NCBI RefSeq assembly: GCF_900291475.1
Contig: NZ_OLMM01000001.1
Coordinates: 66,142 to 128,499, forward strand
From: Acidaminococcus hominis
Lineage (GTDB): Bacteria; Bacillota; Negativicutes; Acidaminococcales; Acidaminococcaceae
Direction of reading: 5' to 3'
Length of the DNA stretch: 62,358 nucleotides
Numbering within the stretch: the stretch's first letter is position 1; the number at the start of each line of letters is the position of its first letter. This document shows, in pieces, positions 1 to 62,358 of this stretch. The position numbers were made by a program, and so were the translations under genes. The notes beneath the pieces were generated by a model. The model did not search any database, was not told the DNA's origin, and worked only from the letters and a program-made list of their open reading frames with translations.

Positions 1-2
1 TA

Positions 3-143
3 GAGCGGTTCTCTGATGAGGATATCCTGAACATGGCAGATACGCTGAACCAGCGCCCACGTCGTGTTTTGGGCTACCATACGCCGTCAGAGCTATTTGA
101 TGCATTCCTCGATGAAGTTTATGCTATTGAGTGTGTTTCTTGA
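3..143 (+). CDS. IS30-type transposase, C-terminal fragment
   Basis: The window opens inside a reading frame that stops at 143 and encodes about 46 residues, including the stretch RPRRVLGYHTPSELF. That is the signature end of the DDE catalytic domain of IS30-family transposases (asparagine/arginine-rich, then LGY/W-x-TP-x-E-x-F). Only the tail is visible, so whether the element is complete upstream cannot be judged. It lies upstream of dprA and may supply or block read-through. Family assignment is by motif recall only. Confidence 0.8.
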   Translation, partial: ERFSDEDILNMADTLNQRPRRVLGYHTPSELFDAFLDEVYAIECVS

Positions 144-149
144 TTATAG

Positions 150-176
150 TTGTTCAAATTCAACTTGCAATTTACC
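150..176. repeat. candidate right terminal inverted repeat of the IS30-type element
   Basis: Directly after the transposase stop there is an AT-rich stretch containing CAACTTGCAATTTACC, which resembles terminal repeats of Gram-positive IS30 elements. The left end is outside the window, so pairing cannot be verified. The rest of 177-358 shows no gene. A weak promoter-like pair (TTGGAC near 278, TATCTT near 301) precedes dprA. Confidence 0.35.
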
Positions 177-358
177 TTTCTGAAACTTTCAGGTAATTTT
201 CCTGCTAAAAGTTTTCCGCAACCCCATAAAGCTGTGGTCCAGGACCTGAAACGGGGCAAGGTATGCCGGGCAGGGATTGGACATTCTTTCTGTATTGTGT
301 TATCTTCAATTATATGTACTAATGTACTCAGCTTATTTTCAACAAGGGATGTGGGAAC

Positions 359-1465
359 ATGGAACGCTATTACTATGCCGCCTTGGCCGACCTTTTGGGC
401 TACCAGGCTCCCAACCGTGTGCGGGAGCTGGTCAGTTATTTTGGCTCCGCCAAGGCCGCCTTTCGTGCAGGCAGCAGGGACCTGAAGGCCTCGGGGCTTT
501 TGAAGGAAGGCCTGCTTTCCTACTACGAAGAAATGTATCAAGGCGACCTGCCGGAACAAATCTACGACTACTGTGAAACCCATCAGGTGGCTGTGGTGAC
601 CGAGTATTCGGAGGAGTATCCTCCGGGCCTTCGGGAGCTTTCCAGTCCTCCGGCGGTGCTCTACCGGAAGGGAACCTTTCCTTCCTGGAAACGTACCCTG
701 GGGGTGGTGGGTTCCCGGAAAGCCACGGCCTACGGGCTGGAAAATGCCCGGAGCTTTGCCCGCTATTTGGCAGGGCAGGGGGTAACGGTGGTTTCCGGGG
801 GTGCCTTCGGCATTGACGCCGCAGCCCACCAGGGTGCCCTGGACGGAGGCGGCTGCACGGTGGCCGTTTTGGCCGGCGGCTTTCAGCATCTGTATCCGGC
901 GGCCCATTCCCGGCTGTTTGGGCAGATTGCCCAGCACGGGGCTCTGGTTACCGAATACGCGCCCTGGGTGGAGCCTTTGCAGAAACAGTTTCCCCTGCGC
1001 AACCGGCTTGTGGTAGGGCTGTGCAGCGGGGTGCTGGTGGTGGAGGCTGCCCTGAAAAGCGGGGCCATGATTACCGCCCGGCTGGCCGCCGAGGAAAACC
1101 GGGACGTGTATGCCATTCCCGGGCTGATCCACTCGGCCACCAGCAAGGGTACCCATCAGCTGATTCGGGACGGGGCGCTGCTGGTGGATGGGCCGGAGCA
1201 GCTGCTCCAGGAAGCGTTTCCCCAGTGTGCGGTCCCTGCCAAAAAAGAAACAGAACTTTCGCTATTTGATCAGCTGCCGTCTGCGCAAGTGCCGCAGGCC
1301 CAGCAGGTTTTTTCCTGGCTCCAGGAGGCAGGCAGCCAGTCCATGGAACAGCTGGCAGAACATTTTTCCTGGTCCCTGGCCGAACTGAGTTCCGTACTGC
1401 TCCAGCTGGAAATCAGCGGGGCTGTGCGGCAGGGCCCGGGAAATCGTTATATGCTTGTAGTTTAG
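359..1465 (+). CDS. dprA: DNA processing protein DprA
   Basis: 368 residues, normal for the family. DprA binds single-stranded DNA and loads RecA during natural transformation. The Rossmann-like core runs from about residue 115 to 290 and begins with the GSRKAT motif. It also shows GGAFGIDAAAH (nucleotide/DNA-binding loop) and LRNRLV/SGAMITA further on. A winged-helix domain of the usual DprA type fills about 305-368. The ATG at 359 begins right where family similarity begins, although no strong ribosome-binding site is visible. topA follows 12 bases downstream with its own strong site, an order (dprA-topA-trmFO-xerC) common in Firmicutes. In non-competent species it is often kept anyway. Confidence 0.95.
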   Translation: MERYYYAALADLLGYQAPNRVRELVSYFGSAKAAFRAGSRDLKASGLLKEGLLSYYEEMYQGDLPEQIYDYCETHQVAVVTEYSEEYPPGLRELSSPPAVLYRKGTFPSWKRTLGVVGSRKATAYGLENARSFARYLAGQGVTVVSGGAFGIDAAAHQGALDGGGCTVAVLAGGFQHLYPAAHSRLFGQIAQHGALVTEYAPWVEPLQKQFPLRNRLVVGLCSGVLVVEAALKSGAMITARLAAEENRDVYAIPGLIHSATSKGTHQLIRDGALLVDGPEQLLQEAFPQCAVPAKKETELSLFDQLPSAQVPQAQQVFSWLQEAGSQSMEQLAEHFSWSLAELSSVLLQLEISGAVRQGPGNRYMLVV

Positions 1466-1477
1466 GAGGAGAAGAGA

Positions 1478-3817
1478 GTGACAAAAAATCTGGTCATCGT
1501 AGAGTCTCCTACGAAGTCGAACATCATTCAAAAATTCTTGGGCAAGAATTACACCGTCCGGGCCTCCATGGGCCACTTGCGGGATCTGCCCAAAAGCCAG
1601 TTTGGGGTAGATGTGGAGCATGACTTCACCCCCAAGTACATCAACATCCGGGGCAAGGGTCCCCTGATCAAGGAACTGCGGACCTTGGCCAAAAAGGCCG
1701 ACAAAATTTATCTGGCAACTGACCCGGACCGTGAAGGGGAAGCCATTGCCTGGCATTTGGGCTATCTTTTGGGGGTAGGACCCCAGGACAAATGCCGGAT
1801 TTCTTTCCATGAAATTACCCCTCAGGCCATCAAAGATGCCCTGAAGGATCCCCAAAATATCGACATGGACAAGGTGGACGCCCAGCAGACCCGTCGGATT
1901 CTGGACCGGATCGTAGGCTACCAGCTGAGCCCTCTCTTGTGGCGGAAAATCCGCAAGGGCCTCAGCGCCGGCCGTGTCCAGTCCGTAGCCGTCAAGATTA
2001 TTTGCGACCGGCAAAAGGAAATCGACGAATTTGAGCCCCAGGAATACTGGACCAGCTCCGTAACCCTGGAGCCCAACGGCAAGCCACCGAAAATCCATGC
2101 GGACGTGAAAAAGAAAAACGGCGAAAAGCTGGAAATCCATAACCAGGAAGAAGCCAACGCCATTACCGAAGAACTCCAGCAGGTTTCCTACGCAGTGAAG
2201 GACTGCGCCGTGAAAGACCGGCAGCAGCGGCCGGCGGCTCCCTTTACCACCAGCTCCCTCCAGCAGGAAGCGGTAAAACAGCTGAGCTTTACCACCAAGC
2301 GCACCATGATGGTGGCCCAGCAGCTGTACGAAGGCCTGGACGTAGGCCAAAAGGGCGGCCCAGTAGGTCTTATTACCTACATGAGAACGGACTCCGTGCA
2401 TCTGGCCGATACGGCAGTGGCGGAAATCCGGGACTATGTGGGTCAGAACTATGGGGATAAATACCTGCCCAAGACGCCCAACCACTACAGCAGCAAGAAA
2501 AACGCCCAGGAAGCCCACGAGGCCATTCGGCCCACCAGCGCGGCCCGGACGCCGGAATCGGTGGCGCCCTACCTGACAAGGGACCAGCTGCGGCTGTACA
2601 CCCTGATCTGGAAGCGGACCATTGCCAGCCAGATGGCCAACAGCATCAGCAAGCTGACCACCCTCACCATTACCGGCGGCCCCTACGAACTGACGGCTTC
2701 TGGTTCCGTCATTACCTTTGACGGCTTCCGGGTGCTTAGCGGCCGGAAGGACGATGAAAAGGACAAAAAGGTACCGGCCCTGGAAAAGGGTACCCCTATG
2801 GAACTGGTGCAGGTGGACCCGGCGGTCCAGCACTTTACCGAACCGCCTCCGTACTTTACAGAAGCTTCCCTGGTAAAGGAACTGGAAGAAAAGGGTATCG
2901 GCAGGCCCAGCACCTATTCGCCCATTATCCAAACCATCCAGACCCGGGGCTACGTGGTCCGGGACGGCAAACGCCTTTTGCCCACGGAACTGGGCAAGAC
3001 CACCATGGAAATGCTGAACCAGTACTTCTCCTATTTCATTGATGAAAAGTTCAGCGCCCACATGGAAGAAGAACTGGATGATATCAGTGAACATAAACGG
3101 GACAAGGAATCCGTGCTCAAGGAATTCTATGACCCCTTCGAAAAAGCTCTGAAAGTAGCCGATGAAAATATTCCCGTGGTGGAACAGCCGGTGATTGTCA
3201 GTGACGTGCAATGCGAAAAATGCGGCCGGATGATGGTGGTGAAGGAAGGGCGGCACGGCAAGTTCCTGGCCTGCCCGGGCTTCCCGGACTGCCGGAATAC
3301 CAAGCCCATTGTGGTAAAAACCGGAGTGAAATGCCCCAAATGCGGCGGGGAAATCATCGAACGCCACAGCAAAACCGGCAAGCTGTTCTATGGCTGCCAA
3401 AGCTATCCCAACTGCGACTTTGTTTCCTGGGATAAACCCCTGCCGGAAAACTGCCCGGTGTGCGGCAGCATGCTGGTGGAACATACGGAACGCAATGGTA
3501 AGAAAATCATCAGTTGTTCCAATGAGAACTGCACCGAATTCAAGCTGCGCAAGCGGTCCGCCGCCAAAATTGCAGCGGCAGCCGGGGTTTCCAGCCCGGT
3601 AAAGGCCACGGCCAAAACTACTGCGGCAAAGAAAACCACGGCGGCAAAGAAAACTACTGCCAAGAAGACCACGGCGGCCAAAAAGACCACCGCCAAGAAA
3701 ACTACAGCCAAGCGCACCACCAAAACGGCTGCGGCAAAGAGTACAGCGGGGGTCAAAAAGACCACCCGCACCCGAAAGAGCACGGCGTCTGCCGAGGCCC
3801 TGACGGCAGAGAAATGA
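1478..3817 (+). CDS. topA: DNA topoisomerase I with lysine/threonine-rich tail
   Basis: 779 residues starting at GTG 1478, chosen because GGAGGAGAAGAG lies just upstream. It is a type IA topoisomerase that relaxes negative supercoils. The TOPRIM domain opens the protein (VIVESPTK, then [12 protein letters not shown]). The catalytic tyrosine lies in ITYMRTDS near residue 300. From about residue 575 there are three C-terminal zinc-ribbon repeats (CxxCG...C...C). The last roughly 80 residues are a low-complexity KKTTA-type tail rich in Lys, Thr and Ala, resembling histone-H1-like DNA-binding tails. trmFO starts 7 bases after the stop. Confidence 0.97.
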
Positions 3818-3824
3818 GGTTAAG

Positions 3825-5138
3825 ATGAACGTACATGTAATAGGCGCCGGACTGGCAGGCAGCGAAGCCACCTGGCAGCTGACCCGCCGGGGGATTCCGG
3901 TGATCCTCCACGAAATGCGGCCGGGGAAATCCGACCCGGCCCACCATACGGCCAATTTCAGCGAGCTGGTGTGCAGCAATTCCCTGCGGGCCAACAATAT
4001 TGAAAACGCCGTAGGGCTGTTAAAGGAAGAAATGCGCCGGCTGGACTCCCTGATTATCCGGGAAGCGGATATCCATCAGGTTCCCGCCGGAGGCGCCCTG
4101 GCGGTGGACCGGGACGGTTTCAGCGCAGCCATTACCAAGGCCCTTCGGGAAAATCCCCTGGTGACGGTGGTGGAAGAAGAAATCACGGATTACAATTTCC
4201 CCGAGGAAGATATTGTGATTACAGCTTCCGGCCCTCTCACCAGCGACAAGCTGTCGGAGGCAATCCAGAAGCTGGTCCAAAAGGACTACTTCCACTTCTT
4301 TGATGCGGCGGCCCCCATTGTGACGGTGGATTCCCTGAATATGGACAAGGTGTACAAGGCCTCCCGCTACGACAAGGGGGAAGCGGCCTACTACAACTGC
4401 CCCTTTACCAAGGAAGAGTACCAGCACTTCTGGAACGAGCTGTGTCATGCCGAAACGGCAGCAGTCAAGGACTTTGAACACGGCAACGTGTTCGAGGCCT
4501 GCATGCCCATTGAGGAGATGGCTCTCCGGGGCGAAGAAACCATGCGGTTTGGCCCCTTAAAGCCCGTAGGTCTGCCGGACCCCAAAACCGGCAAGGACCC
4601 CTACGCCGTGGTGCAGCTGCGCCAGGACAACGGGGCAGGGACCCTGTACAATATTGTAGGGTTCCAGACCCATCTGCGCTGGCCGGAACAAAAACGGGTG
4701 TTCCGGCTGATTCCCGGCCTGGAAAACGCAGAGTTTGTCCGCTACGGGGTCATGCACAAAAACTCCTATTTGAACTCTCCGCTGCTTTTGAACCCGGATT
4801 ATTCCCTCAGGGAGCATCCCCACCTGTACTTTGCCGGCCAGATGACCGGGGTGGAGGGGTATGTGGAATCCGCTGCTTCCGGACTGGCTGCCGGCATTTA
4901 CGCCGCCCGGGCCATTGAGGGCAAGGAACCCTTTGTGTTCCCCAAGGAAACGGCCATTGGCGCCCTGTCCCAGTACATCAGCAACCCGGAAGTGAAGCAC
5001 TTCCAGCCTATGAACATCAATTTTGGACTGATTGCTCCTTGGGATGGACCGAAAATTCGTGGCAAAAAAGAAAAAAATGCGGCAATTTCGCAACGGAGTC
5101 TTACTATTCTGGAAAATTTGCTAAAATCTCTTGCATGA
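3825..5138 (+). CDS. trmFO: methylenetetrahydrofolate-tRNA (uracil-5-)-methyltransferase TrmFO
   Basis: 437 residues. This folate- and FAD-dependent enzyme makes 5-methyluridine at position 54 of tRNA, replacing TrmA in many Firmicutes. The N-terminal dinucleotide fold shows GAGLAGSEA at residues 6-14. The cysteine in FEACMPIE is residue 226, the position known to be catalytic in the Bacillus enzyme. A second flavin-fold motif ([19 protein letters not shown]) lies near residue 335. It follows topA at 7 bases and belongs to the dprA-to-codY gene block. Confidence 0.97.
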
Positions 5139-5216
5139 TTGAATAGTTTGTGATAATATGAATTGTCAAGAAATACCTTAAATTTGTACAATTCAAGAGC
5201 TGCTTCGGAGGCTAGC

Positions 5217-6134
5217 ATGAAGAACAGTGCGTCCAAGGATCCGCTGGTGAAAAAGTTCCTGAACTACCTGACGGTGGAGAAGGACGATTCACCCCTTACG
5301 ATCATCAACTATGAAGCAGACATCTGCCAGTTCGCCCAGTATATGGCGGACAAGGGCAAGGTTCTTGAATGGTCGCAAATTTCTCTGCTTGACATTCGCG
5401 GCTATTTGGCCGCCATGCACAAGGAAGAATTGGCCAGGCGGACCATTGCCCGGCGCATTTCTGCCCTTCGCTCCTTTTACCGGTTTTTAAGGAGGGAAGG
5501 CGTCATCAAGACCAATCCTTTTGCCAAGGTACGAACGCCCAAACTGGAGAAAAAGCTGCCCGTATTTTTGGAAGAATTTGAAATCAATCTGCTTCTGAAA
5601 ATGCCGGACGTGACAACTTTGTTGGGCAAACGGGACAGGGCCATCTTGGAAACGCTGTACTCTACTGGGTGCCGGGTTTCCGAACTGGTGGGACTGACCT
5701 TGGATCGGATTGACCTGGGAAACCGGTATGTGCTGTTATTAGGGAAAGGGAACAAAGAAAGGCTGGTTCCCCTAGGACACCCCTGCGTACAGGCCATCAC
5801 CCATTATCTGGAAGAATGCCGCAGGCATCTGATGAAAAAATATCAGGTGCGTGAACATTCCATCCTTTTTGTCAACAGCCGGGGTACGCCGCTGACCGCC
5901 AGAAGCGTCAGACGCATCCTGGACAAATACGTTGAAATGACAGCCTTACAAAAACATGTCAGCCCGCATACTATCCGGCACACCTTTGCTACCCATTTGT
6001 TGGAGCACGGGGCGGATCTGCGGTCTGTACAGGAATTATTAGGACATGCCAGCTTGTCGACTACGCAAATCTATACTCACGTTACTGCGGAGCATTTGAC
6101 AGCTGAATATGAAAAACATCATCCACGGGCCTAA
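5217..6134 (+). CDS. xerC: tyrosine recombinase XerC
   Basis: 305 residues from ATG 5217, chosen over an upstream TTG at 5163 because CGGAGG ends 5 bases before the ATG. It resolves chromosome dimers at dif with a partner XerD. The N-terminal SAM-like core-binding domain (about 1-95) precedes the catalytic domain. The domain holds the Arg in STGCRVSEL, HTIRHTF (H-x-x-R), GHASLSTTQ and the nucleophile in IYTHV. The gene sits directly before codY with 14 bases between, as the Bacillus codV gene does, but without hslV/hslU between them. XerC versus XerD cannot be separated with certainty from sequence alone; context favours XerC/CodV. Confidence 0.93.
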   Translation: MKNSASKDPLVKKFLNYLTVEKDDSPLTIINYEADICQFAQYMADKGKVLEWSQISLLDIRGYLAAMHKEELARRTIARRISALRSFYRFLRREGVIKTNPFAKVRTPKLEKKLPVFLEEFEINLLLKMPDVTTLLGKRDRAILETLYSTGCRVSELVGLTLDRIDLGNRYVLLLGKGNKERLVPLGHPCVQAITHYLEECRRHLMKKYQVREHSILFVNSRGTPLTARSVRRILDKYVEMTALQKHVSPHTIRHTFATHLLEHGADLRSVQELLGHASLSTTQIYTHVTAEHLTAEYEKHHPRA

Positions 6135-6148
6135 CAGGAGGGACTATT

Positions 6149-6925
6149 ATGCTTGCTTTACTTGAAAAAACACGTATGATCAACAAATTGTTACAAAACA
6201 CCGAGACTGTCAGCTACAAAAAAATGGCTGAAGTGCTGAAGGACGTCATCAAAGCCAACATCTACATCGTTTCCAGCAACGGGGAACTTTTGGGTTACTC
6301 CATTCTGGATGGTTTTGAATGCGAACTGATGATTAAGAAAGTACTGGATGTGGGCCGTTTCCCTGATTCTTATGTGAAATGGCTGGAAGGCATCCGGGAA
6401 ACTTCCTCCAACTATCGTCTGGTGAAGAATATGTGCGCCTTCAGCGAAGACACCAAGTGCCTGTTCGAAAGCAAGTTCACCACGGTAGTTCCCATCTTCG
6501 GCAACGGCGTTCGTCTGGGTACCTTGATTCTGGGCAAGTTCAAGAAGGAATTTGTAGATTCCGACCTGCTGCTCAGTGAATATGCTGCTACGGTTATTGG
6601 TATGCAGCTGCTCCACGACAAGGCCCTGAATATTGAAGAAGCTTCCCGGAAGAAAGCCATGGTACAGATTGCCTTCTCCAACCTGTCCTACAGCGAACTG
6701 GAAGCCATTTCTGAAATTCTGAAAGCTCTGCCGGGCAACGAAGGCCTGCTGGTCGCCAGCAAGATTGCTGACCAGGCCGGCATCACCCGGAGCGTCATTG
6801 TCAACGCCCTGCGTAAATTCGAAAGTGCCGGCGTTCTGGAAACGGAATCCCTGGGCATGAAGGGCACGTACGTACGGATCCTGAATGAATACCTGCGGGA
6901 TGGCTTGAAGGAACATCGCAAATAA
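6149..6925 (+). CDS. codY: GTP- and branched-chain-amino-acid-sensing repressor CodY
   Basis: 258 residues, standard for CodY. The start is supported by AGGAGG just upstream. The N-terminal GAF domain (roughly 1-155, beginning LLEKTRMINKLLQ) binds isoleucine and valine. The C-terminal winged helix includes ASKIADQAGITRSVIVNALRKF, the strongly conserved DNA-recognition segment. In known systems CodY represses nitrogen and amino-acid genes when nutrients are plentiful. Its presence in a genome with outer-membrane autotransporters supports a Negativicute. It is the last gene of the dprA block; a weak inverted repeat follows. Confidence 0.96.
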   Translation: MLALLEKTRMINKLLQNTETVSYKKMAEVLKDVIKANIYIVSSNGELLGYSILDGFECELMIKKVLDVGRFPDSYVKWLEGIRETSSNYRLVKNMCAFSEDTKCLFESKFTTVVPIFGNGVRLGTLILGKFKKEFVDSDLLLSEYAATVIGMQLLHDKALNIEEASRKKAMVQIAFSNLSYSELEAISEILKALPGNEGLLVASKIADQAGITRSVIVNALRKFESAGVLETESLGMKGTYVRILNEYLRDGLKEHRK

Positions 6926-6936
6926 AATATGTGCAA

Positions 6937-6980
6937 AAACAGGGTCAATCTGCTCTAGGGGCACTTTGGCCCTGTTTCTA
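6937..6980 (+). terminator. weak terminator-like inverted repeat after codY
   Basis: AAACAGGG (6937-6944) pairs with CCCTGTTT (6970-6977) across a 25-base loop, followed by CTATAAAG rather than a T run. It may act weakly or be factor-dependent. Confidence 0.35.
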
Positions 6981-7000
6981 TAAAGAAAGGATTTGCCTCT

Positions 7001-7630
7001 ATGTTAGGAATGGATGCCACGATACTTTTTCGGATTCCGGCCCTGCTTCTGACCATTACCGTGCATGAATACGCCCACGGCGCCATGTCGGCCAGCCTGG
7101 GAGATCCCACGCCGGAAATGGACGGCAGACTGACCATGAATCCTTTGGCCCATCTGGACCTGGTAGGGTCCCTGATGCTGCTTTTGGTGGGCTTTGGCTG
7201 GGCCAAGCCTGTGCGAATCGATCCCCGGTACTACGCCAATCCCCGTTCGGGACAGCTGAAGGTGGCCTTTGCCGGCCCCGGCAGCAACCTGTTTCTGTGC
7301 TTTGTGGCCATGGCCCTGCAATTTTTGATGGTCCGGTTCATGAATCCCGGCAGCGGGGTGATGTTGTTCTTGAATTGGCTGATGATGTACAATGTCTGGT
7401 TCGCTTTTTTCAACCTGATTCCCATTCCGCCCATGGATGGGTACCAGATTCTCCGCAACTGGCTGCCTTTTACCACGGCTATGCGCTATGAGAGCCTGCT
7501 GGGACCCTACAGCACCCTTATCTTGATTGCCCTATGCTTTACGGGTATAATTGGAGTGATTGTATCCCCTCTTGCCAGTCTGTATCTCAGTCTGTGCCAC
7601 AGTATCCTGAACCTGCTCTTCTTTTTTTAA
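7001..7630 (+). CDS. site-2 protease family (M50) membrane metalloprotease
   Basis: 209 residues with about five hydrophobic segments. The zinc motif HEYAHG (HExxH) lies near residue 24. The second metal-binding motif of the NPxPPxDG type appears as NLIPIPPMDGYQIL near residue 140. These compact homologues (YwhC-like) are frequently encoded directly before scpA-scpB in Firmicutes, as here. Its substrate is unknown; classical site-2 proteases cleave membrane-bound anti-sigma factors. AAAGAAAGGA precedes the ATG. Confidence 0.9.
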   Translation: MLGMDATILFRIPALLLTITVHEYAHGAMSASLGDPTPEMDGRLTMNPLAHLDLVGSLMLLLVGFGWAKPVRIDPRYYANPRSGQLKVAFAGPGSNLFLCFVAMALQFLMVRFMNPGSGVMLFLNWLMMYNVWFAFFNLIPIPPMDGYQILRNWLPFTTAMRYESLLGPYSTLILIALCFTGIIGVIVSPLASLYLSLCHSILNLLFFF

Positions 7631-7660
7631 GTTTGTTCAGGCAAGACAAGGAATGACTTC

Positions 7661-8383
7661 ATGGCAGCTTATACGGTAAAATTGGCGGATTTTCAAGGTC
7701 CTTTGGACCTGTTGGTCCACCTGATTGAAAAAGATAAAATCGATATTTACGATATTCCCATTGTTTCCATTACGGAGCAGTACATCGCCTATCTGAATAC
7801 CCTTCAGGAGTATGACCTGGACGTGGCCAGCGAGTTTCTTCTGATGGCGGCTATGCTGCTGCAGATCAAGTCCCGAATGCTGCTCCCCAAGGAAAAGGAC
7901 GTGGAAGAAGAGGAAGAGGATCCCCGGACCATGCTGGTGGAGATGCTGGTGGAATACCGACGCTTCAAAAAGCGGGCGGTGCTGCTGCGCCAGTGCCTGG
8001 ACAAGGCCAGCCTGTGCTGGAGCCGGGAGCCTGCACCGGCACCCCGGCAGCAGCAAAAGGTGAAGCGCTACTATCTGGGGGACCTGCTGCGGGCCCTGGC
8101 CAACCTATTCCCGGAACGGGAACAGGAGCAGCCCATTATTCCCCGGCAGGAATTCCACGTGCAGGACAAGATGGATGATATTATGGGAATGCTGGAAAAT
8201 CGGCAGAAAGGACTGTCATTCCAGCAGGTGCTGAAGAATAAGGCCAGCCACAGCGAGGTCATTGCCTCGTTCCTGGCCATCCTGGAACTGCTTCGGCTGC
8301 AGAAAATCTGCATCCGCCAGGATCAGCCCTTTGCGCCGATTACCCTATCGAAACGGGAGGAGGGTGCGTATGGCACTGCATAA
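7661..8383 (+). CDS. scpA: segregation and condensation protein A
   Basis: 240 residues. ScpA is the kleisin bridging the two heads of the SMC condensin dimer. The opening VKLADFQGPLDLLVHLIEKDKIDIYDIPI is characteristic (quoted here only by position, residues 5-33, for the FxGPLDLLLxLI core). The acidic linker EEEEED lies near residue 87, and the winged-helix end lies at the C-terminus. The gene overlaps scpB by 14 bases, so the two subunits are probably translationally coupled. Confidence 0.95.
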   Translation: MAAYTVKLADFQGPLDLLVHLIEKDKIDIYDIPIVSITEQYIAYLNTLQEYDLDVASEFLLMAAMLLQIKSRMLLPKEKDVEEEEEDPRTMLVEMLVEYRRFKKRAVLLRQCLDKASLCWSREPAPAPRQQQKVKRYYLGDLLRALANLFPEREQEQPIIPRQEFHVQDKMDDIMGMLENRQKGLSFQQVLKNKASHSEVIASFLAILELLRLQKICIRQDQPFAPITLSKREEGAYGTA

Positions 8384-8993
8384 GCTTGGCAAACTGGAAG
8401 CGCTGCTGTTTGCTTCCGGCCAGCCCCTTTCCCTGGAAAAAATGGCAGGGGCCCTGGCCCTTACCCAGGCCCAGACTGCGGACCTGCTGGAGGAGCTCCA
8501 GCATGGGTACCAGGAGGCGGACCGGGGGCTGACCCTGCGCAAGGCCGCCGGAGGCTGGCAGCTGGTGACCAAGGAAGAAGCGGCTCCGGTGCTCCAGATC
8601 CTTTACGAGCAGCAGGAACAGAAGCTGTCCACGGCGGCTATGGAAACATTGGCCATTGTGGCTTTTAAGCAGCCGGTGACCAAAAGTGAAATGGAAGCCA
8701 TCCGGGGGGTGAAGGTGGACGGGGTATTAAATACCCTGACGGACTTGGGGCTGATTACCGAGGTGGGCCGGAAGGAAGTTATCGGCAAGCCCATTTTGTA
8801 CGGTACCACGGATCGGTTTTTGACCACCTTCGGTTTTAATACCCTGGCCGATTTGCCGGATATTCCGGACGAAATCCTGGAGCAGAAACTGTTCCCGGAG
8901 GAGGGGGAGGAAGTCTTGGAGCTGGAGAGCTCTGAGGACGCCCCGGAAGAAAATGAACACCCGGCTGGGGAAGAACCCCAGCAGAAAGCATAG
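8370..8993 (+). CDS. scpB: segregation and condensation protein B
   Basis: 207 residues from ATG 8370. This start was chosen over a longer upstream reading because GGGAGGAGG lies just before it and similarity begins at LGKLEALLFASGQPL. ScpB forms a dimer of tandem winged helices that binds ScpA in the SMC-ScpAB condensin. LAIVAFKQPVTKSEME and IRGVKVDGVL are typical family stretches. The C-terminal 25 residues are acidic and probably disordered. rluB follows after 13 bases. Confidence 0.95.
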   Translation: MALHKLGKLEALLFASGQPLSLEKMAGALALTQAQTADLLEELQHGYQEADRGLTLRKAAGGWQLVTKEEAAPVLQILYEQQEQKLSTAAMETLAIVAFKQPVTKSEMEAIRGVKVDGVLNTLTDLGLITEVGRKEVIGKPILYGTTDRFLTTFGFNTLADLPDIPDEILEQKLFPEEGEEVLELESSEDAPEENEHPAGEEPQQKA

Positions 8994-9006
8994 AATAGGA
9001 CAACAA

Positions 9007-9735
9007 ATGGAAGAGAAACTGGAAAGACTGCAAAAGGTAATGGCTGCGGCAGGGATTGCGTCCCGCCGGGAATGCGAAAAAATGATTCAGGCCGGACGGG
9101 TCCAGGTCAACGGGAAAACCGTTACCGAACTGGGAACCAAGGTGGGGCCCAAGGCCTTCATCACCATTGACGGCAAGGGCCTGCGGCCTACGAAAAAACG
9201 GTATATTCTCCTGTACAAGCCCCGGGGCGTGGTGACCACCATGAAGGATCCCCAGGGCCGCCGGACGGTGGCTGAGATGCTGGAAGGCGTACGGGAACGG
9301 CTGTACCCGGTGGGGCGGCTGGATTACCAGACCGAGGGACTGCTGCTGATGACCAACGATGGGGAACTGGCCCAGAAAATGACCCACCCCAGCCACCATG
9401 TGAACAAGACCTACGAGGTCACGGTCAAGGGCAAGGTTCCAGAAGAAAAGCTGGACATCCTGCGCATGGGCGTACCCCTGGAAGACGGGCTGACTGCTCC
9501 GGCCCTGGTGTACGTGAAGGGCTATGACCCGGAAAAGAATTTGACGCTGTTTACCGTGACCATCCACGAAGGCCGGAACCGGCAGGTGCGCCGGATGTGC
9601 GATTTCATTGGCTTCCCGGTAAACAAGCTGAAACGGGTCCAGATTGCCAGTCTTACCCTGGAAGGGCTCAAAAAGGGTGAGTACCGGGAACTGGAACCGG
9701 AAGAAGTGGAAGCCCTGCAGAGGCTGGTGAAATAA
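9007..9735 (+). CDS. rluB: 23S rRNA pseudouridine synthase, RluB type
   Basis: 242 residues from ATG 9007, since similarity starts at the S4 domain just after it; an in-frame ATG at 8953 lies inside scpB. The S4 RNA-binding domain spans about 1-60 (QKVMAAAGIASRRECE). The catalytic aspartate lies in GRLDYQTEGLLLMTNDG, the RsuA/RluB/RluE family motif. NRQVRRMCDFIGFPV is the second family signature. Gene order scpA-scpB-rluB is conserved in Firmicutes, which favours RluB over RsuA. The stop overlaps the next start (TAATG). Confidence 0.93.
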   Translation: MEEKLERLQKVMAAAGIASRRECEKMIQAGRVQVNGKTVTELGTKVGPKAFITIDGKGLRPTKKRYILLYKPRGVVTTMKDPQGRRTVAEMLEGVRERLYPVGRLDYQTEGLLLMTNDGELAQKMTHPSHHVNKTYEVTVKGKVPEEKLDILRMGVPLEDGLTAPALVYVKGYDPEKNLTLFTVTIHEGRNRQVRRMCDFIGFPVNKLKRVQIASLTLEGLKKGEYRELEPEEVEALQRLVK

Positions 9736-10994
9736 TGAACAAGGTAGTAATAGTCGGAGCCGGGGCAGCGGGCCTGATGGCCGGCATTGCAGCCGGTGCA
9801 GCAGGCGCCCAGGTGACGCTTTTGGAAAAAATGGGGCAGGCCGGCCGGAAGCTGATGATTACCGGCAAGGGCCGCTGCAACGTTACCAACGCCTGCACCA
9901 TGCAGGAAATGATAGCCATGCTTCCCGGCAACGGAAAATTCCTGTTTGGGGCGTTCCATAAATTTACCAACCAGGATATGATGGACCTGTTGGAACGCAA
10001 TGGGCTACCACTCAAGGTAGAGCGGGGCGGCCGGGTGTTCCCCCAAAGCGATAAGGCCATCGATGTGGTGAATACCCTGGAAAAAATCCTCCGTTCCTAC
10101 GGGGGAAAGATTCTGCTCCATAAGAAAGTTTCCCAGCTGAAGCTGGTGAACGGCAAGGTGGTTGGGGTGGAGGACACGGAAGGCAAGCTTTACCGGGCGG
10201 ACGCGGTGATTATTACCACCGGCGGCGCCTCCTATCCCCGGACCGGTTCTACCGGCGATGGTTATGCCCTGGCCAAAGAGGCCGGCCATACCATTATCCC
10301 TCCCACCGGCGCCCTGGTGCCGCTGGAGAGCGACGACGAGGACGTAAAGAAACTTATGGGTCTGTCCCTGCGCAACGTCCGGGCCAGCCTTTTGGAACAG
10401 GACAAGGTGCTGGCCCAGGAATTTGGGGAAATGCTCTTTACCCATTTTGGGGTATCGGGGCCCATTATCCTGTCGCTGAGTCGGACGGCGTCGGAATGCT
10501 GGAAAAAGAATCCTAAGGCGCTGCTGGACCTGTCCATCGATTTAAAGCCGGCACTAACGCCGGAACAGTTGGACAACCGGATCCAGCGGGACTTTGTGAA
10601 ATACAGCAGAAAACAATTGAAGCATGGGTTGGACGATTTGCTGCCCCAGAGCCTGATTCCTGTGATTATCGACCGGGCGGTCCTGAACCCGGAGCAGCCG
10701 GTGAACCAGATTACCCGGAAGGAACGGCTGCGGCTGGTCCAGACCCTGAAGCAGTTTACGGTGCCCCTGACGGGTACCCGGCCCCTGGCGGAAGCCATTG
10801 TCACCGCCGGCGGGGTCAATACCAAGGAAGTCAGTCCCAGTACCTTCGCCTCCAAACTGGTTCCCAACCTGTATTTTGCCGGTGAAGTGCTGGACGTAGA
10901 TGGATATACCGGCGGCTATAACCTGCAGGCAGCCTTTTCATCGGGCTACGTGGCAGGAACTGAGGCCGCCCAAGGAAAAGAGGAATCTCTGTGA
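9735..10994 (+). CDS. NAD(P)/FAD-dependent oxidoreductase, HI0933/BaiN-like
   Basis: 419 residues. The start ATG overlaps the rluB stop. The dinucleotide-binding motif GAGAAGLMAG is at the N-terminus, followed by GRKLMITGKGRCNVTN, the hallmark of the HI0933 (YhiN) flavoprotein family. The C-terminal flavin motif FAGEVLDVDGYTGGYN lies near residue 378. The physiological substrate is not established for most members; BaiN in gut clostridia is linked to bile-acid reduction. Lying inside a housekeeping run, it is probably not bile-specific here. Overlaps cmk by 4 bases. Confidence 0.88.
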   Translation: MNKVVIVGAGAAGLMAGIAAGAAGAQVTLLEKMGQAGRKLMITGKGRCNVTNACTMQEMIAMLPGNGKFLFGAFHKFTNQDMMDLLERNGLPLKVERGGRVFPQSDKAIDVVNTLEKILRSYGGKILLHKKVSQLKLVNGKVVGVEDTEGKLYRADAVIITTGGASYPRTGSTGDGYALAKEAGHTIIPPTGALVPLESDDEDVKKLMGLSLRNVRASLLEQDKVLAQEFGEMLFTHFGVSGPIILSLSRTASECWKKNPKALLDLSIDLKPALTPEQLDNRIQRDFVKYSRKQLKHGLDDLLPQSLIPVIIDRAVLNPEQPVNQITRKERLRLVQTLKQFTVPLTGTRPLAEAIVTAGGVNTKEVSPSTFASKLVPNLYFAGEVLDVDGYTGGYNLQAAFSSGYVAGTEAAQGKEESL

Positions 10995-11674
10995 AAAAGA
11001 TCATCATTGCCATTGACGGCCCTGCCGGCGCCGGCAAAAGCACCATCGCCAAAAAGGTGGCTGCCCAACTGGGCTATGCCTACATCGATACCGGTGCCAT
11101 GTACCGGACGGTAACCCTGCGGTTTTTGGCCAAACAGCTGCCTTTTTCGGAAGAAACAGTAACAGAGCTGGCCAAACAGGTAAAAATCACTTTTCGTTTC
11201 GCAGACGGGCTAAACCGGGTCTTTGAAAGCGGGGAAGAAGTGACGGAAGCCATCCGCTCCTTGGAAGTGACCCAGCACGTGTCCCAGGTGGCTGCCGTTG
11301 GCGGCGTCCGGGCGGCCATGGTGGAAGCCCAGCGGGAAATCGGGGCCCAGGGCGGCGTAGTAATGGACGGCCGGGACATTGGCACGGTGGTATTTCCCCA
11401 GGCTGAGCTGAAGGTGTTTCTTACCGCTTCCGTGGAGGAACGGGCCAACCGCCGCTACCTGGAGATGAAGGAAAAAGGCCAGGACGTGGACCTGGAAGAT
11501 TTGAAACAACGGATTGCCCAGCGGGATCATCTTGATGAAACCCGGGAAATCTCGCCTCTGCGCTGCGCAGAGGATGCGGTGTACTTGGATTCCACCCAAC
11601 TGTCCATTGATCAGGTAACCGATCAAATTATCGCTTTGGCAAGGAAGGTTCTAGCATGTGGTACCGTTTCGTAA
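10991..11674 (+). CDS. cmk: cytidylate kinase
   Basis: 227 residues beginning at GTG 10991, which overlaps the preceding TGA; no later start keeps the P-loop. It phosphorylates CMP and dCMP. The Walker A motif GPAGAGKST is at residues 9-17. VVMDGRDIGTVVFP and DHLDETREISPL are the family's CMP-binding and lid stretches. The C-terminal end overlaps the plsC start by 19 bases. Order cmk-plsC-ispH is common in Negativicutes and Clostridia. Confidence 0.96.
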   Translation: MKKIIIAIDGPAGAGKSTIAKKVAAQLGYAYIDTGAMYRTVTLRFLAKQLPFSEETVTELAKQVKITFRFADGLNRVFESGEEVTEAIRSLEVTQHVSQVAAVGGVRAAMVEAQREIGAQGGVVMDGRDIGTVVFPQAELKVFLTASVEERANRRYLEMKEKGQDVDLEDLKQRIAQRDHLDETREISPLRCAEDAVYLDSTQLSIDQVTDQIIALARKVLACGTVS

Positions 11675-12252
11675 AAATAATTTTCTCCGTCCTGTTTCGG
11701 ATTATTCTTAGGCTCAAGATTATCGGCCGGGAAAATATTCCCATGGAAGGTCCGGTAGTGATTGCCAGCAATCATATGAGCCTGTTGGATCCGCCGGTGG
11801 TAGGGACGGCCTCGTCCCGGCCCGTGAATTTCATGGCCAAGTCCGAGCTGTTTGTACCCGTTCTGGGGGCCCTGTACAGCTCCCTGGGAGCGTTCCCTGT
11901 GCACCGGGGAGCCGCCGATTCCCACGCCATTAAGCACGCTCTGTTGCTGTTAAAGAACAAGCAGGTGCTGGGGATTTTCCCGGAAGGCCACCGGATGCCA
12001 GAAGGTCATTTGGGCAAGGCAGCTCCGGGCGCCCTGGCCATTGCCATTAAGGGTAAGGCCACGGTAGTGCCTACGGCCATTATCGGCAGTGACCTGAAGC
12101 ACCGGAAAACCTTCTGGCCCAAGGTCACCGTGGTTTTTGGCAAACCGTTGTCCATGGAAAACCAGGACGGAAATAAAGTAAAAGTGGAGGAACTCAGTGA
12201 GCGGCTCATGGCCCAAATTGCGGCGATGATTGAAGCCCACCGGGAAAAATAA
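11656..12252 (+). CDS. plsC: 1-acyl-sn-glycerol-3-phosphate acyltransferase
   Basis: 198 residues, a short single-domain PlsC. It adds the second acyl chain to lysophosphatidic acid. The NHMSLLDPP motif supplies the HX4D catalytic pair near residue 38, and FPEGHRMPEG is motif III near residue 110. One N-terminal hydrophobic segment would hold it at the inner membrane. It overlaps cmk and is followed 3 bases later by ispH-rpsA. Together with plsY (16722) it provides a full glycerophosphate acylation route except PlsX. Confidence 0.93.
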   Translation: MWYRFVKIIFSVLFRIILRLKIIGRENIPMEGPVVIASNHMSLLDPPVVGTASSRPVNFMAKSELFVPVLGALYSSLGAFPVHRGAADSHAIKHALLLLKNKQVLGIFPEGHRMPEGHLGKAAPGALAIAIKGKATVVPTAIIGSDLKHRKTFWPKVTVVFGKPLSMENQDGNKVKVEELSERLMAQIAAMIEAHREK

Positions 12253-12255
12253 TCT

Positions 12256-14292
12256 ATGGAAATTTATGTAGCAGACCCCTGCGGATTTTGTTATGGTGTA
12301 AAAAGGGCGGTTGACATTGCACAAACCCCCATAAAAGGGTATAATGATAGTATTGCCACTCTGGGTGAATTGGTACATAATCCCCGCGTTGTAAAAAAAC
12401 TAGAGCAACAAGGCGTTCTATGTAAGGAGAAGCTGGCTGATTTCTCGGCTGGTGATGTTGTCATATTCAGATCCCATGGGGTTGGGCCCGACGTTTATGC
12501 GGAGGCCCAACAGCGTGGATTACACGTCGTCGATGCCACTTGTCCTCATGTGCTGAAAGCACAAAAAACGGCTGCCGAACTGGCCAGTGAAGGTCGTTTT
12601 GTGATTATCATTGGGGAAAAGCGTCATCCTGAGGTGCAAAGTATTAAGGCTTGGGCAGGGCAGGATTCCCTGGTCATCGAAACTTCTGATGACCTGGTAT
12701 CTCTTCCTGTAAAAGATAAGTATGGGGTAGTCAGCCAGACAACTTTTGAAGCTGAGAAGTTTAACCTTCTGCTTCGTATGGCTCAAGAGAAATGCCCGGG
12801 AGACTACAAAGTGGTGCGCACCATCTGTACTGCCACAGCAGACAGACAAGGCGCTGCACGGGAACTGGCAGGCAAGGTTGACGTATTCTTCGTGTTTGGC
12901 GGCAAGAACAGCGCCAACACCAGACATCTGTACGACATTGCTGCAAGTCTGAATCCCCGTTCTTATCACTTACAGGACGCCAGTGAGATTACTGCATCCA
13001 TGCTGGCCGGAGCAGGAAAAATAGGCATTACTGCTGGTGCATCTACACCGCAGGAAATTATTGAGGAGGCTATTGGAACTATGGAAACAATGGAAAGTTT
13101 GTTGGGCGAACAGGAGAGCATGAAATTACACATTGGCATGATTGTGGAAGCTACGGTGGTAGCTGTAACTTCCGATGAAGTCGTCGTTGACTTCGGCTAT
13201 CAAAGTGAAGGGTCTGTGGCCTTCGACCAATGGACTTTGGGCGGTACCAAGGAAACCGTAGCCCCCACCGTTAAAGTTGGCGACAAAGTGACCCTGAAGG
13301 TTATTGCCAGCGAAAACCAAGATGGTTTGGTTGTTCTGTCCAGAACCAAAGCTGAAGCTGATCAAGCTTGGCTGAAACTGCCGGAACAATTGGCAGAAGT
13401 AAAGACTGTTACGGTCAAAGGCCTGAGAGCAGTAAAGGGCGGTTTGACTGTTTCCTATAATGGTTTGACTGGCTTTATCCCTGCATCCCACCTGGACCTG
13501 AAACATGTGGATGATGTGAAGGAATATGAAGGCAAGGAACTGGAAGTTGCCCTGCTGGAAATCAACCCTGAAAAGAAACGTCTGGTATTCTCCCGCAAGA
13601 ACGTCCTGAGAGAAGAACGGGCTGCCAAGAACCAGGCTTACAAGGAAGAACGCGCTCGTCGTGAAGAAGAACGCCATGAAGCTTTGGAAAAAGCTTTCGA
13701 AACCTTCCATGAAGGCGAAACGGTGGAAGGTACCATTAAGAGCATTGTTGACTTCGGTATGTTTGTGGAAATCGCTCCGTTCGTACAGGGCCTGGTACAC
13801 ATCTCCGAAATCTCCTGGGACCGCAGCGTGAAACCGGCTGACCTGTACAAAGTTGGCGACAAGGTAAACGTTTACATCAAAGGCTTGGATCAGGAAAAAG
13901 GCCGTATCAGCCTGTCCATCAAAGCTCTGCAGGAAGACCCCTGGGAAGCTGCTGCCAAAGACATCAAAGTTGGCGATGTTGTAACCGGTAAAGTGGTACG
14001 GTTCCTGCCCTTCGGCGCAATCGTTAAACTGAACGAAGAAAACGAAGGCATGATCCACATCTCCGAAATCGCTGAACAGCGCATTGAAAAACCGGAAGAT
14101 GTTCTGGAACTGGGCCAGGAAGTTAAAGTAAAGGTGCTGCGTGTTGACACCGAACATAAGAAAATTGCTTTGAGCATCACCAAAGCCAAAGAAGACGCTG
14201 AAAAAGCTGAAATGCGTCAATACCTGGGCAAGAAGGGCACTCTGTCCCAAGGCCTGGGCGAAAAGCTGGCTGAAGCCGAAGCTGAAAAATAA
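12256..14292 (+). CDS. ispH: IspH (HMB-PP reductase) fused to ribosomal protein S1
   Basis: 678 residues in one uninterrupted frame. Residues 1-285 are IspH, the iron-sulfur enzyme making IPP and DMAPP in the last step of the MEP pathway. Its cluster cysteines lie in CGFCYGVKRA, DATCPHV and TICTATADRQ. From about residue 289 there are four S1 (OB-fold) RNA-binding repeats, as in bacterial ribosomal protein S1. Repeats three (GTIKSIVDFGMFVEI) and four (GKVVRFLPFGAIVKL) are the most canonical. The fusion is known in Clostridia and Negativicutes, where the rpsA role has been assigned to it. fni, the next isoprenoid enzyme, follows. Confidence 0.96.
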   Translation: MEIYVADPCGFCYGVKRAVDIAQTPIKGYNDSIATLGELVHNPRVVKKLEQQGVLCKEKLADFSAGDVVIFRSHGVGPDVYAEAQQRGLHVVDATCPHVLKAQKTAAELASEGRFVIIIGEKRHPEVQSIKAWAGQDSLVIETSDDLVSLPVKDKYGVVSQTTFEAEKFNLLLRMAQEKCPGDYKVVRTICTATADRQGAARELAGKVDVFFVFGGKNSANTRHLYDIAASLNPRSYHLQDASEITASMLAGAGKIGITAGASTPQEIIEEAIGTMETMESLLGEQESMKLHIGMIVEATVVAVTSDEVVVDFGYQSEGSVAFDQWTLGGTKETVAPTVKVGDKVTLKVIASENQDGLVVLSRTKAEADQAWLKLPEQLAEVKTVTVKGLRAVKGGLTVSYNGLTGFIPASHLDLKHVDDVKEYEGKELEVALLEINPEKKRLVFSRKNVLREERAAKNQAYKEERARREEERHEALEKAFETFHEGETVEGTIKSIVDFGMFVEIAPFVQGLVHISEISWDRSVKPADLYKVGDKVNVYIKGLDQEKGRISLSIKALQEDPWEAAAKDIKVGDVVTGKVVRFLPFGAIVKLNEENEGMIHISEIAEQRIEKPEDVLELGQEVKVKVLRVDTEHKKIALSITKAKEDAEKAEMRQYLGKKGTLSQGLGEKLAEAEAEK

Positions 14293-14308
14293 GAGGAGTT
14301 CGTACTAG

Positions 14309-15376
14309 ATGAAAAGCCGGGAGAGTCGTAAACTAGATCATATCAGGTATGCAGTAAGCCTCGAGGATGGTCCTTGCGCCACCGGCTTTTCTGATATACG
14401 GGTCATGCATAACTGTCTGCCCCGGGTGAATCGTGATAAGGTAAGCCTTGTCACGGCTTTGCCCGGGGTTGGGCCGTTATCCAACCCTGTGATTCTCAAT
14501 GCTATAACAGGCGGAGCCGGTCCGGTGAAAGCCATCAACGAGCAACTGGCGCTGGTGGGCCGGGAGACTGGGTGTGCTATGGCTGTGGGGTCCCAATATG
14601 GGGCGGTAAGGTCCCAGCTGCATGACGATACTTTTTCTGTGGTTCGCAAGCTTTACCCCAAGGGCATCCTGTTTGCCAATATCAGTGCCCTGGCCACCGT
14701 GGACGAAGCACGGCGGGCAGTGGCTATGATTGAGGCCCAGGGGCTGCAAATCCACCTGAATCCAGCCCAGGAGCTGGCCATGGAGGAGGGGGACCGGGAC
14801 TTTAGCCGGTGGAGTGAGCATATTGCCCAAATCTGCCAGAAGGTGGAAGTACCCGTCATTGCCAAGGAAACGGGCTGCGGTATGGCCCGGGAGCAGGCTC
14901 AGGAACTGCTGGACTGCGGGGTCACCCTATTAGATATTGGGGGCGCCGGCGGTACCAATTTTCCTGCCATTGAAGGCTGCCGCTATCCGGAAGGCAACCG
15001 GGAACTGGCGGAGTGGGGCATTCCCACCGCGGTTTCCCTTGCGGAAGTGGTGGGCGTGAGAGGCTGGCAGCAGGGCATCATTGCGTCGGGCGGTATCCGT
15101 TCGGCCCTGGATATCCTGAAGGCACAGCTTTTGGGCGCCAATGCGGTAGGCATGGCCGGAAATGTGCTGAAGTGGGTAGTGGAAGACGGTACAGAAGCCG
15201 CCATTACCCGGATGAAACAGTGCCTGGAGGCACTGAAGGACTTTTATGCCCTGACAGGCTGTGAGCAGATAGGCCAGCTCCGGCAGGTCCGTTACTATGT
15301 AACGGGTGAACTGGCAGAGGCCCTCCGCTGGTTATCCCAGGATGAACCGGAGAATATAAGCGAAAGAGGAATTTAA
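14309..15376 (+). CDS. fni: type 2 isopentenyl-diphosphate delta-isomerase-like protein
   Basis: 355 residues, an FMN-dependent TIM-barrel of the IDI-2 family, which interconverts IPP and DMAPP. RKLDHIRYA near the N-terminus, NAITGGA, VGSQYGAV, NPAQE (the HLNPxQE motif) and GGAGGTNF are visible family signatures. Placement directly after ispH fits isoprenoid supply. ispH already yields both isomers, so the isomerase would only balance the pool. GAGGAG precedes the ATG. der follows without a gap. Confidence 0.92.
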   Translation: MKSRESRKLDHIRYAVSLEDGPCATGFSDIRVMHNCLPRVNRDKVSLVTALPGVGPLSNPVILNAITGGAGPVKAINEQLALVGRETGCAMAVGSQYGAVRSQLHDDTFSVVRKLYPKGILFANISALATVDEARRAVAMIEAQGLQIHLNPAQELAMEEGDRDFSRWSEHIAQICQKVEVPVIAKETGCGMAREQAQELLDCGVTLLDIGGAGGTNFPAIEGCRYPEGNRELAEWGIPTAVSLAEVVGVRGWQQGIIASGGIRSALDILKAQLLGANAVGMAGNVLKWVVEDGTEAAITRMKQCLEALKDFYALTGCEQIGQLRQVRYYVTGELAEALRWLSQDEPENISERGI

Positions 15377-16708
15377 ATGAGTAAACCCATAGTTGCCATT
15401 GTCGGCAGACCCAATGTCGGCAAATCAACGCTGTTTAATATATTTGCAGATAGCCGGATTTCCATTGTGGAAGATACCCCCGGGGTTACCCGGGACCGTC
15501 TGTACGCAGATGCAGAATGGCTGGACCGGAAGTTCACCATGGTGGATACGGGCGGTATCGAAATGCAGAATACCGACTCCATCGCGGTTTCCATCCGGCA
15601 GCAGGCAGAAATTGCCATTAAGGAAGCAGACGTCATCTTGTTTGTCTGCGATGCCCGTACCGGCATTACCATCGATGACGAGGAAGTGGCCAAGATGCTG
15701 CGCCAATCCCGGAAACCGGTGGTACTGGCTGTAAACAAGGCTGATACCCCCAAACAGGAAAACGATGCCTACGAATTCTATAATCTGGGCATTGGTGAAC
15801 CTTACATGATTTCCGCTTCCAACCGCCTGAACCTGGGCGATTTGCTGGATGCGGTGGTAGAGAAGTTCCCCCCTGCCTCGGATGATGACGACGATAACGA
15901 CGATGTAATCAAGGTTGCCATTATCGGCCGCCCTAATGTAGGCAAATCTTCCATCTTTAACGATATTATTGGCCAGACCCGGTCCATTGTCAGTGACGTG
16001 GCCGGCACCACCCGGGACGCCATTGACGTACCGGTGATGAAAGATGGCCAGACCTATCTGTTCATTGATACCGCTGGTATGCGCCGGAAGGGCAAAATCG
16101 ATGAACCCATCGAAAAATACAGCATTATCCGTACCCTCCGGGCCGTGGACCGGTCCGACGTAGTGCTCATGGTGCTCAGCGCCGTGGAAGGCATTACCGA
16201 ACAGGATAAGAAGATTGCAGGCTATGCCCACGAAGCCGGCAAAGGCATTGTCATCGTGGTAAACAAGTGGGACCTGTACCCCAACAAGGGCAACAATTCC
16301 ACGGTGGAATTTACCGATAAGGTCTACAAGGAACTGATTTTCATGCCCTATGCCAACATTGCTTTCGTGTCGGCCCTGACCCAGCAGCGGATTTCCCGGC
16401 TGCCGGAAATGATCAAGGACGCTGCCGAAGCCAACAGCATGAGAATTTCCACTTCCGTCCTGAACCAGGTGATTACCGACGCTGTGGCGATGAACCAGCC
16501 ACCCCAGGAAAAGGGCAAGCGCCTGAAGATTTTGTATACCACTCAGGTGAAGGTCAAACCGCCTACCTTCGTGATTTTCTGCAACGAACCGGAGATTATG
16601 CACTTCTCCTACCAGCGGTATCTGGAAAACAAGCTGCGGGAAGCCTTTGGCTTCAGAGGCACCCCCATCAACATCATTGTCCGGGGCAAGAATGAGGACA
16701 ACCAGTAA
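15377..16708 (+). CDS. der: ribosome assembly GTPase Der (EngA)
   Basis: 443 residues with two tandem GTPase domains, the feature unique to Der. The first P-loop is GRPNVGKSTLF near residue 9 and the second GRPNVGKSSIF near residue 184. DTPGVTRDR and DTAGMRRKG are the matching G3 regions, and NKAD and NKWD the G4 motifs. A KH-like domain fills the last 90 residues. It acts in 50S subunit maturation. An acidic DDDDDND linker separates the two GTPase domains. Confidence 0.97.
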   Translation: MSKPIVAIVGRPNVGKSTLFNIFADSRISIVEDTPGVTRDRLYADAEWLDRKFTMVDTGGIEMQNTDSIAVSIRQQAEIAIKEADVILFVCDARTGITIDDEEVAKMLRQSRKPVVLAVNKADTPKQENDAYEFYNLGIGEPYMISASNRLNLGDLLDAVVEKFPPASDDDDDNDDVIKVAIIGRPNVGKSSIFNDIIGQTRSIVSDVAGTTRDAIDVPVMKDGQTYLFIDTAGMRRKGKIDEPIEKYSIIRTLRAVDRSDVVLMVLSAVEGITEQDKKIAGYAHEAGKGIVIVVNKWDLYPNKGNNSTVEFTDKVYKELIFMPYANIAFVSALTQQRISRLPEMIKDAAEANSMRISTSVLNQVITDAVAMNQPPQEKGKRLKILYTTQVKVKPPTFVIFCNEPEIMHFSYQRYLENKLREAFGFRGTPINIIVRGKNEDNQ

Positions 16709-16721
16709 GGCGGGATAAACC

Positions 16722-17345
16722 ATGGATTATGTAATTGGTATTCTGATTGGTTATCTGCTGGGCTCCATTCCCTGCGGCCTGGTCCTGGTGAAAGCCGTCT
16801 GCGGGATTGATATCCGGGACTATGGCAGCCACAACATTGGCGCCACCAACGTTTTCCGTACGGTGGGGGCTCGGATGGCTTCCTTCGTGCTTTTGGGGGA
16901 TTTGGGCAAGGGAGCACTGGCCCTATGCCTGACCAACCATCTGGTTTCCAGTGATCTTGGGGTGCTGTTGGCCACGGCCGTTGCGGCCCTGGCTGGCCAT
17001 AGCTTTTCCCTGTTCCTTCATTTTAAGGGGGGTAAAGGGGTTGCTACCGGCCTTGGCATCCTGCTGTACTTTATGCCGGAAGTTTCTGTGTTTGCCCTGA
17101 CCCTGTGGCTGGCTATTGTGTATGTGAGCCGCTACGTTTCCCTGGGCTCCATTGCGGCGGCGTTTGCCACCCCTCTGGCAGCCTATTATCTGGGCTATGA
17201 CTACCGGCTGGTGGTTTTCACGGCTTTTTGTGCGGCTGTGATTATCGCCCGGCATTACGAAAATATGGTCCGTTTGGTCAACGGTACCGAAAACAAAATA
17301 AAACAAGGTCATTTTTCCAAGAAGAACAACACGCCAAAGGAGTAA
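16722..17345 (+). CDS. plsY: acyl-phosphate:glycerol-3-phosphate acyltransferase PlsY
   Basis: 207 residues with about five transmembrane segments. It transfers an acyl group from acyl-phosphate to glycerol-3-phosphate at the inner membrane. Family motifs are GSIPCGLVL, GSHNIGATNVFR and FKGGKGVATGLG. gpsA, which makes its substrate glycerol-3-phosphate, starts 5 bases downstream, so the two probably form one translational unit. Confidence 0.95.
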   Translation: MDYVIGILIGYLLGSIPCGLVLVKAVCGIDIRDYGSHNIGATNVFRTVGARMASFVLLGDLGKGALALCLTNHLVSSDLGVLLATAVAALAGHSFSLFLHFKGGKGVATGLGILLYFMPEVSVFALTLWLAIVYVSRYVSLGSIAAAFATPLAAYYLGYDYRLVVFTAFCAAVIIARHYENMVRLVNGTENKIKQGHFSKKNNTPKE

Positions 17346-17350
17346 GCTTT

Positions 17351-18343
17351 ATGAAAATTGCTGTTATTGGCGCTGGCAGCTGGGGAACCGTCCTGGCTCA
17401 GATTCTGGCAGACAACGGACACGAAGTCTGCCTCTGGGCCCGGAATCCCCAAAAGGCTGACCAGATCCAACGTACTCGGAGAAACCAAGATTACCTTCCG
17501 GATTTGGAACTTTCTCCTTCCATTTTGGTAACCCATGACCTGCAGCAAACCATCGAACGAGCCTCTGTGCTCGTTTTTGTCGTTCCATCCAAAGGAATGG
17601 CTGCGGTGGCCCAGCAGGCCGCGGCCTTTACCGACTGCCGGGAGCAGATTCTCCTTTCCTGTACCAAAGGGTTTGACCTGGCTACAGGGAAGCTGATGAC
17701 GGATATTCTGGAAGAAACGTTCCCCCAGGCCAAAGCGGTGGCAGCGCTCAGCGGCCCCAACCTGGCCAAGGAAATTGCCAAGCGGCAGCCCGCTGCTTCC
17801 GTCATTGCCTGCAAGGATTTGAAAATTGCCAAGGCTTTGCAGAAGATTTTTATCAATGGATATTTCCGGCCCTACACCAGCCGGGACGTTATCGGGGTAG
17901 AGCTGTGCGGCTGCAGCAAGAACTGCATTGCCCTGGTCAGCGGCATTCTGGCCGGCCTGGGCTTTGGGGAAAACAGCCAGGCAGGACTCATTACTCGTGG
18001 CCTGGCGGAAATCACCCGCCTGGGGGTGAAAATGGGCGCCAAACGGGCTACTTTCTCCGGCCTTGCCGGGGTGGGGGACCTGGTGGCTACCTGCAGCAGC
18101 CCCCTGAGCCGGAACCGTTCCGCAGGGGTGGCCCTGGCCCAGGGCAAGAGCCTGGAAGAAATTACCCAGGGAACCCATATGGTCATCGAAGGCATCAATG
18201 CGGCGCCGGTGGTGCGGCAGCTGGCCCTGGCCCATGGGGTGGAAATGCCCATTATTGAGCAGCTGTACCAGGTACTTTTTGCCAAAAAGTCCGTGGAGAT
18301 AGCCATTGCAGATTTAATGAAACGGGTTGCCAAGAAAGAGTAG
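17351..18343 (+). CDS. gpsA: glycerol-3-phosphate dehydrogenase [NAD(P)+]
   Basis: 330 residues from ATG 17351; an in-frame upstream start at 17228 lies inside plsY and lacks family similarity. GpsA reduces dihydroxyacetone phosphate to glycerol-3-phosphate for phospholipids. GAGSWGTVLA is the NAD(P) motif, and GPNLAKEI and ELCGCSKNCIAL include the catalytic lysine region (LKN is replaced by SKN here). NRSAGVALAQG is the C-terminal signature. It is the last gene of the 7.0-18.3 kb housekeeping run. Confidence 0.95.
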   Translation: MKIAVIGAGSWGTVLAQILADNGHEVCLWARNPQKADQIQRTRRNQDYLPDLELSPSILVTHDLQQTIERASVLVFVVPSKGMAAVAQQAAAFTDCREQILLSCTKGFDLATGKLMTDILEETFPQAKAVAALSGPNLAKEIAKRQPAASVIACKDLKIAKALQKIFINGYFRPYTSRDVIGVELCGCSKNCIALVSGILAGLGFGENSQAGLITRGLAEITRLGVKMGAKRATFSGLAGVGDLVATCSSPLSRNRSAGVALAQGKSLEEITQGTHMVIEGINAAPVVRQLALAHGVEMPIIEQLYQVLFAKKSVEIAIADLMKRVAKKE

Positions 18344-18360
18344 TATTTTTAGAAGACTTG

Positions 18361-18397
18361 TGTTATAATGTCTACCTAAGAAGGATAAAAATTCTTA
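18361..18397 (+). promoter_or_regulatory. extended -10 promoter and inverted repeat before the threonine genes
   Basis: TGT-TATAAT (18361-18369) is an extended -10 element; no good -35 is visible. Eight bases on, TAAGAA (18377-18382) and TTCTTA (18392-18397) form an inverted repeat that would lie just after the start site, a plausible operator. Confidence 0.55.
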
Positions 18398-18415
18398 TGA
18401 AAAGGATAGAGGCCG

Positions 18416-18868
18416 ATGAACAACGATAAAAAATCCGAATTTTACCTGGTAAGAGAAGAAATTCTGCCGGAAGCTATCAAAAAGACCATTATGGTCAAAG
18501 AAATCTTGAAACGGGGCAAAATGAGGACGGTCAATGAAGCCGTAGCCAAGGTGGGCTTGAGCCGGAGCGCCTACTACAAGTATAAGGACTACGTGTTCCC
18601 GTTCTACGATGCCAGCAAGGAAAAGGTGATCACCATTTCCCTGCTGCTGGAACATAAGCCCGGGGTACTGTCCAGCGTACTGAATACCATTGCCGGCGAC
18701 GGGGGCAGCGTCATCACCATCAACCAGGGGGTTCCCCTGCAAGGTGTTGCCAACACCACCATTTCTGTAGAAACCAAGTACCTGACCATTGACATGGAAG
18801 CTTTGCTGGACAAACTGCGTCTCATTGACGGAGTAAAACGCCTGGACGTATTGGGACAGGTGGACTAA
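18416..18868 (+). CDS. ACT-domain protein of the UPF0735/PheB (ThrR) family
   Basis: 150 residues. The N-terminal half carries a helix-turn-helix-like stretch (RTVNEAVAKVGLSRSAYYKYK, within residues 39-60). The C-terminal half is an ACT domain (ISLLLEHKPGVLSSVLNTIA). The Bacillus homologue, once called PheB, has been described as ThrR, a regulator of threonine biosynthesis genes. Here the gene lies directly before hom and thrB, which fits that role by context. The effector is unknown, probably an amino acid. Confidence 0.85.
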   Translation: MNNDKKSEFYLVREEILPEAIKKTIMVKEILKRGKMRTVNEAVAKVGLSRSAYYKYKDYVFPFYDASKEKVITISLLLEHKPGVLSSVLNTIAGDGGSVITINQGVPLQGVANTTISVETKYLTIDMEALLDKLRLIDGVKRLDVLGQVD

Positions 18869-18884
18869 AGGGGATCGATTTGCG

Positions 18885-20204
18885 ATGAAAAAGGAAATCA
18901 ATATTGGCTTATTGGGCGCTGGCACGGTAGGCGGCGGCGTCATCCTGGTTTTGAAAAACAACTGCGCACTGATTACGGAACGGGTGGGGGTTCCTGTCCG
19001 TATTAAGACTGTTCTGGCACGTCACCCGGAAAAGGTCACCGCGCTGGACCCCACCTTGAAAACCACGGACAACATCGAAGACATTATTGGGGATCCGGAT
19101 ATCGACATTGTGGTAGAGCTGATTGGCCGGGAGCATCCTGCCCTGGACTATATGCTGGCTGCCCTCAGGGCCGGGAAAAATGTTGTAACAGCCAATAAGG
19201 ACGTAGTAGCCGAGCACGGCAAGGAACTCTTTGACCTGGCGGCAGAAAAACACGTGGATTTCCTTTTTGAGGCTGCGGTAGCAGGAGGCATTCCCATTAT
19301 CCGTCCGCTGAAGGAATCTTTGGCGGCCAACCGGATTGACCAGATTATGGGCATCATCAACGGCACCACCAACTATATGCTGACCAAAATGACCGAGGAC
19401 CATATGGACTTTGCAGAAGTCCTGAAGGAAGCTCAGGATAAGGGCTACGCCGAGTCCGACCCCACCGCCGATGTAGGCGGCTGGGACGCTGCCCGGAAAC
19501 TGGCTATCCTGGCCTCCATCGGCTTCAACAGCCGGGTGTCCCTGAAAGATGTCAGCGTGGAAGGCATTGAGAAGGTATCCCTGCGGGATATCGAATACGC
19601 CGACGAGCTGGGCTACGTGGTGAAGCTTTTGGGTATTGCCAAGCAGAAAGAAGGCAAGGGCATCAGCGTCCGGGTACATCCCACCATGCTGCCGAAGAAC
19701 CATCCTTTGGCCACCGTTAATGATGTGTTTAACGCCGTCTTCGTTAAAGGCGAACCGGTGGGCGAAACCATGTTCTTTGGCCAGGGAGCCGGCCGGATGC
19801 CTACTGCCAGCGCTGTCTGCGGGGATATCCTGGAATCCACCCGGAATATTCTCCACGGCTGCACCGGCCGGGTAGGGTGCACCTGCTACGAGCAGAAACC
19901 CTTTATGGGCCCCAAAGACATCTACTCTCCCAGCTACGTACGTATGCTGGTGCAGGATCGGCCCGGTGTCTGGGCCGCCATTGCCACCGCTTTCGGTGAC
20001 AACGAAGTCAGCTTGAAGACCGTTGTGCAAAAACGCTCCCTGGGGAACCTGGCAGAAATCGTGGTAATTACCCACGGGGTCTCCGAATATGCCCTGCGCA
20101 AGGCTGAAAAAGCCCTGTCCAACCTGAGTGTGGTCTCCCGGATCTGTAACATCATCCGGGTAGAAGACGACAGCCTGAACGAACAGCTGAAAGAGCAAAA
20201 CTAA
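18885..20204 (+). CDS. hom: homoserine dehydrogenase
   Basis: 439 residues. It reduces aspartate semialdehyde to homoserine. The NAD(P) motif GLLGAGTVGGGV is at the N-terminus. GIINGTTNYMLTKM and ESDPTADVGGWDAARKL contain the substrate-binding and catalytic residues. From about residue 350 there is an ACT domain (VQDRPGVWAAIATAFGDNEVS), usual for threonine feedback inhibition. It lies between the ACT regulator and thrB, 16 and 20 bases away. No threonine synthase (thrC) gene is in the window. Confidence 0.97.
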   Translation: MKKEINIGLLGAGTVGGGVILVLKNNCALITERVGVPVRIKTVLARHPEKVTALDPTLKTTDNIEDIIGDPDIDIVVELIGREHPALDYMLAALRAGKNVVTANKDVVAEHGKELFDLAAEKHVDFLFEAAVAGGIPIIRPLKESLAANRIDQIMGIINGTTNYMLTKMTEDHMDFAEVLKEAQDKGYAESDPTADVGGWDAARKLAILASIGFNSRVSLKDVSVEGIEKVSLRDIEYADELGYVVKLLGIAKQKEGKGISVRVHPTMLPKNHPLATVNDVFNAVFVKGEPVGETMFFGQGAGRMPTASAVCGDILESTRNILHGCTGRVGCTCYEQKPFMGPKDIYSPSYVRMLVQDRPGVWAAIATAFGDNEVSLKTVVQKRSLGNLAEIVVITHGVSEYALRKAEKALSNLSVVSRICNIIRVEDDSLNEQLKEQN

Positions 20205-20224
20205 ACCGAAAGGTCTTGGATACA

Positions 20225-21139
20225 ATGGCAGCAATACGCAAGGTCACTGTACGGGTCCCTGCCACTTCCGCTAACTGCGGACCGGGCTTTGACTGCCTGG
20301 GACTGGCCTGCACCTTGTACAATACCTTTACTTACGAAATGATTCCGGAGGGAATCGTGATTGAAGCCCTGGGTCAGGACGCAGGGCTTTTGCCCCAGGG
20401 GAAAAACAACCTGGCGGCGGAATCCTTTTATATCCTGTGGGATAAATTGGGTCAGCCGGCTACGGGCATCAAAATCACCTCGGAAACCCAGGTGCCGGTT
20501 TCCCGGGGCCTGGGCAGCAGCTCCACCGCTGTGGTAGCCGGCCTGATGGCCGCCAACGCCTTGGCAGGGTCTCCCCTTGGCCAGGCAGACCTGGTGACGG
20601 AGGCTACCCTTATTGAAGGCCATCCGGACAATGTGGCGCCTGCAATTTTGGGCGGCATGACCATCAATGTCATGGAGGAGGGAAAAGTACGGAGCTTGAA
20701 ACTGGCCCCGGCCAAACCTCTGAAACTGGTGGTCTTGGTGCCGGATATGCAGCTTTCCACGGCCAAAGCCCGGGCAGCCATGCCCAAGGCTATTTCCGTG
20801 CGGGATTCTGTGTACTCCACCAGCCGGGCTGCCCTCCTGATTGGCGCCCTGGCCACCGGCCGCTATGAATTCCTTTCTACGGCCTTGCAGGACAAGATTC
20901 ATACGCCTTACCGGCTGCCTCTGATTCCAGGGGCCCAGGAGGCGTTAAAACGGGCTCAGGAGGCCGGAGCGTACCAGGCTGTTATCTCTGGTTCCGGCTC
21001 CACGCTCATGGCTTATGCGCCAGTTGACGCAGATCTGGAGACCATTGGCAGGGCCATGCGTGAGCCCTTTACGAAACGTAAGATTGACACCACGGTGCAC
21101 CTTTTGGACCTGGATTTTGAGGGCGCAAAAATTTTTTAA
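20225..21139 (+). CDS. thrB: homoserine kinase
   Basis: 304 residues from ATG 20225, preferred to a TTG at 20216 because AAAGG (20209-20213) is at proper distance only from the ATG. It is a GHMP kinase that phosphorylates homoserine. The opening VRVPATSANCGPGFDCLG and the ATP-binding loop PVSRGLGSSSTA are diagnostic. GHPDNVAPAILGG is the third family motif. It ends the threonine block; the tRNA-Pro promoter starts 20 bases after its stop. Confidence 0.96.
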   Translation: MAAIRKVTVRVPATSANCGPGFDCLGLACTLYNTFTYEMIPEGIVIEALGQDAGLLPQGKNNLAAESFYILWDKLGQPATGIKITSETQVPVSRGLGSSSTAVVAGLMAANALAGSPLGQADLVTEATLIEGHPDNVAPAILGGMTINVMEEGKVRSLKLAPAKPLKLVVLVPDMQLSTAKARAAMPKAISVRDSVYSTSRAALLIGALATGRYEFLSTALQDKIHTPYRLPLIPGAQEALKRAQEAGAYQAVISGSGSTLMAYAPVDADLETIGRAMREPFTKRKIDTTVHLLDLDFEGAKIF

Positions 21140-21158
21140 AAAAGTTTTGGAAAAACGC

Positions 21159-21187
21159 TTGACGAATGGTTCAAAACACCGTATAAT
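21159..21187 (+). promoter_or_regulatory. sigma-70/A-type promoter of the tRNA-Pro gene
   Basis: TTGACG (21159-21164) and TATAAT (21182-21187) are separated by exactly 17 bases. The tRNA starts 13 bases after the -10 box. Confidence 0.88.
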
Positions 21188-21199
21188 AGCTCTTGTGTT

Positions 21200-21276
21200 C
21201 GGGGCGTAGCGCAGTTTGGTAGCGCGCTTCCTTGGGGTGGAAGAGGTCGTGAGTTCGAATCTCGCCGCTCCGACCA
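21200..21276 (+). tRNA. tRNA-Pro (anticodon GGG)
   Basis: 77 bases with encoded CCA. The acceptor CGGGGCG pairs with CGCTCCG (one G-U). The D arm contains AGCGCAGTTTGGTAGCGC, the anticodon stem CTTCC/GGAAG encloses TTGGGGT with anticodon GGG, and the T arm contains GTTCGAATC. A C1-G72 pair is typical of bacterial proline tRNAs. It has its own promoter and terminator, so it is a separate transcription unit. Confidence 0.96.
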
Positions 21277-21290
21277 TTTAAATGAACTGG

Positions 21291-21323
21291 ACGCCACAAA
21301 GGTTATCTTTGTGGCGTTTTTTC
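21291..21323 (+). terminator. rho-independent terminator of tRNA-Pro
   Basis: Perfect 10-bp stem ACGCCACAAA/TTTGTGGCGT with a 7-base loop, followed by six T residues. Confidence 0.92.
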
Positions 21324-21409
21324 ATGCAAAAATGACGAAAAATGCTATAATAAGATTGAATGTGCGGCTCCTTTTCAAAAGGACGCCAAGAAACGGAGGT
21401 TCAGCTTGC

Positions 21410-23020
21410 ATGTCTGATCTGCAGGATAAGATTGCGAAAAGAAGAACGTTTGCTATCATTTCTCATCCGGATGCCGGTAAAACGACTCTGACTGAGAAAT
21501 TATTGCTATATGGGGGCGCCATCCATTTGGCCGGCTCCGTAAAATCCAGAAAGGCCAACCGCCATGCGGTGTCCGACTGGATGGAAATCGAAAAACAGAG
21601 AGGGATTTCCGTTACCTCCAGTGTGCTGCAGTTCGACTACGACGGCTACCGGGTAAACATTCTGGATACCCCTGGGCACCAGGACTTCAGTGAAGATACC
21701 TACCGTACCCTGATTGCTGCCGACAGCGCCGTTATGCTGATCGACGCTGCCAAAGGCGTGGAACCTCAGACCAAGAAGCTGTTCTGGGTCTGCCACCGGA
21801 GAAAACTTCCTATCTTTACCTTTGTGAATAAATTGGACCGTTACGGCCGGGCCCCCATGGACTTGATGGACGAAATCGAGAAAGTGCTGCATATCAATGC
21901 TTTCCCCATCAACTGGCCCATTGGCGTGGACGGCCACTATATTGGCGTGTACGACCGGCTGAAGAAGCAGGTGGAGCTGTTTGACAACGACTCCAGTCAC
22001 GGCTCCAAGATTTTGAAATCCACCACCGGTGACCTGAACGACCCGGCTATCCGGGAAGCCATCGGGGAAACCAATTACCAGAATCTCCTGGACGATATTG
22101 AGCTGCTGGATCTGGCCGGGGATGAATTTGACCTGGACAAGGTGAACGCAGGGGAACTGACCCCTATGTTCTTCGGGTCCGCCATGACCAACTTTGGCGT
22201 GCGCAGCTTCTTGGAAAAGTTCCTGGAACTGTCTCCCATGCCCCAGCCTCGCCACCTGAAGGACGGAGGCGTGGTAAAGCCTACCGACGAAACCTTCTCC
22301 GCCTTTATCTTCAAGATTCAGGCCAATATGAACCCGGCCCACCGGGACCGGATTTCCTTTATGCGCATCTGCTCCGGGGTGTTTGAAAAGGGCATGACCG
22401 TGTACCATGTCCAGGGGGGCAAGCCCGTAAAGCTGTCCCAGCCCCAGCAGTTCATGGCCCAGGAACGGACCACCGTAGAAAAAGCCTATCCTGGTGATAT
22501 CATTGGGGTCTTTGACCCGGGCATCTTCACCATCGGGGATTCCCTGTGCGATGAAAAGCATCAGGTACAGTTTGAAGATTTCCCCATTTTCCCGCCGGAA
22601 ATTTTCGCCAAGGTGCAGCCCAAGGACTCCATGAAGCGGAAACAGTTTGAAAAGGGCATTGTCCAACTGGCCCAGGAAGGCGCCATTCAGGTATTCCGCC
22701 AAAAGAATATCGGTATGGAAAGCTTTGTGGTGGGCGTGGTTGGCGTTTTGCAGCTGGAAGTACTGGAATACCGGCTGCTTAACGAATACGGCGCCAAACT
22801 GCTGATGGACCAGCTGCCCTACACCGTAGCCCGCTGGGTTTACGCCGACGATGCCGACGACATCCGGAACATCAAGGGCCTGGACAACGGCATGCTGGTG
22901 TACGACAAGCTGGACCGGCCGGTTATCCTGGTTTCCAACGAATGGAACCTGAACTGGATCCTGGAACGGAACCCGGGCATCAACTTTACCACCGTGCCCA
23001 GTGAAGCCAGAGCCATCTGA
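21410..23020 (+). CDS. prfC: peptide chain release factor 3
   Basis: 536 residues from ATG 21410, chosen for ACGGAGG upstream; the frame continues open to 21311 through the tRNA terminator and so is not coding there. RF3 is a GTPase that recycles RF1/RF2. HPDAGKTTLTEKLLL is the P-loop, DTPGHQDFSED the G3 motif and NKLDRYGRAP the G4 motif. RKANRHAVSDWME is the RF3-specific switch stretch, separating it from EF-G. Confidence 0.96.
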   Translation: MSDLQDKIAKRRTFAIISHPDAGKTTLTEKLLLYGGAIHLAGSVKSRKANRHAVSDWMEIEKQRGISVTSSVLQFDYDGYRVNILDTPGHQDFSEDTYRTLIAADSAVMLIDAAKGVEPQTKKLFWVCHRRKLPIFTFVNKLDRYGRAPMDLMDEIEKVLHINAFPINWPIGVDGHYIGVYDRLKKQVELFDNDSSHGSKILKSTTGDLNDPAIREAIGETNYQNLLDDIELLDLAGDEFDLDKVNAGELTPMFFGSAMTNFGVRSFLEKFLELSPMPQPRHLKDGGVVKPTDETFSAFIFKIQANMNPAHRDRISFMRICSGVFEKGMTVYHVQGGKPVKLSQPQQFMAQERTTVEKAYPGDIIGVFDPGIFTIGDSLCDEKHQVQFEDFPIFPPEIFAKVQPKDSMKRKQFEKGIVQLAQEGAIQVFRQKNIGMESFVVGVVGVLQLEVLEYRLLNEYGAKLLMDQLPYTVARWVYADDADDIRNIKGLDNGMLVYDKLDRPVILVSNEWNLNWILERNPGINFTTVPSEARAI

Positions 23021-23039
23021 CCCTGGGGAGGACCAGAAC

Positions 23040-23798
23040 ATGGATACAAGCAAGAAACCCGTAATGGATATCATGGGGGTTCCCGTGAGCCCCTTTTCCA
23101 TGCAGGAAGCCGTAGCCTGGCTGCTGCAGCGGATTAAGGATAATAAAAAGACCCAGGTGGTGACCGCCAACGCGGAAATCATCATGATGGGCCTCCAGGA
23201 TCCTCGGTATCTGGACCTGCTCCAGAAAACCGACCTGGTGCTGGCGGACGGCGCCGGCACGGTCTGGGCCGGCCGGACCCTGGGCTATACGGTGCCTGAG
23301 CGGGTGGCGGGCTTTGACCTGTTTGTCCAGCTGCTGAAACAGGCAGCGAAAACAGGGGAGACCATCTACCTGTTTGGGGCAGCACCGGGCATTGCCGAGG
23401 CCGCCAAAGCCAAGGCCGAAGAAATTGCTCCCGGGGTAAAGATTGTGGGCACCCGGAACGGCTACTTTAAGGAAGAAGAGTCCGGTGCCATTATTGACGA
23501 AATCAACCGCAGCGGGGCCCAAATCCTGTTTGCAGCCCTGGGGGCGCCTAAGCAGGAGTACTGGCTGGACAGCCATCGGGACGAACTGAAGCCCCCGGTC
23601 CGGGTGGGCCTGGGCGGCAGTTTCGACGTGCTGGCCGGCAAGATGGAACGGGCTCCCAAGTGGATGCAGGAAGCCTCCCTGGAGTGGCTGTTTCGGCTGT
23701 ACAAGCAGCCCAGCCGCTTTGGCCGGATGCTGGCCCTGCCCAAGTTTGTGCTGGAAGTTTTGGGCACAAAATATGGCGTACTTCACAAAAAGAAATAA
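23040..23798 (+). CDS. WecG/TagA/CpsF family glycosyltransferase
   Basis: 252 residues from ATG 23040 with GGGGAGG before it. Members (GT26) transfer N-acetylmannosamine or a related sugar to lipid-linked acceptors for teichoic acids or surface polysaccharides. Signatures: TANAEIIMMG, LADGAGTVWA, the glycine-rich GAAPGIAEAA and GAPKQEYWL. The end of prfC is only 19 bases upstream. Whether it acts in exopolysaccharide or LPS-associated synthesis here is unknown. Confidence 0.9.
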   Translation: MDTSKKPVMDIMGVPVSPFSMQEAVAWLLQRIKDNKKTQVVTANAEIIMMGLQDPRYLDLLQKTDLVLADGAGTVWAGRTLGYTVPERVAGFDLFVQLLKQAAKTGETIYLFGAAPGIAEAAKAKAEEIAPGVKIVGTRNGYFKEEESGAIIDEINRSGAQILFAALGAPKQEYWLDSHRDELKPPVRVGLGGSFDVLAGKMERAPKWMQEASLEWLFRLYKQPSRFGRMLALPKFVLEVLGTKYGVLHKKK

Positions 23799-23810
23799 CC
23801 TGGCAAGCAT

Positions 23811-23839
23811 TAGACAAAGCTCGAATGTTGTATTATAAT
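23811..23839 (+). promoter_or_regulatory. promoter of psd-pssA-glycosyltransferase genes
   Basis: TAGACA (23811-23816), a 17-base spacer and TATAAT (23834-23839), ending 25 bases before the psd GTG. Confidence 0.75.
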
Positions 23840-23864
23840 AAACAAAATAGGTGGAGGTGAAGTT

Positions 23865-24506
23865 GTGTCCAAATTTACAATCGTGAAAGAAGGGTATCCC
23901 TTTATTGGCATTTGCGCCATGGCGACTCTTCTGGTTGGGTATTTTGTAGGGGTGGACTTTGCCGTACTGCCTCTGGTCCTGACCGCGTATTTCACATATT
24001 TTTTCCGCAACCCCGATCGTCCCACCCGGATTGATCCCAGCATCCTGTATTCCCCGGCGGACGGTACCGTTATGGGGGTGGAGGGTTTCTACGATCAGGA
24101 ATTTCTCAATGAACCTGCAATCAAGGTGACGATATTTCTTTCTGTCTTCAATGTGCATACCAACCGGGCTCCCATGGACGGCACCGTGACCTACCAGCGC
24201 TATACCTGCGGCGGTTACGAACCGGCCTACAAGAACTCGGCCCCCATTGTCAACGAACGGATGGCCATTGGCCTGGACAACGGGAAGAACCGTGTCCTGG
24301 TAATCCAGATTGCCGGGATTCTGGCCCGCCGGATTGTGTCCTGGACCTCCCTGGGCAGTACCCTGAAACAGGGCGAATGCTACGGGATGATCAAATTTGG
24401 CTCTTGCACGGAACTGGTAATGCCCAGATCCGTAGAAGTCATGGTAAAAAAAGGTGACAAGGTCAAGGGCGGATTAAGTATTATTGGGAGGCAGAAAGCA
24501 GAATGA
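23865..24506 (+). CDS. psd: phosphatidylserine decarboxylase
   Basis: 213 residues from GTG 23865 (GGAGGTGAAG upstream). It forms phosphatidylethanolamine from phosphatidylserine. One or two N-terminal hydrophobic segments span about residues 10-45. FLSVFNVHTNRAP is the conserved core. The LGST motif near residue 164 is the self-cleavage site that yields the pyruvoyl group at the serine. The short form belongs to the archaeal/Firmicute-type Psd. Its last bases overlap pssA. Confidence 0.94.
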   Translation: MSKFTIVKEGYPFIGICAMATLLVGYFVGVDFAVLPLVLTAYFTYFFRNPDRPTRIDPSILYSPADGTVMGVEGFYDQEFLNEPAIKVTIFLSVFNVHTNRAPMDGTVTYQRYTCGGYEPAYKNSAPIVNERMAIGLDNGKNRVLVIQIAGILARRIVSWTSLGSTLKQGECYGMIKFGSCTELVMPRSVEVMVKKGDKVKGGLSIIGRQKAE

Positions 24507-25189
24507 ATTATAGACGTATGGTTCCAAACAGCATCAGTGGCCTTAGCCTGGTGCTGGGAGTTCTGTCCATTTATCTTTCCATGGACCAGGAATTCACAAA
24601 AGCAGCAATCTTTATCATCTTGGCCATTCTGGCAGATTCCTGTGATGGCCGGGCAGCCCGGGCACTGGGCGTCAGCGGCCCCTTTGGGGTGGAAATGGAT
24701 TCCCTGTGTGATGTCTGCTCCTTTGGCATGGCACCGTCTGTTTTGATTTATTGTTATTCCCTGCACCAGCTGGGTCTGGCTGGACAGATTATTTCCGCCA
24801 TGGTTGCCTTCGGGGCAGCCCTGCGGCTGGCACGTTTTAACGTGAACGTATCCGCCATCCACGGTTATTTCCAAGGGATGCCTGCTCCGGCCGGCGCCTG
24901 CGTGGTGGCCACGTTCGTAGCCTCCGGTTTCCAGGTAAATCCGGTGCTGGTAGCCATCGGCACCCTGGGCGTTGCTGTGCTCATGTACAGTGAAGTCCGG
25001 TATCCTGATTTCAAGGGGAAGGGCAACCCGCTTTTCAAAGGGCCCGTGCTTGTTTCCTTCCTGATTGGTGCGTATCTGCTGTACATCAATGTGTCAGCTT
25101 GGCCCTTTGTCATCATGTTCACCTACACCCTGTGCGGTGTATTTAATGCTCTGTATGTAAAGGTGACTGGCAAGCAAGCCGGCCATTAA
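24503..25189 (+). CDS. pssA: CDP-diacylglycerol-serine O-phosphatidyltransferase
   Basis: 228 residues, overlapping psd by 4 bases (ATGA). It makes phosphatidylserine, the substrate of the preceding gene product. The CDP-alcohol phosphotransferase motif D-G-x2-A-R-x8-G-x3-D-x3-D is visible as DGRAARAL, G and DSLCD around residues 50-75. The rest is hydrophobic, with six or seven membrane segments. psd plus pssA thus encode the complete route to phosphatidylethanolamine. Confidence 0.95.
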   Translation: MNYRRMVPNSISGLSLVLGVLSIYLSMDQEFTKAAIFIILAILADSCDGRAARALGVSGPFGVEMDSLCDVCSFGMAPSVLIYCYSLHQLGLAGQIISAMVAFGAALRLARFNVNVSAIHGYFQGMPAPAGACVVATFVASGFQVNPVLVAIGTLGVAVLMYSEVRYPDFKGKGNPLFKGPVLVSFLIGAYLLYINVSAWPFVIMFTYTLCGVFNALYVKVTGKQAGH

Positions 25190-25202
25190 GAGGAGGAAGT
25201 CT

Positions 25203-26504
25203 GTGTTCATCATGAGCAGCTATTTTGATATTATTATGATTCCTCTGCAAGTGTTGATCGTTTTCTTTACGATTTACTACTTTACCATTTCCCTGTTCGG
25301 CATTCTGCCCCGGAAAAAGGAAAAGAAGATCCTGACCCCCAAAACCACTTTTGCGGTGGTTGTGGCTGCCCATAACGAGGAAAAGGTAGTTGGCCAGCTG
25401 GTGGATAACCTGAAGATGCTGCGTTATCCCAATGATATGTACGATATTTTCGTGGTAGCTGATAATTGCAGCGACCATACGGCGGAAGTGGCAGCTCGTG
25501 AGGGCGCCCTGGTGTACGAACGGCACAACACCAACGAAATGCAGCAAGGCAAGGGCTTTGCCCTGGAATGGATGTTCCAGAAGCTGTTTGCCCTGCCCAA
25601 GCAATACGATGCCGTGGTGATTTTCGATGCGGACAACCTGGTGCATCTGGACTTCCTGATGGAAATCAACAACCGGTACTGCAAAGGGGAACGGCTGATT
25701 CAGGGCTACCTGGACTCCAAGAACCCCAACGATACCTGGGTCAGCGGCGTGTTCGCCATTTCCTTCTGGATCATCAACCACGTTTGGCACTTGGCCAAAT
25801 ACAATATCGGCCTGTCCTCCGTCTTTGGCGGTACGGGCATGTGCATTTCCACCGATATTTTGAAGAAATACGGTTGGCAGGCTACCTGCCTTACCGAAGA
25901 TATGGAATTTACCATGAAGTCCCTGCTGGAAGGGATTCCCACCACCTGGTGCCATGATGCCATTGTGTATGATGAAAAGGTGGTTACCTTCAAGCAGTCC
26001 TGGAACCAGAGAAAACGCTGGGCCCAGGGGCATTTCGATGTGGCTGAGCGGTATATCCCCAAGCTGCTGAAGGAAGGTATCAAGCGCCGGGATATCGTCA
26101 TTCTGGACGGCATCATCGACCTGATTCAGCCTTACTTCCTGCTGATCTCCGCGTTCTTTGTTATCTGCAGCACCATCTACTCCTTTGTTCCTTTCTACAC
26201 CAACGTGCTGTATGCCCTGCTGCCCTACGAAATCTGGCAGGTAATCGGGATTGGCCAGTATGTGATTCCGGCCATTATCCTCTTTAAGATCCATGCGGCT
26301 CCCAAGTCCTGGTTCTACACCCTGTTCTATCCGATTTTCGTATACAGCTGGATTCCCATTACCATGGCCGGCTTTATCCATCGCCATGAACACGCCTGGA
26401 GCCACACCCTGCATACCCGGAACATCAGCTTTAACGATGTGCTGGTGCCGGAAAGCGCAGAAGTGGGACCCAAGCAGATTATCCACACCAAAAAGAGAAA
26501 CTAA
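25203..26504 (+). CDS. membrane-bound family 2 glycosyltransferase (processive type)
   Basis: 433 residues from GTG 25203 after AGAGGAGG; an in-frame ATG at 25212 is an alternative. The N-terminal membrane segment is followed by the GT-A domain: VVAAHNEEKVV, VADNCSDHT, the metal-binding DADN, TEDMEF and QRKRWAQGHFD. The last is the QxxRW motif of cellulose/chitin/hyaluronan synthase-like enzymes. Three or four membrane segments lie at the C-terminus (about 310-400). It probably polymerises or transfers sugars across the inner membrane. The product is unknown. Confidence 0.88.
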   Translation: MFIMSSYFDIIMIPLQVLIVFFTIYYFTISLFGILPRKKEKKILTPKTTFAVVVAAHNEEKVVGQLVDNLKMLRYPNDMYDIFVVADNCSDHTAEVAAREGALVYERHNTNEMQQGKGFALEWMFQKLFALPKQYDAVVIFDADNLVHLDFLMEINNRYCKGERLIQGYLDSKNPNDTWVSGVFAISFWIINHVWHLAKYNIGLSSVFGGTGMCISTDILKKYGWQATCLTEDMEFTMKSLLEGIPTTWCHDAIVYDEKVVTFKQSWNQRKRWAQGHFDVAERYIPKLLKEGIKRRDIVILDGIIDLIQPYFLLISAFFVICSTIYSFVPFYTNVLYALLPYEIWQVIGIGQYVIPAIILFKIHAAPKSWFYTLFYPIFVYSWIPITMAGFIHRHEHAWSHTLHTRNISFNDVLVPESAEVGPKQIIHTKKRN

Positions 26505-26514
26505 AACAAAACCT

Positions 26515-26549
26515 GAAGCTGTGCAGCGCTGCACAGCTTCTTCTTTTTG
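26515..26549 (+). terminator. rho-independent terminator after the glycosyltransferase
   Basis: GAAGCTGTGCA and TGCACAGCTTC form a perfect 11-bp stem around GCGC, followed by TTCTTTTT. The GC-rich stretch 26550-26630 that follows shows no gene. Confidence 0.9.
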
Positions 26550-26699
26550 GGCCAGGGAGGCCGCCGCTCCCTATAGGCAAGGAACTGCGGCGCACAGGGC
26601 GAAGGCGGCGGCCAGAGGGGCGCTGCAATGGTACTTGTGTTCACTTTACCTGGCAAATATGGTAAAATAAAAGGTGTATCTAACGCAAAGGAGTACCTT

Positions 26700-27374
26700 A
26701 TGGCAATTCGAGGGATTTTATATGATTTTGACGGAACCTTGGCCAATACTACACCGTTAATTTTGGCCACCTTCCAAAAGACGCTGGAGCATTTCCTGGA
26801 CCAGCCTGTGGAGCAGCAGGCCATCATCAACACCTTTGGCCTGCCTCTGCGCCAGGGCCTGTCCGTGGTAACGGGCATTACGGACCCGGACCGGATTGAG
26901 GAAATGGTCCAGTACTACCGGCACTACAATATCAAATGGCACGACCAGATGATTGAGCCCTTTCCCGGGGTGGCAGAAGGCTGTCAAAAGCTTCAGGAAA
27001 AGGGCATTGCCCAGGCCATCGTCACCAGCAAGTTCAAGGCCACCTGTCAGCGGGGTTTGGACTGCCTGGGGCTTTCCTCCTACATTGACGGAGGCATCAT
27101 CGGGGCCCAGGAATGTCAGGCCCACAAGCCCGACCCGGAACCCATGGCCAGCGGCGCAGCCCTTTTGGGCCTTGCTCCGGAGGAATGCCTGTGCGTGGGG
27201 GACAGCCCCTACGACCTGTTAAGCGGACGGGCTGCCGGCTGCCGGGCTACGGTAAAAGTCGGTTGGTCGTCTTTTAAACAAGATTTTTTTGACGGCAAAA
27301 TCCACCCGGATTACGTCATTGGGCAAGTCTCGGATCTCCTTTCGATTATTGATGAATTGAACCAGAAGAGGTGA
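26700..27374 (+). CDS. HAD-superfamily hydrolase, phosphoglycolate-phosphatase-like
   Basis: 224 residues from ATG 26700, chosen for AAAGGAG upstream; the frame is open from 26628 but without similarity. The catalytic DFDGTL (residues 9-14) gives the nucleophile and acid aspartates. VTSKF is motif II and VGDSPYDLLSG motif IV. The helical cap follows motif I, the subclass I arrangement of Gph/PpaX. Substrate unknown. It overlaps the region before mtnP. Confidence 0.9.
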   Translation: MAIRGILYDFDGTLANTTPLILATFQKTLEHFLDQPVEQQAIINTFGLPLRQGLSVVTGITDPDRIEEMVQYYRHYNIKWHDQMIEPFPGVAEGCQKLQEKGIAQAIVTSKFKATCQRGLDCLGLSSYIDGGIIGAQECQAHKPDPEPMASGAALLGLAPEECLCVGDSPYDLLSGRAAGCRATVKVGWSSFKQDFFDGKIHPDYVIGQVSDLLSIIDELNQKR

Positions 27375-27379
27375 GAAGA

Positions 27380-28189
27380 TTGCGTAAAATCGGAATTATC
27401 GGAGGCACCGGCGTTGAAGATGCCTCCCGTTTTGGTACCCTGGAACCTGTAACCGTGAAAACCCCCTTTGGTGAGGCCCACTGCCTCAAGACCACCTTGA
27501 ACGGCCACGAAGTGTATTTTATGGCCCGGCATGGAGCGAATCATTCCCTGCCTCCCCATAAGATCAACTATCGGGCCAATATTTTCGCCCTAAAGCAGCT
27601 GGGAGTCACAGAAATCCTGTCCTTTACGGCAGTAGGCTCCATCAACGTGGCCCTGCGGCCCGGCACCTTCGTGGTTTGCAGCCAGCTTTTGGATTTCACC
27701 AAAAACCGGGTGAACACCTTCTTTAACGGGGAGGGTGGCAAGGTGGCCCATGTGGATTTTGCTTACCCCTACTGTCCGGTGGTTCGGGAGCGGGTCATCC
27801 ATGCTCTTATGCAGCTGGGGCTGCGCCACTGCAAGCAGGGTACCTACGTGGTTACCGAAGGCCCCCGCTACGAAACGGCGGCGGAGAACAAAATGTTCGC
27901 CTGTCTGGGCGGGGACGTGTGCGGCATGACCAATATGCCGGAAGCGGTCCTGGCCCGGGAAGCCGAAATCTGCTACGCCAACGTGTCCGTGGTTACCAAT
28001 ATGGGTTCCGGTTTTGCCCAAAGGGCTTTGTCCCACGAGGAAGTAACCGCTGCCATGGAACTCCAGGGCAGACAGATTCTTGCGGTGATGGAAGCCTATA
28101 TTAAGGATACGGAAACACCCCTGCACAGCTGCAGCTGCCGCGAGGCCCTAAAGGAATACGGCGGCTTCCACTGTGAAGACTTTCAATAA
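27380..28189 (+). CDS. mtnP: S-methyl-5'-thioadenosine phosphorylase family protein
   Basis: 269 residues from TTG 27380, preferred to GTG 27371 because AGAGGTGAG overlaps the GTG and is properly spaced for TTG. It phosphorolyses methylthioadenosine to adenine and methylthioribose-1-phosphate. IGIIGGTGVED, FMARHGANHSLPPHKINYRAN (partly quoted: RHG...PPH...NYRAN), and GCPRYETAAENKMF-like phosphate/purine motifs are present. GMTNMPEAVLAREAEI is the purine-specificity stretch. mtaD, acting on the same substrate, follows at 14 bases. Confidence 0.9.
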   Translation: MRKIGIIGGTGVEDASRFGTLEPVTVKTPFGEAHCLKTTLNGHEVYFMARHGANHSLPPHKINYRANIFALKQLGVTEILSFTAVGSINVALRPGTFVVCSQLLDFTKNRVNTFFNGEGGKVAHVDFAYPYCPVVRERVIHALMQLGLRHCKQGTYVVTEGPRYETAAENKMFACLGGDVCGMTNMPEAVLAREAEICYANVSVVTNMGSGFAQRALSHEEVTAAMELQGRQILAVMEAYIKDTETPLHSCSCREALKEYGGFHCEDFQ

Positions 28190-28203
28190 AAAGGAGATTA
28201 CCT

Positions 28204-29484
28204 ATGAACTATGATGTGGTTTTGGCCAATGTGGAACTGGCTGCCGCCGGCAGCGGCAAACCCTGCTATATTGGCATTAAAGATCGGCGTATCGCCTATA
28301 TCGGGCCGGATGCCATTACGGGCACCCAGACCATTGATGGACGGAACCACCTGGCGGTACCGGGCTGGGTCAACGCCCACACCCATACGGCCATGACGCT
28401 GTTCCGCAGCTATGCGGACGACATGGTGCTGATGGACTGGCTCCAGAACAAAATCTGGCCTATGGAAAACAACCTGGATGGCCGGGCAGTGTACTGGGGC
28501 AGTCTCCTGGGCATGGCGGAAATGATCCGCACGGGCACCACCTGCTTTGCGGATATGTATTTCTTCATGGACGAAACGGCCCAGGCAGCCCGGGACTGCG
28601 GCATCCGCGTGGTGTTATCCCGGGGACTTACCGGCGCCTCTGTGGCGGACGGTAAATCCCGGCTGGACGAAAACACGGAGCTGTACAAAAAGTGGCACGG
28701 CGCCTGCGATGACCGGATTCGGGTAATGTTTGGCCCCCACGCCCCCTATACCTGCAGCCCGGATTTCATCAAATCTGTGGTGGAACGGGCCGGCAGCCTG
28801 GGTGCAGAAATCCATATGCATCTGTCCGAAACCCAGGGAGAAGTGGACGACTGCCTGAAGCAGTACGGCAAGACCCCCATTGCCCTGATGGAAGACCTGG
28901 GCATGTTTGAACTGGGGACCCTGGCCGCTCACTGCGTCCATGTGACAGAAGAAGACCAGGCCATTATGGCCAAGCACCACGTCCGGGTGGCCCACAATCC
29001 TCAAAGCAACCTGAAACTGGCCAGCGGCATTGCCCCTGTGGCCAGTATGCTGGAAAAGGGCCTTACCGTAGGCCTGGGCACCGATGGGGCTTCCAGCAAC
29101 AACAACCTGGATATGCTGGAAGAAGTCCGGCTGGCAGCGCTTTTGGCCAAGACCGAGTCCGGCAATCCCAAAGCCGTCCCTGCGGCCCAGGCTCTTGCTA
29201 TGGGTACGGTCCAGGGCGCCAAAGCCGTGGGCTACGATGACCTGGGACAGCTTGCCGTAGGCCAGCGGGCCGATATCGTGCTCTATAATATGGATTCACC
29301 GCATTGGTACCCCCGGCATGACCGGGTTTCTCTCCTGGTGTATGCTGCTTCTGCCCAGGATGTGGACACCGTTTTGGTAGATGGCCGCGTCCTGCTCCAG
29401 AACAAGGAACTGACCACCATTGATTTGGAAAAGGTCATTTTTGAGGTCAACCGGTGCATTGAATATGTTTTGCCCAAAAATTAA
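28204..29484 (+). CDS. mtaD: 5-methylthioadenosine/S-adenosylhomocysteine deaminase
   Basis: 426 residues of the amidohydrolase superfamily. It deaminates methylthioadenosine and S-adenosylhomocysteine to the inosine forms. Metal ligands are visible in NAHTHTAMTL, HMHLSETQGE and GTDGASSNNN. AAGGAGATT precedes the ATG. Together with mtnP it clears the by-products of S-adenosylmethionine-dependent methylation and polyamine synthesis. Both enzymes compete for methylthioadenosine. Confidence 0.93.
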   Translation: MNYDVVLANVELAAAGSGKPCYIGIKDRRIAYIGPDAITGTQTIDGRNHLAVPGWVNAHTHTAMTLFRSYADDMVLMDWLQNKIWPMENNLDGRAVYWGSLLGMAEMIRTGTTCFADMYFFMDETAQAARDCGIRVVLSRGLTGASVADGKSRLDENTELYKKWHGACDDRIRVMFGPHAPYTCSPDFIKSVVERAGSLGAEIHMHLSETQGEVDDCLKQYGKTPIALMEDLGMFELGTLAAHCVHVTEEDQAIMAKHHVRVAHNPQSNLKLASGIAPVASMLEKGLTVGLGTDGASSNNNLDMLEEVRLAALLAKTESGNPKAVPAAQALAMGTVQGAKAVGYDDLGQLAVGQRADIVLYNMDSPHWYPRHDRVSLLVYAASAQDVDTVLVDGRVLLQNKELTTIDLEKVIFEVNRCIEYVLPKN

Positions 29485-29500
29485 AGGGGAGTGATTCATT

Positions 29501-30343
29501 GTGGCAAAAGTACTGAAGAAGCTGCAGCTTGCGCCTGCAGTGTGGGAATTTGAAATTGAAGCACCGCTCATTGCCCATAAATGCCAGCCGGGCCAGTTTG
29601 TTATGGTCCTGGTGGATGAAGACAGCGAACGGATTCCTCTCACCATTGGCGATTTCGACCGGGAGCGGGGCACCATTACCCTGATGGTCCAGGCCGTAGG
29701 CGCCACCACCACCCATCTGACCCACGACTTTGAGGTAGGGGACGAATTCCAGCACGTACTGGGACCCTTGGGCCAGCCCTCTGAAATGGGCAAATTCGGC
29801 ACCGTGGTCATGGTCTGCGGCGGTATCGGCGTAGCCCCCGTCCATCCCATTGCCCGGGCCTATCACGAACTGGGCAACAAGGTGATTACCATTATCGGCG
29901 GCCGCAGCAAGGACCTGATCCTGTGGCGGGACCGGATGGAAAAAATCAGCGATGAAGTAATCATCACCACCGACGATGGTTCTGACGGCATCAAGGGCTT
30001 TGTTACCGATCCGCTGCGAAAAATGCTGGAAGCCGGCACCAAAGTGGACCTGGTGGTAGCCATTGGACCCATCATCATGATGAAGAACGTGGCCAAGACC
30101 ACCCTGCCTTTCCACGTGAAGACCACTGCCAGCCTGAGCTGCCTGATGGTGGACGGCACCGGTATGTGCGGCGGCTGCCGGGTGAAGGTAGGGGATGAAA
30201 GCAAGTTTACCTGCTGCGATGGTCCCGAATTCGACGCCCATCAGGTGGATTTTGACAACCTGATGACCCGTTCCAAGATGTACAAGGATCAGGAAGCGGA
30301 AGAATATAGTTGTGGGGGGCATTGCAAATGCGTGGCGGAATGA
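29501..30343 (+). CDS. nfnA: NfnA-like subunit (ferredoxin-NADP+ reductase alpha)
   Basis: 280 residues from GTG 29501. It belongs to the sulfide-dehydrogenase/dihydroorotate-dehydrogenase electron-transfer family. An FAD-binding barrel lies in the N-terminal third (RIPLTIGDFDR). The NAD-binding domain follows (VCGGIGVAPVHPIA). The C-terminal [2Fe-2S] site is CLMVDGTGMCGGCRV plus the later CC. With NfnB it forms the bifurcating NADH-dependent reduced ferredoxin:NADP+ oxidoreductase of fermentative anaerobes. The two genes overlap. Confidence 0.92.
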   Translation: MAKVLKKLQLAPAVWEFEIEAPLIAHKCQPGQFVMVLVDEDSERIPLTIGDFDRERGTITLMVQAVGATTTHLTHDFEVGDEFQHVLGPLGQPSEMGKFGTVVMVCGGIGVAPVHPIARAYHELGNKVITIIGGRSKDLILWRDRMEKISDEVIITTDDGSDGIKGFVTDPLRKMLEAGTKVDLVVAIGPIIMMKNVAKTTLPFHVKTTASLSCLMVDGTGMCGGCRVKVGDESKFTCCDGPEFDAHQVDFDNLMTRSKMYKDQEAEEYSCGGHCKCVAE

Positions 30344-31728
30344 GAAATCCTATGCCGGAACAACCGGCGGACGTGCGGAACAAAAACTTTAAGGAAGTAG
30401 CCCTGGGCTACTCGGAAGAAGTGGCTGTGGACGAAGCCCAGCGCTGCCTGAACTGCAAGAACCCGCGCTGCGTACAGGGCTGCCCCGTGAATGTGGACAT
30501 TCCCCAATTCATCCATGCCATTACGGAAAAGGACTTTGCCGGCTCCATTCGGATTCTGAAGGGCAAAAACGCCCTGCCCGCAGTGTGCGGCCGGGTCTGC
30601 CCCCAGGAAAACCAGTGCGAAAAAGTCTGCATCTTGGGCATCAAGGGAGAACCGGTGGCCATTGGCCGGCTGGAACGGTACGTGGCTGACCGGGCCCGGG
30701 AAGAGGGCACCGACCAGATTACCGAAGGCCTTGCCCCCAAAAACGGCATCAAGGTGGCTGTGGTAGGCGGCGGCCCGTCCTGCCTGACTGCTGCTGGAGA
30801 CCTGGCCAAGCTGGGCTACGATGTAACCCTGTTTGAAGCCCTCCACAAGGTGGGCGGCGTGCTGATGTACGGGATTCCGGAATTCCGGCTGCCCAAGGAC
30901 ATTGTCCAGCACGAGGTTCAGGCCCTGAAGGACCTGGGGGTCAATATCATGACCGACGTGGTTATCGGCCGTACCTTTACCCTCCACGAGCTGCTGAATG
31001 AGGAAGGCTTCCAGGCTGTGTACGTAGGTACCGGCGCTGGGCTGCCCCACTTTATGCATATTCCCGGCGAAGCCCTGAACGGGGTGTACGCTGCCAACGA
31101 ATTCCTCACCCGGGTGAACCTGATGGGAGCCTGGCAGTTCCCCAAGAAGGCCACTCCCGTATATGTAGGCAAGAACGTAGCCGTAGTAGGGGCCGGCAAC
31201 GTGGCCATGGATGCTGCCCGTACGGCCAAGCGCCTGGGCGCAGAAAATGTCTACGTGGTCTACCGCCGCAGCGAAGCGGAAATGCCCGCCAGAAAAGAAG
31301 AAATCGAACACGCCAAGGCTGAGGGGATTCAGCTCCATATGCTGAACAATCCCTGCCGGATTGTGGGCGATGACAAGGGTTGGGTCAAAGGCATCGAATG
31401 CATCCGCACCCAGCTGGGCGAACCGGATGCTTCCGGCCGCCGTTCTCCTGTAGAAATCCCCGGCTCCAACCATGTGTTTGACGTGGATATGGTGGTAATG
31501 GCCATCGGCCAGGGGCCCAACCCGCTGCTCAAGCACACCACCCCGGATCTGGTTACCAACAAAAAGGGCCTGATTACCGTGGATGAAAACGAAGAAACCT
31601 CCATTCCCGGCGTTTTTGCTGGCGGCGACATCGTTACCGGTGCTGCCACCGTTATCTCTGCCATGGGTGCAGGGAAGAAGGCTGCCGTGGAAATCGACAA
31701 GTATATCAAAGAAAAAGCCAAAAAATAA
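30328..31728 (+). CDS. nfnB: NfnB-like subunit (NADPH-dependent glutamate synthase-type)
   Basis: 466 residues from ATG 30328, chosen because GGGGGG (30314-30319) is 8 bases upstream; ATG 30340, overlapping the nfnA stop, is the alternative. Two [4Fe-4S] clusters are indicated by CLNCKNPRCVQGCPVNVDIP and CGRVCPQENQCEKVC. Tandem FAD (VGGGPSCLTAAGDLA) and NADPH (VGAGNVAMDAART) motifs follow. The architecture is that of glutamate-synthase small subunits, but pairing with NfnA and the absence of a GltB-type large subunit support Nfn. Confidence 0.92.
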   Translation: MRGGMRNPMPEQPADVRNKNFKEVALGYSEEVAVDEAQRCLNCKNPRCVQGCPVNVDIPQFIHAITEKDFAGSIRILKGKNALPAVCGRVCPQENQCEKVCILGIKGEPVAIGRLERYVADRAREEGTDQITEGLAPKNGIKVAVVGGGPSCLTAAGDLAKLGYDVTLFEALHKVGGVLMYGIPEFRLPKDIVQHEVQALKDLGVNIMTDVVIGRTFTLHELLNEEGFQAVYVGTGAGLPHFMHIPGEALNGVYAANEFLTRVNLMGAWQFPKKATPVYVGKNVAVVGAGNVAMDAARTAKRLGAENVYVVYRRSEAEMPARKEEIEHAKAEGIQLHMLNNPCRIVGDDKGWVKGIECIRTQLGEPDASGRRSPVEIPGSNHVFDVDMVVMAIGQGPNPLLKHTTPDLVTNKKGLITVDENEETSIPGVFAGGDIVTGAATVISAMGAGKKAAVEIDKYIKEKAKK

Positions 31729-31746
31729 AGAGAAAAGAAGGTCCCT

Positions 31747-32907
31747 ATGAAAAAATTACAGCTGCTACTGGCCGCTGCTTCCTTGTTTTTGCTGAGCAGT
31801 ACGGGTCTGGGTTCTTCTGCCCAGGCGGCGGAGAAAAAGGACCAGGTATTCAAGCCGGCCAGCGGCGGATACACCTTGACGGTGCCCCCGGGCAGCCAGG
31901 AAATCTACCATACCACCACCGGCATCCGGTTTACGGTGGGGAAGACCTTCCTGGTTTCCGCCGATTTGTACACCCTGCCTAACTTTGTTTCTGTGCCCAT
32001 GCGCCAGTATTCCTCGGAACAGCAGAAGGAATTTACCAGCTTTATCGGGAAGGTCCAGGATATGCAGGATTCCACCATTGTGGAAGACGGCGTAAAGGGC
32101 AGTACCGGCCAAAGCGCTGCCGCCGACCGGCTGCGGGCTGTGCTGCGCCGGGTGAACAACCCGGAACTGATGCGGGCCCGGGAGGACGAAAAGTCCGGCT
32201 ACGACCGGGACACCTTTACCTACGAAGCCATTCCCAAGGATTCCCTGAAAACCCGGCGGCCCTTTACTGTGGGCAAGGTTTACCAGCCCCAGAAGAACAT
32301 TGCCCTGGTGGTGAATGTCAGTGCGCCCCAGGACCAGGAAGCGGCAGCCAGGGAGGCCCTGAAAGCCCTGACCAAGGATTTGTCCCTGGCCAAGGTTCGC
32401 TACACGGATATCAACCTGCTGACGGTGCCTTCCATGGGTTTTGAAATGGAAATCCCCAGCGGCTGGCGGATGTACACCCTGCGGGCGGACAATATCCTGT
32501 TTGGCCGTTCCCTGAGCTCCGTCCATACCGATGACCTGATGATCCGCCGCTTCAGCGACCCGTCCTTTGCAGAACTGGGCACTGCTACACCGGCCAACCT
32601 GAAGCAGGCCGAAAGCAATTTCCTGGACAAGGTGACTCGGTATACCCCCAACGTGACCATCCTGCGCCACGAACCCATTACCGTGGGGACCCTCAACGGC
32701 AGTCTGGCGGAATCCACCGACAACGAAGACCTGAAAAAGGTGTTCATCATCAATACCTATCTGATGAATCGCCAGGGCTCCGGGTTCCAGATCCGCTACG
32801 AAACCGATGATACCATCAACTATGATTTGAAGCTCAATGCCTTTAAACAATCCATTGAGTCCTTTACCCTTCTGCCGGACGCCCAAAACCGCGCACCCCA
32901 GCAGTAA
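31747..32907 (+). CDS. exported protein of unknown function
   Basis: 386 residues. A typical Sec signal peptide covers residues 1-27 (KKLQLLLAAASLFLL, then SSAQA before the probable cleavage). There is no lipobox cysteine. The rest is soluble-looking, with two similar halves: both contain Y-x-L-x-VP-x-G/E-IPSGW-type strands (YTLTVPPGS near 40, MEIPSGWRMY near 237). This suggests an internally repeated fold in the periplasm. I do not recognise a family. It follows nfnB by 18 bases but a role in electron transfer is not implied. Confidence 0.7.
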   Translation: MKKLQLLLAAASLFLLSSTGLGSSAQAAEKKDQVFKPASGGYTLTVPPGSQEIYHTTTGIRFTVGKTFLVSADLYTLPNFVSVPMRQYSSEQQKEFTSFIGKVQDMQDSTIVEDGVKGSTGQSAAADRLRAVLRRVNNPELMRAREDEKSGYDRDTFTYEAIPKDSLKTRRPFTVGKVYQPQKNIALVVNVSAPQDQEAAAREALKALTKDLSLAKVRYTDINLLTVPSMGFEMEIPSGWRMYTLRADNILFGRSLSSVHTDDLMIRRFSDPSFAELGTATPANLKQAESNFLDKVTRYTPNVTILRHEPITVGTLNGSLAESTDNEDLKKVFIINTYLMNRQGSGFQIRYETDDTINYDLKLNAFKQSIESFTLLPDAQNRAPQQ

Positions 32908-32921
32908 AATTGGATATGTAA

Positions 32922-32960
32922 AAACGGAAAGTTCCTAAACGGGGCTTTCCGTTTTCTGTT
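32922..32960 (+). terminator. rho-independent terminator
   Basis: AAACGGAAAG pairs with CTTTCCGTTT around a 13-base loop, followed by TCTGTTTC. It ends the transcription unit of the exported protein. Confidence 0.8.
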
Positions 32961-33108
32961 TCAAAAGTATCAGCTTCTGGCCCTTCTCTAAGGGCGGAGC
33001 GCTTCTCCTGGATTTTTGACCAAAGTTGTGGGTATAATATTATCGAATTAGTGTGAATAATAACAGGTGCACCGCTGGTGCCTATGTATACAGAAAGAAA
33101 TGGTCAGT

Positions 33109-33594
33109 ATGAAGAAATTTGGCGCAATCCTGGTGGCGGCGGCCTGCCTTCTGGCTCCCTGCTTTACCCAGGCAGAGGCCCAGGGAGTTGACTTTAACCC
33201 CAAACGCTGCGTCAGCGTGGCTTCTTCCCTAAGGGAGCAGACCTGGGTGGATTTGGACTCGGTAAAGGTGGTGCGGGAAGAAGCCCCCTATTACCAAATC
33301 AAGGCTCGGACCTTCTATCGGAACTACGAAAAGCATCAGGTGGTGGAAACCCTTGGTTACTATTACTATAATGCGGATAAAGGGGAGCTATATTCCGAGC
33401 CCCTGACCCTGATTATCCAGGACCGGCTCACGGGTAAAACCGAAACCCGGAAGGTAGTCCAGCCCCGGCTGATACCCGCTGCCTACCTGGACAAGGACTA
33501 TATTGCCGGAAACCTGGTCTTTCACAAGGTATACGGCCGTTGGTTCAGCCCGGATTATCCCCAGTACCCGGAGGCCGGTGAAGCCAAGGGATAA
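33109..33594 (+). CDS. small exported protein of unknown function
   Basis: 161 residues from ATG 33109, placed at the start of a clear signal peptide (KKFGAILVAAACLLAPC, cleavage probably after the AEA near residue 24). ATG 33100 is an alternative. A TATAAT lies at 33033-33038 without a good -35. The mature part is a compact domain with WVDLDSVKV and many tyrosines (YYYYNADKGE), reminiscent of surface-adhesion or peptidase-associated small domains in Negativicutes, but I cannot assign it. It precedes the 398-residue unknown protein by 98 bases. Confidence 0.65.
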   Translation: MKKFGAILVAAACLLAPCFTQAEAQGVDFNPKRCVSVASSLREQTWVDLDSVKVVREEAPYYQIKARTFYRNYEKHQVVETLGYYYYNADKGELYSEPLTLIIQDRLTGKTETRKVVQPRLIPAAYLDKDYIAGNLVFHKVYGRWFSPDYPQYPEAGEAKG

Positions 33595-33692
33595 AAACTG
33601 GTGCCTGGGAAACCGGGCCCAGTCTTTAGCAGCAATAAGCCGCCGGTCCCTAGGGAAACTGGGCGGAAACTAAAGAACGGAGGCGTTAGTGT

Positions 33693-34889
33693 ATGGCAAG
33701 AGATACAGAAATGGATGCATTCTTGGGGAAATTGCCCCAAAAAGTGGTGGTCATCACCCGCCCGGACGATAACAAGGACAACCGGGATATTATCTACCAG
33801 GAAGTTACCGTAACCAGCCAGGGCAAGGGCATGGGAGCCATCTGGTGGCGGCCGGGAGAAGTGGTCACCGGCAAGCGCAAAGGGGAACCCTTTGCCTTCG
33901 AGACCCATGAGGAACTGGCCCGCCGGATAATGGAACGGGCCCAGAAGGTTGTGGCCTATTACCGGCTGGCTGCCATTACCGAGGAACGGGATCCGCTGAA
34001 CCCGGAGGCAGAGGACCAGCCCTTCTGGCAGGTTATCCTGTACTACGAAGGAGGCAAAACCGTGGAGGCTGCCCATCTGCTGGAAGAAGAACCGGGCCGG
34101 CTGCCAGGCCTGTCCACCCTGATCCGCATGGCCTGCAAGCGGGAAGACCTGTCGCTGCTGGACGGCAATGCGGCAGACGCCCTGTATATGGAAATCCGCC
34201 TGAAGCCCGGTACGGACAACTCTGAAGGCAGTAAGGAAAAGTTTGTGGTGGATTTGGTGAAAAATAAGGCCAAGGTCACCCTGAAAGGGGACCACGGGGA
34301 AAAGCTCAGCGTTTCCCACCAAAATGATGAAATCGAAGTGTTCCGGGAAATCCTGCCCTGGCGGCAGGAAATCAAGGATAATTTTGACTTTCCCCAGGAC
34401 CCCAAACCCGAAACCTATACCCTGTACGACCTGCGGGTAACCACCGCCGCCGGCAAGGAGCACCGGACCCGGAATATCTACGATGCGCCCCATTTGGCCA
34501 AAGATTGGGCCTACTTTATGGACGTAGCCCGGACCCTGTTCCCCCTGACCATCTACGCCGTGCTGTTCCAGGAAAAATCCTACAGCCGCCGGGCTCCCCG
34601 GCAGGGGGACGTGGCCCTGTGCCAGGTAGAACTAGCGGATGGCAAAAAGGCGTACTTCTGCTCCGATACGGACAATATCTATCCAGAAGACGTGGTCCGG
34701 GTACCGGGCCCAGAAGCTGGTACGGACCAGGAAGGCCGGGTGACCCAGGTGTTCTATGCCAATCCGGCGGATTCCCCCGTGCCCCTGCCGGAAGTAAAAA
34801 CCATTTTGGAAATTGTGGAAACCTCCCGGGATCCCCTGGGACCGGACCCACTGCCCGAATGGACGCCCCAGCGGGACGAAATGGAGTGA
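33693..34889 (+). CDS. hypothetical cytoplasmic protein
   Basis: 398 residues, no signal peptide and no membrane segment; strongly charged. The C-terminal 80 residues (CQVELADGKKAYFCSDTD, then DVVRVPGPEAG and later PVPLPEVKTI) resemble a small beta-domain with the pattern Y-F-S-D-D-x-GD-x-V-VP-x-G seen in various uncharacterised Firmicute proteins. This is pattern recall, not a database result. GGAGGCGTTAGTGT before the ATG supports the start. The gene runs up to the terminator shared with the convergent broken gene. Confidence 0.65.
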   Translation: MARDTEMDAFLGKLPQKVVVITRPDDNKDNRDIIYQEVTVTSQGKGMGAIWWRPGEVVTGKRKGEPFAFETHEELARRIMERAQKVVAYYRLAAITEERDPLNPEAEDQPFWQVILYYEGGKTVEAAHLLEEEPGRLPGLSTLIRMACKREDLSLLDGNAADALYMEIRLKPGTDNSEGSKEKFVVDLVKNKAKVTLKGDHGEKLSVSHQNDEIEVFREILPWRQEIKDNFDFPQDPKPETYTLYDLRVTTAAGKEHRTRNIYDAPHLAKDWAYFMDVARTLFPLTIYAVLFQEKSYSRRAPRQGDVALCQVELADGKKAYFCSDTDNIYPEDVVRVPGPEAGTDQEGRVTQVFYANPADSPVPLPEVKTILEIVETSRDPLGPDPLPEWTPQRDEME

Positions 34890-34922
34890 GAACACCCTCC
34901 CGTATAGATCTACCATGAAATA

Positions 34923-34963
34923 CCCCCCAGAAAGGCAAGCTGCCTCTCTGGGGGCTATTTATT
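34923..34963 (+). terminator. terminator between convergent genes
   Basis: CCCCCAGAAAGGCA and TGCCTCTCTGGGGG form a 14-bp stem with one mismatch around AGC, followed by TATTTATTTATT. Its T-rich side faces the plus direction, so it mainly ends the 398-residue gene. Confidence 0.8.
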
Positions 34964-34977
34964 TATTGCTTTACTGC

Positions 34978-35768
34978 CTACCACCAGCGGATGCCGGGGG
35001 TGACCCGGCTCCGCTTCCGGGCTGCCTGAGGCAGGGTTTTCAGCCGGGCCCTGACCTGCTTTTCCATTCCCATTTCAAAGTCCAGCAGGAACTTGTAGTC
35101 AACATTGCTCAGGGCCAAAAGCAAATCGGCATAGTCTGCTGGTGAGTACGGACTGAAAAGGGAATCAATCCGCTGAAAATTCCGCATTGCCCGTCCGTAG
35201 AATTCCAGATCCGATTCCCAGCCCAGCCTGTCTCGCAGCATTTGCAGCTGTTCAACCATTTTGTCGGAGGGCCGCCGAGGATACTCGTAAAGGTAGTCCA
35301 AATAATGGTTGAGATGGATTCCCAGGTTCTTGGCAGTGGGAGTCAGGTCGTCCTGATAGGCCAGGTGAGCAAACTGGTAGGCAAAAACTGCGCACCAGTT
35401 ATAAAAGGCAGCCCCCCAGCATTTTTCTGCAAGAGAAAGTCCAGCATGGTTTGCCGCCAGCCCAGAAACTCCTCCATATGCCCCAGTTCGTAGCACTCTC
35501 GGGCCTTTTGCTGATAGTACTGCCAAATCAGGTCCTGAAAGGAATCTCCCGGCTTTGCGCCAGCCAGCAGCCTGTTCATATCCCAAAGGGTAATGGTATT
35601 TCTGTCACAAATATAGGCCACGTAGGGATTTTCCGCCAGCTCGGCTTCGCCCTTGGCAGTGCGCTGATACAGATGGTAGGAGAGCTCCTGAGCCGCTTTT
35701 TCCACCAGGCCTGCTTCCTGGAGCCGCAGGAGCATGATTTCCCGATAAAAGGAAGCAGAGACGCCCAC
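34978..35768 (-). pseudogene. C-terminal part of a disrupted gene, also frameshifted
   Basis: Two overlapping minus frames make up one protein. The first encodes ASFYREIMLLRLQEAG... up to FLLQKNAGG; the second continues with AAFYNWCAVFAYQFAHLAYQ to the stop at 34978. The switch coincides with a run of six C (35412-35417). Seven would restore one frame (AGGAAFYNW). The upstream end abuts the TnpB element. Joining with the fragment at 37516-37843 gives a helical, leucine-rich protein of roughly 365 residues with a SAP-like segment (LPELREAARGV...). Function unknown. Interruption and frameshift together imply loss of function. Confidence 0.8.
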
Positions 35769-35818
35769 CGTAAAATAAAATCATACAAAACAGGGTAAGA
35801 CAAATTCCCAATGATTTC

Positions 35819-35971
35819 GAGTGTTACGGCACACTCATATTTACCAACAGCTCAATTCTGTTTCTCTTATTGCTAAGTGGCACAACAAAATATAACTGTT
35901 GTTGTCTATTTTATAGTTTCCGTTAAGTACAAGGACTGCAATCTCTTGAAAGCAGTTCTTTCTTAACGGAA
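35819..35971 (-). ncRNA. candidate omega-RNA / right-end hairpins of the TnpB element
   Basis: Immediately after the tnpB stop, TTCCGTTAAG (35918-35927) and CTTAACGGAA (35962-35971) form a perfect 10-bp stem, with ACTGC/GCAGT nested inside. Nearer the right end GAGTGT/ACACTC (35819-35836) forms a second hairpin. TnpB proteins use an omega-RNA made from exactly this 3' region. No transcript evidence is available; assignment is by position and structure. Confidence 0.6.
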
Positions 35972-35979
35972 GTTTTTGT

Positions 35980-37389
35980 TTATGAGAACTTCTTTTTGCT
36001 TATATATTCATCTGCGAAGCCCTGACCTCTACGAGCAATAACATAACTTGCTCCTTGGTGAATAATGAGTTTCTTTCTGTCACAATATTTTTGCTTTGCA
36101 ATCTTGCTTGTATACGCAGGATTGACTTGAATCAAATTAACATTTCGTCTAAAACAACAATTTTCGAAAGTTTCCTTATATCTCGAATAGTCAAAGGCAT
36201 GAATTATTTTATTGTATGCCTTGCCTTGGGCTGACTTTGCTTTGATGACTTCTGACTTAGATTTTCTAAAGTCTAAATCTTCAATAACAATGTCTTTACC
36301 GACAGAAATTGCATAGTTTACAATCTTAGCAGTTATCTCTCGAATTTCGGACTTTGCTCTATTTCCCATACCATGATAATGCAAATCATAGTGTTTTAGC
36401 CCGACAAGATTTCCCGTTTCATTGGTCTCGGCAAGTTCGATAAAGCCATCATTGTAATCCAAGCCAATCGTTCCATACGTTTTTCGGGTCCTGTAGCTGT
36501 CGGTATCTATATCGAACGTTACCATAGCTTGCAGATAACACTTGCTGCCACGGAATACGATACGATAGCTAACGCCATGGCTTTTCTGTACAATGGTTTT
36601 TGCTAGCAAGCTGCTCATATACTTAAAAATACAAGCTCCATAAACGTACTCCCGAGCTTTTGTGTTCTTACGCAGCTGAATAACGAAACGATTACCTTTA
36701 CCCGAGTGTACCATTGGTGTTAGTTGCAGTATCTGATTACAGCGAAATTCATCCTTCGCTCCGATATACAAGGAACGATTATCTCTCTGCTCACGGAAAT
36801 GTTCCAGCCAGACCTTATGACTTGTCAGATTATTGTTTTCAAGATTATGCTGTGCATAAAACAGCTTCTTTGAGCCAAAGCAGAGATGCAAATCTTTGCT
36901 CTGAAGCTCTTTCAGCAGGTTAGCCTGCTTTTGTTTGAGGCGGTTAATCTTTTTACCCGTGTAAAAGATTTTTTCTTTTTTCCTGCGATAATATCTCAAA
37001 GCAGAAGGTGACAACTGATTGTTTCGAGCTTTTTCCTTCAAAGCAAATACTTGTTTACAAAGTTTATTCCGTTTACTGTAGAGTTTCGTTATTTTTCCAC
37101 TCAACTGCTTATACTCATACCATTTCAACTGATATAAGCCTCGATATAAACCCTCGACTTCAGAGATAACAGAATTAGCAAAACGCTTGTTTACTCCAAA
37201 TTGTATTTGTAAAAGCGTATTGAACTGGCTTTTCTTTACAGAAAACTTGCCGCCATTGTTATAACGATGCCACGCAAAGCGTAACATTCTGCCATAGAGA
37301 GCATTATACTCCTTGACGTATTTAATTAGATCAGCATTATCATTTTGATTGAGTCGTGTTTCAATCGTAAAAGTTTTAGAGACAATCAC
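35980..37389 (-). CDS. tnpB: TnpB-family RNA-guided nuclease-like protein
   Basis: 469 residues from GTG 37389 with GGAGGTGAT upstream. The N-terminal half is basic and helical (RNA-binding, coiled-coil near 100-170). LCFGSKKLF and the GAKDE region are typical of this TnpB branch. RuvC-I is GLDYNDG (Asp present) and RuvC-II is IVIEDLDF (Glu present). RuvC-III appears as IIHQGASYVIARRG, with no clear Asp at the usual D-x-x-NAA position. I see no CxxC zinc ribbon. It may be an active variant with a relocated third acid or a degenerate one. TnpB cleaves DNA under omega-RNA guidance and helps keep the element. Confidence 0.88.
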   Translation of the reverse strand: MIVSKTFTIETRLNQNDNADLIKYVKEYNALYGRMLRFAWHRYNNGGKFSVKKSQFNTLLQIQFGVNKRFANSVISEVEGLYRGLYQLKWYEYKQLSGKITKLYSKRNKLCKQVFALKEKARNNQLSPSALRYYRRKKEKIFYTGKKINRLKQKQANLLKELQSKDLHLCFGSKKLFYAQHNLENNNLTSHKVWLEHFREQRDNRSLYIGAKDEFRCNQILQLTPMVHSGKGNRFVIQLRKNTKAREYVYGACIFKYMSSLLAKTIVQKSHGVSYRIVFRGSKCYLQAMVTFDIDTDSYRTRKTYGTIGLDYNDGFIELAETNETGNLVGLKHYDLHYHGMGNRAKSEIREITAKIVNYAISVGKDIVIEDLDFRKSKSEVIKAKSAQGKAYNKIIHAFDYSRYKETFENCCFRRNVNLIQVNPAYTSKIAKQKYCDRKKLIIHQGASYVIARRGQGFADEYISKKKFS

Positions 37390-37515
37390 AGCATCACCTC
37401 CATTCTGTAAATTATTAATACTATTATATTACAAAATGCAATTATATTGTTCGAATTTTGTACAAAATAATCATGTTTATATGGCTTTGTATGATTTTTA
37501 GAAACTGCTGTTTAA

Positions 37516-37843
37516 CCCCTCTTGCGGCTTCCCGCAACTCCGGCAGGGGAAGCGCCTTCAAGCAGGTGAGGGCAGGAGCGGGCTCAAGAAAACCGCGTTT
37601 TTCCAAGGAATGCAGCACTTCCTGGGGATATTTCAGGGTATAAGCCTCCCGCCAGGCGGCGGGAAAATGGTTCAGGCTTTTTTCGCTGAAAAAGGTGGGC
37701 GCAAAATACAGGAGCAGCAGCTCGTGGGGATAGAGCCCCCGCTTCGTGGGGACCGCACGCCGTTTCCGTGCTTCCAGAGCATCGTCTTCTACAGTAATTG
37801 TGGACTCCTCCCCCCGCAGGTCTTTGCTGTAAATTGTACTCAT
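37516..37843 (-). pseudogene. N-terminal part of the gene split by the TnpB element
   Basis: Starts at ATG 37843 with AGAGG upstream and encodes about 110 host residues (STIYSKDLRGEES..., then ELLLLYFAPTFFSEKS and LKALPLPELREAARGV) before running into element DNA. The frame stays open to 37442 only by reading the element. LPLPELREAARGV-GVSASFY over the joint looks like a SAP-type helix pair. I do not recognise the family. Confidence 0.8.
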
Positions 37844-37998
37844 GGGCCCAACCTCTTTCGTTAAGAATTTTTAGCAATCATAGTATACCATAATTAACCC
37901 CCAGGAAAAGGCCTGGAAAGCCCAGCCCTGGCAAGGGCCAGGCAGACAGAAAAATCCCCCGGCAGCCAGTGCTGGAAGACATTTTTCGCGTTATTTGG

Positions 37999-38421
37999 TC
38001 AGCCGTGGAGGAAAACGATGCCTAAGAGGCAGAAGGCCACCCCCGCCATTTCCCGTAGGGACAGGTGGTCCTTGTACACCACCAGCCCGATGACAATCAG
38101 AGCCAGGGCCACGGAAACATTCAGAAACAGCGAGGCCACGCTGATTTTCCAGCCCACCCGGTAGAGAAAAACGTAGCCGGCTTCCAGGGCCACCAGCACA
38201 AAGCCCCAGGCATAGCTGGTCCAGTTCAGCTGGCTCCAGTCCTGGTGGAAAGAATGCCCGGTAGCGGCGTAGATAACGGCGCTGATTACAAAGCTCACTA
38301 GGTAGGTGACGCACAGGGACAAAAAAGGCGGCGCTCCCGCCGGGGTGGACTTGGCCACAATATGGTAGCAGGTATTGCTGAACACCACCACGAAAAAGGG
38401 CAGCCAATAGGTCAGATTCAT
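37999..38421 (-). CDS. EamA/DMT-family membrane protein (half-size)
   Basis: 140 residues with four hydrophobic segments: LPFFVVVFSNTCYHIVAK, YLVSFVISAVIYAA, the segment around AWGFVLVALEAGYVFLY, and VALALIVIGLVVY plus AGVAFCLLGIVFLHG. This is one EamA repeat, as in small multidrug-resistance-like and EmrE-sized transporters that dimerise. Substrate unknown. Starts at ATG 38421. The downstream stretch to 37860 and the upstream stretch 38422-38687 hold no other gene that I can support. Confidence 0.82.
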   Translation of the reverse strand: MNLTYWLPFFVVVFSNTCYHIVAKSTPAGAPPFLSLCVTYLVSFVISAVIYAATGHSFHQDWSQLNWTSYAWGFVLVALEAGYVFLYRVGWKISVASLFLNVSVALALIVIGLVVYKDHLSLREMAGVAFCLLGIVFLHG

Positions 38422-38738
38422 GGAAAATCAGCTCCTTAGGTCACAAATTGGACACATTCAATTCCTTTATTGTAGCAGAAAAGTCCGGGGTCAGGAAGTC
38501 CTTTTTCGAATTTTGTGAGACTTTTTCAGGCAGCCAGCTTGGGCGCAAAATGGCCGGCAGTCTTGCTTTACCGGGAATTTTCTCGGCTCGTTTAACGTCG
38601 CCCAAAGATTCTCTTTTCTGGGAAATATTCACCCCAGGGCTTCTGCTATACTTAAAGTAGTATAAAGAGCGGTCAAGAAAGGGGAACTTGTGCGGTTGGA
38701 TTTCTTTAGCTGTAAGGATTAGAGAAAGGATGAGGAAG

Positions 38739-39182
38739 ATGGGCGAAAGCCTGAAAAATTATTTTTCCCAAAACATGACCTTCCACGGAAGAATTGGACG
38801 GAAGCAGTATCTGCTCCAAAGCCTGGGAGCCCTGCTGGCCCTGGGGCTGGGGATTTTCCTTTTGGTTTTGGGGGTGGAGTACGGGGCTTTGCTGTACCTG
38901 GTGGGAGGACTCTTGCTCCTGCTGGGCTGGGCTTGGACCTGGTGCCTGTCCGTGCGGCGGCTTCACGACCTGGGAAAGTCCGGCTGGTATCTTTTGGGAA
39001 TCGGCCTGCTGGAGGCGATTTTGAAGAATAGCGAAATTCTGGGTTCCCTGGTGAGCCTGATTTTCTTTGGGCTGATGGTGGGCGTCCGGGGCACCCGGGG
39101 TCCTAACCGGTTTGGACCGGATCCGTTAGCCGGTGAAGTGACGGACCCCTGGCACAGGAATGCGCCGAATCCTAGAAATTAA
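38739..39182 (+). CDS. DUF805 membrane protein
   Basis: 147 residues from ATG 38739 (AAAGGA 8 bases upstream); ATG 38730 is possible. The pattern FHGRIGRKQYLL, three hydrophobic segments, then RRLHDLGKSGWYLL and a short soluble end (GPNRFGPDPL) is the DUF805/YhaH family. Function unknown; members are small inner-membrane proteins. It lies 24 bases before the Sel1-repeat gene and may be cotranscribed. Confidence 0.88.
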   Translation: MGESLKNYFSQNMTFHGRIGRKQYLLQSLGALLALGLGIFLLVLGVEYGALLYLVGGLLLLLGWAWTWCLSVRRLHDLGKSGWYLLGIGLLEAILKNSEILGSLVSLIFFGLMVGVRGTRGPNRFGPDPLAGEVTDPWHRNAPNPRN

Positions 39183-39206
39183 GTGCAGCGAAGGGAGCGT
39201 TGTTTT

Positions 39207-41624
39207 ATGGTGGATAGCAGAGAAAGAAACGAGCAGCAGCGGGAAAAGCTTGCGGTGCTGACGGATTTGGAAAAGGCCGCAGCAAATCTGCGGCAGGAGA
39301 CGGAGGCGATTGCCGCCCAGAAAACCCAGGAGCAGGAGCGCCTGGGCGAGGCTAGACCGTTTGAAGGCCTAAGCAGTGAAGAACTGCGCCTGGAGGGGCT
39401 GGAAGGCCCTGCTCCCGGAGAAGTCCCAGAAACTGACGAACCTTTGGCGGAGGAAGAGGACGATACCGCTGAAGGCGAGGCCGAAGAAGCTGAAGCCGAA
39501 GACGAGGAAACTGAAGACGACGAGGACACTAACGAAGACCAGGACACTGACGAAGACCAGGACACTGACGAAGACCAGGAGCAGGACGTGCCGGAGCTTT
39601 CCCCGGAAGGAAACCTGGAAGAGGGACTTTCCTGTTTTAGCCATTGTCAGTATGAGGAAGCCCTGCCCTACTTTGAGCAAGCCGCAGAGGCAGGTCTCAG
39701 CCCTGCCATGTATTTCCTGACGGAGCTGTACTGGAACCTGCTGCCCAAGGACCGGCAGGACTATGAGGCAGGTAAAGTTTGGGCACGCAGGGGTGCTGCC
39801 CTGGGAGATGTGCTCTGCCGGCTGAACGCTGCCTTTTTGCAGGAAGGCGAGGCCATTACGGAGGCTGTGCAAAAGGTGCTGCCGGAGCTTAAAGCAGCAG
39901 CTGAGCAGGGAAATTCCTATGCGGCCTGTGAATTGGCCAGACTGTACCAAAACGGCAAGCGGGTTCCCCAGGATCCTGACAAGGCCCTGTACTGGATGAA
40001 AAGGGCCGGCCAAAAAGGAGATGCCGGCATTCTTACGGCCGTAGGGGTGCTGCTGCAGCTGCAAAAGAAGTATGAACAGGCAATCTATTATTTCCGTGAG
40101 GCAGCCGACAAGGGTTCCCAAGAAGCCTGGCTTCGGTGGGGAGATGCTTATCAGGAAGGACTTGGCTTTCCTGAAGATTTGGACCTGGCCAAGGCTTTTT
40201 ATCAGCGCGCCTATAACCTGCCTGGAAAGTACAAGGGAAGCGCAGCCAATAAAGTGGGAGAGCTCCTCTATAACCTGGAAGAGTACCCGGAGGCGGTGGA
40301 ATGGTTCCAAAAAGCGGCGAAGCTGGGAGACACCCTGGGAATGTTCAACCTGGGCCAGTGCTGTCTGGTGGGTCTGGGAACGCCAAAAGACCTTCCCAAC
40401 GCCCAAAAATACCTGCGTAAGGCCTACGAACGGGGCGGCGCTACTGCCGGGGAAGCCGCCAATGGCGTGGGCCGGGCGTATTTTGCCCAGGGCTGCCCGG
40501 TGGAAGCCAATGCCTGGTTCCAAAAGGCAGCCGAAAAGGACTACGACTGGGGCTGGTACAATCTGGCCCGGAATCTCCTGTTGGGCCGGGGCATTCCTGA
40601 GGATCAGGAGCTGGCCAGGAAGTACTTCCAAAAGGCCTATGCCCAAGGCGGCGAGGCTGCCGGGGACGCTGCCTATGAACTGGCCCAGCTGTACTGTGAG
40701 GCCGGCAAATACGTGGAAGGCAACGCCTGGTGTGAAAAGTGCGGGGAAGCGGGAAATCCCTGGGGCTGGTACCATCTGGCGGATAATGTGAAAAAGGGCT
40801 TGGGCACCGCTGTAGATTTGCCAAAAGCGGTGGAATTCTACATCAAGGCCAGCAATATCGGGGACGGAACCAAGGGCGCAGCCGCCAACCAGGTGGGGCT
40901 CTACTATGCCCAGGAGGAGAGTGCCTATGTGGAGGCCGCAGCCTGGTACAAAAAAGCCGGGGACGAGGGCTTTGGCGGCGGTTATTTCAACCTGGCCGGC
41001 TGCTATGAAGCCGGTGACGGGGTCCCCCAGGATGGGGAAAAAGCCCGGGACCTGTATGTGAAGGCCTATGAAATGGGCGGAGAACCCGCCGGTGATGCGG
41101 CCTTTAACGTGGGCCAGTGGTATTTGCACCAGGAGCAGTTTGCGAAAGCTCTCAGCTGGTTCCAAAAATCCGCAGAACTGGACTTTGAGTGTGGGTACTA
41201 TGCCCTGGCGGCCTGCTATGCGGCCGGCAAAGGGGTTCCTGCAAATTTGGAGAAAACCCTGGAGTTTCTGCGGAAAACCTATGCGTGCGGTGAGGAACTG
41301 GCAGGCCTTGCTGCCCAGGAGCTGGGAAACCTGTATTTGAGCCAGGACCAGTACGAAGAAGCCAATGCCTGGAACAAAATCGCTGGGGACCTGGGCCAGG
41401 CCCAGGGCTATTACCTGCTGGCCCAGAGCTATTGGAACGGCAGCGGAGTGGAGGCGGACCCGGAAAAAGCTGTGGAACTGCTGAAAAAGACCTACTCCCT
41501 GGGCGGAACCTGCGCTGCAAAAGCCGCGCAGCGGCTGAGCACCATCTACAGCGACTGGGAAGAACCGGAGGAAGCCCAGCTGTGGCAGGAAATGGCGGAA
41601 GCTATGGACGAAGACGACGACTAA
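39207..41624 (+). CDS. Sel1/TPR-repeat protein with acidic N-terminal region
   Basis: 805 residues from ATG 39207 after AAGGGAG. Residues 1-60 are a charged coil. About 75-130 is extremely acidic and contains tandem DTDEDQ repeats. From about 140 to the end there are some fifteen Sel1-like repeats of about 36 residues (A-x-x-YL-x-G-x-GV-x-D-x-KA pattern, for example LGRGIPEDQELARKYFQKAY). Such solenoids bind other proteins. There is no signal peptide, so the place of action is probably cytoplasmic. No partner is evident nearby apart from DUF805. Confidence 0.9.
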   Translation: MVDSRERNEQQREKLAVLTDLEKAAANLRQETEAIAAQKTQEQERLGEARPFEGLSSEELRLEGLEGPAPGEVPETDEPLAEEEDDTAEGEAEEAEAEDEETEDDEDTNEDQDTDEDQDTDEDQEQDVPELSPEGNLEEGLSCFSHCQYEEALPYFEQAAEAGLSPAMYFLTELYWNLLPKDRQDYEAGKVWARRGAALGDVLCRLNAAFLQEGEAITEAVQKVLPELKAAAEQGNSYAACELARLYQNGKRVPQDPDKALYWMKRAGQKGDAGILTAVGVLLQLQKKYEQAIYYFREAADKGSQEAWLRWGDAYQEGLGFPEDLDLAKAFYQRAYNLPGKYKGSAANKVGELLYNLEEYPEAVEWFQKAAKLGDTLGMFNLGQCCLVGLGTPKDLPNAQKYLRKAYERGGATAGEAANGVGRAYFAQGCPVEANAWFQKAAEKDYDWGWYNLARNLLLGRGIPEDQELARKYFQKAYAQGGEAAGDAAYELAQLYCEAGKYVEGNAWCEKCGEAGNPWGWYHLADNVKKGLGTAVDLPKAVEFYIKASNIGDGTKGAAANQVGLYYAQEESAYVEAAAWYKKAGDEGFGGGYFNLAGCYEAGDGVPQDGEKARDLYVKAYEMGGEPAGDAAFNVGQWYLHQEQFAKALSWFQKSAELDFECGYYALAACYAAGKGVPANLEKTLEFLRKTYACGEELAGLAAQELGNLYLSQDQYEEANAWNKIAGDLGQAQGYYLLAQSYWNGSGVEADPEKAVELLKKTYSLGGTCAAKAAQRLSTIYSDWEEPEEAQLWQEMAEAMDEDDD

Positions 41625-41651
41625 GCCCTTGGCCTAATTGATGAATGAGAA

Positions 41652-41700
41652 AGAGGCTGTGAAAAAATGAAAGCTCATTTTTTCACAGCCTCTTCTTTTT
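41652..41700. terminator. bidirectional terminator between Sel1 gene and lysR
   Basis: AGGCTGTGAAAAAATGA pairs perfectly with TCATTTTTTCACAGCCT around AAGC. T-rich sequence follows on both strands (TCTTCTTTTT on plus, CTTTCTCATTC on minus), serving the two convergent genes. Confidence 0.9.
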
Positions 41701-41712
41701 ACATGATTAAGT

Positions 41713-42607
41713 TTATGCCTGGACCAGTTTCTGCACTTCCGCCAAATACAGCTTCACTGCATTGCTCAGCAGCTGTTCCTTTTTCCACACCAGATACACC
41801 CGGGCGTACAGGGGCGGGTCCAGTTTCCGGAAGCACAGCTCCGAGTCCGGCCCGGTGGGAATCAGCTGGTCCAGGCACAGGGCGCTGCCCAGGCCTGCGC
41901 TCACCATCAGGGACGCGTTGTACACCAGATTGTAGGTGCCCAGGATATTCAGCTCGTCGGGAGAGCGCTGCAGCCAGTGGTAGAGCTCGTGGGTGTCCAG
42001 GGTCTGCCGGGAAATGAACAGCGGTTCCTGCCACAGGTCCTGGGGCTTTAGGGCAGCCTTTTGGGCCAGGGGAGAGCTTTTGCGCATATAGACACCCCAT
42101 TCAGACACCCCATTCGTCTCGAATGGGCAGCTCCAGGCTGTCGTACTGCCGAATGGAGCCGGGCTCAATCAGCAGCCCAAAATCCAGCAGTCCCTTGTCC
42201 AGCCGCTCCGTTACGTCGTCGGCCTTGGCAGAGTAGAGATGGTAGTGGATGCCGGGGTAGCTGTCGTGAAGCACCTTGGCCGCCTGGGCCAAAAGCCCCA
42301 TGGCCTTGGACTCGGCGCAGCCCAGGTAGATGTCCCCTGCGGCAATCTCCCCCTGGTGGCTGAGTTCCGCCTTGGTGTGCTGGGCCAGGGAAATCAGCTG
42401 CTCCGCCCGTTTGTACAGCACCTGGCCGGCGTCCGTCAGGGTGGTTTTCCGCTTGCCCCGGACCAAAAGCGGCGTGCCCAGTTCCTCCTCCAGGTCGGAC
42501 ATCTGCCTGGACAGGGTGGGCTGGGTAATGTGCAGCAGCTCTGCCGCATGGGAAATATTCTCTTCTTTGGCCACCATCAAAAAGTAATGAAGAACCCGCA
42601 GCTCCAT
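41713..42607 (-). pseudogene. LysR-family regulator broken by a 13-bp tandem duplication
   Basis: The first frame (42607 to about 42103) encodes the winged helix (ELRVLHYFLMVAKEENISHAAELLHITQPT...) and half of the effector domain, ending ...RDEWGV then stop. The second frame (42089 to 41713) carries on with YMRKSSPLAQKA... to the normal end. The break is an exact tandem copy of AGACACCCCATTC (42090-42102, 42103-42115). Removing one copy gives an intact 293-residue LysR reading DEWGVYMRKSS. AAAGGAG precedes the start. It is divergent from the arsR-type gene, a normal LysR setting. Target genes unknown. Confidence 0.93.
42090..42115. repeat. 13-bp perfect tandem duplication
   Basis: Two adjacent identical copies of AGACACCCCATTC. 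The length is not a multiple of three and creates a TGA right after the first copy in the lysR frame. Confidence 0.97.
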
Positions 42608-42658
42608 ACGATCAACTCCTTTGTCCCCTTTATTGTAGCACAGTGGTGGAGTAAAAAA

Positions 42659-42686
42659 TTGACAAATCTCGAAAATGAGATATAAT
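42659..42686 (+). promoter_or_regulatory. arsR promoter with operator-like palindrome in the spacer
   Basis: TTGACA (42659-42664) and TATAAT (42681-42686) with a 16-base spacer. The spacer is filled by ATCTC-GAAAAT-GAGAT (42666-42681), an inverted repeat well placed for autorepression. The start ATG lies only 7 bases after the -10. Confidence 0.85.
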
Positions 42687-42693
42687 AGAGTCC

Positions 42694-43008
42694 ATGGAAC
42701 CCCTAGACGTATTCAAAGCACTGGCAAACGAAAAACGTTTGCAGATCCTGCAATGGCTCAAGGAGCCGGAAAAATATTTTCCGCCCCAGGGTCTGCACAT
42801 TCCCGACGGAGACAGCTTCGAGCGGGGGGTGTGCGTGGGCTCCATCTGCGACAAGGCACACATTGCCCAGTCCGCAGGTTCCCATTATTTGGATCTGCTG
42901 CAGCAGGCCGGACTTTTGGAATCCCGCCGTTTCGGCAAATGGACCTATTACCGTCGGAACGAGGAGGGCATCCAGAAGTTAGCCCAGTACATCGGAACCG
43001 AACTGTAA
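42694..43008 (+). CDS. ArsR-family winged-helix regulator
   Basis: 104 residues. DVFKALANEKRLQILQWL is the family opening and AQSAGSHYLDLLQQAGLLESRRFGKW is the recognition helix and wing (as separate parts at residues 58-83). A CVGSIC pair lies near 47-52, at the place where some members bind metal; an effector is not proven. The ATG falls at the predicted transcription start with no ribosome-binding site, so the message is probably leaderless. It may control itself and the radical SAM gene downstream. Confidence 0.88.
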   Translation: MEPLDVFKALANEKRLQILQWLKEPEKYFPPQGLHIPDGDSFERGVCVGSICDKAHIAQSAGSHYLDLLQQAGLLESRRFGKWTYYRRNEEGIQKLAQYIGTEL

Positions 43009-43141
43009 CACCCCAATTGGCCGCTGGAGGAGGCAGGGCGGCCAGGTTCCGCTGCCAACCGCTGCATAACCTAGCCAGGGCTATTTCTAACCATACATAT
43101 CTCAATTTCACGAAATGTTGATACATTATAAGGAGGCAATT

Positions 43142-44026
43142 ATGCATTTTCATGGACCCATTGTCCGCCCCGCTACGGACGCTAATAGTTTGTTTATCGA
43201 AGTGACCGCCGGCTGTTCCCACAACAGCTGCGCCTTCTGCAATTTTTATGAGGGTACGCCCTTTTGGGTGGCACCCCTGTCCCAAATTGAGGAGGACCTC
43301 CAGGAAGCCAAGGAAAACTGGCCGGATGCCCGGGACATCTGGGCTTCTGGGGGAGACCCCTTTGTGCTCAGCACGGAAAAACAGATTGCCGTGTGGGACC
43401 TGATTCGGAAGTATTATCCTGACGCCCGACTGTCCACCTATGCCACAGTAGCGGATTTCCGGGATAAGACGGTGGAGGATATCAAGCGCATCAAGGCCCA
43501 CGGGCTGGACGACCTGGTGCTGGGCATTGAAAGCGGGGATGACGCGGTGCTGACTGCCATGAACAAAGGCTACCAGGCTGCCGAAATTGTGGAAGCCTGT
43601 GGTAAAATGGATGCAGCAGGTCTGCCCTACCGGAGCATCTACCTGGGAGGTCTGGCCGGTGCTGGGAAGCTGGAAGAATCCGCCCGGAAAAGCGCTGCCA
43701 TCTGGAACCAGATTCATCCCTACTATATGTATCTGACCAATGTAGCCCTGCTGCCTGGAACGGAACTGGCCCAGCGGGCTGCCCGGGGCGAATTCCAGGA
43801 AGCCAGCGAGCGGGAACGGCTTCTGGAAATCCGGACCTTGCTGGAGAATTTCCAGAACCCCATTACGGTGGATACGGTGACCTCTACCAGCAGCATTCTG
43901 ATGGTGGCTCGTCTGCCCAAGGATCGGCAGCAGGCCCTTGCCAAAGTGGACCAGCTGCTGCTGCAAATGGACGACGTAACGGCAAGGCGTCTTCAGGAAC
44001 GTCGGCACCGGATGCGCACCGTATAA
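43142..44026 (+). CDS. radical SAM protein with CX4CX2C cluster motif
   Basis: 294 residues from ATG 43142, chosen for AAGGAGG upstream. The N-terminal GPIVRPATDANSLFIEVTAG is followed by CSHNSCAFC, i.e. four residues between the first two cysteines instead of three. GIESGDD and the TIM-barrel core follow. It belongs to the group of Firmicute radical SAM proteins opening with GCSHNKC-type motifs, whose reactions are mostly unknown. ATTTC-AC-GAAAT (43105-43116) just upstream may be an operator. Confidence 0.88.
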   Translation: MHFHGPIVRPATDANSLFIEVTAGCSHNSCAFCNFYEGTPFWVAPLSQIEEDLQEAKENWPDARDIWASGGDPFVLSTEKQIAVWDLIRKYYPDARLSTYATVADFRDKTVEDIKRIKAHGLDDLVLGIESGDDAVLTAMNKGYQAAEIVEACGKMDAAGLPYRSIYLGGLAGAGKLEESARKSAAIWNQIHPYYMYLTNVALLPGTELAQRAARGEFQEASERERLLEIRTLLENFQNPITVDTVTSTSSILMVARLPKDRQQALAKVDQLLLQMDDVTARRLQERRHRMRTV

Positions 44027-44100
44027 ACTGCCAAATAAATTGAAACCAACTATTTCTGCCAGCCCGGCCCGTGCCCTTGGCAGTGTGCCGCCTAGCGGCA
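44027..44100 (+). promoter_or_regulatory. inverted repeats before the flavin oxidoreductase gene
   Basis: ACTGCCAA (44027-44034) pairs with TTGGCAGT (44077-44084), and TGCCGC/GCGGCA (44086-44100) forms a tight hairpin right before the ribosome-binding site. The first pair could be a terminator without T run or a control structure. Confidence 0.4.
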
Positions 44101-44113
44101 GAAGGAGAAAAGT

Positions 44114-45094
44114 ATGACTGCAATACAAGAGAAACTGGAATTAAAGCATATTACCCTGGCCACTCGGCTGGTGTGCCCGCCCATGGCTACCCACAGCTCC
44201 GGTGCCGAGGACGGTGCTCCCACGGAAAAGCTGCTTCGCCACTACGAGGCCATTGCTAGAAATCCCCTGGTGGGGCTGCTTGAGCTGGAACACGCCTATA
44301 TTGCCAAAAGCGGCACCACCGGCGGCAATCAGCTGTCCCTGGCAGAAGACCGGCTGGTGCCCCAGCACCGGGCGCTGGTGGCACGGCTCCACGCTGCCCG
44401 GCCGGGGATTGCTGTCATTTCCCAGATTAACCACGCCGGCGCCAAGACCGCCAGCGAGCATACCGGCGGACAGATTCTTTACGCCAGCAATGTTCCCGTG
44501 CTGAAGGAAACGCCTCGGCCTCTGACCGTTGACGAGATTCACCAGCTTACGGACCTGTACGCCCAGGCGGCCCGGAGAGCCCAGGAAGCTGGTTACGACG
44601 GGGTGGAAATCCACTGTGCCCACGGCTACCTGCTGAACCAGTTCTATTCCCCCCTGACCAACAAGCGGGAGGACGAGTACGGCCCCCAGAATCTGGAAAA
44701 CCGCACCCGTTTTCTCCGGGAGGTCATCCACGCCGTTCGCAAAGCCGTCGGCTCGGACTACCCGGTTTCCGTGCGGCTGGGGGGCAGCGACTATACCCCC
44801 GGCGGCAGCACTGCCGAAGACGCAGCCCAGGCGGCCTTGCTGCTGGCCCAGGAAAATATTGATTTCCTCAGCCTTACCGGCGGCCTGTGCGGCTATGTGC
44901 TCCCGGGTATTACGGCGCCCGGCTGGTTCGGGGACCAGGCCAGGGCCATCCGTCAGGTAACGGACCTGCCGCTGCTGCTCACCGGCGGCTATACCCAGGC
45001 GGAAGACGTGAACAAGGCCCTGGCTGCAGGGACTGCGGACCTGATAGGCGTGGGCCGGAGCCTGTACAAGGACCCCAATTGGGGCCTGGAATAA
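44114..45094 (+). CDS. NADH:flavin oxidoreductase, Old Yellow Enzyme family
   Basis: 326 residues, an FMN-binding TIM-barrel. RLVCPPMATHSS, QINHAGAKT, EIHCAHGYLLNQFYSP and TNKREDEYG are classical OYE motifs. The HCAHGYLL stretch carries the substrate-binding histidines. It is the short form without the iron-sulfur and second flavin domains of 2,4-dienoyl-CoA reductases. It probably reduces activated C=C bonds using NAD(P)H; the substrate is unknown. AGAAGGAG precedes ATG. Confidence 0.92.
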   Translation: MTAIQEKLELKHITLATRLVCPPMATHSSGAEDGAPTEKLLRHYEAIARNPLVGLLELEHAYIAKSGTTGGNQLSLAEDRLVPQHRALVARLHAARPGIAVISQINHAGAKTASEHTGGQILYASNVPVLKETPRPLTVDEIHQLTDLYAQAARRAQEAGYDGVEIHCAHGYLLNQFYSPLTNKREDEYGPQNLENRTRFLREVIHAVRKAVGSDYPVSVRLGGSDYTPGGSTAEDAAQAALLLAQENIDFLSLTGGLCGYVLPGITAPGWFGDQARAIRQVTDLPLLLTGGYTQAEDVNKALAAGTADLIGVGRSLYKDPNWGLE

Positions 45095-45105
45095 TAAAAT
45101 TACTT

Positions 45106-45141
45106 GGGAATCCTGCCGCTATTGCAGGGTTCCCCTTTTTT
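45106..45141 (+). terminator. rho-independent terminator after the flavin oxidoreductase gene
   Basis: GGGAATCCTGC pairs with GCAGGGTTCCC (one G-T) around CGCTATT, followed by CTTTTTT. Confidence 0.9.
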
Positions 45142-45210
45142 CTCTCGAAATAGATAAAAGGAAGTTTGCACCCAAGGACGGAAACCAAGCAGCAGAAACG
45201 GGGGAGAGCT

Positions 45211-45897
45211 ATGGGAATATTTCAATTTGTGAAGGGCAATCACTTTGCCCTTCCAGAAGCACAGGCAGAGCCTTTGCAGGAAGGGTTCCTGCTTCAGGAA
45301 AACAAGGCCGATGCCCAGGTCAGTGCCGAGCATATCCGGCCGGTGTTCGAGAACTATTTGGCCCTGCACCCCAAGGAGAGCCTCTTTTTCTTTTTGGAGG
45401 TGCCGCTAAAGAGCAATGAGGAAAAAATTCTCCAGGAACCCAAAGGGGATCAGCCCGGGATTATGGCGGGCACCCATAATGGTGTATACTATCTGGACGC
45501 CATCGATGCCAAGGAGGCCCTGGACCTTCTGGAGGTGTTCGGGGACGTACTGGTAAACGATGGGCTGTCCGCCTTTGGCTTTGGCGGACCCCATTCGGAA
45601 ATCGGCAAGTACAAGTATAACGAAATGCTCCTGCGGGACGATACGGAGGGCTGCCCCCTGAAGCAAATTTTCACCCTGCTGGGCATACCCCAGCGCCAGG
45701 ACCTGGCCTTTGCGGACAACCTGTTTACCCAGGATAATCCTGGGGTGGGGGAACTGTATGCCGATGCCGAAGGCCGCACCGTCTACGATGTGGTGGCAGC
45801 CCTGCAGCACGTGGGCCTCTACCAGGCGGAAATCCGGGAGGACCAGGAAGGCAAAACCGAGTTCTTGGCTGGTGACCCGGAGGAGGAGCAGCCCTAA
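45211..45897 (+). CDS. hypothetical cytoplasmic protein
   Basis: 228 residues from ATG 45211 with GGGGAGAG upstream. Acidic, no signal peptide or membrane segment. DALDLLEVFGDVLVNDGLSA-like and FGFGGPHSEIGKYKYNE stretches look like a compact alpha/beta domain. I do not recognise the family. It stands alone between two terminated units, so neighbours give no clue. Confidence 0.7.
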   Translation: MGIFQFVKGNHFALPEAQAEPLQEGFLLQENKADAQVSAEHIRPVFENYLALHPKESLFFFLEVPLKSNEEKILQEPKGDQPGIMAGTHNGVYYLDAIDAKEALDLLEVFGDVLVNDGLSAFGFGGPHSEIGKYKYNEMLLRDDTEGCPLKQIFTLLGIPQRQDLAFADNLFTQDNPGVGELYADAEGRTVYDVVAALQHVGLYQAEIREDQEGKTEFLAGDPEEEQP

Positions 45898-46004
45898 GGA
45901 CTAGTTCCATACGGTTTAGGCATAGCAAAGGCAAAACAATAAGCATTGGCTTATTGATTCCCCAACGTGTACAATAAAAGGGAAAACACAAAGGAGGTTT
46001 CAAC

Positions 46005-46814
46005 ATGAACAAAACTGATCGCCCCTTTATTTTCTGCCATATGGAAACGTCCTTGGACGGAAAGATTATGGGCAAATATTTGTGGATTCCGGAAACCAAC
46101 ACGGAAAACGACGTGTTCTACAAGATGATTTTTGGACCCGAGGCCCGCTTCCAGTATGAAGCCACCTTAGAAGGCAGGATTACCATTGAAGATAACTACA
46201 CCTATTACAAGAAACCGGAGCTGGATGAAAACGCAGCCCCCGTACCTGCCGGAGACTACCTGGCTCCCGGCGCTGCTTTGGGAGTGTACCAGTTGGTCAT
46301 GGACACCCACGGCCGGATTTGCTGGCCGAAAAATACCCTGGAAGAAAGCGGCCGGACCATGCACGTGGTGGAAGTGCTGACGGAAGCTACCCCCAACGCC
46401 TATAAGGCCTACCTGCGCAGCCTGGGCATCAGCTACCTGATCTGCGGTACGGATAAGCCCGACCTAGAACTGCTGTGCAAAAAGGCAAAGGATCTGCTCC
46501 ACGTGGAATCCATGATGCTGGCCGGCGGCGGTACCATCAACTGGTCCTTTGTCCAAGCCGGTCTGGTGGACGAAATGAGCATCGTCATGGCTCCGGCAGC
46601 CGACGGCAACCCGGACACCCAGCCCCTGTTTTTGGCTAAACCCGGCCTTTCCACCGATGCGCCAGTGGTCTTTAAACTTCTGGACGTGGAAAAACTGGCG
46701 GACGATTTCCTGTGGCTCCACTATGCTGTAGGTCCCAAGAATACCTATGACTTTGACAATGATCCGGAATACAAGCAAGTGCAGGATAGAATCAAAGCTA
46801 ACCGGGGAAAATAA
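46005..46814 (+). CDS. RibD C-terminal / dihydrofolate-reductase-like protein
   Basis: 269 residues after AAAGGAGG. FIFCHMETSLDGKIMG is the N-terminal strand-helix motif of the RibD reductase/DHFR fold. GISYLICGTDKPDLELLCKK and MMLAGGGTINWSFVQAGLVDEMS include the NADPH-binding glycine triplet and the typical GLVDE. Such stand-alone proteins are NADPH-dependent reductases of uncertain substrate; riboflavin synthesis is not implied without a deaminase domain. A weak TACAAT -10 lies at 45970-45975. Confidence 0.88.
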   Translation: MNKTDRPFIFCHMETSLDGKIMGKYLWIPETNTENDVFYKMIFGPEARFQYEATLEGRITIEDNYTYYKKPELDENAAPVPAGDYLAPGAALGVYQLVMDTHGRICWPKNTLEESGRTMHVVEVLTEATPNAYKAYLRSLGISYLICGTDKPDLELLCKKAKDLLHVESMMLAGGGTINWSFVQAGLVDEMSIVMAPAADGNPDTQPLFLAKPGLSTDAPVVFKLLDVEKLADDFLWLHYAVGPKNTYDFDNDPEYKQVQDRIKANRGK

Positions 46815-46834
46815 AACGTAACCACTGCATTTTG

Positions 46835-46885
46835 CGAGGGTCTGTGCAAGGCGATTGCCTTTGTGCAGGCCCTCGTTTTCTGTTT
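46835..46885 (+). terminator. rho-independent terminator
   Basis: A long imperfect stem: CGAGGGTCTGTGCAAGGC against GCCTTTGTGCAGGCCCTCG around GATT, followed by TTTTCTGTTTTC. Confidence 0.85.
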
Positions 46886-46947
46886 TCTGGCCTCTTGCAA
46901 GGCTTGCCGTACCCTGTTTCGGATTGTTCGGCCTTTGTTCTGCCCCC

Positions 46948-46976
46948 TTGCCCAAAGCCTTTTCCACGCTTATAAT
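46948..46976 (+). promoter_or_regulatory. promoter of the NUDIX gene
   Basis: TTGCCC (46948-46953), 17-base spacer, TATAAT (46971-46976), 30 bases before the start codon. Confidence 0.75.
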
Positions 46977-47005
46977 AGAAGCATTATGAAAAGGCGGTGA
47001 ATTGG

Positions 47006-47503
47006 ATGGAATTGTGGGACATTTATGACAGCAATAAGCAGCCTACCGGCCGCACCATGAAACGGAACGACTGGCATATGCAGGACGGAGATTACCACCT
47101 GACCGTGCTGGCCCTGGTGAAGACCCCGGAGGGCCGGCTGCTGATTACCCAGCGCAAAGCCGATAAAGAATGGGCACCCCTGAAATGGGAGATTCCCGGC
47201 GGCGGCGTGCGGGCCGGCGAAACCTCGGAAGAAGCCGTTTTGCGGGAAGTACAGGAAGAAACAGGTTTAAAAGTATTAAAGGAACAAGGCAAATTAATCC
47301 ATACATACCGGAACGATAGTCCGGAAGAACACAATAATTATTTCGTAGATATCTACCAGTTTATCCTGCCTTTTACCGCATCAGACGTGCATATCCAGGA
47401 AGATGAAGTCGAAACGTTCGAGATTTCAACCATCGATAATGTTCGGAAAATCGGAGAAAATGACGACTTTTTGCACTACAAACGATTAAAAAATCTATTA
47501 TAA
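47006..47503 (+). CDS. NUDIX hydrolase
   Basis: 165 residues from ATG 47006 (AAGGCGGTGA upstream; GTG 46997 is part of that site). The full NUDIX box GX5EX7REVXEEXGL is present as GGVRAGETSEEAVLREVQEE. The N-terminal ELWDIYDSNKQPTGRTM resembles the IPP isomerase/YfcD subgroup of NUDIX enzymes acting on alcohol diphosphates or nucleotides. Substrate unknown. hbd follows after 37 bases. Confidence 0.92.
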   Translation: MELWDIYDSNKQPTGRTMKRNDWHMQDGDYHLTVLALVKTPEGRLLITQRKADKEWAPLKWEIPGGGVRAGETSEEAVLREVQEETGLKVLKEQGKLIHTYRNDSPEEHNNYFVDIYQFILPFTASDVHIQEDEVETFEISTIDNVRKIGENDDFLHYKRLKNLL

Positions 47504-47540
47504 CAATTCTGCATACTGAAAAGAGAAAGAAGTCTTACTC

Positions 47541-48437
47541 ATGAAAATTGCAAGAATTACCATTGCCGGTGCCGGCACCATGGGCTACTCCATGGCCGAA
47601 ATCTTTGCCCGTTTTGGCTACCAGGTGATTCTCTGGAACCATCGCCAGGCTACCCTGGATAAAGCCAAAACCAAGATTGCCCCGGAAGCAGCGGACAAAA
47701 TTACCTACACGACGGACAAGGCCGCTTTTGCGGACTGCGACCTGATTGTGGAAAATATCGTGGAAGACCTGGCCATCAAGCTGGATTTCTACAAGGAAAT
47801 CTCTGCCCTGGCCCGGAAGGACACCCTGATTGCTACCAATACTTCCGGCCTGTCCATCAACAAGCTGGCAGAGGCCGTGCAGGGGCCGCAACGGTTCCTG
47901 GGTATGCATTGGTTCAATCCGCCTACGCTGATTCCTCTGATTGAAATCATCAAAAATGACAAGACCAGCCCGGAAACCGCCCAGGCCATCTACGACCTGG
48001 CTCTGGCCATCCAAAAGAAGCCGGCAGTCATCGAAAAGGACGTGCCGGGCTTTGCTGCCAACCGGATTCAGCTGGCAGTGGTCCGGGAAGTCTGCCATAT
48101 GGTGGAGCAGGGGGTGGTCAGTGCCGAAGCCGCCGATGCCGTCATGAAGTACGGCCTGGGCTTCCGCTGGGCCTGCCTGGGACCTTTGGAAACCATGGAT
48201 TTTGGCGGCCTGGATATCTTTGCCGGGGTCAGTTCTTATCTGATGCCGGACCTGGCTGACGGCCACGAAGTGCCGACCATTCTCAAAGAAAAGGTGGACC
48301 GAGGTGACCTGGGGGTCAAGACCGGCAAAGGCTTTTACGACTACAGCAGCGGACGGGGAGAGGCGGCCAAGAAGGAGCGGGATAAAAAGCTCCAGGCCGT
48401 ATTCCAGGCCCTGTACGCGGCGAATAAAGCGAACTAA
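47541..48437 (+). CDS. 3-hydroxyacyl-CoA dehydrogenase family protein
   Basis: 298 residues. GAGTMGYSMAE is the NAD motif; GMHWFNPP holds the catalytic histidine; NTSGLSI and VPGFAANRIQ are family signatures, and the C-terminal dimer domain is complete. It matches the stand-alone bacterial type used in butyrate formation (3-hydroxybutyryl-CoA dehydrogenase). No other butyrate-pathway gene is beside it, so the substrate is uncertain and a gene symbol is not given. Confidence 0.9.
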   Translation: MKIARITIAGAGTMGYSMAEIFARFGYQVILWNHRQATLDKAKTKIAPEAADKITYTTDKAAFADCDLIVENIVEDLAIKLDFYKEISALARKDTLIATNTSGLSINKLAEAVQGPQRFLGMHWFNPPTLIPLIEIIKNDKTSPETAQAIYDLALAIQKKPAVIEKDVPGFAANRIQLAVVREVCHMVEQGVVSAEAADAVMKYGLGFRWACLGPLETMDFGGLDIFAGVSSYLMPDLADGHEVPTILKEKVDRGDLGVKTGKGFYDYSSGRGEAAKKERDKKLQAVFQALYAANKAN

Positions 48438-48528
48438 CGAAGTACTGCCAGACCGGCTTAGCTGGTTCAGGCAGCAGGCTGCGGGCCTATACCGCCGGCA
48501 GCCTTGGCAAGAAAGGGGGGACCAGGGA

Positions 48529-49221
48529 TTGTCCGAACGGATACCCATCCAATGTGAGGACTGCGGAGATTCCTGTCTGGAACACGTAGATTTCCTGGCG
48601 GGCCTGCCGGAAGAGAAAGTCCGGGGGCTCATGGCGCTGGCCCTGCGCAAGAAACAGAAAAAGGGCAGTTATATTTTCCAAGAAGATACGCCGGTGGATG
48701 CCATCTATGTAATCCACAAGGGGCGTGTAAAACTCAGTACCTACGACGGGGACGGCCGGGAGCAGATTGTAGGCATTTTTGCCGACCATGACACCATCTG
48801 GGAAGGGGCCTTTATTGACGGCAGCGTATTTCCTTATGGGGCCATGTGCCTGACGGATGTGGACTACTGCAAGCTATACCTGAAAGATTTTGAACGGGAA
48901 ATCCAGGAGCCGGAGATCGCGCTGAAGATTATTGGCCTCTTGAGCAAAAAACTCCACGACGCCAACCAGCGTAACCTGCTGCTGTCCATTGCTGAGCCCA
49001 AGGCCCGGATTGCCGGTTTTTTAGACTATCTCTACCGGCATCAGGCCGGGGACCTGGTGACCCTGCGCCTGGACGACATTGCCGCCAGCGTGCGCCTGCG
49101 GCCCGAGACCATCAGCCGGAAGCTCCAGGAGCTGGAACGGGAGGGTCTGATAAAGAAAGTGGGCCAAAGTGGTATGCAGCTTTTGAATGCTGCCGGGCTG
49201 AAAGCCTTGGCCAAACCCTAA
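48529..49221 (+). CDS. Crp/Fnr-family regulator with N-terminal cysteine cluster
   Basis: 230 residues from TTG 48529, chosen because AAAGGGGGG is 8 bases upstream and the known fold starts just after; the frame is open further upstream through hbd. CEDCGDSC near residue 8 gives C-x2-C-x3-C, and more cysteines follow in AMCLTDVDYC. This suggests an oxygen-sensing [4Fe-4S] cluster like FNR. The cyclic-nucleotide-type barrel (IYVIHKGRVKLSTYDGDGREQ) and the C-terminal winged helix (IAASVRLRPETISRKLQELE) are clear. Recognition-helix E and R fit TTGAT half-sites. pflA and pflB, each with such a site, follow. Confidence 0.92.
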   Translation: MSERIPIQCEDCGDSCLEHVDFLAGLPEEKVRGLMALALRKKQKKGSYIFQEDTPVDAIYVIHKGRVKLSTYDGDGREQIVGIFADHDTIWEGAFIDGSVFPYGAMCLTDVDYCKLYLKDFEREIQEPEIALKIIGLLSKKLHDANQRNLLLSIAEPKARIAGFLDYLYRHQAGDLVTLRLDDIAASVRLRPETISRKLQELEREGLIKKVGQSGMQLLNAAGLKALAKP

Positions 49222-49228
49222 GGAATGT

Positions 49229-49279
49229 TTGATTGTAATCAAAGATTCCGTTGACAAAATTTAGTAAAATGGCTATATA
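49229..49279 (+). promoter_or_regulatory. pflA promoter with perfect FNR box
   Basis: TTGAT-TGTA-ATCAA (49229-49242). TAAAAT (49265-49270) gives a start near 49277 and places the box centre at -41.5, the class II activator position. A second arrangement is TTGACA (49251-49256), 17 bases, TATATA (49274-49279), which would be activator-independent. Confidence 0.85.
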
Positions 49280-49330
49280 AAGGGGAGGGGTTGGACCCTC
49301 ACCCCCAATATATAGCCATTTTGTTTTACC
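49266..49330 (+). terminator. long stem-loop ending the crp/fnr unit, overlapping the pflA promoter
   Basis: AAAATGGCTATATA (49266-49279) pairs perfectly with TATATAGCCATTTT (49309-49322), with a GC-rich inner stem (GGGGAGGG against CCCTCACCCC) and TTTTGTTTTA at its 3' edge. Reading through from the regulator gene would produce a strong terminator hairpin. Confidence 0.8.
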
Positions 49331-49343
49331 AGGAGGTATAAAG

Positions 49344-50075
49344 ATGGTAAAAGGACGGATTCACTCCATTGAATCCTTTGGGTCCGTAGATGGGCCTGGG
49401 ACCCGCTTCATTATTTTCGTACAGGGGTGCAGCCTTCGCTGCCTATACTGCCACAATGCGGACACCTGGAATCTGGCAGGCGGTCAGGAAAAGACGGCCG
49501 ACGAACTGCTGAATCAGGCGGAACGCTATCGTCCCTACTGGGGACCGGAAGGCGGTATAACCGTGAGCGGCGGTGAGCCCCTGCTGCAATTAGATTTTCT
49601 TTTGGAACTGTTCCAGAAAGCCAAGGCAAGAGGCATCGGCACCTGTATCGACACGGCCGGTCAGCCCTTTACCCGGGAAGAGCCGTTTTTTGGCAAATTC
49701 CAGCAGCTGATGGAACTGACGGATATCCTGCTGATGGATATCAAGCACATTGACCCGGCAGCCCACAAAAAGCTCACTGGCAAGGACAATGCCAACATTG
49801 TGGACCTGTTCCATTACCTGGCAGAAATCGGCAAACCCATCTGGGTGCGTCAGGTACTGGTGCCCGGCTATACGGACGGCGAAGCGGATCTCCGGAAGAC
49901 CCGGGAATTCATCGCCAGCCTGCCCAATGTGCAGAAGGTGGAAGTGCTGCCCTACCACAGTATGGGCCAGTACAAATGGGAAACCCTGGGACTGCCTTAC
50001 GTACTCAAAGACGTAAAGCCACCCACGCCGGAACAAACGGAATGGGCCCAGAAGATCCTGGATGGACGGGGTTAA
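49344..50075 (+). CDS. pflA: pyruvate formate-lyase-activating enzyme
   Basis: 243 residues after AGGAGG. It is a radical SAM enzyme that abstracts hydrogen from the glycine of PflB. CSLRCLYCHN is the canonical CX3CX2C cluster motif near residue 30, preceded by IHSIESFGSVDGPGTR. VSGGEPLLQ and MDIKHIDP follow. Unlike E. coli, pflA is upstream of pflB, and each has its own FNR-type box. Confidence 0.96.
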   Translation: MVKGRIHSIESFGSVDGPGTRFIIFVQGCSLRCLYCHNADTWNLAGGQEKTADELLNQAERYRPYWGPEGGITVSGGEPLLQLDFLLELFQKAKARGIGTCIDTAGQPFTREEPFFGKFQQLMELTDILLMDIKHIDPAAHKKLTGKDNANIVDLFHYLAEIGKPIWVRQVLVPGYTDGEADLRKTREFIASLPNVQKVEVLPYHSMGQYKWETLGLPYVLKDVKPPTPEQTEWAQKILDGRG

Positions 50076-50095
50076 CATCGGTTTGAATGTAAACT

Positions 50096-50137
50096 TTGAT
50101 TCAAATCAAGGAAACCCGGCGGCAAGAAAGTTAGAAT
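50096..50137 (+). promoter_or_regulatory. pflB promoter with perfect FNR box
   Basis: TTGAT-TCAA-ATCAA (50096-50109) and TAGAAT (50132-50137). A start near 50144 puts the box centre at -41.5, as for pflA. Confidence 0.85.
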
Positions 50138-50187
50138 AAACCCATCGAGAACGGAAGACAAACAAAAACATTTTAAGGAGGATTTTC

Positions 50188-52467
50188 ATGAACAGCATTA
50201 CCCAAAGCATGGCATGGAGAGGCTTCAAAGGCGAAAAATGGACCGACGATGTAGACGTTAGAGAGTTCATCCAAAAGAACTACACCCCCTACGACGGGGA
50301 TGAAAGCTTCTTGGCTGGTCCTACCGAAGCCACCGATAAACTGTGGGGCAAAGTACAGGAACTGCAAAAAGAAGAACGGGCAAAAGGCGGCGTTCTGGAC
50401 TGCGAAACTGAAGTGGTTTCCAGCCTGACTGCTTACGGCCCTGGCTATATTGACGAATCCCTGAAGGATCTGGAACAAGTGGTTGGCCTGCAAACCGACA
50501 AACCCCTGAAACGTGCCTTCATGCCTTACGGCGGTATCAAAATGGCGGAAGAAGCTGCAGAAACCTACGGCTATCACGTAAACCCCAAGTTCCACAAAAT
50601 CTTCAACGAATACCACAAAACCCATAACCAGGCAGTATTTGATGCCTACACCCCGGAAATGAAGCGTGCCCGTCACAGCCACATCGTTACCGGCCTGCCC
50701 GACACCTACGGCCGCGGCCGTATCGTTGGCGACTACAGAAGAGTAGCCCTGTACGGTATCGATTTCCTGATTGAGAAGAAAAAAGCTGACCTGGCTATCT
50801 GCGGCTGCGGCATGATGACCGACGACATTATCCGTCAACGGGAAGAACTGGCTGAACAGATCCGTGCCCTGGGCCAAATGAAAGAAATGGCTGCAGTTTA
50901 TGGCTTCGACATTTCCAAACCGGCCACCAACGCCAAAGAAGCTGTACAATGGCTGTACTTCGGCTACCTGGCTGCCATCAAAACCCAGAACGGCGCTGCC
51001 ATGAGCGTAGGCCGTATCTCCACCTTCCTGGATATCTACATCACCCGTGACCTGAAGGAAGGCACCCTCACCGAACAGGAAGCCCAGGAACTGATCGACC
51101 ATCTGACCCTGAAATTCCGCATGGTGAAATTCGCCCGTATTCCTTCCTACAACCAGCTGTTCTCCGGCGACCCTGTATGGGCTACCCTGGAAGTAGCCGG
51201 CATTGGTATGGACGGCCGTCACATGGTTACCAAGAACGACTACCGCTTCCTGCATACCCTGGAAGACATGGGTCCTTCTCCTGAACCCAACCTGACCGTG
51301 CTGTATTCCTCCCAGCTGCCCAGCAACTTCAAGAAATACGCTGCCCATATCTCCGTCACCACTTCCTCCATCCAATACGAAAATGATGACGTGATGAAAC
51401 CCGTTTGGGGCGACGACTACAGCATCTGCTGCTGCGTATCCGCTACCCAGACCGGTAAGGAAATGCAGTTCTTCGGCGCCAGAGCCAACCTGGGCAAATG
51501 CCTGCTGTATGCCATCAATGGCGGTAAGGACGAAAAATTCCTGACCAAAGACGGCAAACATATGCAGGTAGGTCCGGAATATGCTCCCATCACCTCTGAA
51601 GTGCTGGACTACGATGAAGTTATGCATAAATACGATCTGATGATGGACTGGCTGGCTGGCCTGTATGTCAACATCCTGAACCTGATCCAATACATGCACG
51701 ACAAATACTACTACGAAGCTGCCCAAATGGCCCTGATCGATACCGATGTAAGAAGAACCTTCGCTACCGGTATTGCAGGCTTCTCCCATGTAGTTGACTC
51801 CCTGTGCGCCATTAAATACGCCAAGGTTTCCACCGTGCGTGACGAATCCGGCCTGGTTGTGGACTATAAGATTGAAGGGGACTTCCCGCGCTTCGGCAAC
51901 GACGATCCCCGGGCTGACGAAATTGCAGTATGGCTGCTGAAGACCTTCATGAACAAGATCCGCAAGTACCATACCTACCGCAACTCCGAACCCACCACCT
52001 CCATCCTGACCATTACCTCCAACGTAGTATATGGCAAGGCTACCGGCGCTATGCCTGACGGCAGAAAAGCCTACGCTCCGTTTGCACCTGGCGCTAACCC
52101 CGCCTACGGCGCAGAACAAAACGGCCTCTTGGCTTCCCTGAACTCCGTAGCCAAACTGCCGTACGAATACGCTCTGGATGGTATCTCCAACACCCAGACC
52201 ATCAGCCCTGAAACCCTGGGCCACAGCGAACCCGAACAAAAGGAATCCCTGGTACGGGTTATGGACGGTTACTTTGACCAAGGCGCTCACCACCTGAACG
52301 TAAACGTGTTCGGCGTGGAAAAACTCATCGACTGCATGGAACATCCGGAAAAACCTGAATACGCCAACTTCACCATCCGCGTATCCGGTTACGCCGTGAA
52401 ATTCATCGACCTGACCAAAGAACAACAGCTGGACGTTATCGCCCGGAGAGCCCACAAGGCCATGTAA
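50188..52467 (+). CDS. pflB: formate acetyltransferase (pyruvate formate-lyase)
   Basis: 759 residues, the length of E. coli PflB. It splits pyruvate into formate and acetyl-CoA with a glycyl radical. The active-site cysteines lie in [17 protein letters not shown] near residue 413, where three cysteines in a row stand in place of the usual two. RVSGYAVKF near residue 735 holds the radical glycine. Codon choice is visibly biased to a few codons, as in highly expressed genes. AAGGAGG precedes the ATG. A strong terminator follows. Confidence 0.97.
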
Positions 52468-52506
52468 GAAACCGCCTTCTTTTGAAGGTTGGAAATAGAA
52501 TAAAAG

Positions 52507-52550
52507 GCAGTCCCCTGAAACCAGAACGGTTTTGGGGGACTGCTTTTTTT
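52507..52550 (+). terminator. rho-independent terminator of pflB
   Basis: GCAGTCCCC pairs with GGGGACTGC with AAACC/GGTTT inside, followed by seven T. Confidence 0.93.
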
Positions 52551-52723
52551 GTCGTTAATGTTGGGGTGGCACTGCCGGGTGCAAGGGCAGCTGTAACCTT
52601 GCTTTGCAGGACAGACCGGTCGGCAGGGGAGGGGGAATGCACCCTTTCTCGACTCCTTAGGGCCAAGAGTCTGCGGCCCGATGCTTTATTACTACTTAAC
52701 TGCATGAACCAAGGTGAATATAA
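52551..52723. other. intergenic region without recognisable gene
   Basis: I see no gene, promoter or repeat here that I can support. An open frame crossing it from 52482 runs through two terminators and lacks similarity. Confidence 0.6.
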
Positions 52724-52760
52724 AAAAGAACCGTACGATCAGCTCTCGTACGGTTCTTTT
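52724..52760. terminator. bidirectional terminator facing the symporter gene
   Basis: AAAAGAACCGTACGA pairs with TCGTACGGTTCTTTT around a short loop. In the minus direction it lies 26 bases after the symporter stop. Confidence 0.88.
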
Positions 52761-52785
52761 AGATTTAATTTTCTAAATTTCTTTC

Positions 52786-54105
52786 TTACACTTCCAGCGC
52801 CGGTTCATTGTTGTCATCATCGTCATCCAGTTCGTCGGCCAGGTCGTGGTTGGTCATGGCGCAGACAGCGGAGTCGGACCATACGTTTTCAGCGGTTTCC
52901 ACCATATCAATGATGGTGTAGATGGGCAGGATAATCCCCATGATGCCAATGGGCGCGCCCACCGAGGACATCAGGGACAGGGTCAGGAAGTAGCAGCCCA
53001 TAGGAACGCCGGCGTTGCCTACCGCAGCCAGTACCGCCACAAAGAGCCAGCCAATCATGCCGCTGAGAGTCAGTTCCATGCCTCCATTTTGCATCAGAAA
53101 CAGGGAGGTAACCAGAATAAAGGCAGCGCAGCCGTTCATATTGATAGTGGTGCAGATGGGCAGCACGAAGCGGGATACCTGCTTGTGGGCGTGCATATTT
53201 TCTTCCGCACAGGCCAGGGTTACCGGCAGGGTGCCAGCGGAACTCTTGGTGAAAAGCGCCACCGCAATGGCCGGAGCCATCTTGCGGAACACGTGCAGCG
53301 GATTCAGCCCCCGGGCTGCCAAAAACAGCGGAATCACAAGGAAGAACTGAATCAGGTTGCCAGCCAGGATAACCAGGGTGTATTTGCCGATGGCCCCTAC
53401 AATGACCCCAGCTTCAATCTGGGAGGACAGCTGGGCTGCGAAAGCCAGGATGCCTACGGGCAATACCCACAGCAGGGCACGGATCAGGGTAAAAAGCAGT
53501 TCTTCCAAACCGTGAATCCCTTTTAGGAGGACTTCCCGGTTTTCCGTCTTGGGCATAAAGGCTAGCGCCAGGCCTGAAGCGGCAGCAATCAGCATGACGG
53601 AAAGCACGTTGCCGGACAGGAAAGGCTGGAGAATGTTATTGGGAATAACCGACAGGAAATGTTCGTAGTACGATACCTTTTCCAGCTTTTGCGGCACAGC
53701 CGCCGTACCCTGATTGATCAGCTCCAAAGGCAGGTTGCCGGGAGCAATCCAGAGATAGAGCAGCAGGCCGATAGCCGCGGCACAGATGGTGGTCAGCAGA
53801 GTGTAGGTGACAGCATGGGCGAAGATGCGGCCCGTTTCCTTTTTGCCGCCCAAAGCCGACAGGGTGGTAATGACCGCCAGGGCGATGGTGGGAACTGCAA
53901 TAAATTGGAATAAACGTGTGAATACCGTGGCAATAAAGTTGAAAAGCTGATTCAGCGCCGGAATCCCCAGCCAGCCCAGAATAGTTCCTGCCACCAGTGC
54001 CCCAAGCCATAGGGCCAACTGACGGTTGTTCTTGTGGGCCCGGCTGCCGTGAATGATTTCACGGGCCTGCTCCCGGACCTGGTCTTTCTGTTCCGCATTA
54101 GACAT
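52786..54105 (-). CDS. dicarboxylate/amino acid:cation symporter (DAACS family)
   Basis: 439 residues from ATG 54105 with AAAAGGGG upstream; the open frame extends to 54249 through the promoter and is not coding there. Eight or more membrane segments. FTKSSAGTLPVTLACAEEN is the serine-rich re-entrant loop and ICTTINMNGCAAF the NMDG-type cation/substrate site (N-M-N-G here). It imports glutamate, aspartate, serine or C4-dicarboxylates with Na+ or H+. Glutamate would suit an amino-acid fermenter, but this is inference. The C-terminus ends in a DDDDDNN stretch. Confidence 0.92.
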   Translation of the reverse strand: MSNAEQKDQVREQAREIIHGSRAHKNNRQLALWLGALVAGTILGWLGIPALNQLFNFIATVFTRLFQFIAVPTIALAVITTLSALGGKKETGRIFAHAVTYTLLTTICAAAIGLLLYLWIAPGNLPLELINQGTAAVPQKLEKVSYYEHFLSVIPNNILQPFLSGNVLSVMLIAAASGLALAFMPKTENREVLLKGIHGLEELLFTLIRALLWVLPVGILAFAAQLSSQIEAGVIVGAIGKYTLVILAGNLIQFFLVIPLFLAARGLNPLHVFRKMAPAIAVALFTKSSAGTLPVTLACAEENMHAHKQVSRFVLPICTTINMNGCAAFILVTSLFLMQNGGMELTLSGMIGWLFVAVLAAVGNAGVPMGCYFLTLSLMSSVGAPIGIMGIILPIYTIIDMVETAENVWSDSAVCAMTNHDLADELDDDDDNNEPALEV

Positions 54106-54135
54106 AAACAATACCCCTTTTCTTCCAATAAAATG

Positions 54136-54160
54136 AAGTGTACCCCGAATTGGTACACTT
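54136..54160. promoter_or_regulatory. operator-like palindrome in the symporter leader
   Basis: AAGTGTACC (54136-54144) and GGTACACTT (54152-54160) form a perfect 9-bp inverted repeat with 7 bases between. It begins about 6 bases after the predicted start site, a typical repressor position. Confidence 0.75.
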
Positions 54161-54172
54161 GCCATAGCTGTT

Positions 54173-54201
54173 ATTATATGTAGGTTATTGGCAGATGTCA
54201 A
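54173..54201 (-). promoter_or_regulatory. consensus promoter of the symporter gene
   Basis: On the minus strand TTGACA (54201-54196), a 17-base spacer and TATAAT (54178-54173): a perfect consensus promoter, suggesting strong basal expression that would need repression. Confidence 0.92.
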
Positions 54202-54401
54202 CCGCCTGAGGTGGTTCTTGTCACCGCTAATCCTACTTTTGTCCGCCAATTGCGAACAGCTGTCAAGTGAAAAGGCTGTTTGTTGTTAAAAAACACTATA
54301 TATTTACCATAAATTTAATAATTCATCAAATTTATAAACGTACACTTTGTAACAATATACCTGTCAAACAATTTTGCTCTGGGTTAAATACACAGAATCC
54401 C

Positions 54402-54431
54402 TTGGACATTATTTAATAACAATCTTATAAT
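54402..54431 (+). promoter_or_regulatory. probable promoter of the first autotransporter gene
   Basis: TTGGAC (54402-54407), 18-base spacer, TATAAT (54426-54431). A 5' leader of about 120 bases follows. The AT-rich stretch 54250-54400 shows no gene. Confidence 0.65.
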
Positions 54432-54560
54432 AAAAGTGGAAAGAGTAAAAATTATACTAACAGGAATTGCTGCTAGTAAATATGCCTGCCAAGATTCTGG
54501 GGAGAATCTATCTGCAGCCTTACGAAAGGGGGGAAAGGCCAAGGTCCTAGGGGGACGTTG

Positions 54561-55877
54561 GTGCATATTATGGGGAAACAGAAGGCTTTCAAGAAACTGC
54601 ATAGTACGAAAAAACAACTCCTCACTGCCTTGGTGCTTAGCAGTATCCTCGGGATGGGATTTGGTGCAGCACCTGCCTGGGCAGAGAGCAAGACAGATCA
54701 GGATACGGACAGCAGAACCCCGCTGGTCAGTCAGGTTAATGGCGTAGGGACCGTTTCCAACGGCTCTGATACTGCCGTAACCGATGGCCTTACTGCAGCC
54801 CTGGCCGCCTGGCGAGAGGATCACGAAGCTGTCCAGCTGCGGCAGGATTCGCAAGGAGCGGGTGAAGTGGCCAATAGTTTCACGCCTGTATTCACTTCCA
54901 GCGTAGACGCAAGTTATTTGGGTGCAAGACAGATTCCTCTGTTGGCGTCCATTACCACGCCCATTGCCCAAACCGTGCCTGCCCTGGTAGAAGCGGATAT
55001 TAATGCTCCTGCTTCTGTCCTGGCTTCGGCTCCGCCTGCAGAACGGGGCGCCTGGAGTGTGGAACACGATGTGGACGCCAAGTTCACTCCCTACGTGATG
55101 GTGGGCGGCCATAACCTGCGCTACAACACCAGTTCCACGGTGGATACCAATGGCTTTAACGGTGAACTGGGGTTTGTAAAACGGATCTTTGAGGAAAGGC
55201 ACGCCGACACCATTATGCCCTTTATGGAATACGGCACCGGCAATTATACCAGCTATAAGAACGGCAGCAGAGGGGACGGCAGCCAACGCTATATTGGCGC
55301 AGGGCTTCTGGTTCGTCGAGACCAAAGCAACGGCGTGCATTACGAAGGCCTGGTTCGAGGCGGACATCTCAGCGGCGACTATAGCGGAAACGCCGGCCTT
55401 TACCACGCAAACTACGATTCCGGAGCCAATTACTTTGCAGCCCATGCTGGCATCGGCCGCATCTATCACCAGGACGACAACGACTACAACCTGTACGGCA
55501 AACTCTTCTATTCCTACCTGAGCAGTGATACCGTGCAGCTTCACAGCGATGTGGGCAGTTTCGACTACGAACTGGAACCGGTAACCTCTCTTTGGACCCG
55601 TCTGGGCTTCCGCTGGACCAAACACCTGGATCCCGATGTTACCAGTTTTTATGCCGGGGTGGGCTGGGATTACGAATTTAATGGCAAAGCCAAAGCCCGG
55701 TATCAGGACTATACCACCCCTGAAGCCAGCATGAAAGGCTCCAGCGAATTTCTGGAGCTGGGCTGGCAGAGCAAGAGCAATAAGAATAACCCCTGGGGCG
55801 CCGACGTAAGAGTTACCGGCTGGCATGGGGTAAAGCAAGGCTTCACATATGGTGTAACGATTACCCGGAGAATGTAA
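54561..55877 (+). CDS. autotransporter beta-barrel outer-membrane protein with short passenger
   Basis: 438 residues from GTG 54561 (AGGGGGA five bases upstream); ATG 54570 is the alternative. The signal peptide contains LLTALVLSSILGMGFGAAPAWA. Residues about 45-155 form a short low-complexity passenger. From about 165 the beta-barrel begins (KFTPYVMVGGHNLRYN) and runs to the end (ITRRM). The barrel is closely similar to that of the protein at 58093-61512 (shared VDTNGFNGELGFVKR, RLGFRWTKHLD, KGSSEFLELGWQSK). The last residue is Met rather than the Phe usual for outer-membrane barrels. With almost no passenger it may act as a porin-like barrel or be a worn-down autotransporter. Confidence 0.88.
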   Translation: MHIMGKQKAFKKLHSTKKQLLTALVLSSILGMGFGAAPAWAESKTDQDTDSRTPLVSQVNGVGTVSNGSDTAVTDGLTAALAAWREDHEAVQLRQDSQGAGEVANSFTPVFTSSVDASYLGARQIPLLASITTPIAQTVPALVEADINAPASVLASAPPAERGAWSVEHDVDAKFTPYVMVGGHNLRYNTSSTVDTNGFNGELGFVKRIFEERHADTIMPFMEYGTGNYTSYKNGSRGDGSQRYIGAGLLVRRDQSNGVHYEGLVRGGHLSGDYSGNAGLYHANYDSGANYFAAHAGIGRIYHQDDNDYNLYGKLFYSYLSSDTVQLHSDVGSFDYELEPVTSLWTRLGFRWTKHLDPDVTSFYAGVGWDYEFNGKAKARYQDYTTPEASMKGSSEFLELGWQSKSNKNNPWGADVRVTGWHGVKQGFTYGVTITRRM

Positions 55878-55893
55878 ATGTGAACTAAGGTTA

Positions 55894-55942
55894 AAAAAGC
55901 ATTCCTACAGAAGCACAGAGTTTCTGTAGGAATGCTTTTTTG
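55894..55942 (+). terminator. rho-independent terminator of the first autotransporter
   Basis: AAAAGCATTCCTACAGAA pairs with TTTCTGTAGGAATGCTTTT around a short loop and continues into T residues. Confidence 0.93.
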
Positions 55943-56625
55943 TGTGAAATCGGGGGAATGGGTGGGGGGCTGACAGATAGTGCTGAAGAAAACGGACGAC
56001 GTACTACAGTTTCTACGAAACTGTAGAGGTGTTTTTGGTAATATATATGGCGGCGCCAGCGCCGCAAAAGGAGCCTTCCCCACCCAGGACCCTTGGATTC
56101 TTGGTGTGGCCCGTCCCTCCCCTTCCTAAAGGCGGGGAGGGCACGGGGTAGTGCTGACCGGTTCTGTAGGTGTTTTTGATAGTGAATGTAGTGGTAAAGC
56201 TATCGTAACGATTAACAATTGACCGGAGACGGTTATGGACGCTTCCTTCAAGGGTTGCGGTCGCGTCCAAACAGCGCCCAGGTATTCTTGAAACTGTTTG
56301 GAATACGTGACCCATGTGATAGCTGCCCAGAAATTGAGCCTGAAAGGCGAAAATGATGCGCTCATATCCAATTTTCAATGCTGCAAGCCGCAGAGAATTG
56401 GTTAATATGAGCCATGTGATAGCGGCCTGCAAAGCAAACCCACAGGGTGAAGCTGCGCAGCGAGCCGCGAACCACTCTGGCTAGCAGCGAACCACTAAGG
56501 AAGTGTCGCCAGGGGCGACGATAGAAGTTTAATCCAAGTATCATCTTTTAATCAATTATTTGCGGCTTTTAGCCGTCGAAGGGGCACTCTCCGTCTTATA
56601 ACCCTCAACATTTGGGAGGCGTATC
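55943..56625. repeat. structured non-coding repeat, copy A
   Basis: This DNA is similar over most of its length to 61574-62130, which also follows an autotransporter terminator. Shared blocks include GAGCCTTCCCCACCCAGG and GATAGAAGTTTAATCCA. Stem-loops: CTACAGTTTC/GAAACTGTAG (56004-56026), GCGGCGC/GCGCCGC (56050-56065) and CCCTCCCC/GGGGAGGG (56115-56141). No convincing gene lies in it. Confidence 0.85.
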
Positions 56626-56649
56626 CGATCGTCCATACCAATGTATCAA

Positions 56650-56750
56650 TGGAGGACCGGCTAATACGACCCCTGCGATAGCTTCCCATGAAACAAGTAT
56701 GCTAGGACGCAGTTGCTTGGTATATGGCCACCCGCTCGGCCTCTGGGCCC
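56650..56750. repeat. partial third copy of part of the repeat
   Basis: The stretch with CCTGCGATAGC...GGACGCAGTTGCTTGG matches 61940-62000 (CCATGCGATAGC...GGACGCAGCTGCTTGG) and, less well, 56405-56470. It indicates at least one further, truncated copy. Confidence 0.65.
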
Positions 56751-56864
56751 GTTTCACACCATACTGTAACTGAAACAAAGTCTTCGTCCAGAAGGCAGCA
56801 GAAACGTCCCTGGGTTCTGCTCAAACAAACCCCAAGGACGTTCCTTTCGCAATTCACCGCGCCC

Positions 56865-57263
56865 TTATTTCAATACCTTTTTGTTATTCTCGTTAGGGGT
56901 GGTAATGATGATTTCTTCCGGGGTGATTACCAGGGCACCTTTGGCAGTGGCCGCCCCCTTAAACATGGTCTCCACCGCTTCTTTAAAGGTTTCCACCAGT
57001 TCTCCTTCTGTAAGATAGGCAGCGGTTCCTTTGATCTGATATCCTTCCAGGGTCTTGGCATCATAAACGGAAACCGCAATGTGGCCCTGGTTCTCCTGCA
57101 AATTCTTTAGGGTGGTAGCCAGGAACACATCTCCTACAGCCAGTTTGCCGTCCTCCGTCACAGTCTTGAACGCAACAGGAACAACATTGGGTTCACCTTT
57201 TTGGCTGCAAGTAGCCAAATCCCACAGGTTTTCTTTCAATAGATTTACAACGTTGTCATTCAT
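56865..57263 (-). CDS. pyridoxamine 5'-phosphate oxidase-like (split-barrel FMN) protein
   Basis: 132 residues from ATG 57263, with GGAGG upstream overlapping an in-frame TTG at 57278. NLWDLATCSQKGEPNVVPV and DVFLATTLKNLQENQGHIAVSVYD are typical of the PNPOx-like FMN-binding split barrel. Members act on small flavin-dependent substrates or bind haem; the function here is unknown. It lies alone between the two autotransporter regions. An imperfect hairpin (56806-56850) follows its stop. Confidence 0.85.
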   Translation of the reverse strand: MNDNVVNLLKENLWDLATCSQKGEPNVVPVAFKTVTEDGKLAVGDVFLATTLKNLQENQGHIAVSVYDAKTLEGYQIKGTAAYLTEGELVETFKEAVETMFKGAATAKGALVITPEEIIITTPNENNKKVLK

Positions 57264-57543
57264 GGTCAGATCCTCCAATTCTGTTTTTGCTAGGCTTTCT
57301 TTCGGCTGCCTATAGAATAGCAGTATTGCTTGTGAAACGAAATATATAAACCTATTTATGAGTTACTGATTAATTTCATAGTGACTATGGCAGAGGTAAC
57401 GCCTTTGCGGCCAAAAAACCGGCGTCGCATTTTCCCTTTCCCTCCAGCGGCAGTTCTTTATCCGTTCCCGGAAAGCAAGTCACTGCAGGATTTTCTGTAA
57501 ATATAGCTTTAAATATGTCGTCTTCACAACGTTTAGAACAAAA

Positions 57544-57588
57544 TATATACTTTCGTATAATTGCAATATTTTTCATAGTTGATACAAT
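57544..57588 (+). promoter_or_regulatory. orphan palindrome-promoter unit
   Basis: TATAC-TTTC-GTATA (57546-57559) followed directly by TTGCAA (57561-57566), 16 bases, and TACAAT (57583-57588). The same layout precedes the second autotransporter at 57981. No gene that I can support follows this copy. Confidence 0.7.
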
Positions 57589-57599
57589 ATACATAAAAG

Positions 57600-57975
57600 G
57601 TTTCGAAAGACGTACAAGCCCAGTGAATCCCAGTAATTTCTCCATCCACCAATTTTAGCCTCAGCATTACCAGCAAAAGTTATACCAAGTTTTTATCTTA
57701 TCCCTAGAAACCTGTGCGCTTTCGTTTTCACCTTATTCCCTTCGGGGTTAATCTCCTCTCCCCAGGAGTTGACCTATAGATTTTCCCCATTCCATTTTGG
57801 AAAGGCAGACTGCACTTCACCCCCATTGAAGTGCCGCCTGCCTTTCTGCTTTTCTGTGCAGAAAGGCAAACCTGCCAAGTACTCTAAAAGCCACCGTATT
57901 TTTTGATAAGAAAGCAGTTCAAAAACAACAAGAAAGTCCCTAAACCCGCATTCAGCCTAGCTTTCCCCACTTTAA
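57600..57975. other. intergenic region with one long hairpin
   Basis: No gene supported. GAAAGGCAG...CACTTCA (from 57799) pairs with TGAAGTG...CTGCCTTTC (to 57846), a long imperfect stem-loop. CAGAAAGGCA recurs once more at about 57861-57870. Short open frames here lack ribosome-binding sites and similarity. Confidence 0.55.
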
Positions 57976-57980
57976 AAAGA

Positions 57981-58024
57981 TTATACTTTCGTATAATTGA
58001 ATTTAAATCCGATTTTGTTACAAT
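57981..58024 (+). promoter_or_regulatory. promoter and operator of the second autotransporter
   Basis: TTATAC-TTTC-GTATAA (57981-57996, perfect inverted repeat), then TTGAAT (57997-58002), 16 bases and TACAAT (58019-58024). The palindrome abuts the -35 box, so a bound protein could activate or block. Confidence 0.8.
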
Positions 58025-58092
58025 AGAATTAACAAAGGGAAGTTTCATAATAATATACAGAATAATCTGAACAAAGTGGGAGGCGAGCAATC

Positions 58093-61000
58093 ATGTCGAA
58101 ACGGGATAAAGCCTTACGATTAGCCATTTTGGCGGCATTGCTGGGCAGCGGTGTGTGCGCTCAGTCGGTACAGGCACAGGACCTGACCAATCCGCCTGTC
58201 GCCTATTCTGATGGCTCTTATGATAACGTGTACGGTTTATGTGTATATGGAGCAAATGAAAATGCTGTCAATAATCAGCTGACCCTTTCTGGACCTGTTC
58301 AGGTGACGGGTCAGGCAGCAGGGGGCTGGTCCACCTATGGCAGTGCCATTGGCAATACTGTGACCATTGCCCTGGATGCCAACGGATATATAGGCACCAG
58401 CTCCGGTCTAGGTGGTACTGTGTATGGCGGCGGGGCAGAAGAGGAAGGGGCCGGCTCAGCCATGAACAATACCGTAAAGCTGGAAAGCGGAAATGTATAT
58501 GGTGCGGTTTATGGCGGGGCTTCCGTTGGTGATGAAGTGAATGGTAGTGTCGGAGAAGCTTCTGGCAACCAGGTCCTGATGAGCGGCGGTTCAGCGATTC
58601 GCGTCTGCGGAGGGTCTTCAGGAGTGGGTGCCGCCAACAACAATACAGTGACCCTTAGCGGCAGTGCTGTTATCACAGGAACCTATAAACCGGTGTACGG
58701 CGCCTATACCGTCGGCGGGAATGCTTCGGGAAATACCGTAAATATCCAGGCTAGTGCCTCTGTAAAGGGAACCGTCATCGCCAGCTATTCCCGGGACGGC
58801 GAACTGATTTCCGGCAACAAAATCAACATGACTGGAGGCACAGTAAACGGCGAACTGTATGGCGCCTATACGGATACGGCTACAGGATTCTCTTCCTCTG
58901 GAAGGGCCGATGTTCTCAATAACGAAGTGAATATCAGCGGTGGCTCAGGGGTCACCCTGGCCTGGGGCGGTAATACCTTTTTCGGTTTGGCCCAAGGCAA
59001 TAAAGTGAACCTCAGCGCCGGTACGGTGTCCCAAGAAATCGTTGGAGGCTTTTCAGCCCAAGGCGATGTAGTGGACAACCAGGTGACGGTGAAGGGTACG
59101 GGCGTTGTGGGCGGCAGCGGCAGCGGCAATGTCTACGCCGGCCTGAGCAATGGGAGCAAGGCGGCAGGAAATATCCTGTATATTCAGGAAGCAGCGGAGA
59201 TTAGGGGCAAGGCCTATGGCGCCCTTCAGCAAGGCAATGAAGTCTCCAGCTCTGCAGAACGCAACCAGGTTCTCATGAGCGGCGGCTCTGTAGGCGGTGA
59301 TGTGTATGGCAGCAGCACAAAAACCCAAGCCTTTAAAAATAACGTGGAAATCAGCGGCGGTACAGTTGGCGGCAGTGCTTACAGTGCTTATGCAGAAGGC
59401 CTGGAGGCCAGTGAAAATACCCTGACCCTTAGCGGGGGCAGCGTAACGGGTACCCTATACGCCGGCTATGCCAAGAATGGTACGGCCAATCAGAACCAGG
59501 TAACCTTCAGCGGAGGCTCCTTGGGAGCCGATGCCTACGCCGGTTATGCCCGTAACGGCGCCGAGGGAAATACCCTGCTGCTCTCCGGCAATAGTGTAGT
59601 GCCCGGCAATGCCCTGGCAGGGTTTTCACAAACCACCGCAGCTACTGGCAATACCCTGGCCCTCAAGGACCACAGCGAAGTCAAAGGCAATGCCGCAGGC
59701 GGTGCTGTGTATATGGGCTCTGCCGCGAACAATACGGTCCTACTGCAAAATAATGGCCAGGTAGACGGCAAGGTTTACGGCGGCCTGCAGCAGCTGGACC
59801 CGGAAACGCAGGAAATGCTGGACAGTGCAGATGCGTATATAGAAGAAATAAGAAGCAGCGATCTTCCTGAGGAGAAAAAAGCGGAGCAGATTGCACAGGT
59901 CCAGGCGCGGGTGGAATACATACAACAAGCCAGTGCCGGTACAGCGGAGGGCAACCAGGTCCTGGTAAACGGAGGGGCCATTGCCGGCAATATCTACGGC
60001 GGTGCCGTGAATAGCGCAGGGGATGCAGTGGGTAACAGTGTAACCTTTAGCAGCGGCTATACCACCGGTGCCATCTATGGCGGCTATGCTGCCTACGGCA
60101 ATGCTCTGGATAACACCGTTACCATCAAAGGCGGCAGCCTGGGAGGCACCTCCAGCCTCTACGGCGGCCGTCCAGGCAGTGAAGGCACCAGCTCCGGCAA
60201 CACCCTGAACCTTTATACCAAGGGCAACACCGTTGAGAACCTGGACTATTTCCAGACCCTGAACTTCTACGTCCCCCAAGGCACCAAAGCAGGGGAGACC
60301 ATGCTGACCGTAACCAAGAGCGCCAACGTCAGCGCAGCCGCAGTGAATGCAGGCGTCTACGATACCACCCAATTGAACCCGGGAGAGGTCATCAACCTGG
60401 TGTACAACCCCAACGGCATTACCACCGACGGGACCAGCTATAGCGTTATGGAAGGGTTGGATAAGGTTACCGACGCCAGTTTCCTGGAGCGCACTGTGCT
60501 CATCAAAAAGCAGGACCCCAACACCATCGTCCTGTATATTCCTGGCGACAGCAAGCCCACCCTGGACCCCGGCACCAAAGTCATCCCCGATGAACGGGAT
60601 ACCGGAACCAGCCTGGTGAACGAAGGCTCCGACCTGGCTGTCAACGATGGTTTTGAAAGCGCCCTGGCTGCCCACGAAGCAGGCTGGCTGGAAGACCATT
60701 CCATCAAAGCCAAGTTTACCCCCTATGTGGTCCTGAGCGGACACAACCTGCGCTACAACCGGAAGCAGAACCCGGTGGATACCAACGGCTTTAACGGCGA
60801 ACTGGGCTTTGTAAAACGCTCCTACGAAGATGATTATATCGACACCAGCATGCCCTTCCTGGAATACGGCAACGGCAACTTTACCATCCATTATCCCACG
60901 GCCAGAGCGGACGGTGGGCAACACTACGCAGGGGCAGGCATTCTGCTGCGCAGGGACCAGAATAACGGCTTCCACTACGAAGGCATGGTCCGGGCAGGCC

Positions 61001-61512
61001 GTTTCAGCGGAGATATGCACGGCATCATCGGCAGCCGCAGGTTTGGCTACAATACCAGCAGCAACTACTTCGCCGCCCACCTGGGCCTGGGCAAAGTCTA
61101 TACTGACGATACCAACGACTACGATTGGTACGGCAAAGTCTTCTACGCCCACCTGGGCAGCGATACCGTCCAAATCCGCACCAACGCCGGCACCACCCAG
61201 TATCAGCTGGACAGCGTGGATTCCCTCCGTACCCGGCTGGGCTTCCGGTGGACCAAGCACCTGGACAAAGAAACCTCTAGCGTCTACGCCGGCCTGGGCT
61301 GGGACTACGAATTCAAAGGCGAAGCCAAAGCCTACCACGGCGATTACACCACCCCCGCCGCCAGCCTAAAAGGCTCCAGCGAATTCCTGGAACTGGGCTG
61401 GCAGAGCAAAGACAACAAAGAGAACCCCTGGGGCGTGGACCTGAGAGTCAGAGGCTGGATAGGGAAGAAACAAGGGTTCACCTATACGGCAACGATCACA
61501 CGGAGAATGTAG
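58093..61512 (+). CDS. large autotransporter adhesin-like outer-membrane protein
   Basis: 1139 residues after GGGAGGCGAG. The signal peptide (LRLAILAALLGSGVCAQSVQA) covers about 1-28, quoted by its ends. Residues 40-760 are a glycine- and serine-rich passenger. Its irregular repeats follow the pattern GN-x-V-x-SGG-x-V-G-x-YGGY, as in LSGGSVTGTLYAGYAKNG, which suggests a right-handed beta-helix displayed on the surface. Residues about 565-615 break this with a charged coil (EEIRSSDLPEEKKAEQIAQ). The barrel begins near 870 (KFTPYVVLSGHNLRYN) and ends ITRRM. It is probably an adhesin; its ligand is unknown. Confidence 0.93.
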   Translation: MSKRDKALRLAILAALLGSGVCAQSVQAQDLTNPPVAYSDGSYDNVYGLCVYGANENAVNNQLTLSGPVQVTGQAAGGWSTYGSAIGNTVTIALDANGYIGTSSGLGGTVYGGGAEEEGAGSAMNNTVKLESGNVYGAVYGGASVGDEVNGSVGEASGNQVLMSGGSAIRVCGGSSGVGAANNNTVTLSGSAVITGTYKPVYGAYTVGGNASGNTVNIQASASVKGTVIASYSRDGELISGNKINMTGGTVNGELYGAYTDTATGFSSSGRADVLNNEVNISGGSGVTLAWGGNTFFGLAQGNKVNLSAGTVSQEIVGGFSAQGDVVDNQVTVKGTGVVGGSGSGNVYAGLSNGSKAAGNILYIQEAAEIRGKAYGALQQGNEVSSSAERNQVLMSGGSVGGDVYGSSTKTQAFKNNVEISGGTVGGSAYSAYAEGLEASENTLTLSGGSVTGTLYAGYAKNGTANQNQVTFSGGSLGADAYAGYARNGAEGNTLLLSGNSVVPGNALAGFSQTTAATGNTLALKDHSEVKGNAAGGAVYMGSAANNTVLLQNNGQVDGKVYGGLQQLDPETQEMLDSADAYIEEIRSSDLPEEKKAEQIAQVQARVEYIQQASAGTAEGNQVLVNGGAIAGNIYGGAVNSAGDAVGNSVTFSSGYTTGAIYGGYAAYGNALDNTVTIKGGSLGGTSSLYGGRPGSEGTSSGNTLNLYTKGNTVENLDYFQTLNFYVPQGTKAGETMLTVTKSANVSAAAVNAGVYDTTQLNPGEVINLVYNPNGITTDGTSYSVMEGLDKVTDASFLERTVLIKKQDPNTIVLYIPGDSKPTLDPGTKVIPDERDTGTSLVNEGSDLAVNDGFESALAAHEAGWLEDHSIKAKFTPYVVLSGHNLRYNRKQNPVDTNGFNGELGFVKRSYEDDYIDTSMPFLEYGNGNFTIHYPTARADGGQHYAGAGILLRRDQNNGFHYEGMVRAGRFSGDMHGIIGSRRFGYNTSSNYFAAHLGLGKVYTDDTNDYDWYGKVFYAHLGSDTVQIRTNAGTTQYQLDSVDSLRTRLGFRWTKHLDKETSSVYAGLGWDYEFKGEAKAYHGDYTTPAASLKGSSEFLELGWQSKDNKENPWGVDLRVRGWIGKKQGFTYTATITRRM

Positions 61513-61525
61513 ATGTGAACTAAAT

Positions 61526-61573
61526 AAAAAGCATTCCCCCAAAAGTATAGAACTTTTGGGGGAATGCTTTTTT
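61526..61573 (+). terminator. rho-independent terminator of the second autotransporter
   Basis: AAAAAGCATTCCCCCAAAAG pairs with CTTTTGGGGGAATGCTTTTT. Outer stem bases equal those of the first autotransporter's terminator, inner ones differ on both sides. Confidence 0.93.
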
Positions 61574-62130
61574 GTGTGAAATCGTGGGATGAGTGGGGGG
61601 CTGACAGGTATTGCTGAAGAAAAAAGGAGAACGTGCTACGCTTTCTACAAAAGCGTAGAGGTGTTTTTCAGAATAGATGGCGGCGCTAGCGCCGCAGAAG
61701 GAGCCTTCCCCACCCAGGGGCCTATGAATTATTGGAGTGGCCCGTCCCTCCCCTTCCTCATAGGCGGGGAGGGCATGGGGTAGTGCTGGCCGTTACGAGT
61801 GGTGATTTGATAGCTTATGTAGTGGTAATGCTATATTAACGACTAACAATTGACCAGTAGTGGTTTTAGAAGCTTCCTGCGAGCGTTGCGGCCGCATCCA
61901 AACATCCCCAAAAATATCCCAGAGGATGTTTGGTTAATAAGGCCCATGCGATAGCCGTCCAAGGAGCAAGTCCGTCAGGACGCAGCTGCTTGGAATACGG
62001 CGAACCGCTCAGGAAGTGTCGCCATAGGCGACGATAGAAGTTTAATCCAGGTATCATCTTTTAATCAATTATTCGCGGCCCTTGGCCGCAGTAGGAGCAC
62101 TCTCTGTATAACCCTCAACGTTCACGGGGA
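61574..62130. repeat. structured non-coding repeat, copy B
   Basis: Counterpart of 55943-56625. Stems CTACGCTTT/AAAGCGTAG (61636-61658), GCGGCGC/GCGCCGC (61680-61695) and CCCTCCCC/GGGGAGGG (61746-61773) lie in the same order. The first stem has a different sequence from copy A but still pairs fully. Confidence 0.85.
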
Positions 62131-62358
62131 GGGTGTCGCACAACGTGCGACGGGAAGGGCCGGTGCCACCTGCGCCCGCATGCGTGCGAGGTCAGTTACT
62201 TGAACAAATCCGCAATAATAATATATTTTGTGCTGCTTAGCTCCTTCCACATTGTGCTCAAAAATAAGTAATTTTAGAAACGTGGTAGTGCCTTATAGTT
62301 GACATCCATCAAGTGTGAGGGAGGTGGCGCCGGGAGGCGACGAAGAGAGTTTTCAAAG
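62131..62358. other. right edge, no recognisable gene
   Basis: A small hairpin (GTCGCAC/GTGCGAC, about 62148-62164) is visible. Nothing else is supported before the window ends. Confidence 0.5.

Follow-up and report, generated by a model that had tools for sequence, protein, structure and literature searches.

A putative local FNR-like regulator and paired FNR-type boxes at the pyruvate formate-lyase genes of Acidaminococcus

The pyruvate formate-lyase (PFL) system is oxygen-labile, and in E. coli the pfl genes are under the control of FNR. The locus described here, in which a gene for a CRP/FNR-type protein precedes pflA and pflB in Acidaminococcus hominis, raises the question of whether such a protein serves its two neighbours or a wider set of genes, and whether it would do so as an oxygen sensor. 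The following features were found in the window, which is the whole stretch of 62,358 nucleotides that was analysed.

47541-48437, + strand: gene for a 3-hydroxyacyl-CoA dehydrogenase-type protein, preceding the regulator gene (Pfam 3HCDH_N/3HCDH)
48529-49221, + strand: CRP/FNR-superfamily regulator (P0001), 230 aa, TTG start
49222-49249, no strand assigned: near-perfect 28-bp palindrome with 13-nt arms that are 92% complementary; contains the pflA box
49229-49242, + strand: FNR-type box of pflA, TTGATTGTAATCAA, a perfect TTGATN4ATCAA
49265-49270, + strand: predicted -10 of pflA, TAAAAT, 22 nt after the box
49265-49323, + strand: long inverted repeat or terminator-like hairpin with a 15-bp outer stem; both the -10 and the predicted start are within the 5' arm
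49344-50075, + strand: pflA, pyruvate formate-lyase-activating enzyme (radical SAM; TIGR02493, 309.6 bits, cut-off 231.75)
50096-50109, + strand: FNR-type box of pflB, TTGATTCAAATCAA, a perfect TTGATN4ATCAA
50132-50137, + strand: predicted -10 of pflB, TAGAAT, 22 nt after the box
50188-52467, + strand: pflB, formate C-acetyltransferase (pyruvate formate-lyase; TIGR01255, 1152.2 bits, cut-off 994.2)

That the regulator gene adjoins pflA and pflB, as a preliminary description of this DNA had stated, is borne out by the matches of both genes above the cut-offs of their NCBIfam models.

An FNR-like protein with its own cysteine spacing

By its domains the regulator can be assigned to the CRP/FNR superfamily: a cyclic-nucleotide-binding-type domain (Pfam cNMP_binding, PF00027, 60.2 bits, cut-off 27.5) is combined with a Crp-type helix-turn-helix (HTH_Crp_2, PF13545, 43.5 bits, cut-off 27). 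The TTG start codon at 48529 stands behind AAAGGGGGG, and most orthologues have ATG at the same place, with equal protein length. The N-terminus contains the C-x2-C-x3-C group (C9, C12 and C16) pointed out in the preliminary description, a further cysteine is present as C114, and the recognition helix reads ETISR. In an alignment of 11 orthologues, the window's protein included, these four cysteines were invariant, C114 was aligned to C122 of E. coli FNR in every case, and the helix was ETISR or ETVSR throughout, in agreement with E-x-x-S-R. Other cysteine positions, for instance C107 of the window, vary among the orthologues.

C20, C23 and C29 are cluster ligands of E. coli FNR. Their positions, read from NC_000913, follow C-x2-C-x5-C, a spacing found in none of the orthologues, all 11 of which have C-x2-C-x3-C. 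The preliminary description had contrasted the two spacings. The difference is real, but departure from C-x2-C-x5-C alone is not unusual, because other Bacillota CRP/FNR proteins depart from it too: L131 and L132 have C-x2-C-x4-C. These two proteins resemble the regulator in their N-terminal cysteine group and ET-x-SR helix, yet they are 24-32% identical to its subfamily and fall outside its clade (100/100). The survey of N-terminal cysteines covered plus-strand ORFs at 55 CRP/FNR loci, yielded no result for many of them, and serves for single examples.

Relative to E. coli FNR, all 11 orthologues show in sequence alignment a gap of seven residues at the 180-190 loop (about 185-191), a loop that in the A. 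fischeri protein makes contact with the cluster loop (PMC12937710). The regulator scored 44.5 bits with the NCBIfam FNR model NF008365 (cut-off 228) and 42.8 bits with the FnrL model NF045989 (cut-off 300). A PDB sequence search with the regulator ranked FNR entries below other CRP-family chains, and its N-terminal half used alone as query did not retrieve FNR at E 0.01. Structure prediction (window and L005) gave a mean pLDDT of 38.7 and is not drawn upon here.

Among known systems the closest comparison is with FNR of E. coli (NP_415850.1) and A. fischeri (PDB 5E44/5CVR), which has CRP-type domains, the box TTGATNNNNATCAA, the helix ETISR, three N-terminal cysteines with a fourth at the C122 position, and class-II geometry at -41.5. 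Besides its cysteine spacing and shortened loop, the regulator differs from these proteins in that it appears to serve two promoters and no global regulon, and in that its gene is linked to its putative targets; with E. coli FNR it would share pfl genes among the targets. Bacillus Fnr, an oxygen-linked Fe-S regulator of the Bacillota, belongs to the CRP/FNR superfamily too, and the present protein would resemble it in its cluster and signal; PMC12937710 places the Bacillus cluster in the C-terminal DNA-binding domain, whereas the cysteines of the regulator are N-terminal. FlpS from Streptococcus suis and its FLP relatives are also FNR-like regulators of fermentative metabolism; FlpS differs in having two N-terminal cysteines (PMC5039431). 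By the simplest reading the protein would be a class II activator with an N-terminal Fe-S cluster that turns on pflA and pflB in the absence of oxygen. It would be FNR-like in its working yet should not be filed as FNR proper, since its cysteine spacing, NCBIfam score and coupling loop all depart from it.

Within the subfamily, the residue behind the second cysteine is Arg in G001 (A. fermentans), G003, G004 and G139 and Gly in the window. The FNR substitution S24R, which affects the residue behind the second cysteine, leads to aerobic activity, taken as cluster stabilisation (PMC4505428). The Arg/Gly difference may thus mean that oxygen sensitivity differs inside the subfamily, which is speculation by analogy, and the more so since the cluster loop is shorter here.

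Boxes and promoters in the window and in the genome

A pattern search of the window returned the two perfect boxes that the preliminary description had reported, and its motif and coordinates were right. Dinucleotide-shuffled windows contained a mean of 0.055 perfect boxes, with at least two in 1 of 200 shuffles. In both promoters 22 nt separate the end of the box from the predicted -10; with +1 taken as the seventh base after the -10 hexamer (49277 for pflA, 50144 for pflB), the box centre comes to lie at -41.5. This is the class II position of FNR proper, here relative to predicted start sites, and the earlier claim of a centre 41.5 bp upstream thus held.

A sigma-70-like promoter is a possible alternative for pflA of the window. 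Reading by eye, TTGACA (49251-49256) and TATATA (49274-49279) form a competing pair 17 nt apart, of which the TATATA also falls within the hairpin arm. The TTGACA is absent from the pflA leaders of relatives that were compared. A consensus promoter scan, which required T at -10 position 6 and a -35 hexamer, listed no plus-strand promoter between 48400 and 52800.

The whole 2.6-Mb genome contains 10 perfect boxes, against 0 for a reversed control pattern. Four of them are copies in 16S-23S rRNA spacers and two are those of pflA and pflB; of the other four, one falls in a phage-like region, one at what looks like a transposase start, one close to a hypothetical gene and one between a LysR-type and an aminotransferase-like gene (ORFs judged by inspection). 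Also by inspection, the pfl pair is alone among the ten in combining gene, distance and -10. The relaxed pattern TTGAYN4RTCAA matched at 26 sites and its reversed control at 6; the 16 added sites comprise eight in a repeated intergenic element, three in a repeated ORF of about 469 aa, four in other ORFs and one near an ArsR-like ORF (by inspection). The earlier view of the circuit as local is supported by the lack of any other convincing site among these 26, and on the same ground a global FNR regulon in this genome was rejected. C7:674054, between the LysR and aminotransferase genes, and C9:25685, intergenic near the ArsR-like ORF, are conceivable but unsupported further targets.

The repeated sequences deserve a separate remark. 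TTGACTTGAATCAA or its complement occurs (36122-36135 of the window; L106, L108, L118) within the ORF of about 469 aa, which is perhaps a transposase and has three genome copies. The repeated intergenic element, with TTGAC/T palindromes, GGCGCC and similar flanks, is found at L110, L112-L114, L117, L119 and L120 and at 62299-62312 of the window; it resembles a dispersed REP-like repeat.

An E-x-x-S-R helix is expected for TTGAT half-sites. HTH_Crp_2 matches six places in the genome, the regulator among them, and the regulator is the only protein with E-x-x-S-R in this set: L015, L017 and L018 are CRP/FNR-type proteins that lack it, and L019 and L020 are GntR-like and IclR-like by inspection.

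Conservation of the locus and readings of the circuit

The 11 orthologues comprise seven in Acidaminococcus (window included), two in another family of the class (G139 and G242; class search, 380 genomes), one in a further genome of the phylum (G519; phylum search, 398 genomes taken as an even sample of a larger group) and one in the uncultured Clostridiales RUG074 (OMXW01000046.1, the one locus from a contig search covering close relatives only). In a tree with five other CRP/FNR proteins from the phylum, the 11 group together as a clade that excludes those five (100/100). Absence of the regulator in the class and phylum searches is not strict, because at most seven candidates per genome were scored; G137 and G138, rechecked with all candidates scored, gave matches of at most 26 bits. 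Within Acidaminococcus, seven of nine genomes carry an orthologue, the six besides the window's being 51-57% identical, and the same seven have PFL over the cut-off. The two genomes without the regulator have a weak PFL match (G002, 121 bits against 994) or none (G005). This co-occurrence, with both in 7/9 genomes and neither in 2/9, lends support to the circuit that had been proposed. The highest identity of the regulator to any orthologue is 56-57% and that of PflB 93%, which means that the regulator evolves at a much higher rate than PflB, its putative target.

At all 11 orthologue loci pflA and pflB adjoin the regulator, and a box precedes one or both of them. A box with 0-2 mismatches lies ahead of pflA at 10 of the 11, the exception being G519, where pflA begins 18 bp after the regulator, and ahead of pflB also at 10, the exception being RUG074, with the order box-pflA-pflB-regulator. 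At each promoter a script took the best-matching box and, 18-26 nt away from it, the best-matching -10. The distance was 22 nt in all ten pflA promoters with a box beside an orthologue and in nine of ten pflB promoters; for G519, the remaining one, the script favoured GATAAT at 20 nt over the TAATAT that is present at 22. Because the promoters are homologous, these box and spacing counts are not independent events; they come down to a smaller number of separate lineages, namely the window, RUG074, G519 and the main Acidaminococcus clade taken together with G139/G242.

Control loci came from the family of G242, in which 50 of 151 genomes searched had PFL over the cut-off and 30 PFL loci were scanned. 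All 26 loci outside the box clade had 2-4 mismatches (330 bp scanned), and all four of the box clade (G137, G138, G139 and G242) had 0-1. Two-mismatch boxes were present in 11 of the 26 controls, so the two-mismatch boxes of G008 pflA, G006 pflA and G004 pflB rest on their spacing. Three genomes of the window's own family that have pflA over the cut-off with pflB beside it and no orthologue (G042, G029 and G021) showed 3-4 mismatches.

A PFL tree of 41 rows, which has a long branch at G029 and leaves the partly read G519 PFL outside, united the 12 box-bearing PFLs in one clade (99/99). G137, G138, G139 and G242 are nested within the Acidaminococcus group, and the window branches outside them (95/90). 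This nesting of PFLs from another family points to transfer of the whole regulator-pflA-pflB unit between families, with the regulator seeming to travel with PFL. Against this reading stand G137 and G138, of the same genus as G139: the former retains both boxes and the latter the pflB box, with neither a regulator orthologue nor an adjoining dehydrogenase gene, so boxes can persist without the regulator. A horizontally exchanged cassette for oxygen control of PFL, consisting of a compact C-x2-C-x3-C sensor without the coupling loop, serving pflA and pflB only and having a terminator-insulated pflA, is a tentative and rather doubtful extension of these data.

We consider it probable that pflA and pflB are controlled by the product of the neighbouring gene, a dedicated FNR-like activator with an oxygen-labile Fe-S cluster. 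In the absence of oxygen a regulator dimer, kept active by a cluster on C9, C12, C16 and C114, would bind both boxes at -41.5 and recruit RNA polymerase at both promoters in the class II manner; oxygen would destroy the cluster, and transcription of pflA and pflB would stop. Transcription of the two genes is probably coupled to the regulator, and from the comparisons we infer DNA binding and activation as well as the cluster, the oxygen signal and the start sites. That the gene package recurs in other bacteria is suggestive of a unit that carries its own control, and not of a global oxygen regulon. The preliminary description had interpreted the locus as an oxygen-sensing activator that protects an oxygen-labile radical enzyme. 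Comparison supports a local regulator, paired boxes, class-II spacing and four cysteines with the variant spacing; a cluster, oxygen sensing and activation reach beyond it, and "protecting the enzyme" interprets a purpose and goes further than the sequence says.

Conservation of the four cysteines, the FNR C122 position included, and the membership of pflA and pflB in an oxygen-labile enzyme system make it unlikely that the same circuit answers to a signal other than oxygen, with the activator sensing NO, the thiol redox state, or how much iron or sulfur is available. Such a signal would suit the description of A. fermentans as anaerobic (PMC3035267), by which oxygen may rarely be met, and the cysteine spacing and seven missing residues suggest a signal transfer unlike that of FNR; moreover, FNR and P. 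putida ANR respond to micromolar NO as well (PMC4505428). We hold it very unlikely that the protein is a cluster-free, constitutive CRP/FNR-type activator whose cysteines have a structural role or hold a different metal and whose boxes simply provide strong expression, as exactly these four cysteines are invariant in 11/11 orthologues and others such as C107 vary. Least probable of these readings is that the boxes serve another CRP/FNR protein of the cell. The boxes of G137 and G138, which have no orthologue, speak for it, but regulator and box occur together at 11/11 orthologue loci, and no other CRP/FNR-type protein that HTH_Crp_2 found in the window's genome has E-x-x-S-R.

If the dedicated activator is accepted as the working model, an FNR-like protein in this fermenting anaerobe seems to have shrunk to a local switch that acts on two promoters and serves one oxygen-labile radical enzyme. 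The locus would then be a minimal system in which to study the role of an FNR-like sensor in an anaerobe, the lower limit of cluster-loop length, and the possible gating of read-through by a start site placed in a terminator arm. Among the titles and abstract beginnings listed by searches of an open-access library there was none on this regulator, on a Negativicutes FNR regulon or on a terminator-straddling pfl promoter; what should be new to a specialist is the linkage of regulator and pfl genes and the start-site hairpin.

The pflA leader and the upstream genes

The start-site hairpin of pflA is a suggestive side result. A T-rich stretch, TTTTGTTTT, lies at its 3' side, and folding of 49258-49345 gave -35.3 kcal/mol (z -4.33, 0/200 shuffles). 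It is missing from the list of the terminator scan, which permits loops of 3-8 only, and between 48400 and 50300 no known RNA family reached its gathering threshold. As the source of the hairpin a repeat element was rejected: with up to two mismatches, the arm occurs in the window only at its own two positions.

An uninterrupted stem of 6-12 bp, placed 0-4 nt after the -10 and ending near a T-run, was found in 8 of 11 pflA promoters and 0 of 11 pflB promoters (G519 is in neither set). The rule is permissive, as shuffled pflA segments also gave a hit in 2-38 of 100 cases and shuffled pflB segments in 0-3 of 100. A ninth pflA promoter (G137) has a weaker stem at 14 nt, and G006 and RUG074 have none. 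The stem of the window is unlike those of its relatives in sequence and alike in position.

The hairpin would terminate transcripts arriving from the regulator gene. Box-dependent pflA transcripts would begin within the 5' arm, lose the closing pairs by the T-run and pass, and pflA would as a consequence depend on its own promoter. RNA begun at the predicted +1 sheds outer pairs, which for the window takes the folding energy from -34.7 kcal/mol to -20.0 kcal/mol, and the shortened RNAs of the relatives still fold (-7.2 to -30.6 kcal/mol, RUG074 apart). RUG074, which has no hairpin and an oppositely oriented upstream ORF, fits insulation against read-through; G006, with the regulator upstream and no hairpin, does not.

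G042 encodes a different CRP/FNR protein, 27% identical, and has a perfect box, TTGATTAAAATCAA (L028 1416-1429; L127 3605-3618), downstream of the gene for it; the box lies between this gene and a same-strand 227-aa ORF, about 105 nt before the latter.

Gene content upstream of the unit varies. The dehydrogenase-type gene is retained in several relatives and missing in others. In G137 (L173) and G138 (L172) a Nudix gene precedes pflA, and G138 is also without a pflA box. The window has a Nudix hydrolase gene (46997-47503) separate from the dehydrogenase-type gene, while L022 and L023 have a single 462-aa ORF (110-1498) with a Nudix-like start and an end that overlaps the regulator start. Its length fits a fusion of Nudix and dehydrogenase, and L122 has an ORF of 524 aa at this place.
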